24,939 nt of DNA from a virus: positions 1-24,939 of the IMG/VR virus record IMGVR_UViG_3300033143_004758; one strand, 5' to 3'. Position numbers and translations under genes: made by a program. The notes beneath the pieces are model-generated. The model was not told where the DNA came from. It was given only the letters and a program-made list of their open reading frames with translations, and ran no database searches. Positions 1 through 24,939 of this stretch are shown here, in pieces (position 1 is the stretch's first letter; each line of letters opens with the position of its first letter).

Positions 1-93
1 ATTAAAATTAGATAAAAGATGTTTATTGTAATATTTACATTGAAAAAGCCCATTATCAAAATCTAAAAATTCACACCTATTTAAACACTCCAC
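1..93 (-). CDS. 5' end of an unrecognised small gene, cut by the window edge
   Basis: On the minus strand a GTG at 93-91 opens a frame that stays open to the window edge (31 codons). It is preceded at about 8 bases by GGAGG, a strong ribosome binding site, and further upstream by a promoter (118-147). The visible peptide begins (M/V)ECLNRCEFLDFDNG and contains three cysteines, at residues 3, 7 and 19, which could bind a metal, but the piece is too short to assign a family. It begins 55 bases beyond the end of the UvsX gene and has its own promoter, so it starts a new transcription unit. I am fairly sure it is a gene and do not know its function. Confidence 0.6.
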   Translation of the reverse strand, partial: MECLNRCEFLDFDNGLFQCKYYNKHLLSNFN

Positions 94-117
94 AAAATTC
101 ACCTCCACTTTATTTTT

Positions 118-147
118 ATAATAACATTAGTAATTTAAAATGTAAAC
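118..147 (-). promoter_or_regulatory. Sigma70-type promoter P1, upstream of the partial gene
   Basis: Minus strand: GTTTACA (-35 TTTACA at 146-141), a 17-bp spacer, then TATTAT (123-118) preceded by TG one base upstream (extended -10). The spacing and the GTTTACATTTT core match the promoters at 4353, 6476 and 7133. It lies in the 55-bp gap between the UvsX stop and the GTG start at 93, leaving room for a leader that holds the GGAGG site. Confidence 0.7.
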
Positions 148-148
148 C

Positions 149-1273
149 TTATTTTTTCTTAATACTAATCTTTTTTGTAGTTTTTTTCTTAGGCTGCTCT
201 CCTTCCTTTAAAACACGACCTTTAGGTGGTTTTGGTTTTATAATTTCTGCTTCTACAAGAGCGGTTGCTTCTTTTATTTCTGTACTTAATGTTGAATATC
301 CAGTATTCATTAGCCATTTATCCAATTTATCTATAAATTTTTTATCAATATTATTCATAGCATTTGATTCACCTTGTCCTAAATTAGGTCCATCAATCAT
401 ACTATACCATGATCCTTTTAATTGAACCAAACCAGCATCAATTCCAAGTTTTAATAAACCAGCATTCACTTTAATACCATCAACATAATTTAATTGAACG
501 CTTGCTGTTTGAAATGGTGGATAATATCTATTTTTAAGAGTAGTTGCTAATATTTCACTTCCAACGACAACTTTACCTTCTAATAATTTTTGTTTTCTTA
601 ACATAATAAGAATAGATGGAAATAATTTCATTGCTTTTCCACCACCAACTTGATCTGGCATTGGCATACCTTTACCTGGCATACCATACATATGTCCTGT
701 AACTATTCCTATTGAATTTTGAGCTACACATACATTAAGAAGGAGTTTTAAAGTACCTCTAATTTCTTTTTGTAATAATCCTTGGTCAGCTTTTGGATCA
801 CCAGCAAGAGCATCAGTATGTGATTTAAGTCTATCTAACCCACCAACTGAATCAATGCCAATAACAAAGTCTTCTTCACCTGTTTCTCTTATTTGGGCAA
901 TAATTGATTTTACTTCACTAACCCAAGGTGTATAATTATAAAGTATTTTTGATGTATCAAGACCCCATCTTTTACAAAAATCACTTGATATACCACCTTC
1001 TGTATCAATAATTATACATTTTTTTCCTTGTTTTTGTGCCTCTGTCATACATAATATCATAAAACTTGATTTAAATGTATGCTCTGGACCAACTATAGCC
1101 ATTAAATTTCTACTTTGAATACCTTTATTAAGACTTCCTGATAATATTCTATTCAAATCAAGTGCTGGGGTTTTCAACCAAAATCTATTTGTTGCTATAT
1201 CTGAATCAGCAAGTACACTCACGTGAACACCTTTTACAGCTGTTTTTATTTTTTTCTGTAATTCATCAAACAT
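149..1273 (-). CDS. uvsX: UvsX/RecA-like recombinase
   Basis: 374 residues, close to T4 UvsX (about 390). It is an ATP-dependent strand-exchange protein of phage recombination and recombination-dependent replication. The Walker A is GPEHTFKSS at residues 62-70, the FKSS form typical of T4 UvsX. The probable catalytic glutamate is in IIDTEGG (E92) and Walker B is VIGID (137-141). Later GHMYGMPGKGMPMPDQVGGGKA matches the DNA-binding loop region of RecA proteins (given here in part: QVGGGKA). The C-terminus is lysine-rich (KKKTTKKISIKKK), whereas the C-termini of cellular RecA proteins are acidic. The ATG at 1273 follows AGGAGG with ideal spacing. It lies directly downstream of gp46, so the recombination genes are co-transcribed. 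The family call is secure. Confidence 0.93.
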   Translation of the reverse strand: MFDELQKKIKTAVKGVHVSVLADSDIATNRFWLKTPALDLNRILSGSLNKGIQSRNLMAIVGPEHTFKSSFMILCMTEAQKQGKKCIIIDTEGGISSDFCKRWGLDTSKILYNYTPWVSEVKSIIAQIRETGEEDFVIGIDSVGGLDRLKSHTDALAGDPKADQGLLQKEIRGTLKLLLNVCVAQNSIGIVTGHMYGMPGKGMPMPDQVGGGKAMKLFPSILIMLRKQKLLEGKVVVGSEILATTLKNRYYPPFQTASVQLNYVDGIKVNAGLLKLGIDAGLVQLKGSWYSMIDGPNLGQGESNAMNNIDKKFIDKLDKWLMNTGYSTLSTEIKEATALVEAEIIKPKPPKGRVLKEGEQPKKKTTKKISIKKK

Positions 1274-1296
1274 TATACATCCTCCTATGAGTTCTT

Positions 1297-3489
1297 TTAT
1301 TTTATTATGACCTCACTATATCCATTTTTCTTTATTACAAAATATTCATTGTCAATTTCATCATAATTTTTTAACTCACTTCTGTGTGAAATAATAAACA
1401 CTTTAGAATCGTCTTCTTTTTGTTTATTTTTAACTATATCAAATAGTTCTTGTATTCCTTTATCGTCTATTGAAGAATCTAATAACTCGTCAAATACTAA
1501 TAAGTCAAAAAACACACCAGCCTGTAGTCTATCAATATCAAGAAAAGCAAGTTGAATAGCAATATCTATTCCTCTACCCTCACCACCAGAAAGACTACCA
1601 TATGAAGCTTTTGTTATTCCAGGCCCATTTATTGTAGCATCTAACCACTTATCAAGAGTTACATAAAAACCATACCCCACTTTTGACAAATATTTGTTAG
1701 TATATTTGTTTAAGAATGGCATAATTGATGAAATAGCATATTGTTTAATATTTTCATCTTTACATATAAATTTTATATGGTTAAGATAATCTTTCATTTC
1801 ATTATACTTCATTATCTTTATCTTAGATAACTTCATTTCTTTTTCTAATAACTCTATATTTTGAATATCTTTTTTCAATAATGATTTAAGATTACTCTGC
1901 AATTTCTTTTCATTGTCAATTTTTTCTTCAATTCTTCTTACTTCAATTTCCTGGTCAGTTATTTTGTTTACATACTTTTGTATACTATCATTTTCTTCTT
2001 CAAGTAAATGGAATTTCCTATTTTCTTTAGCATTTTTTTCTTCACTATCATTTAAAAGATGGTCAAGTTTATGTAAAGCTTTAGTGTATCTATCTCTATC
2101 CTTTTTTAATTTGTTTATATCAATATCAGACCCAACAACATCATCTATTTTATCCTTTGTATTATAAATCAAATTTATTTTATGTTCTAAATCTCTTATT
2201 TCTTTTGATGTGCTTGACCTAAGTGTATAAAAATTATCTCTTTTTTCATCTTCTTCTTTAAGAGCATCTAATAATTTTTCTTCATGTTCATAATCGTATG
2301 TGAGTTCTTCTCTAAATTTAATTAATAATTTACCATCTGATAAATCACCACCACAAGTAGGACATTTATCATCATTTAATAAATGGATTTGTCGTTGTTT
2401 ATTTTTAATTTCACTTCTAACAATTGATATATTAGCTTTAATCTTACTAATCATGTTTGTTTGTTTTTCAACTGATTTTTCATGTTCTGCTAATTCATTT
2501 CTCTTATTTTTTATTAAATTTACTAAGTATTCAAGATTACCATCCTTATTAACTAAAGCATTTAATTTTTTTACTAACCTAGCTCTTTCTTCTAATTTAA
2601 CTTTATTATCTTCATACTCTTGTATTAGGGAATCAGTATTTTTTCTCCATGTTTTTACAGTAAATCTTTTATTACTAACCTTTGCATTCAATGCTTCATA
2701 TTCACTTACTAGGAATAAACTATTACTTATTTTCTTATCTAATTCATTTCTATCTATTTCAGGTATTTTAGATTCAAGTTCTTCTAACTTTTCTTGTGCG
2801 TCATTTAATGAGGTTTTTGATAAAGATATTCCTTTCAATTGTCTTTCCAGGTTTTCTATTCTTTGTTCTGATTCTACTATTGATTTTTCTTTGTAATTAT
2901 TTGATATTTCTATTTCTCGTATTTTTTCATTTATATTTTTAAGTTTAGCATTACTATTCTCATTGAGTTTTGTGTATAGGCTTAAACCAAACATTTTTTC
3001 TAGGAATTTTCTTTTTTCAGGTTTTTTCATTGAAAGGATTTTTACTGAAGAGTTTATGTTAGAATGGATAAGAGACATAAAAGTAGTATAATTTAATCCA
3101 AGAATATCATCAAGGATTTTTTGATATTCTTTTACGTGTGATGGTTTATTTATAAGAATGCTATTTTTATAAATTTCAAATACATCTGGTTTAATACCTC
3201 TTACTACTTTGTATTCGTTTTTGTTTTTTATGAAATCTAATTGGACTTCACATGCCTTACGGTTTTTCCAATTAACTATTTGTTCTTTTCTTATATTTCT
3301 ATGAACTTGACCAAATAGACCATATGGTATTGACTCCATTAAGGAAGATTTACCTGCACCGTTTGACCTACCTGTGTCTAAATCTTCTCCAATTATAACG
3401 TTTAGTCCGCGCAAAAATGGTACTGTTTGCCATTTACTACCAAAACTAAGAAAGTTCTTTAACTTAACCTGTTCTAATTCAATATTCAT
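1297..3489 (-). CDS. 46: gp46-like SbcC/Rad50 recombination ATPase subunit
   Basis: 730 residues. Rad50/SbcC-type SMC-like ATPase, partner of gp47 in the nuclease that processes DNA ends and, in T4, helps degrade host DNA. Walker A is NGAGKSS (43-49). Long charged coiled-coil arms run from about 170 to 580 and are broken by a zinc hook CPTC (C376, C379). The ABC signature is SGGEG (634-638), Walker B is LVFDE (664-668), and a histidine switch is present in IISHRSEL. T4 gp46 is 560 residues, so the coiled coils are longer here. The ATG overlaps the stop of the preceding 68-residue gene by 4 bases (ATGA) and has no clear ribosome binding site of its own, which implies translational coupling. 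It is separated from gp47 by several small genes, unlike many relatives where the two are closer. Confidence 0.93.
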   Translation of the reverse strand: MNIELEQVKLKNFLSFGSKWQTVPFLRGLNVIIGEDLDTGRSNGAGKSSLMESIPYGLFGQVHRNIRKEQIVNWKNRKACEVQLDFIKNKNEYKVVRGIKPDVFEIYKNSILINKPSHVKEYQKILDDILGLNYTTFMSLIHSNINSSVKILSMKKPEKRKFLEKMFGLSLYTKLNENSNAKLKNINEKIREIEISNNYKEKSIVESEQRIENLERQLKGISLSKTSLNDAQEKLEELESKIPEIDRNELDKKISNSLFLVSEYEALNAKVSNKRFTVKTWRKNTDSLIQEYEDNKVKLEERARLVKKLNALVNKDGNLEYLVNLIKNKRNELAEHEKSVEKQTNMISKIKANISIVRSEIKNKQRQIHLLNDDKCPTCGGDLSDGKLLIKFREELTYDYEHEEKLLDALKEEDEKRDNFYTLRSSTSKEIRDLEHKINLIYNTKDKIDDVVGSDIDINKLKKDRDRYTKALHKLDHLLNDSEEKNAKENRKFHLLEEENDSIQKYVNKITDQEIEVRRIEEKIDNEKKLQSNLKSLLKKDIQNIELLEKEMKLSKIKIMKYNEMKDYLNHIKFICKDENIKQYAISSIMPFLNKYTNKYLSKVGYGFYVTLDKWLDATINGPGITKASYGSLSGGEGRGIDIAIQLAFLDIDRLQAGVFFDLLVFDELLDSSIDDKGIQELFDIVKNKQKEDDSKVFIISHRSELKNYDEIDNEYFVIKKNGYSEVIIK

Positions 3490-3692
3490 TCTACATATCC
3501 ATATTTTATATAAGAAATCATATTTTCTAACTCAAATACAAAATTACAATTATCTTTTTTTGAATTGTCTTTTAAATATTCTTCATTACTTAATATTTCA
3601 ATTATATTATTTACTCGTTCTTCTTTTGAACACATACCTCTATGATCAATTTTCATTTCTGTAATCTTTTTACATTTTATATCTTCAAACAT
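3486..3692 (-). CDS. Small protein of unknown function (68 aa)
   Basis: 68 residues with no family I recognise. It is rich in Lys, Glu and Asn with one short hydrophobic stretch, has three cysteines (one in CSKEERVNNI, one in DNCNF), and ends in KYGYVE. GAGGTG lies 7 bases before the ATG at 3692. Its stop overlaps the gp46 start as ATGA, and it begins one base after the stop of the preceding 60-residue gene. The tight packing, good ribosome binding site and coupling to gp46 support a real gene. No membrane segment or signal peptide is seen. Confidence 0.7.
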   Translation of the reverse strand: MFEDIKCKKITEMKIDHRGMCSKEERVNNIIEILSNEEYLKDNSKKDNCNFVFELENMISYIKYGYVE

Positions 3693-3693
3693 A

Positions 3694-3876
3694 TTATATC
3701 ACCTCATAAGATTTTACTACCCATTTACACATCTTTCCAGTTATACCTTCAGCAATTTTATGCCTCCATGTTAATTTTTTATTTGTTTTGTTAGCTATCC
3801 TTTCTGCTTTTTCTTTATTTAAATAAATACTATCTATTTTACCACTCGCGGCCCATTGTAATATATGTACTTTCAT
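3694..3876 (-). CDS. Small basic protein of unknown function (60 aa)
   Basis: 60 residues, beginning MKVHILQW and followed by a segment EKAERIANKTNKKLTW. The pattern of a beta strand at the start, an EKAE helix and a terminal strand (CKWVVKSYEV) resembles many short phage accessory proteins, but no function follows from this. GAGGT lies 7-8 bases before the ATG at 3876. The gene touches the metallopeptidase stop at 3877 and runs up to the next gene at 3692, so it is part of the operon driven from the promoter at 4353. Confidence 0.7.
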   Translation of the reverse strand: MKVHILQWAASGKIDSIYLNKEKAERIANKTNKKLTWRHKIAEGITGKMCKWVVKSYEVI

Positions 3877-4323
3877 TTAATTTACCTCATACACACTTAA
3901 TGTAACAGCTGCAACTCGCTCAACCCATCGTGGGTCATCTTCATTTAGTTTTACTTCTGAATAAAAATCTGTTATACTGTGGTCTCTTATTTTATAAGGA
4001 CTATCAGCATCAAAATCAACTGAAGTATGTCTTAATTCATGTCTTATAAGTCGTTCTTTATCTTCTTTCTCTATGTTTTCCCAAGCATTTTTATCAATTC
4101 TCATTACATAATCATAACCTTCATCACCAGCATCATCAATAGTAAAAAATCTCAACATTTCATTTGGTTTTTGAATAGATGCTAATACTATACTACCACC
4201 TTTCATTCTTTTTTTCAAATCAAATATTAAACATATATTACATCCTGCTAACTCTGGAAAATGTTTTTCTATCATCTTCTTCATTATTTTAGCTACATCG
4301 TCTGTACAATCTTCAAATCTCAT
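3877..4323 (-). CDS. Putative phage metallopeptidase (HExxH)
   Basis: 148 residues from the ATG at 4323, chosen because GGAGG lies about 8 bases upstream; the frame remains open 13 codons further back but without a ribosome binding site, and part of that stretch overlaps the expected transcript start. The zinc-protease motif HELRH is at residues 95-99, inside the helix RLIRHELRHT, and a histidine at 115 (RDHSIT) is a candidate third ligand. This arrangement fits the family annotated as putative phage metallopeptidase. Substrate unknown; such proteins are common next to phage replication and recombination genes. The first gene behind the promoter at 4353. Confidence 0.72.
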   Translation of the reverse strand: MRFEDCTDDVAKIMKKMIEKHFPELAGCNICLIFDLKKRMKGGSIVLASIQKPNEMLRFFTIDDAGDEGYDYVMRIDKNAWENIEKEDKERLIRHELRHTSVDFDADSPYKIRDHSITDFYSEVKLNEDDPRWVERVAAVTLSVYEVN

Positions 4324-4352
4324 ATTACATATTCCTCCAACATTTTTATTAT

Positions 4353-4382
4353 AATATAACATAAATTACTGAAATTGTAAAC
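4353..4382 (-). promoter_or_regulatory. Sigma70-type promoter P2, upstream of the metallopeptidase operon
   Basis: Minus strand: GTTTACA (-35 TTTACA at 4381-4376), a 17-bp spacer ending TATGT, then TATATT (4358-4353), an extended -10 with TG. The layout is the same as the promoters at 118, 6476 and 7133. It begins immediately after the stop codon of the preceding gene (4382-4384) and sits 30 bases before the ATG at 4323. Confidence 0.68.
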
Positions 4383-4570
4383 TAAATTTCAAAAAGTTTT
4401 GGGTCAATCCATTCTTTGGTTTCTTTGGATTTTTCTTTAGGAAACAATTTTCCTTCCATTTCTAATTCTAACATTTCTTTAGCGACTTCAATACTACACC
4501 CAAATGCACCACGAATTAAATCTAGTGTTATTTTTTCAAGATTATCATATTTTTCTTTCTCAACACCCAT
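4382..4570 (-). CDS. 3' part of an apparently frameshifted gene (62 aa frame)
   Basis: An open frame of 62 residues: MGVEKEKYDNLEKITLDL at its start, then an Ile/Leu/Glu-rich helix ending in KEWIDPKLFEI. No family is recognised. The ATG at 4570 has no good ribosome binding site. In the same frame, sense codons continue upstream through EEVNGWNGTIIFDD as far as the 11-bp tandem repeat at 4614-4635. If one repeat copy is removed, this frame joins that of the 73-residue frame (4582-4803) into one 136-residue protein. I therefore read it as the C-terminal half of a broken gene. It may still be translated separately. Confidence 0.5.
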   Translation of the reverse strand: MGVEKEKYDNLEKITLDLIRGAFGCSIEVAKEMLELEMEGKLFPKEKSKETKEWIDPKLFEI

Positions 4571-4581
4571 ATCATCAAAAA

Positions 4582-4803
4582 TTATTGTACCATTCCATCC
4601 ATTAACTTCTTCTTTAGGTTGCCCTTAGGTTGCCCGTTACCACTATATACAACATGATCATACCCATTGTTACCACTACTATCAATCCAATCTCCATTAA
4701 TATGATGATTATAGCTACCACTACCATTATCATACACTACATAACCATTATTATCTGTATGATTATAATTAGCAGCAGTATTAGAAATAGTTTCAGAGTA
4801 CAT
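4582..4803 (-). CDS. 5' part of an apparently frameshifted gene (73 aa frame), Asn/Gly/Tyr-rich
   Basis: The ATG at 4803 follows AGAGGT at 6-7 bases. The product is low in complexity: Asn, Gly, Tyr, His and Asp dominate (for example YVVYDNGSGSYNHHINGDW), which may form a flexible or beta-rich surface segment. The frame is normal up to NGQPK (residue 60). It then crosses an 11-bp duplication and ends in 13 out-of-frame residues (GNLKKKLMDGMVQ). Deleting one repeat copy restores a 136-residue protein continuing into 4382-4570. Function unknown. Confidence 0.55.
   Translation of the reverse strand: MYSETISNTAANYNHTDNNGYVVYDNGSGSYNHHINGDWIDSSGNNGYDHVVYSGNGQPKGNLKKKLMDGMVQ
4614..4635. repeat. Perfect 11-bp tandem duplication that shifts the reading frame
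   Basis: The forward unit TTAGGTTGCCC occurs at 4614-4624 and again at 4625-4635 with no mismatch. Because 11 is not a multiple of three, the second copy moves the minus-strand reading frame and splits a gene into the 73- and 62-residue frames. Confidence 0.9.
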
Positions 4804-4989
4804 TTTTTACCTCTAACATTTTTGGTATATCTAATAATTTTCTATACTTACAATAATAACATAGATGATTATTAGCATCTAAATCTTCATTACATTCAAC
4901 TGTGTAAATATAACTTTTTTACTTAATTTTAAATTTGTTCTTTTCATTTTCTTAAAACTTCCAGTGGTACCTGTTGGTCCAGTGCTCAT
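4793..4989 (-). pseudogene. Small cysteine-containing gene split by a frameshift at an A6 tract
   Basis: The ATG at 4989 overlaps the gp47 stop (ATGA). The frame reads MSTGPTGTTGSFKKMKRTNL and runs to an early stop (4879), giving 36 residues. At the A6 tract (forward T6, 4915-4920) a -1 shift, or one extra A, enters a frame reading SYIYTVECNEDLDANNHL then CYYCKYRKLLDIPK and ending at 4793, for 65 residues in all. That frame overlaps the next gene start by 11 bases, like other junctions here. The downstream part has cysteines (C, then CYYC) as in small metal-binding phage proteins, and it has no start of its own. It is a real small gene with an indel, or one that uses slippage on the A tract; function unknown. 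Confidence 0.55.
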
Positions 4990-5981
4990 TTATCCCCCGT
5001 TATTTTTTCAATCATATTTTTTGTAATACTCACAAGAACATTTTTTTTAATATTAGTTGGTTTGTCACTTTTTTCTATATATTCATCAATAATTTCGTCG
5101 TGATTAATTAATGATAACACATCATCACGTGATGTAAGTTCTACACTATCATTTGCAATATTTGAAAAATCAACTTTAAGATTTAAAGGATTAAGACTTT
5201 TAATTTTATCAACTATTTTTTCATTTTCATTAGTACCATAATCTTTTTCAAATATAAGCTTTATAATATTACCTTCAATTAATTTTTTTGTTAATTTGTC
5301 ACTTGTATTGACTTTACAAAACTTAGGATATTTATTAAATTCAATAAATTGTAAATCACCATCTTCCCATGTGTAGTAACCTCTTTTACCACCAGCATCA
5401 TGAAAAGTTTGTTGATATGGGGCACCAAGATATGTAATATTACCTTGTCTTGAAGGTGTGTGAAAATGACCTGATATTACTTGTTTAAAATCACTAAACT
5501 TAGTTGCTTCTATTCCTTTTTTACAAACATAATTATCGTTCATATGAAAACCACTTATTTCAAAATGACCAAAACAATATTCTGTTTTTTCTGGAATATC
5601 ACCTAACCATGGTACAAGCACTAAATTACCAGGTACATATATTTTTGTTGTTTTATCAATAATAGTAACATGATTATGTTTTTTAAACATTTCCAATGAG
5701 GTTGGTTGAATGGTGTTTTTGAAGTAAATATCATGATTTCCTATAATTATAGTTAAAGAAAAATCACTTAATATTTTTACTATTTGGTGGGATATACTTT
5801 GAGTTTTAACATTTATTGACTTACGGTTATGAAACCAGTCTCCTAATACTACAATATCTTTTATATCATTTTTAACACAATAATCTCTTATTTCTTCAGC
5901 TAAATTAATAACAACTTTATGCCATATATCAGAATCATTGTGTACTCCTACATGCAGATCAGCTAACAACAGATACTTCAC
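4986..5981 (-). CDS. 47: gp47-like SbcD/Mre11 nuclease subunit
   Basis: 331 residues (T4 gp47 is 339). Calcineurin-like metallophosphoesterase, the nuclease partner of gp46 in DNA end processing. Metal-binding motifs in order: DLHVG (D8, H10), GDWFHNR (D48, H51), GNHD (82-84), FGHFE (H139) and GHFHTP (H172, H174). The start is a GTG at 5981, preceded by AAAAGGAG within the 3' end of the sigma gene; no ATG is better placed. The C-terminal third is less conserved and would be the gp46-contact and capping region. The stop overlaps the next small gene as ATGA. Confidence 0.92.
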   Translation of the reverse strand: MKYLLLADLHVGVHNDSDIWHKVVINLAEEIRDYCVKNDIKDIVVLGDWFHNRKSINVKTQSISHQIVKILSDFSLTIIIGNHDIYFKNTIQPTSLEMFKKHNHVTIIDKTTKIYVPGNLVLVPWLGDIPEKTEYCFGHFEISGFHMNDNYVCKKGIEATKFSDFKQVISGHFHTPSRQGNITYLGAPYQQTFHDAGGKRGYYTWEDGDLQFIEFNKYPKFCKVNTSDKLTKKLIEGNIIKLIFEKDYGTNENEKIVDKIKSLNPLNLKVDFSNIANDSVELTSRDDVLSLINHDEIIDEYIEKSDKPTNIKKNVLVSITKNMIEKITGDK

Positions 5982-5984
5982 AGA

Positions 5985-6464
5985 TTATTTCTCCTTTTTA
6001 ATCACTCCTTTCTTCTTTACTCTATCTAATGACCTTAATATTTGATAATCAATGGCTTTAATTAAATAATAATCTCCATAATTATCTTCTTCTAACAAAT
6101 TGATTTTCTTATAACATATGTCTTTTATTTCGCTATGTTTTTTTTGTTTCTTTATATAATTTAAAAATGAATGGTATATTATTGTGGTAAAATAAGCAAA
6201 TGGGTTAGGGTATTTTTGCTTATTTGGATCGAAATTGTGCATATATTTCAAACAAGTTAGCACTGATTCTGAAATCATATCTTCTTTCCAGGTATATCCA
6301 CTATAACTACCTTTACTAGCAAAATTCTTAGCTATTTCAAATATCATTCTTCCTAGTTCTTCTGTTATATGATTTGTTTCTCTATAATTTATCATTTCTA
6401 CTAACAAATCTTTATTGTTTACATAATGTTTTCTCTTTTTAATAATTTCACCTCTCTTTTTCAC
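5985..6464 (-). CDS. 55: T4 gp55-like late-transcription sigma factor
   Basis: Up to 159 residues; T4 gp55 is 185. It resembles gp55 across its core: HYVNNKDLL near the start, SGYTWKEDMISESVLTCLKY, then MHNFDPNK, YPNPFAYFTTI and FLNYIKKQKK, corresponding to the gp55 region related to sigma70 region 2 that binds core polymerase and the late -10 element TATAAATA. The frame opens with a GTG at 6464, but that codon has no upstream ribosome binding site and lies only a few bases after the expected transcript start of the promoter at 6476. An SD-like GAGGTG at 6454-6449 lies inside the frame and points to an ATT codon at 6443 as the real start, giving 152 residues. It leads directly into gp47. Confidence 0.85.
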   Translation of the reverse strand: MKKRGEIIKKRKHYVNNKDLLVEMINYRETNHITEELGRMIFEIAKNFASKGSYSGYTWKEDMISESVLTCLKYMHNFDPNKQKYPNPFAYFTTIIYHSFLNYIKKQKKHSEIKDICYKKINLLEEDNYGDYYLIKAIDYQILRSLDRVKKKGVIKKEK

Positions 6465-6475
6465 AATTTAATATA

Positions 6476-6505
6476 ATTATATATCAAAAGAAGTAAAATG
6501 TAAAC
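6476..6505 (-). promoter_or_regulatory. Sigma70-type promoter P3, upstream of the late sigma gene
   Basis: Minus strand: GTTTACATTTT with -35 TTTACA at 6504-6499, a 17-bp spacer, then a perfect TATAAT at 6481-6476. The -35 region is itself a small palindrome (TAAAATG TTTA CATTTTA). This is the best consensus match of the four promoters. It would allow host RNA polymerase to make the late sigma factor before late transcription begins. Confidence 0.78.
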
Positions 6506-6508
6506 ATT

Positions 6509-7108
6509 TTATATATTAATTATTTCACATATAATATCAATTTCTTTTTTTGTTTTTGCTTTTTTTAACTTCATTTCACATTGTTTTAAACTTATATACA
6601 TTGATGATGTAGGATTAATCATATCATGTGCATCTAAATAATCTTCAAGTGCGAGAATAAGCAATTTATCTCCAGTATTAACAATTTCAAGATATTTTTG
6701 TTCTCTATTATCATTAGTAATATAATATTCATTTGCAGCTAAAATTGAAAATGACTGTATTAATTTAAAAAATGTTAATCCACCTATTGAAGCAAGATAA
6801 TATGTAAAAATATTATTAAGTTTACATTTTGCTTTGTTTTTATATTGTTCTAAATCATTTTCAATTTTAACAGAAAAATCTTTAAAATCAACATAACCAA
6901 TTTTTTCTTCTGTTAATTTTGATTTATAAATAGTAATGATATTACCATCAGTTAATATTTTTTTTAAATATATTGAAATTTCATCATTAAAATAAAAATA
7001 TTTTTCAATAGGTTTTGCAAATAAAGTTTCATTACTTTGAACATTTATTATTTGATATTCATCATTATTAATTGTTTTTACTTCTGTATAAAATAAAGGG
7101 TTTGACAT
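6509..7108 (-). CDS. Protein of unknown function (199 aa)
   Basis: 199 residues from the ATG at 7108, selected because AAGGAG lies about 9 bases upstream; an ATG 8 codons earlier has no ribosome binding site. No family recognised. The first half looks beta-rich (TEVKTINNDEYQIINVQS, KIGYVDFKDFSVKI). The second half is helical, with one moderately hydrophobic stretch FTYYLASIGGLTFFKLIQ that is not clearly a membrane segment, and ends in a Lys-rich helix. It has its own strong promoter with a large inverted repeat, and lies just upstream of the gp55-like gene, so it may be an early protein or a regulator. That is inference only. Confidence 0.7.
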   Translation of the reverse strand: MSNPLFYTEVKTINNDEYQIINVQSNETLFAKPIEKYFYFNDEISIYLKKILTDGNIITIYKSKLTEEKIGYVDFKDFSVKIENDLEQYKNKAKCKLNNIFTYYLASIGGLTFFKLIQSFSILAANEYYITNDNREQKYLEIVNTGDKLLILALEDYLDAHDMINPTSSMYISLKQCEMKLKKAKTKKEIDIICEIINI

Positions 7109-7132
7109 TTTACTTTTCTCCTTTTTAAACAT

Positions 7133-7162
7133 ATTATAACATAACTTATTAAAAATGTAAAT
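7133..7162 (-). promoter_or_regulatory. Sigma70-type promoter P4 with an overlapping palindrome
   Basis: Minus strand: ATTTACATTTTT with -35 TTTACA at 7161-7156, a 17-bp spacer ending TATGT, then a perfect extended -10 TATAAT at 7138-7133. The -35 hexamer lies in the loop of a perfect 14-bp inverted repeat (7141-7177). The promoter serves the 199-residue gene that starts at 7108. Confidence 0.78.
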
Positions 7163-7177
7163 ATTTTAATAAGTTAT
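7141..7177. repeat. Perfect 14-bp inverted repeat around the P4 -35 element
   Basis: Forward arms ATAACTTATTAAAA (7141-7154) and TTTTAATAAGTTAT (7164-7177) are perfect reverse complements, with a 9-base centre holding the -35 element. There is no GC-rich stem or following T tract, so an operator fits better than an intrinsic terminator. It begins 6 bases after the stop codon of the cysteine-rich gene and could also protect that transcript's 3' end. Confidence 0.75.
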
Positions 7178-7182
7178 TACTT

Positions 7183-7650
7183 TTAATTACCACATATAGT
7201 AATAGGTGGTTCAGTATAATCACATGTACAATCAACATTACAAGTACAATCAACATTACAAGTACAGTTATAATCACACTTACATTTATTTAAAGCTTCA
7301 TTTATACCACTTTGTAAATGGTCAGAACGAACTTTAGTTATATCTTCTCCAACAGCATAACTTAATGTTATAATATTAGTAGACCAACCACTTTGGTACA
7401 AAGTATTTATATGAGTTTTAAGGTCATTAAAATCATCAGATTCAATATCATCACTTATATTTGGTGATAATAATCCAGATGGTCCTCCACCAAGTCTTGT
7501 ATATCCAAGTTCTACAGCTGCTATTAATTCGTTAACATGAGATGCTCTAATTATATCACCAATACTTATTGATGTAAAACTATATGAATTAGAACATGAT
7601 GCTATATTATTTGTGCACTCAATATTATTACAGTATCCAACACACGCCAT
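7183..7650 (-). CDS. Cysteine-rich protein, candidate substrate of the adjacent radical SAM enzymes
   Basis: 155 residues with 13 cysteines. Four lie at the N-terminus (3, 7, 12, 19) and nine at the C-terminus (123, 125, 129, 131, 135, 137, 141, 143, 153), the latter as CxC blocks three residues apart: CKCDYN, CTCNVD twice, CTCDYT, then ITICGN. The middle has no cysteine. It contains a segment IRASHVNELIAAVE (34-47) and a weaker second copy VRSDHLQSGINEAL, a His-x-x-Glu-Leu type motif I have seen in repeated form in phage structural and secreted proteins. The ATG at 7650 follows GGAGG and overlaps the radical SAM stop (TAATG), so production is coupled to the enzyme. It could be a ribosomally made peptide precursor, a metal-binding tip protein, or a disulfide-rich virion protein. 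No signal peptide is evident. Confidence 0.8.
   Translation of the reverse strand: MACVGYCNNIECTNNIASCSNSYSFTSISIGDIIRASHVNELIAAVELGYTRLGGGPSGLLSPNISDDIESDDFNDLKTHINTLYQSGWSTNIITLSYAVGEDITKVRSDHLQSGINEALNKCKCDYNCTCNVDCTCNVDCTCDYTEPPITICGN
7226..7261. repeat. 18-bp tandem repeat encoding CTCNVD units
   Basis: The forward unit GTACAATCAACATTACAA occurs twice without mismatch (7226-7243, 7244-7261), followed by a decayed third copy. It encodes the hexapeptide repeat of the cysteine-rich tail. The exact identity at DNA level suggests recent expansion. Confidence 0.85.
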
Positions 7651-8828
7651 TATTTTTCCTCCTTTATTACAGAAGCCAAAGCTCTATGAATTTTTCCAAT
7701 TATTTTATAATATTTACATAATACTGGTTGAGATGTATAATCATAAAATTTATCATAAAAATTATTTTTTTGACTATTAATATATTTTACAATATTACAT
7801 CTTAAACAAATAGTTGATTCACATGTCTGACATTCATTTATATTTATTTCACTTTTAAACTTATAAAAATTATCTTTTATGTTATTTATAAGTTCTTTAT
7901 TTCTTATATTATAAAAACAAAAATCTTTTTTGTTTTTTGATGACATTGCACCATGACAATAATATACTTTTCCATTTATATCTATACATGACATTCCACG
8001 ACCCACACCACAATTTAATTTTTCCCCAGAATTAAACCATGATAATAAAAATCTATTATTTTTTTTAAAAAAATCTAATTCCTTTATTGATATATCAATA
8101 AGTGATTTTTCTAAATCATCAACATATGATTGATTATCAATTACATTAAAATAATCTAATGTAGGTGAGTATCCAATTTCTTTACCATATTTATAATATA
8201 AATCACAAAAATCACCCCATACTTCTGGCATATGTTTAATACCATCATATGTTAACGTTGCTTTTATATTAAATAAAATACCTTCATTATGTAATATTTC
8301 AAAAGATTTTCTAACTATTGTTGAAGTTGGTTTTCCTTGTTTATCTAATCTATAAATATCATGTAACGGTAAACCATCATAAGAAACTTGTACTTTTATT
8401 TTTTCTGTATTTCCTACACATTTCTTTTTATTAAGTTCTTTAAGTATGGGTAAAATTTTATTTATTCTTGAACCATTTGTATATATAAAAAAATTTACTC
8501 TTTCATTATCTTTAAACTCATCTGTAATTATTTTTAATAATGGAATATTTAATGTAGGTTCACCACCCCAAAAATCTATCTTTAAACCTCTAAATGTTAG
8601 TTTGAACCATTTATTATTAAGAATAGAATATATTGTTTTTATTAAAATATCTGGATTTTTACTTAAAAAGTTATTTCTAATTTTAGTATGGTCACCTTCA
8701 AAACAATAAGAACAATTAAAATTACATTTATCAGTTAAATTAATTTCAAGACTATATGTACCCATACTAGATTTTTTTTGATTAATAATTTCAATAACAT
8801 CTTCTTTAAAGTTTAATTTTTTTTGCAT
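7650..8828 (-). CDS. Radical SAM/SPASM peptide-modifying enzyme, adjacent to the Cys-rich protein
   Basis: 392 residues. The radical SAM [4Fe-4S] motif CxxxCxxC is CNFNCSYC (C35, C39, C42). GGEP (88-91) is the SAM-binding motif of beta strand 2, and YTNGS (116-120) follows. The C-terminal third is a SPASM domain for auxiliary iron-sulfur clusters: cysteines at 273, 281 and 291 in CGVGRGMSCIDINGKVYYC, then CQTCESTICLRC (333, 336, 341, 344) and C371. Length and layout match anaerobic sulfatase-maturase/RiPP-maturase relatives, which modify peptide side chains through a 5'-deoxyadenosyl radical. The start overlaps the preceding 76-residue gene by 16 bases with a weak ribosome binding site, and the stop overlaps the Cys-rich gene start. 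The substrate is not proven; the coupled Cys-rich protein is the best candidate. Confidence 0.9.
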   Translation of the reverse strand: MQKKLNFKEDVIEIINQKKSSMGTYSLEINLTDKCNFNCSYCFEGDHTKIRNNFLSKNPDILIKTIYSILNNKWFKLTFRGLKIDFWGGEPTLNIPLLKIITDEFKDNERVNFFIYTNGSRINKILPILKELNKKKCVGNTEKIKVQVSYDGLPLHDIYRLDKQGKPTSTIVRKSFEILHNEGILFNIKATLTYDGIKHMPEVWGDFCDLYYKYGKEIGYSPTLDYFNVIDNQSYVDDLEKSLIDISIKELDFFKKNNRFLLSWFNSGEKLNCGVGRGMSCIDINGKVYYCHGAMSSKNKKDFCFYNIRNKELINNIKDNFYKFKSEININECQTCESTICLRCNIVKYINSQKNNFYDKFYDYTSQPVLCKYYKIIGKIHRALASVIKEEK

Positions 8829-9043
8829 TTATCAAACTCATTTATTATTTTTTCTTTAATTACAATTTTTTTTGCATATTCATTGATTTCACTTATTATT
8901 TTTTCGTCAACTACAATTTTTTCTAAATATTCTTTGCTTTTTGCTAAAAGATATACTGCAAATTTTTTATCTATTTTTTCAAAATGCATAGCTGCATTAT
9001 AAAGATTTAAAACACCTTGATGTATTGAATAATTTTTATCCAT
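8813..9043 (-). CDS. Small helical protein between the two radical SAM genes (76 aa)
   Basis: 76 residues, no family recognised. It is highly charged and predicted helical throughout (GVLNLYNAAMHFEKIDKK, then repeated (V/I)xEKIIxE segments). A single cysteine lies in the terminal FDKCKKN. GAGGGG lies 6 bases before the ATG at 9043; the 5' end overlaps the upstream radical SAM gene by 8 bases and the 3' end overlaps the next by 16. This tight coupling suggests a partner in the same pathway. It does not look like the winged-helix peptide-recognition domain (RRE) that often accompanies such enzymes, as it seems to lack that fold's beta strands. Confidence 0.7.
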   Translation of the reverse strand: MDKNYSIHQGVLNLYNAAMHFEKIDKKFAVYLLAKSKEYLEKIVVDEKIISEINEYAKKIVIKEKIINEFDKCKKN

Positions 9044-10079
9044 TATTTCCCCTCACATTATTATAAATATTATATACTTCTGTCATCCAAAATTTATTAC
9101 TTTTAAATTTATTGTTTATTTCTATTATTTTATCTGATAATATTTGATATATTTTACATAAATTACTAGATAAACCATTTTTTATTTCTTGTTGCAAACA
9201 CATATAATTACAATATGAATTTATACTACATATATCACAATTTTTACTAAATGTATTCGATAATTTATTGATTTTTTTAATATTTTTTTCAACATAATTA
9301 TTTCCATCATAAAGAACATATGAATCATTTGTTAAAAATCTAGCACATGGATATACTTTACCATCTATTGAAAATGCTACACCATTATTACCAGCGAAAC
9401 ATCTTGTTTTATTCATATCATGCAAAGTACTTTCTATCATTAGTGATAAGTTATACTTTATTAATCCTGGTAAATAATTTTTACTCTTAGCAAGAAATTT
9501 AATATAAGATTTTATTAATTTATTTAATTCTATTTTAAATATTTCAACATCTTTATCTTCCCATATATTATCTCTTACAATTTTAAAATTAGGTAAAATA
9601 TTAAAATGCTCTATCATATACTCATAATTTTTTGACATTTCAATATTTTTTGGAGTAACACATACATTTACATTATTAACTAATTTTTTTATTAAATTTA
9701 ATTTTTTAATATATAATTCTAATTTTTCACTCCACAATCCATCAAATGATATGCTAGTATTAATATTATTTTTTTTTATATAATCAACTTTATAATTATC
9801 TAAAAGGGTTCCATTTGTTAAAATATTTAAGGTACAATTTTTATCATTTTTTACATATTCATTTATATATTCAATTAAATTCCAATTAAGAAGTGGTTCG
9901 CCTCCAAATAAATCTAAATTATATTTTTGTTGATTATATTGATTTAAAAAATAAGGTAAGTTTTTATGATAGTGATGTTTAAATGTATCTTTGGTCATAA
10001 AAATATCATTATTATTCATATAACAATAATCACAATGTAAATTACATTTTTCAGTAATAACAAAACAAGCAGTAAACAT
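9036..10079 (-). CDS. Radical SAM/SPASM enzyme, first gene of the cassette
   Basis: 347 residues from the ATG at 10079, chosen because AAGGAGAG lies about 6 bases upstream. The frame stays open 27 codons further back, but that stretch is the GNVT repeat of the fibre gene read in another frame (MVMLLVMLL). CxxxCxxC is CNLHCDYC (C12, C16, C19), very near the N-terminus; FGGEP is at 58-62 and LTNGT follows. The SPASM part has CFAGNNGVAFSIDGKVYPC, then CDICSINSYCNYMC and a last C in NLCKIYQ. It is clearly diverged from the second radical SAM enzyme, so the two probably catalyse distinct steps or act on distinct substrates. It follows the short fibre gene by 13 bases, placing the cassette in the tail-fibre transcription unit. 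Confidence 0.9.
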   Translation of the reverse strand: MFTACFVITEKCNLHCDYCYMNNNDIFMTKDTFKHHYHKNLPYFLNQYNQQKYNLDLFGGEPLLNWNLIEYINEYVKNDKNCTLNILTNGTLLDNYKVDYIKKNNINTSISFDGLWSEKLELYIKKLNLIKKLVNNVNVCVTPKNIEMSKNYEYMIEHFNILPNFKIVRDNIWEDKDVEIFKIELNKLIKSYIKFLAKSKNYLPGLIKYNLSLMIESTLHDMNKTRCFAGNNGVAFSIDGKVYPCARFLTNDSYVLYDGNNYVEKNIKKINKLSNTFSKNCDICSINSYCNYMCLQQEIKNGLSSNLCKIYQILSDKIIEINNKFKSNKFWMTEVYNIYNNVRGNNG

Positions 10080-10092
10080 ATTAACTCTCCTT

Positions 10093-10446
10093 TTAACTAT
10101 ATTGAGCAACTGTTGCTGTTCCAGTAACATTACCAGTAACATTACCAGTAACATTACCAATTAAATTTCCTCTAAATGTTACAGCATATATATTTTTAAA
10201 TCTTAAAACTGGTGTTCCTATACTATGTGTATCATCTATATCTGGTGATGAGTCACCGTCAGTTTCAACAAATTGACCAAAAGTTGAGTCAAGAACTCTT
10301 ACCCATGCAGAATCAGTACCAAAATAAAATGACTCTACGTCTTCAATATACACCAATCTACGTTCATCACTAGATGCCCAAGATGGTAATGTAGTTAGTG
10401 ATTCTGCAAAAAATGCACCTTTCATATCTATTCCATGATAATCCAT
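10093..10446 (-). CDS. Short tail-fibre-type protein with GNVT repeats
   Basis: 117 residues. The N-terminal part has ERRLVYIEDVESFYFGTD, a pattern common in phage fibre proteins. It is followed by IGTPVLRFKNIYAVTFRG and then GNLIGNVTGNVTGNVTGT, the collagen-like or trimeric-strand repeat often placed near fibre tips. The ATG at 10446 overlaps the preceding stop (TAATG) and follows GGAGG. It ends at VAQYS soon after the repeats, whereas relatives usually continue into a distal receptor-binding or chaperone domain. It may therefore be a shortened fibre or a small trimeric tip, with the radical SAM cassette placed just behind it. Confidence 0.75.
   Translation of the reverse strand: MDYHGIDMKGAFFAESLTTLPSWASSDERRLVYIEDVESFYFGTDSAWVRVLDSTFGQFVETDGDSSPDIDDTHSIGTPVLRFKNIYAVTFRGNLIGNVTGNVTGNVTGTATVAQYS
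10121..10156. repeat. Three perfect 12-bp tandem repeats in the fibre gene
   Basis: The forward unit CCAGTAACATTA occurs three times in a row, with a decayed fourth copy after. On the minus strand it encodes repeated Gly-Asn-Val-Thr. Confidence 0.9.
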
Positions 10447-10805
10447 TACTTAATTTCCTCCAAATTTTTAATTTTATTTTCTATTTTTCTTTGTATTTTA
10501 CATAATTCATCGTTAAAAGTTAAACATTTTAACTTAAATCTATCTTTAACTTTTTTATTTATTTTTGCTTTATTTATTTCTACGCCTTCATTTTTTAAGC
10601 AAAAGTCAAAAAATAATTTACTTCTTTGATTTTTCCTAAAATTTATATTAAGATTATCTATCATTTTAATAATATCAGAATTAAGATTATATTCATTAAT
10701 TATTTTTTTTACTTCATTAGTATTTTTTGTATACTTATCTGTAAGTTTTATTGTGTATGATCTAAACTCATTTATATTATTTTCAAGATATTTATTAAAT
10801 CTCAT
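10446..10805 (-). CDS. Small helical protein of unknown function (119 aa)
   Basis: 119 residues, very rich in Lys, Asn and Ile and apparently helical throughout (KVKDRFKLKCLTFNDELC; ends IENKIKNLEEIK). Two cysteines are near the C-terminus. No family recognised. It sits between tail-fibre genes, starts at the stop of the preceding paralogue and ends in TAATG with the next fibre gene. Its low-complexity, strongly AT-driven composition differs from the Gly/Ser/Thr-rich fibre genes around it and resembles the radical SAM region. It could be a fibre-assembly chaperone, by position only. Confidence 0.65.
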   Translation of the reverse strand: MRFNKYLENNINEFRSYTIKLTDKYTKNTNEVKKIINEYNLNSDIIKMIDNLNINFRKNQRSKLFFDFCLKNEGVEINKAKINKKVKDRFKLKCLTFNDELCKIQRKIENKIKNLEEIK

Positions 10806-10807
10806 AA

Positions 10808-11605
10808 TTATCCAACTATTGTTATATGGGCAGCAATATCATCAAATATCCATATTCTAATACTATTTGTATTATTAGGTATTATTTTGTAAGGTTTAAA
10901 TAATTCTTTATTTGTATCATCATATATTTGAACTAATGGATATAATTCTTGAAAATTATGAATAAAGTCATCATAATATACGTCACCAGAAGGCGTCCAT
11001 GATAAACTGCTTCCACTTACTTCAAAACTTATTGCTACTCCACCAGAGGCTGTAATTGTAGGACTTTGTGCTGAAGCAAGTACTGACCAAAGGTCATTTA
11101 TAAGATCATTACTAACAGACTTATTATAAGTATCATCTGATGAATCATAAATATCAACAGGTAATATATTATGTAAATTTAGTGTTTCTGCTGATAAATC
11201 TTTGTGTGTTTCCCAATTATATGCTGTTTGATTACTTACTAATTTATTTTTATAAGAATAATCAGTTGGTTGGCTATCGCCTTCATTAAAATCTTCAAAT
11301 TTATAAACTTTATGAAATATTTCAATATTATCTATTTCACCAATTATACTACTAGCGCTAGTACTCCATGATATTTTCATTCTTTGGTCAGGGTTATAAT
11401 TATTACTACTTTCATATTGATCTTTTATATAAAATTCAAATATACCTTTACTATCAGTAATTATAGGTTGAGTTATATTTACACTTGATTGATTATATAT
11501 TAATAATTCATTAGATGTGCCTGCTCCATAAATATAAACATCAGCATCTGATACTGCTTTTCCTTCACTATCTAATAATGTATACCAAAAATGTTTCAAT
11601 GACAT
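10808..11605 (-). CDS. Tail-fibre/adhesin-type protein, paralogue 2
   Basis: 265 residues. It aligns along its whole length with the preceding 260-residue protein: an N-terminal Ig- or prealbumin-like domain (WYTLLDSEGKAVSDADVYIY), a middle segment KNKLVSNQTAYNWETH / YNKSVSNDLINDLWSVLAS, and a C-terminal module with HNF, PLVQIYDD and a final ITIVG. A similar C-terminal module recurs in the larger tail proteins here. AGGAG lies 7 bases before the ATG at 11605. Likely an accessory fibre or baseplate decoration protein arisen by tandem duplication; its exact place in the virion is unknown. Confidence 0.75.
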   Translation of the reverse strand: MSLKHFWYTLLDSEGKAVSDADVYIYGAGTSNELLIYNQSSVNITQPIITDSKGIFEFYIKDQYESSNNYNPDQRMKISWSTSASSIIGEIDNIEIFHKVYKFEDFNEGDSQPTDYSYKNKLVSNQTAYNWETHKDLSAETLNLHNILPVDIYDSSDDTYNKSVSNDLINDLWSVLASAQSPTITASGGVAISFEVSGSSLSWTPSGDVYYDDFIHNFQELYPLVQIYDDTNKELFKPYKIIPNNTNSIRIWIFDDIAAHITIVG

Positions 11606-11614
11606 AATTTTCTC

Positions 11615-12397
11615 CTATCCTATAATTGTTACTACTACTTTATCATTAGTACTCATCCATAATTGTATTCTATCAGTATTTATAGATTTAATTTTATATG
11701 GTTCAACTGTTTCATTTGTTGCTGTATATCTAACTTGAACTATTGGGTATCCATTTCCTATAAAATGGTCAAGATTTGAATAGTATAAATCTCCATCTAC
11801 TGTCCAAGTATCTATTTCATGTTTTTTTACTATTGCTGCTGAAGCTGTTATACTTACTGAACCACCACTAGTTAATACACTAAATACATAATTCATTAAA
11901 TTGTTACTCACAAGTTTATTATATGTTATATCAGTATCATTATAATCTACTGCAGCAAAATTATGGGGTCCTTCTGTTGCATTCATTGAAATATGACTTT
12001 CCCAACTATATGCTAATTCATTACTTATAAGTTTATTTCTTACTGATCTATTTTGACTTATATTATCTGTTTCATCAACTTGAAATACTGTTGGGTAAAT
12101 ATCTATTTTATCTATTACTCCAGTAGCAATACCAGCTTTTGACCATGTTAATTTAAATTTTTGACTGGCTTCATATCCACCAGTATTTTCTAACTCATCA
12201 CCAAACCACACTTCAAAAAATCCATTTGAATTAGTTTTAAGTTCTGCAACTGATGTTGTTGTTGTTGTACCAGCTGTTGGATGTAAAAAAACTTCAGCTT
12301 CTGTTGTACTATCAGCCAAATAAAATCTAATTATAGCATTTTCAACTGGTTCTCCATCTTCATTTACAATATATTGCCAATAATGTATTCTAGCCAT
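11615..12397 (-). CDS. Tail-fibre/adhesin-type protein, paralogue 1
   Basis: 260 residues, paralogue of the next gene. Corresponding landmarks: WQYIVNEDGEPVENAIIRFY, RNKLISNELAYSWESH, YNKLVSNNLMNYVFSVLTS, PIVQVRYTATNE and the terminal VVVTIIG. The N-terminal pattern of a beta-rich domain with a 'D-GEPV-A-I' turn is that of Ig/carboxypeptidase-regulatory-like folds used in phage fibres. GGAG lies 8 bases before the ATG at 12397. The two copies differ at many positions, so the duplication is old. Confidence 0.75.
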   Translation of the reverse strand: MARIHYWQYIVNEDGEPVENAIIRFYLADSTTEAEVFLHPTAGTTTTTSVAELKTNSNGFFEVWFGDELENTGGYEASQKFKLTWSKAGIATGVIDKIDIYPTVFQVDETDNISQNRSVRNKLISNELAYSWESHISMNATEGPHNFAAVDYNDTDITYNKLVSNNLMNYVFSVLTSGGSVSITASAAIVKKHEIDTWTVDGDLYYSNLDHFIGNGYPIVQVRYTATNETVEPYKIKSINTDRIQLWMSTNDKVVVTIIG

Positions 12398-12411
12398 ATT
12401 AATTCTCCATA

Positions 12412-14241
12412 TTATTCTGTTTTTTCAATTCTATAAAACATTCTTAAATTTATATTTGCTGGTTTAAATAATGGACTACATAGAGTATAAAACATTATAT
12501 CGTTATCTTCATTAAATAAACCAATTTCTGTTATTGTTAAATCTGTTATTGAACTTATAACAAATTCAATTATATAATGTGTTCCGCTATCATTTTCATA
12601 TACGCTTTCATATGCACCACTTAAAGTAATTGATTGTATATCATTAGCTCCAGCAGGATTATACTCTTGTTGTATACCATTTCCAATTTTCCAATATCCT
12701 AAGTTTTCGCTAATACCAATACCAGTTATATCATCTGGATTTGTTTCTATAATAAATGTTTTTGGTAAATAAATAAAATTAGCTGAACCAACTGTTGATA
12801 TTGGAAAAGCAATAGTAGCTGAGTTAGGAGATGTTAAAGTAATATTTTCTGGACTTATAACATCACCAGCGTCATCAAAGCATTCAATTATTAAACCACC
12901 AGCATCTAGGTTATGGTTTATGTACCATGTGGCTGGTATAGTATTAGTCATAACCCAATCAAATTCAAATTTTCCTGTTACAACTGTTGATGTAACTAGA
13001 ACTGTATATTCTGTATCATTCCAATTAAATCCAGTTTCTATTGTATTCCAAGATTGATCTGTTGTTGTTGAATCTGAATATACATGTACACCATCTTCTC
13101 CAACATCTATTACTTGTTGACAATAACCACCTGTTGTTTCTGCTGTATATTCGGATGTATCTCTTATTTCATAAGGTGGTGACCAACTACCCATCCAATT
13201 ATTATTAGGAGGAGTAAATCCATATGTACTTATATCCCATATTGCATTATTCCATGAAATATAACTACTTGCTTGTTGTATTGGATTATATACAACTAAA
13301 ACTTTACCTAAACCTGTACTAAAATCAACTCTCCACATACGATGACTATGTACAGTTCTATAATAAATTTCACCATTTAATTCTACTATTCTTGAAATTG
13401 GTGATGTACTACCAGTACTATGAACAATTAGATTTGATGTACCATCAAATGCATAAATAGATGTAGCATATTGATGATTATATACTACACCATTTGCTTG
13501 TGCTATATCTTTACTATCACTATGATCATAATATACAACTGTACCAGTAGTAAGCCAAGTGTTACCCATTGTTTCATCCCATTTTAAACATTGATTAGAT
13601 GAACCATAAAGTTCATTATTATATATAAATAATCTTTCAACAGTATTATAACTACTATATTGATCAGCTGCTAAATCCCAATCATCAACATCATTCCATC
13701 TTAATAAATATCCACCTTTTGTGTCTCCCCAATTAGTACATCCATATAATCTATTTTTAAATACTATTAAATCATATATATATGAACAATTATCATATTT
13801 ACCAGCTTTTAATGTCCATGCACTAACTTCATCCCATTCATAAAGTATTCCATCTGATATAGTATAAATTTTATTATTATATTCAACTAAAGCATATAGT
13901 CTATCAGTACCAGCAGAAGTAGGTGTACTTGCCATTTCTGTCCAACTACCAGCACCTGATGTACCATTCCATTTTAGCATTCTACCACCAGAAACAATAG
14001 GTGAACTAAACCAACCAGTACCAATATACAATTCATTATTATAAATCATTTTTGATATAATACCTTCATCTAATAACATTTGATTTGGATAATAATATAC
14101 ATTCCAACTACCATTATTACCAGTACTAGGTAAATAAGATGTTACTGTTGAGTATCCATCATTTAATTCTGTCATTTCAGTAAGATTATTAAATTTAACT
14201 AATGCTCCAGATGGTAATCCAGCAGAACCAGTAATAGTCAT
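12412..14241 (-). CDS. Beta-propeller tail protein, probably the C-terminal part of the giant tail protein
   Basis: 609 residues from the ATG at 14241. Residues about 60-330 contain repeats of the form L-x-x-YNN-x-(I/L)Y ... LxxW(N/D) (YNNKIYTISDGILYEWDE, YNNELYGSSNQCLKWDE), a Kelch-like propeller. Near 437 is a WYINHNL module with IIECFDD and P. The C-terminus has LTITEIGLFNEDNDIMFY, typical of phage fibre proteins. The ATG has only a weak AGG upstream, and the same frame stays open with protein-like codons back to about 14375 (WNKASKHSQFDTLITYED). It therefore seems to be the continuation of the 1649-residue gene after a +1 frameshift near 14351-14375. Confidence 0.75.
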   Translation of the reverse strand: MTITGSAGLPSGALVKFNNLTEMTELNDGYSTVTSYLPSTGNNGSWNVYYYPNQMLLDEGIISKMIYNNELYIGTGWFSSPIVSGGRMLKWNGTSGAGSWTEMASTPTSAGTDRLYALVEYNNKIYTISDGILYEWDEVSAWTLKAGKYDNCSYIYDLIVFKNRLYGCTNWGDTKGGYLLRWNDVDDWDLAADQYSSYNTVERLFIYNNELYGSSNQCLKWDETMGNTWLTTGTVVYYDHSDSKDIAQANGVVYNHQYATSIYAFDGTSNLIVHSTGSTSPISRIVELNGEIYYRTVHSHRMWRVDFSTGLGKVLVVYNPIQQASSYISWNNAIWDISTYGFTPPNNNWMGSWSPPYEIRDTSEYTAETTGGYCQQVIDVGEDGVHVYSDSTTTDQSWNTIETGFNWNDTEYTVLVTSTVVTGKFEFDWVMTNTIPATWYINHNLDAGGLIIECFDDAGDVISPENITLTSPNSATIAFPISTVGSANFIYLPKTFIIETNPDDITGIGISENLGYWKIGNGIQQEYNPAGANDIQSITLSGAYESVYENDSGTHYIIEFVISSITDLTITEIGLFNEDNDIMFYTLCSPLFKPANINLRMFYRIEKTE

Positions 14242-14350
14242 AAGACCTGGGTCTAATCCTGTAGTGTCAAGTAATCTTAATTGATGAGTACGACGTTGTT
14301 GACTGTCTTCATAAGTAATTAATGTATCAAATTGTGAATGTTTTGAGGCT

Positions 14351-17300
14351 TTATTCCATGCTGTCCACGCTGTGTATTCTTATTTCATCAAATGTTTGTT
14401 CTACATCATACATGTCGTGACCAATTACAAATCCTGTACCTGTCATTTCATCATCCATAGCAACATAACTACCTGTTTCACTAGTTGAACTTGTAGCATC
14501 AACACCATCAATATATATTTTTAATCCAGAAGCATTACTACTACCATCATATGTTGCAATTTGGTGTATAAATTGTCCAGCATATCCAGATAATGTAGCT
14601 GTATAAGCATCAAGAGAAGCACTACCACCAACATCATTCAATTTAAAATTAGCACCAAATGGTGATCTTGAATCAAATTGATATGATGAATCTTCATATA
14701 CTGCTTCTGTTCCAGCATCTACTACTTCTGATTTTGATAGTAATTCAATAGAAAATGGGTCATCATATGTATCATTACCAAATATAAGTTCACTTTGTAA
14801 ACCAACACCAATTGTTTCATCATCTGCTCCAGTAAATAAATAAGCTTTACCAATTAATCCATCAACATAATTACTACTATCAGCCCCAGCGCTTGGTGTA
14901 CCATGTAATTCATTTGTTGTAGAATCATATATTACACCACCAGCAGGATCTTGTCCCATATGCCAAACACCTACAAAGTTATCAGACCAAACATTTTTAG
15001 CCTCAGCGCTTCCTATATCACCAATATAATTATTATCACTTGCTGATAAATTCCAAGTCAAAAGAAATTCTGTATCAGTTGTACTTGATATTTCTGGAAC
15101 TTTAACCCATAAAATAGCTGTACCGGCTGAAGGTGTCCACTCACCTCTTTCACAAAAATATTCAACTGTTCCATCAACATTTGTTACTTTTAATTTTTCT
15201 TTTTTAGCATCAGTATCAAGAATGTCAAATAATCTTCCAGTATCATAATCACTAATACCTGCTGATGTTGATATATTTACCATTACAGGAAAATCAGTAA
15301 GTGTTTCATCTATTAATGAACTATCTATTGTTACTTTAATAGCTTGATTATCAGGTGTAGTATATGAACTTAAATCAATTCCTTCAACTCTACAAAAAGA
15401 ACCATCTTCTTCATAAGCACGACCTGCTTCATCTATTTCAAATGAAGCGTTATCAGTATTCAATAGTAATCCATTATTATAAGTATAATCATCATGTTCC
15501 ATATCAAGTCTTATACCTGTAATAGTATTATCAATCCAATCAGGTTCACTACTCATATCCCATTCAATTACTTGCCAACCATAATTAGCATCACCATTAT
15601 TTACAATTTCTTTATAAAATAATTCAGACTCATTATGTAGTGGTGTTCTCCAATAAATTCTACCAGTCCAAGAATTTGAAGCATCTGTTACTTTCACTCT
15701 AGCTGTTACTTCTATATTTTCACCACCATCAAAACTTAAATCAACTACTCTAATTTCAGGTTCAGCTGTTTCTCCATATACCCAATTAGTAGGAGTCATA
15801 AGCATTGTGTCATCACTAGTTGCATAGATGTCTGCATTTGTTGCTGTCCATCCTTCTAAATCACCATCATTAAAATTCCATCTATTATCAGCACCATCAA
15901 CAGTATTCCATGTAAAATCAATTCTTCTTACAGGTGCTGTTCCTCTATAAGCATCAGCTTTATTCCATGAAGCTACCATAATATCATCATTAGTAGGATT
16001 TTGAGAAACAGGAACCATTTGATTTCTAACATAATCATTATTATAATATTGAGCAATAATACCAAATGCTCCTGATGTAGAAAGACTATGATTAACTGTC
16101 CAATCAAATTCAGTATATCCGCTTATTGTAGATGTAAGTGTAAAATATTTAAGATAAGAACCCGCAGATGTGTATTCAGAATATGTGGCATGAAGATTAT
16201 TAAATTCATCAATTTTTAATGAAAATCCCATATTATCAACACCTGAAGGTGTTAAGCTTATAAGAGCATTTGACCATCCAGTCCATGCGTTAGTATCAAA
16301 TTTTCCATATTTTAATTGACTACCATTAACTGATTCATAAATTGTATGAAGATTATCAGAATTATCAATACCAAGAGAAGTATAATTAAAATTTGATCCA
16401 ACATTATCATCAATAGTATATGTAACAAAAGAATCATTTATAGTAGTAATATGTTCATATTCATTAGAAATATTTTTATAAACTACATGTACTTTATCAG
16501 AACTATCAAGAACAATAGAAGTATATGCGTTTCCACTAGTTCCTGCTGCAGTTACTGTCCATGAACTAGTGCTACCTTCAGCAAGTTTTAATTCACCAAT
16601 ATAATCATCAATATAACTCATATATAACTTATTAGAACTATCAATAGTTACTGACATATCTTTATAATTACCACTTGTAGATGTATCTATTGTATCACAA
16701 CTCCATAAACCACCATCTTTAATAGCATGTTTTAAATAACCAATACCAGCTGTTTCAGAAGAATATATAACATGAGGATTATTTAAACTATCAATAATTA
16801 AAACAACATGTCCATTTATTCCATCATTTCCAACTATTACTGGTACCCATAATCCCGTTGAATTATTAGCATATAATATATCATTATTATCATAATTGTA
16901 AGCTATGTGTGATATACCTAAATTATCTATATCTATTTTTATAGTATTATTTCCATCACAGTCATCAACTTCTTCTGATAACCATACATCAGATACCTTA
17001 GTTGCATATTTAACTTTATCAGTTCCATAATTATAATATGATATATATGGAACAGATTCACTATTAACATCTATAAAAGTACTCCCACTTATAGTTCCAG
17101 ATGATACTGTTTCAGAAACTACACTAACATTTAATACAGGTGGTGTTCTTTGTGTTGTTTCAGTATGTAAATAATCGTAATTATCTCTAATACCAACTAC
17201 ATATGCCTCACCTCTAACAGCTGTACTAAAAGTTAAAGTCATTCTATTTTCATTGTTTATTTGTATATCTTTTGGCCAAATTAATTTTCTATTATTATCA

Positions 17301-19300
17301 TAACATTGAACAAGACAGTTTCTTGTTCCTAAATCATGTTGAGCTATCCAATTATCTCCAGATATTAATTGTTTATGTGTGTATGCAGTGGAACCAGTAT
17401 CTGTGCCTGATGGCGCTACTGGTGTTGCAGCAGAAAGAAAATTACTTCCTGTAAATTGAGTATTTAAATAAGCATTTTTATGTTCATCATAAAGTGAAAC
17501 ATACTCACCTGCTTCATCCATTTTACTAGTTGGTGCTATAAGTTGTTCATAATGAACGTATTTACTTACTGGTTTTGTATAATTCCAATATCTTATAAGT
17601 TCATCCATTAAATATTTATTAATAATATAATTATCACCTACTGGCTCACTTGATAAATCTATTTCTATTTTATAATGAGGAGTTAATACTAAACTATTTG
17701 TTTTATTAACACCAGTAGCACTAGTAGCACCAGTGGCTAAATCATAAACATCACCAGACCAATTTGTTGAACCTGAAGTAGATAACGTATTTAATACAAA
17801 TAAATAATTGAATGCTCCATTTGATCCACTACTACCTAATAGACTAAGAGTAACATATTCAAGAAGACTTGATCTATCTTCATTATCAAATATATATAAA
17901 TTTAAATCTCCACCAATTCTTTCAATTCCCAAATAATAATCTGTTGCAACTGAATATCCAGTTGTTGAATATGATGATTGAACAGTAGAACCATTATTAT
18001 ATCCTTCACTTACTCTAAATTGATATGCACCACTATACCATTCAAGAGAAACACCTAACCAGTTACTTGTTGAATAATTATTCCATGAAACATTTTGGTC
18101 ACCAAGACCCCATATATATAATCCAGCACCAGATGAAGAATCACTTGATAAATTTGTTTTTACACAATGAAGAAAATCACCTGAAGGCGTTGTACTTGCT
18201 AATGATAAGTATAAATCATCACTTGATTTATCAAAATCATTAATTGTTAATTTGACTCTATTAGCAACTGTTAAAACATTACCTGTATCTACTCCTTCAA
18301 AATTATAATAATTTTTACTAGCACCACAAAGCCAAACATTTTCTAAACAATCACCAGTTGGAGCAACATCAGTATAAGTAGGATAACCAGATGGATTATA
18401 TTGTGAATAATAATCTATACCGGCGCCGCCTTCTGCTTGTGTATTATAGTATTCAAGTATATGATGATCATTTTCAAAAATAGGAATATCACTTAATTCA
18501 GATGAACACCATTCAGCCCACCTTTCATAAATATTTAATTTGTTTTCAGTATTACCAAGTAATAACTTAAATATTATAAATATTGAAGCGTAATCACCTT
18601 TTCTTTTTAAGAAATAAATTATAGTATCAACCCATTCCCTTAAGTTACTTTCAGGTAAATCTTCATCAATTTCAATACCATAATCAAGGGCTATAAGATT
18701 AAGAAATCGTATATCAATTTCTTTTGGGTCTAACAAAGCCCATAAATTTTTTGTCATATTATATACTGAATGATGAACTTGATCGAAATAAACTTTTAGA
18801 AATTCTTCTAACTTAGTTGTTCTATTATTTTCAGGTAATGCTTTAGTCATATAGTCTTTCATTCCTTCAAAAACCACACTATATGAATCTGTTTCATTAG
18901 GAACTTCGTATATTTTACCAAAATATATATATGTTTTGTTAGTATTAACATCATCTCTATAAAGAGCTTCATTAACATTTAACCAATCATGGAAAAAAGC
19001 ATCTTTTCTAAAATACATTTCATTACCAACTGTAAAATCACCAACAGCTAAAGAATTATCACTTAAAAGACCACTATATGTAAATTTAAAATTATTTCCG
19101 CTTATTTCTGTTATTCTAAATTTATATCCAACAAGTTCACCAGTACTTCTTTTTTCATATAAATGTGTTACTACACCACCTTTAGCTACTATTGTTTTAC
19201 GTGGTCCAATAAGATAAGAATTTGCATCACCACTTGATTCTTTTATTATTCCAAAATATTCATTAAGAATATTGTAACTGCTTTCACTAAATTTTCCCAT
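14351..19300 (-). CDS. Giant tail protein: gpI-type baseplate head with jelly-roll, propeller, DUF2341 and LamG-like regions
   Basis: 1649 residues. Residues 160-260 (DIRFLNLIALDYGIEIDE, REWVDTIIYFLKRKGDYASI) match the P2 gpI-type tail protein that joins baseplate to fibres; position after gp6 agrees with T4 gp7. About 330-525 is a jelly-roll region; 540-635 ends in a gpI-like segment (KPVSKYVHYEQLIAPTSK). About 660-720 and 1070-1120 are H(D/S)L...Q-Y modules. About 728-1053 is a propeller of ID-S-N-LH-x-Y repeats. About 1138-1290 looks carbohydrate-binding (WNFNDGDLEGW), 1315-1430 is DUF2341-like (LTDFPVMVNIS), and 1438-1649 LamG-like (VWSDNFVGVWHMG, FDEIRIHSV). The stop falls where LamG relatives continue, and an adjacent frame carries on. 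GAGGAAAC precedes the ATG at 19300. It probably binds host surface glycans. Confidence 0.82.
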   Translation of the reverse strand: MGKFSESSYNILNEYFGIIKESSGDANSYLIGPRKTIVAKGGVVTHLYEKRSTGELVGYKFRITEISGNNFKFTYSGLLSDNSLAVGDFTVGNEMYFRKDAFFHDWLNVNEALYRDDVNTNKTYIYFGKIYEVPNETDSYSVVFEGMKDYMTKALPENNRTTKLEEFLKVYFDQVHHSVYNMTKNLWALLDPKEIDIRFLNLIALDYGIEIDEDLPESNLREWVDTIIYFLKRKGDYASIFIIFKLLLGNTENKLNIYERWAEWCSSELSDIPIFENDHHILEYYNTQAEGGAGIDYYSQYNPSGYPTYTDVAPTGDCLENVWLCGASKNYYNFEGVDTGNVLTVANRVKLTINDFDKSSDDLYLSLASTTPSGDFLHCVKTNLSSDSSSGAGLYIWGLGDQNVSWNNYSTSNWLGVSLEWYSGAYQFRVSEGYNNGSTVQSSYSTTGYSVATDYYLGIERIGGDLNLYIFDNEDRSSLLEYVTLSLLGSSGSNGAFNYLFVLNTLSTSGSTNWSGDVYDLATGATSATGVNKTNSLVLTPHYKIEIDLSSEPVGDNYIINKYLMDELIRYWNYTKPVSKYVHYEQLIAPTSKMDEAGEYVSLYDEHKNAYLNTQFTGSNFLSAATPVAPSGTDTGSTAYTHKQLISGDNWIAQHDLGTRNCLVQCYDNNRKLIWPKDIQINNENRMTLTFSTAVRGEAYVVGIRDNYDYLHTETTQRTPPVLNVSVVSETVSSGTISGSTFIDVNSESVPYISYYNYGTDKVKYATKVSDVWLSEEVDDCDGNNTIKIDIDNLGISHIAYNYDNNDILYANNSTGLWVPVIVGNDGINGHVVLIIDSLNNPHVIYSSETAGIGYLKHAIKDGGLWSCDTIDTSTSGNYKDMSVTIDSSNKLYMSYIDDYIGELKLAEGSTSSWTVTAAGTSGNAYTSIVLDSSDKVHVVYKNISNEYEHITTINDSFVTYTIDDNVGSNFNYTSLGIDNSDNLHTIYESVNGSQLKYGKFDTNAWTGWSNALISLTPSGVDNMGFSLKIDEFNNLHATYSEYTSAGSYLKYFTLTSTISGYTEFDWTVNHSLSTSGAFGIIAQYYNNDYVRNQMVPVSQNPTNDDIMVASWNKADAYRGTAPVRRIDFTWNTVDGADNRWNFNDGDLEGWTATNADIYATSDDTMLMTPTNWVYGETAEPEIRVVDLSFDGGENIEVTARVKVTDASNSWTGRIYWRTPLHNESELFYKEIVNNGDANYGWQVIEWDMSSEPDWIDNTITGIRLDMEHDDYTYNNGLLLNTDNASFEIDEAGRAYEEDGSFCRVEGIDLSSYTTPDNQAIKVTIDSSLIDETLTDFPVMVNISTSAGISDYDTGRLFDILDTDAKKEKLKVTNVDGTVEYFCERGEWTPSAGTAILWVKVPEISSTTDTEFLLTWNLSASDNNYIGDIGSAEAKNVWSDNFVGVWHMGQDPAGGVIYDSTTNELHGTPSAGADSSNYVDGLIGKAYLFTGADDETIGVGLQSELIFGNDTYDDPFSIELLSKSEVVDAGTEAVYEDSSYQFDSRSPFGANFKLNDVGGSASLDAYTATLSGYAGQFIHQIATYDGSSNASGLKIYIDGVDATSSTSETGSYVAMDDEMTGTGFVIGHDMYDVEQTFDEIRIHSVDSME

Positions 19301-19302
19301 TA

Positions 19303-21006
19303 TTATGTTTCCTCTTGTATCAATAATGTATTATAACTTAAGATAGGAAATTGATTATGACCTAATTGAATTTTTCTTAATTGGTTATCTTTACCAGCAT
19401 ATGATGATTCAACCCAGTATGGATAGTTTCCTATTGTATTTAATTCGTATACACTTGTAGATATATTTATATCTCTCATGTTAAGATTTCTTATTCCATT
19501 TATATTATCAAAATTATTACTAGGAGAAACATTTGATGTATCAAGTATATATTCATTAATATCATTAAAATTAATTATACTATTAAAATTTTGATTTACT
19601 GCTCTAAAATAGTAAATTAATTTATCTGTTATATCTTGTTGTACGCTTGAAAATGTATAAAGTCTTTTTATTCTAACACCAAAATCAAAGCTAAAATATA
19701 TTAATTCAGGTAAACTGAATAACTCATATGCGCTTATCATTTTTCTTGGAAGTAAATAATTTATTAATTCAGTATTCCAAGTAGATGAATAACTAGTTGG
19801 AACAAGAATACTAGCACTTGTACTCCAATCAGTTGTAAAGGTACCTGCTGATGTTACAATTGTACTAGCACTCCAACTATCAGGTATAACAGTTAAATGT
19901 ATTCTATTATATTCTAATATACTACCACCAGAAGGAGCTATATCTTGTTCACCCCAAGCATTAGCAACAACTATATCTGATCTTTGTTCTAAATGTGATA
20001 TATAATCAATGGCTGTTATATTTCTAAATTGAGCATGTAAACCAGATTGAGCATTAGTTTTTACTTCATCAACTGTTTCAGGTTCAGCTGCTCCAGTTGA
20101 AGCAGCAGTAAGAGCCAAACTAATTGTATCGTTACTTAAAAAAACTGTAACGGTTTCATATGTTTTTTCAACAACATTAGTACTATCAAGTACCCAACTT
20201 TCTGTATCATCTGCACCAATGCTACCATCAGTTCCTAAGCTTTCAAGTGCTGTAATATTTATTGTATCATGAATTGTTGGTACATTTCTTGATGAATTAA
20301 ATACAATTTTACTTCTTTCATATCTATCATAAACAAACATATAAACATTATCTACATTTGTTAATGGGTCAATATCATCAAAAAAATCACTAACTCTTGT
20401 CCATATTTCATCATCTACAACTACTTGAATTGATGGTAAAGCGTCATTCAAATCTTCATCATAAGCATAATTAGATGGTAATACTAATTCATTATCAACT
20501 AAATCTTTTCCTGTAAAACCAGTAAGTTCTACTATAGTTCCTTGTCTCATTGGTACACTAATTGTTGTTGATGTACCAGTAGCGGTTTGTTCTGTTGTTG
20601 ATGTTGTTGAAAATTTTATTGCTGTTTCATCATCAGTTGTTCTACCAGAATCAAATTGTTTCCAGGGATATACTTTTAATACATCACCAACTTGAGTATC
20701 ACTTACAGTCATATCAACATATATTCTTGCTGACCTTTTACCTTTTGGTTCATACCCAACACCTCTAGCAAGTCTATTAGCACACTCATATATATCAGTT
20801 GTTTCTGAGAACACATTCTTTGCTACCTTATTTACAAAAAATGTATTTAAATCACTGAAGTATGACATCAGTTCAAGAAGAACTGTTATATTAGCCCCTT
20901 CAAAATTATAATCTTTAAAAGTATCATTTGCCGCTAATTCAGTCTTTAGTTTTGCTAAAGCTGTATTAAAATCAAGCGAAAGATAATCCGGTGTTAAAAT
21001 GCTCAT
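19303..21006 (-). CDS. 6: gp6-like baseplate wedge protein
   Basis: 567 residues (T4 gp6 is 660). The N-terminus matches gp6/baseplate J-type proteins: NITVLLELMSYFSDLNTFFV, then a stretch with VFSETTDIYECANRLARGVGY and EPKGKRSARI. In T4, gp6 dimers form the inner baseplate ring and rearrange when the sheath contracts. The middle is Thr/Ser-rich beta structure. The C-terminal part (LPELIYFSFDFGVRIKRL) fits the gp6 core-bundle/wing region. The ATG at 21006 follows AGAGG, with two overlapping TATAAATA boxes upstream (21022-21039). The order gp25, gp6, gpI-like is the conserved one for contractile injection systems. Confidence 0.87.
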   Translation of the reverse strand: MSILTPDYLSLDFNTALAKLKTELAANDTFKDYNFEGANITVLLELMSYFSDLNTFFVNKVAKNVFSETTDIYECANRLARGVGYEPKGKRSARIYVDMTVSDTQVGDVLKVYPWKQFDSGRTTDDETAIKFSTTSTTEQTATGTSTTISVPMRQGTIVELTGFTGKDLVDNELVLPSNYAYDEDLNDALPSIQVVVDDEIWTRVSDFFDDIDPLTNVDNVYMFVYDRYERSKIVFNSSRNVPTIHDTINITALESLGTDGSIGADDTESWVLDSTNVVEKTYETVTVFLSNDTISLALTAASTGAAEPETVDEVKTNAQSGLHAQFRNITAIDYISHLEQRSDIVVANAWGEQDIAPSGGSILEYNRIHLTVIPDSWSASTIVTSAGTFTTDWSTSASILVPTSYSSTWNTELINYLLPRKMISAYELFSLPELIYFSFDFGVRIKRLYTFSSVQQDITDKLIYYFRAVNQNFNSIINFNDINEYILDTSNVSPSNNFDNINGIRNLNMRDINISTSVYELNTIGNYPYWVESSYAGKDNQLRKIQLGHNQFPILSYNTLLIQEET

Positions 21007-21021
21007 GTGTTTTCCTCTTTT

Positions 21022-21039
21022 TATTTATATTTATTTATA
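21022..21039 (-). promoter_or_regulatory. Two tandem T4-like late promoter boxes before gp6
   Basis: TATAAATA occurs on the minus strand at 21039-21032 and again at 21029-21022, in the 37-bp gap between the gp25 stop and the gp6 ATG. It is the exact late -10 element recognised by T4 gp55. In so AT-rich a genome the octamer also arises by chance several times per strand, so position is the main support. Confidence 0.5.
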
Positions 21040-21043
21040 CACT

Positions 21044-21430
21044 TTATCTACTAAGTATAAATTTTATTTCTTTAATTTCTTTGCTTCCTATTATGTTAAA
21101 TTTTAATCTACAATCATATCTGCTTTCATCATATATTGGATTTATATCAAATCCAGTAATTTCAATTCTATCTTCCCAATATCTTATAGATTCTATTAAA
21201 CTTTCTGCAATCATTCTTGCTGTAATATCATCAATAGGTTCAAAAAGTAATCCACTCATATTTGCTGCAAATGGTTGAAGCATTCTTCGTGAACCTTGTA
21301 ATGTATTTATAATATTTGTAACACTATTTAAAATAGCGTTAACATCTGTATTTCTTGTTATATCACCATTTGTTTGTCGTGTTAATTCTATATCCATATC
21401 ACTCCAAACTGCTGTGCTAGAAGTTGGCAT
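21044..21430 (-). CDS. 25: gp25-like baseplate wedge protein
   Basis: 128 residues (T4 gp25 is 132). Lysozyme-like fold component of the baseplate wedge core that, with gp6, links the inner ring to the first sheath layer. Typical features are DIELTRQTNGDITRNTDVNA near the N-terminus, the conserved SRRMLQPFAANMSGLLFEP (the 'GxRxxxPxxG' region of the family), and ESIRYWEDRIEI then VDIxxx-like strands to FNIIGS. AGAGG lies 5 bases before the ATG at 21430, after a 178-bp untranslated gap that holds a late-type promoter and two hairpins. Confidence 0.9.
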   Translation of the reverse strand: MPTSSTAVWSDMDIELTRQTNGDITRNTDVNAILNSVTNIINTLQGSRRMLQPFAANMSGLLFEPIDDITARMIAESLIESIRYWEDRIEITGFDINPIYDESRYDCRLKFNIIGSKEIKEIKFILSR

Positions 21431-21471
21431 GTATCCTCTCTTTTCCTTATTATTATTAAATCTTAAATTAA

Positions 21472-21502
21472 ACGGTAATTAAAGTGGTTTTTACCTTTCC
21501 GT
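21472..21502 (-). promoter_or_regulatory. Hairpin in the gp25 leader
   Basis: Forward segments ACGG (21472-21475), AAA-GT-GGT (21481-21488) and ACC-TTT-CCGT (21493-21502) can pair as an interrupted stem with a TTTT loop. It lies between the late-type promoter at 21513 and the gp25 ATG, so it would be in the messenger leader. The pairing is drawn by eye and is imperfect. Confidence 0.35.
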
Positions 21503-21512
21503 AAATACTACT

Positions 21513-21520
21513 TATTTATA
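21513..21520 (-). promoter_or_regulatory. T4-like late promoter box before gp25
   Basis: Exact TATAAATA on the minus strand, in the only sizeable non-coding gap of the structural region and about 83 bases upstream of the gp25 ATG. It matches the element read by gp55-type sigma factors, and such a sigma is encoded at 5985-6464. Chance occurrence is possible at this base composition. Confidence 0.55.
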
Positions 21521-21569
21521 ATTTGATTGATATTATTACATTTTGAATTAAAGGCTATAAAATAAGCTA

Positions 21570-21587
21570 GCAAAAACTACTTTTTGC
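21570..21587 (-). terminator. Possible weak terminator hairpin after the 234-aa gene
   Basis: On the minus strand GCAAAAA, loop GTAG, TTTTTGC forms a perfect 7-bp stem, followed by TAGCTTATTTTATA. It lies 22 bases after the stop at 21609. The stem has only two GC pairs and the trailing T run is broken, so it would be a weak terminator or a processing site. Confidence 0.4.
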
Positions 21588-21608
21588 CCCTCTCTTTCAT
21601 CAGTGATT

Positions 21609-22313
21609 TTACCATAAATTACTTGGTACTTTTACTGAAGGTTTAACAGATGTTATAGTTTCAACTGCTGTAGTTTGTAAATCATCCATTTTTGTTCCAA
21701 TAGATTTTAAATTTGCTATAAAACTTGCTGATGTAGCCAATCCTGTTGTAAATGTATCAAAATCAAATGTTCCAGCTGCTGTAAGTCTTAAAGTTGCTAT
21801 AACTGCATCAACCCTGTTACCAGCACTAACTATTTCAGTTTGACAATCCGCTAAATCTGTTTGTTCACTCAAGCAACCTAATAATCTGTCAATTTCATCA
21901 ATTATACCATTTATATTCATAATACCAAATAATGATTCTAATGCTTTTAATAATTGACTTATTGGTAATTCAGGTAATGCTAACATTGCAGGTATGGCAT
22001 CCATTGCGTCACTAATTGTACTTGTAACAGAATTTTCAACACCATCAAGTTTATTCAAAATATTCTCTAAACAACTTCCATCAAAATTAGATATAGTTGA
22101 TATAGCTGCGTCATCTATTCCAACGGCAGTTGATGTTGCATCATTTGTAGCACTAGTTATATCTTCAACTGATGTAACAGCATCACTATATCCTTCAATA
22201 CTATTAACAGTAGTATTAACTTGTGTTCCAGCTATTGCTGCTGAATTTTCTAAAAATAATAATTTTGTTTCTAATGTGTTATTTAAAATTTCACATGGGT
22301 TTAACATTGTCAT
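21609..22313 (-). CDS. Baseplate-region structural protein of unknown function (234 aa)
   Basis: 234 residues, rich in Ala, Ser, Thr, Ile and Asp and apparently mostly helical (MLALPELPISQLLKALES). There are several cysteines, including one at position 7 (MTMLNPCEIL), then DGSCLENIL, LLGCLSEQ and ADCQTE. The pattern of long amphipathic helices with small residues suggests an elongated coiled structure. It lies between the hub/spike gene and gp25, where T4-like phages often place small hub or wedge proteins, but I do not recognise a family. The ATG at 22313 lies one base after the hub stop with no clear ribosome binding site, so translation may be coupled; ATG 22307 is an alternative. Confidence 0.72.
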   Translation of the reverse strand: MTMLNPCEILNNTLETKLLFLENSAAIAGTQVNTTVNSIEGYSDAVTSVEDITSATNDATSTAVGIDDAAISTISNFDGSCLENILNKLDGVENSVTSTISDAMDAIPAMLALPELPISQLLKALESLFGIMNINGIIDEIDRLLGCLSEQTDLADCQTEIVSAGNRVDAVIATLRLTAAGTFDFDTFTTGLATSASFIANLKSIGTKMDDLQTTAVETITSVKPSVKVPSNLW

Positions 22314-22316
22314 AAT

Positions 22317-24689
22317 TTAACTCGCTATTGTATCTGTTGTTGTATCTGTATCTACAGCCATTTGCTCATTTGGTGCGTTTGTATCTTGTTGTGTATTAGC
22401 ATCATTATCTATACCTTGTGAATGTGTATGTGAATTATATATTGCTAGTGCTTCTTCATTAAGTAATTTTCCCATTGTACCACCCGCACCAGTTGCTAAT
22501 GTAACAGCTGTTCCAGCAATATTAATCGTTGGAGCAGTAATAGTTATTATACCAGTAGCTGTTATATTTAAAGCAGCTGAATATGTTTCTGTTGCTAAAC
22601 CTGTAACTGTTTCAGTTATTTCTGTAGTCTTATTACCACCTATTTCTGTAGTCTTATTACTACCTATTTCTTCTTCTAAATTTCCACCAGTTTTATCTTT
22701 TTTATTACCATCTACAGTATGATTTTCATTTTGTTTAATATGTATATTTCTATTACCTATTGTAATTTCATATTTATCTTTTTCATTTCTAATTATCATT
22801 GTACCGTCATTACCCACTTCAATGTAACTGTTACTTGGATGAAATATTTGAAATCTTGCTGCTCCTGGTGATGAATCTAATTCCATTATTACACCACCAT
22901 GTGTGGCAATTACTGTATTATGTGGATATGAAGCATTAAAAGGTGAAGATGGTTCACTAAATGTACCACCTAATGCTGTTGATACACCTACATCAAGATT
23001 ACTATTTTTATATTCTACTATTGTTCCTGCACTAATACCTCGTGCCAATCTATGAACATCTGATTCTCCTATTCTGTTAGAAGTTGGATACACTCCAGCT
23101 GGATCATTAAATCCTTTTGTTGTATCTGATTCTGTTGTTGGAATACCAGGCACAGAAGCAAAATACATAGGATTTTGAAGATTTTCATTTTCAAAAAATA
23201 CCATAACATGTGACCCTTGAAGTGGAATACCCCACATACCAAATCCTGATACAGAACCTTCCATTATTGGCATACATGGACTAGCCCATGGCAATTCACT
23301 TGTTGGAATACCTTCAAACTCATCCTTTTCTTTCTTATCAGTATGAAGTCCAAATATTCTTACTCTTACTCGTCCTACTTGTAAATCATCATTGTTATCT
23401 TCAACAATTGCCCTAAAGAACCCTCTAAGATTCATACTTTCAGGCACTATATCTTTTATTGCATTTTTTTGCATTCTATTTGCTGATACAAGTGATGTTA
23501 AATCTAAATCATTATAAGCATTTTTAAGAAGAACCATTCTTTGTGTGTATACTGATGATCTACCAGGTCCAAAGAAATGAGTTACTGATTTTATTAAATA
23601 TCGTCCACCAAATCCTTTATTATATTTTTCAGATTTTGATACACTAGGCCAAACAATTTCTATTTGTTTTCCAGCGCTTCTTTTTTCATGCCCATTTACT
23701 ATTATATTTATAACATTTTGTCTACAATATTTCTTAACCCAATCATTATATAAAATATTCTCTAAATTATCTAAACTGCCTTCACCAAGCATAATATTAG
23801 CAGTTCTTGAATCATCTATGTTAGGATATAATGATTTCTTACCAAGAAGAACAGAGTTTGCAATACCTTCTGTATAGGTATATGATTTATTTAACAATTC
23901 TTTATTGTTTATATCATATCCTTTCCAAGTACCACCTCTTAATCCTTTTGTTGATGTTTTGTCAAGGCCATTAATCCATAATTCTAATATCTTATTGGTT
24001 TCGCTTACATTATCACCTTCAAATTTATAAAGTGTTGAATCAAGTGATTTATCCATGTCATCAAACAAATAATTAAGAGTATGTATATTGGTTGTGAATC
24101 CGTTGTTGTCTGTATTATTATAGACTAAGTATCCACTACTATTGCTTTCAGACCCTTTGGCTCTACGTCCAAGATATTTCATTGATTGAAGTGTTGTCCA
24201 GTAAGGCATAACAAAATCTATTTTGTTTTTACTAACTTCCATATTTAAAGGAGTTGTTATATTAAGCATATGGTCAACAAAATATTTCATTATTGTAGTT
24301 ATTGTTGTATCTGACCAGCTTCTGCTATATTTACGAAGTGTGTATGAAGAGTATGTAGGGTCAACGAATTGAATTTCCATCATATTTGTTGCTGTTGGTT
24401 CTGTCATTCCAGTTTGTGTTATCTTACCTACTTTCCATATATCAAAAATGACATTCTTATCAAAATTAACACCATACGTAATTATTATCTGTTCATTGCC
24501 CGTAAAAGGACCAAATTCAAAGAATCCATGAACATCATTAAACACTAACTTTCCCATCATACAATGCTTAAATATATCTTCAATAAAAAAACATGAAACT
24601 ATATTATCATTATCAAGAATAATGGGTTTATCACCTATTATTATTTGTATACTATATATTGATGTATCTTGTTGTAATTCACCACTCAT
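22317..24689 (-). CDS. Baseplate hub/spike protein (gp27-gp5/VgrG-like fusion)
   Basis: 790 residues. Residues up to about 400 resemble gp27/gpD-type hub domains (FFIEDIFKHCMMGKLVFND near the start; WKVGKITQTG). Residues about 425-520 are a gp5-type OB fold (LQVGRVRVRIFGLHTD, ELPWASPCMPIMEG, PLQGSHVMVFFEN). The following region has the spike strand pattern HGGVIMELDSSPGAARFQIF and EVGNDGTMII. The octapeptide TTEIGGNK is tandemly repeated (about 674-690), leading into a beta-helix needle. HTHSQG near the C-terminus could bind a metal. No lysozyme domain lies between OB fold and needle, unlike T4 gp5. It would form the trimeric membrane-piercing spike on the tail tube. AAGGA precedes the ATG at 24689. 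Confidence 0.86.
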   Translation of the reverse strand: MSGELQQDTSIYSIQIIIGDKPIILDNDNIVSCFFIEDIFKHCMMGKLVFNDVHGFFEFGPFTGNEQIIITYGVNFDKNVIFDIWKVGKITQTGMTEPTATNMMEIQFVDPTYSSYTLRKYSRSWSDTTITTIMKYFVDHMLNITTPLNMEVSKNKIDFVMPYWTTLQSMKYLGRRAKGSESNSSGYLVYNNTDNNGFTTNIHTLNYLFDDMDKSLDSTLYKFEGDNVSETNKILELWINGLDKTSTKGLRGGTWKGYDINNKELLNKSYTYTEGIANSVLLGKKSLYPNIDDSRTANIMLGEGSLDNLENILYNDWVKKYCRQNVINIIVNGHEKRSAGKQIEIVWPSVSKSEKYNKGFGGRYLIKSVTHFFGPGRSSVYTQRMVLLKNAYNDLDLTSLVSANRMQKNAIKDIVPESMNLRGFFRAIVEDNNDDLQVGRVRVRIFGLHTDKKEKDEFEGIPTSELPWASPCMPIMEGSVSGFGMWGIPLQGSHVMVFFENENLQNPMYFASVPGIPTTESDTTKGFNDPAGVYPTSNRIGESDVHRLARGISAGTIVEYKNSNLDVGVSTALGGTFSEPSSPFNASYPHNTVIATHGGVIMELDSSPGAARFQIFHPSNSYIEVGNDGTMIIRNEKDKYEITIGNRNIHIKQNENHTVDGNKKDKTGGNLEEEIGSNKTTEIGGNKTTEITETVTGLATETYSAALNITATGIITITAPTINIAGTAVTLATGAGGTMGKLLNEEALAIYNSHTHSQGIDNDANTQQDTNAPNEQMAVDTDTTTDTIAS
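22621..22668. repeat. 24-bp tandem repeat in the spike needle
   Basis: Two copies of a 24-bp unit (22621-22644, 22645-22668) beginning TCTGTAGTCTTATTAC differ at one base. They encode repeated TTEIG(G/S)NK octapeptides of the spike beta-helix; an eight-residue period fits a triple-stranded beta-helix. Confidence 0.85.
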
Positions 24690-24698
24690 AATTTTTCC

Positions 24699-24896
24699 TT
24701 AACAACAATCATGCCCTAAATTAGTATTATAAACTTTATGTCCGTTAGAGCATGTATGTTTCTTTTCATCTTTAAAAAATTCTACTAAGTCACCACAATC
24801 AGGACATTTAAGTTCATATATACTATTTGCAGTCCATTTTGAAGTATTACTAATACCACAACCATCACCACATCCCCAATCACCATCTACTTTCAT
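24699..24896 (-). CDS. Small zinc-ribbon-like protein
   Basis: 65 residues from the ATG at 24896, preferred because AAGGAGAG lies just upstream; a GTG seven codons earlier is the alternative. Cysteines are at WGCGDGCG, then KCPDCGDLVEFFKDEKKHTC and a terminal CC, with NGHKVYN between. The central block resembles the zinc/iron-binding ribbon 'CP-CG--VEFFKDE---C--G-KV' found in small proteins of anaerobic bacteria. The first CxxxC and the last CC add further potential ligands. It precedes the spike gene by 9 bases, so it may be a virion or assembly component, or a metal/redox protein; the sequence alone does not say which. Confidence 0.72.
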   Translation of the reverse strand: MKVDGDWGCGDGCGISNTSKWTANSIYELKCPDCGDLVEFFKDEKKHTCSNGHKVYNTNLGHDCC

Positions 24897-24906
24897 TTTT
24901 CTCTCC

Positions 24907-24939
24907 TTATAACTCACTAAGTTGTTCTAAGTCTTTTAT
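24907..24939 (-). CDS. 3' end of an upstream gene, cut by the window edge
   Basis: The minus strand reads in one frame as IKDLEQLSEL followed by TAA at 24909-24907. The stop sits just before the AAGGAG site of the zinc-ribbon gene, as at other gene junctions here. Only ten residues are visible, so no identity can be given. Confidence 0.45.
   Translation of the reverse strand: MKDLEQLSEL

Follow-up and report, generated by a model that had tools for sequence, protein, structure and literature searches.

The window analysed here is a virus fragment of 24,939 bases, which its UvsX-like recombinase, baseplate wedge and hub genes and late sigma factor assign to a T4-like myovirus. Directly after a short fibre-like gene, it carries a cassette that encodes two radical SAM/SPASM enzymes (rSAM-A and rSAM-B), a small protein, a protein with a dense Cys array and the product of a further conserved gene (gene D):

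10093..10446, minus strand: short fibre-like gene immediately preceding the cassette; weak PHROG tail fibre matches (best E = 4.6 × 10−5)
9036..10079, minus strand: rSAM-A, radical SAM/SPASM enzyme, 347 aa; PF04055 match (E = 1.1 × 10−11), 20-member family, orthologue CP220 gp023 (33%)
8813..9043, minus strand: small protein, 76 aa, probably helical; assigned by its place in the cassette
7650..8828, minus strand: rSAM-B, radical SAM/SPASM enzyme, 392 aa; PF04055 match (E = 2 × 10−9), 22-member family, orthologue CP220 gp136 (30%)
7183..7650, minus strand: Cys-array protein, 155 aa with 13 Cys, a putative substrate at the fibre tip; family alignment, left-out profile, predicted three-helix core
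7594..7644, minus strand: N-terminal Cys segment of the Cys-array protein (C3, C7, C12, C19); sequence and alignment
7222..7284, minus strand: C-terminal Cys array (residues 123-143, CKCDYNCTCNVDCTCNVDCTC), proposed modification site; sequence and array catalogue
6509..7132, minus strand: gene D, 207 aa, follows the array gene and is conserved; family alignment, 71 bits against a profile that excludes the window

The first-pass annotation had described four overlapping genes 13 bases after a fibre gene; all four are present on the minus strand with their coordinates confirmed, and the cassette has a fifth member, gene D, that had been missed. rSAM-A starts at an ATG at position 10079 that is preceded by AAAAGGAG and separated by 13 bases from the end of the fibre-like gene; a longer, mechanically called ORF of 374 aa, with a TTG start inside the fibre gene, is unnecessary. 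The 76-aa gene overlaps rSAM-A by 8 bases, rSAM-B overlaps the 76-aa gene by 16 bases, and the Cys gene, whose ATG is preceded by AAAGGAGG, overlaps rSAM-B by 1 base.

Elsewhere in the window, the long fibre gene is split (12412-14241 and 14351-19300), whereas it is a single ORF in the 99.9% identical contig L001; compared to L001 1600-1830, window positions 14242-14350 lack an 8-base and a longer stretch, perhaps through an assembly error. Beside the baseplate hub gene, positions 24699-24917 encode a 72-aa protein with 7 Cys, possibly of the zinc-ribbon type.

The enzymes and their small companions

Both enzymes exceed the curated cut-off of PF04055, which, together with their conserved cysteines, bears out the earlier description of two CxxxCxxC radical SAM proteins with SPASM cysteines. 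In alignments of 20 rSAM-A and 22 rSAM-B relatives, the radical SAM cysteines are conserved at 90% or more in rSAM-A (C12/16/19) and invariant in rSAM-B (C35/39/42), and seven cysteines of the SPASM region (criterion: CX9-15GX4C, CX2CX5CX3C, C) are conserved in both families. The SPASM set comprises C227-G240-C245, C281/284/290/294 (canonical) and C308 in rSAM-A, and C273-G286-C291, C333/336/341/344 (a CX2CX4CX2C variant) and C371 in rSAM-B. Profiles from which the window was excluded detected rSAM-A at 294 bits and rSAM-B at 378 bits.

PF04055 itself apart, both enzymes fall below every curated family-level cut-off: the nearest NCBIfam model to each is PapB (NF047865), at 133.7 bits for rSAM-A and 77.3 bits for rSAM-B vs. 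a cut-off of 340. The solved chain nearest to both profiles was 5wgg (E = 2.7 × 10−37 and E = 2.8 × 10−27), which we take to be CteB, a SCIFF thioether maturase. These sequence comparisons place both enzymes closest to the peptide maturases that form thioethers (SCIFF, PapB). An N-terminal RRE leader-binding domain is absent from the sequences and family alignments of both, and there is no room for one because the radical SAM motif starts at residue 12 in rSAM-A and at residue 35 in rSAM-B.

Gene D has only weak fold matches, and its relatives among annotated phages, identified by tblastn, are all in Campylobacter phages; it is possibly an assembly chaperone. Most cassettes have a small ORF where the window has the 76-aa gene. 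Homology among these small proteins was considered and rejected, given that the initial profile contained the sequences it found and that the left-out profile test fails for the window and for CP220; the small protein is thus conserved in position only. Having a single Cys, it was also rejected as a peptide substrate.

Recurrence of the enzymes with Cys arrays

We searched IMG/VR for DNA encoding the motif CNYCxCxCNYCxC, without consulting the enzymes, and identified 42 contigs. Searches of the whole records showed that 35 of these carry a strong rSAM-A relative and 34 a strong rSAM-B relative. A strong A or B relative is absent from six of the 42, all of them fragments; the array contigs outside the A/B carriers are 13-79 kb in length, and L048 among them has a third radical SAM gene beside the array. 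Because several IMG/VR records are near copies of each other, lineages were counted too. At 70% identity, rSAM-B relatives form 25 groups, of which 22 have a dense Cys array within 6 kb. Two further lineages, those of L057 and L095, contain the rSAM-B proteins that come nearest to that of the window (38-40%); their cassettes encode sparser array proteins, which brings the total to 24 of 25 lineages with an array partner, and the single array-less lineage (L069/L070/L119) is represented by fragments. The first-pass annotation had called for such a neighbourhood survey, and had named relatives in which the enzymes never occur with the Cys-rich protein as evidence against its reading; both the contig and the lineage counts support the coupling, and the pairing of enzyme and array genes is strong.

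Against a background of 50,697 annotated phage records, rSAM-B relatives were found in 29, from Campylobacter phages and Erwinia/Cronobacter jumbo phages, and the members inspected (CP220, CPt10, CP21 and IBB_35; phiEaH2 and CR5) have Cys-repeat genes nearby. S74-motif contigs, used as a control, numbered only 11, five of them cassette carriers. Single-protein searches for close relatives returned only one fragment, L001 (~99% identical). Among 84,980 prokaryotic genomes, the CNYC motif was found once, and the 3-kb contig that holds it bears genes for B, the array protein and a third enzyme (C); the array form is thus essentially viral. Array proteins of a CDCNFCPC type are encoded in L028, L029, L031 and L050, fragments with no A or B; in L118 this type adjoins B.

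Profile placement resolved at least three gene orders: A-small-(C)-B-array-D in the window, L033, L037, L043, L059-L065, L072, L075 and L088; B-A-C-small-array-D in most of L015-L055; and B-small-C-A-array-D in L074. In CP220 the set is dispersed but kept (D, gp015; A, gp023; C, gp099; B, gp136; array protein, gp140), with gp015 matching the gene D profile at 90 bits and gp099 the enzyme C profile at 157 bits, each lying outside the profile that it matched. The possibility that CP220 has the enzymes without a Cys protein was rejected: gp140, with 19 CxC, is encoded 2.2 kb from the rSAM-B gene, and its array lies inside the protein (roughly residues 290-345 of 534). The earlier remark that CP220-type Campylobacter phages carry radical SAM genes was correct; the CP220 paper calls their large number highly unusual, and reports a 21-bp repeat inside one gene that it does not connect to them (PMC2853527).

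Several other features were noted in these phages and contigs. rSAM-B lies in two overlapping ORFs, with a break after 115 aa, in two unrelated phages (L071 10004-11174, which is CP21, and L074 10001-11166); compared with CP220, CP21 has one extra base in a T run. The break may stem from sequencing error, decay or frameshifting. A UDP-glucose-dehydrogenase-like gene is often found just upstream of the cassette (L005 14033-14803, L015 9358-10086, L026 175-918, L055 7249-7992, L059 8044-8790, L061 8034-8771) and also near CP220 gp020-gp023, and may be linked to fibre glycosylation. Proteins built of CxxC pentad repeats (NCKNCINCSNCKNC...), which start with MKLIDGYY and have no CxC, are likewise encoded in Campylobacter phages (L005 24206-24577, L007 38106-38531, L090 17828-19265).

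The enzymes could instead have a different target, be it DNA, a metabolite, a different fibre or the host surface, and travel together with the array in a tail-fibre exchange module. This would agree with the metabolic or DNA-protecting/modifying role that the CP220 and IBB_35 papers give to phage radical SAM genes (PMC2853527, PMC3322345), and with the location of many cassettes in islands with additional radical SAM genes. However, Cys-array genes accompany the enzymes in all but one of the lineages, in varied gene orders, and are kept where the set is dispersed in CP220. Unrelated phage SPASM enzymes also adjoin Cys-dense ORFs: of 56 more viral loci whose radical SAM enzymes do not belong to the B family, a Cys-dense ORF lies no more than 2 kb away on the same strand in 33 and on the opposite strand in 4, with arrays of quite different kinds. 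A 2-kb count underestimates the B family, whose arrays may be sparse or lie beyond that distance; the lineage count above uses 6 kb. On this evidence, we consider a different target improbable.

The array protein and its fibre-type relatives

The Cys-array protein has 13 Cys in 155 aa, compared to 1.03% Cys in the other same-strand ORFs of at least 100 aa (binomial P(≥13) ~ 1 × 10−8). A profile that excludes the window detects it at 60 bits, and its core is still detected by the left-out profile when the array is removed (E = 5 × 10−9, 36 bits). In the AlphaFold model, a three-helix core is predicted and the array is disordered; no fold match at E ≤ 0.001 was obtained for the models of this protein and of gene D, nor did tblastn with the Cys protein against annotated phages yield a match. 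Type-I relatives begin MAC.GH...C..H in the alignment. Across 208 CxCxxCx units, the spacers are N/D, N (97%), Y/F and T/P, and Asn, Asp and Thr make up most of the residues that separate the cysteines.

Of 72 catalogued array ORFs, 27, including that of the window, stop within 12 residues past the last CxC, 15 run into a full S74 region, 17 have only the first S74 strand (SDxRLKxxIxY) and then stop, and 13 end otherwise. Pfam identifies a whole Peptidase_S74 domain in L034, L058, L106 and L110, and a split domain that resumes in the next ORF, from model position 15-20, in L043, L057 and L095; an S74 domain is absent from the window's own Cys protein. Collagen repeats precede the array in L166. 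In L132 (2230-3459), L135 (2837-3982) and L138 (3805-4800), the array is followed by a Hint-like sequence whose weak Pfam match stays under the cut-off, possibly another self-cleaving end. S74 chaperones trimerise fibres and then cleave themselves off at a conserved Ser; the array would then be the mature end in all of these forms, CP220 gp140 being the exception.

Where S74 is split, the array ORF ends after SDxRLKxxIxY and the remaining domain is a separate ORF (L026 4721-7551, L033 11842-12986, L042 2323-3298, L043 5417-6321, L057 9187-9980, L095 3315-4300). In L026, one such ORF is common to four array proteins, as if the chaperone acted in trans.

Among the products suggested in the first-pass annotation, the modified adhesin tip is favoured, as the arrays of relatives close tail-fibre-type proteins with Peptidase_S74 chaperones, and the array protein is probably located in the virion. 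A toxin or competitor peptide finds no support. Two SPASM enzymes with a small Cys-rich protein do resemble a RiPP cluster, and the Cys protein might then give rise to an antimicrobial peptide that is secreted or released at lysis; we regard this as very improbable, given the folded cores, S74 chaperones or collagen repeats of the relatives, the position of the cassette after fibre genes, and a locus that showed neither a leader/core layout nor a protease or exporter.

Proposed tip maturation and known systems

We consider it likely that the cassette matures a tail-fibre tip, with the enzymes modifying the Cys-rich end of a virion fibre protein. The Cys-array protein would be a fibre or tip protein whose N-terminal part docks on the fibre or baseplate, whose helical core folds or oligomerises, and whose C-terminal array forms the exposed end. 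The two enzymes, joined in many relatives by enzyme C, would modify the array post-translationally, before assembly, and gene D and the small protein would act as adaptors or assembly chaperones that replace the enzymes' missing leader-binding domain. The earlier proposal of a modified peptide or virion protein is supported to this extent, although we infer both the modification itself and the role of the array as substrate from sequence.

Thioether crosslinking is our best guess for the chemistry because the Asn/Asp/Thr spacers of the array match known ranthionine acceptors: Asp, Asn and Thr are acceptors in the ranthionine bonds of freyrasin, NxxcA and CteA, and QhpD forms Cys-Asp and Cys-Glu thioethers within a protein (PMC8326336). 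Provided that the fibre-tip explanation holds, we lean by analogy, if only slightly, towards ranthionine-type crosslinks from Cys sulphur to the side chains of adjacent Asn, Asp or Thr. The array might instead be a metal- or iron-sulphur-binding fibre tip, whose metal centre the enzymes build or of which they modify only the surrounding residues. The tips of T4 and P2 have His-x-His iron sites, and metal ligation would fit the CxC and CxxC spacing, the Cys/His-rich type-I N-terminus and an array that is unstructured in a ligand-free model. It seems nevertheless rather unlikely, as the families to which the enzymes are closest install thioethers or other modifications in peptides, and the conserved Asn and Thr among the cysteines are unneeded for metal binding.

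Secreted peptides and a small number of enzymes are the known targets of radical SAM/SPASM maturation. We see about an even chance that radical-SAM crosslinks at fibre-protein ends are a general virion maturation strategy, in which RiPP-like chemistry builds virus particles, and that many tailed phages carry dedicated SPASM enzymes beside unrelated arrays (CNCNYCTC, CICNSDCSC, CSGxCSG, CTCNNTCYG, NCNCNCNC). The findings suggest that phages chemically tailor the tips that touch bacteria, of which we found no report in open-access papers; searches of that literature for phage radical SAM with tail fibres, SPASM or RiPP likewise yielded nothing that ties these enzymes to fibres. If true, fibre-tip maturation would be a new way of making a viral adhesin, would explain the many radical SAM genes of some phages, and would offer a source of leader-independent enzymes for modifying whole proteins.

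Among phages, CP220, CPt10 and IBB_35 (phrog_1802) share true A and B relatives, the array protein gp140 (phrog_26958) and gene D with the window, but their genes are dispersed and the published reading makes no link to fibres; the IBB_35 orthologue of gp140 is AEF56812.1. The Erwinia phage phiEaH2 and Cronobacter phage CR5, both jumbo phages, have two neighbouring enzyme genes that lie a short distance downstream of a virion structural gene and two Cys-repeat ORFs; their arrays, however, are of the CSGxCSG type, the ORFs are mostly unannotated, and the enzymes are only distantly related to A and B. In these two phages (L009 3120-3913, L010 3142-3947), the Cys-repeat ORFs (CSGCSGxC) overlap each other before the radical SAM pair, and one of them matches phrog_6085, neither being annotated as Cys-repeat. 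Peptidase_S74 tail fibres resemble most array proteins of the relatives, in which a whole or split S74 comes right after the array, whereas ordinary S74 fibres have neither a Cys array nor an enzyme cassette, and the window's protein has no S74.

Among cellular systems, the ranthipeptide/SCIFF maturases (PapB, NF047865; CteB/TIGR03974) share the radical SAM and SPASM fold, the auxiliary-cluster cysteines and a Cys-rich partner with Asp/Asn/Thr acceptors. The cassette enzymes differ from them in having no N-terminal RRE, in scoring below the family cut-offs, in being virus-borne, in having a fibre-type partner rather than a leader-core peptide, and in numbering two or three per partner. QhpD, the thioether maturase of a quinohemoprotein amine dehydrogenase subunit, is likewise a SPASM enzyme that crosslinks a protein and not a secreted peptide, but it is cellular and serves a periplasmic oxidase subunit, and the cassette enzymes score far below the cut-off of its family (TIGR03906).
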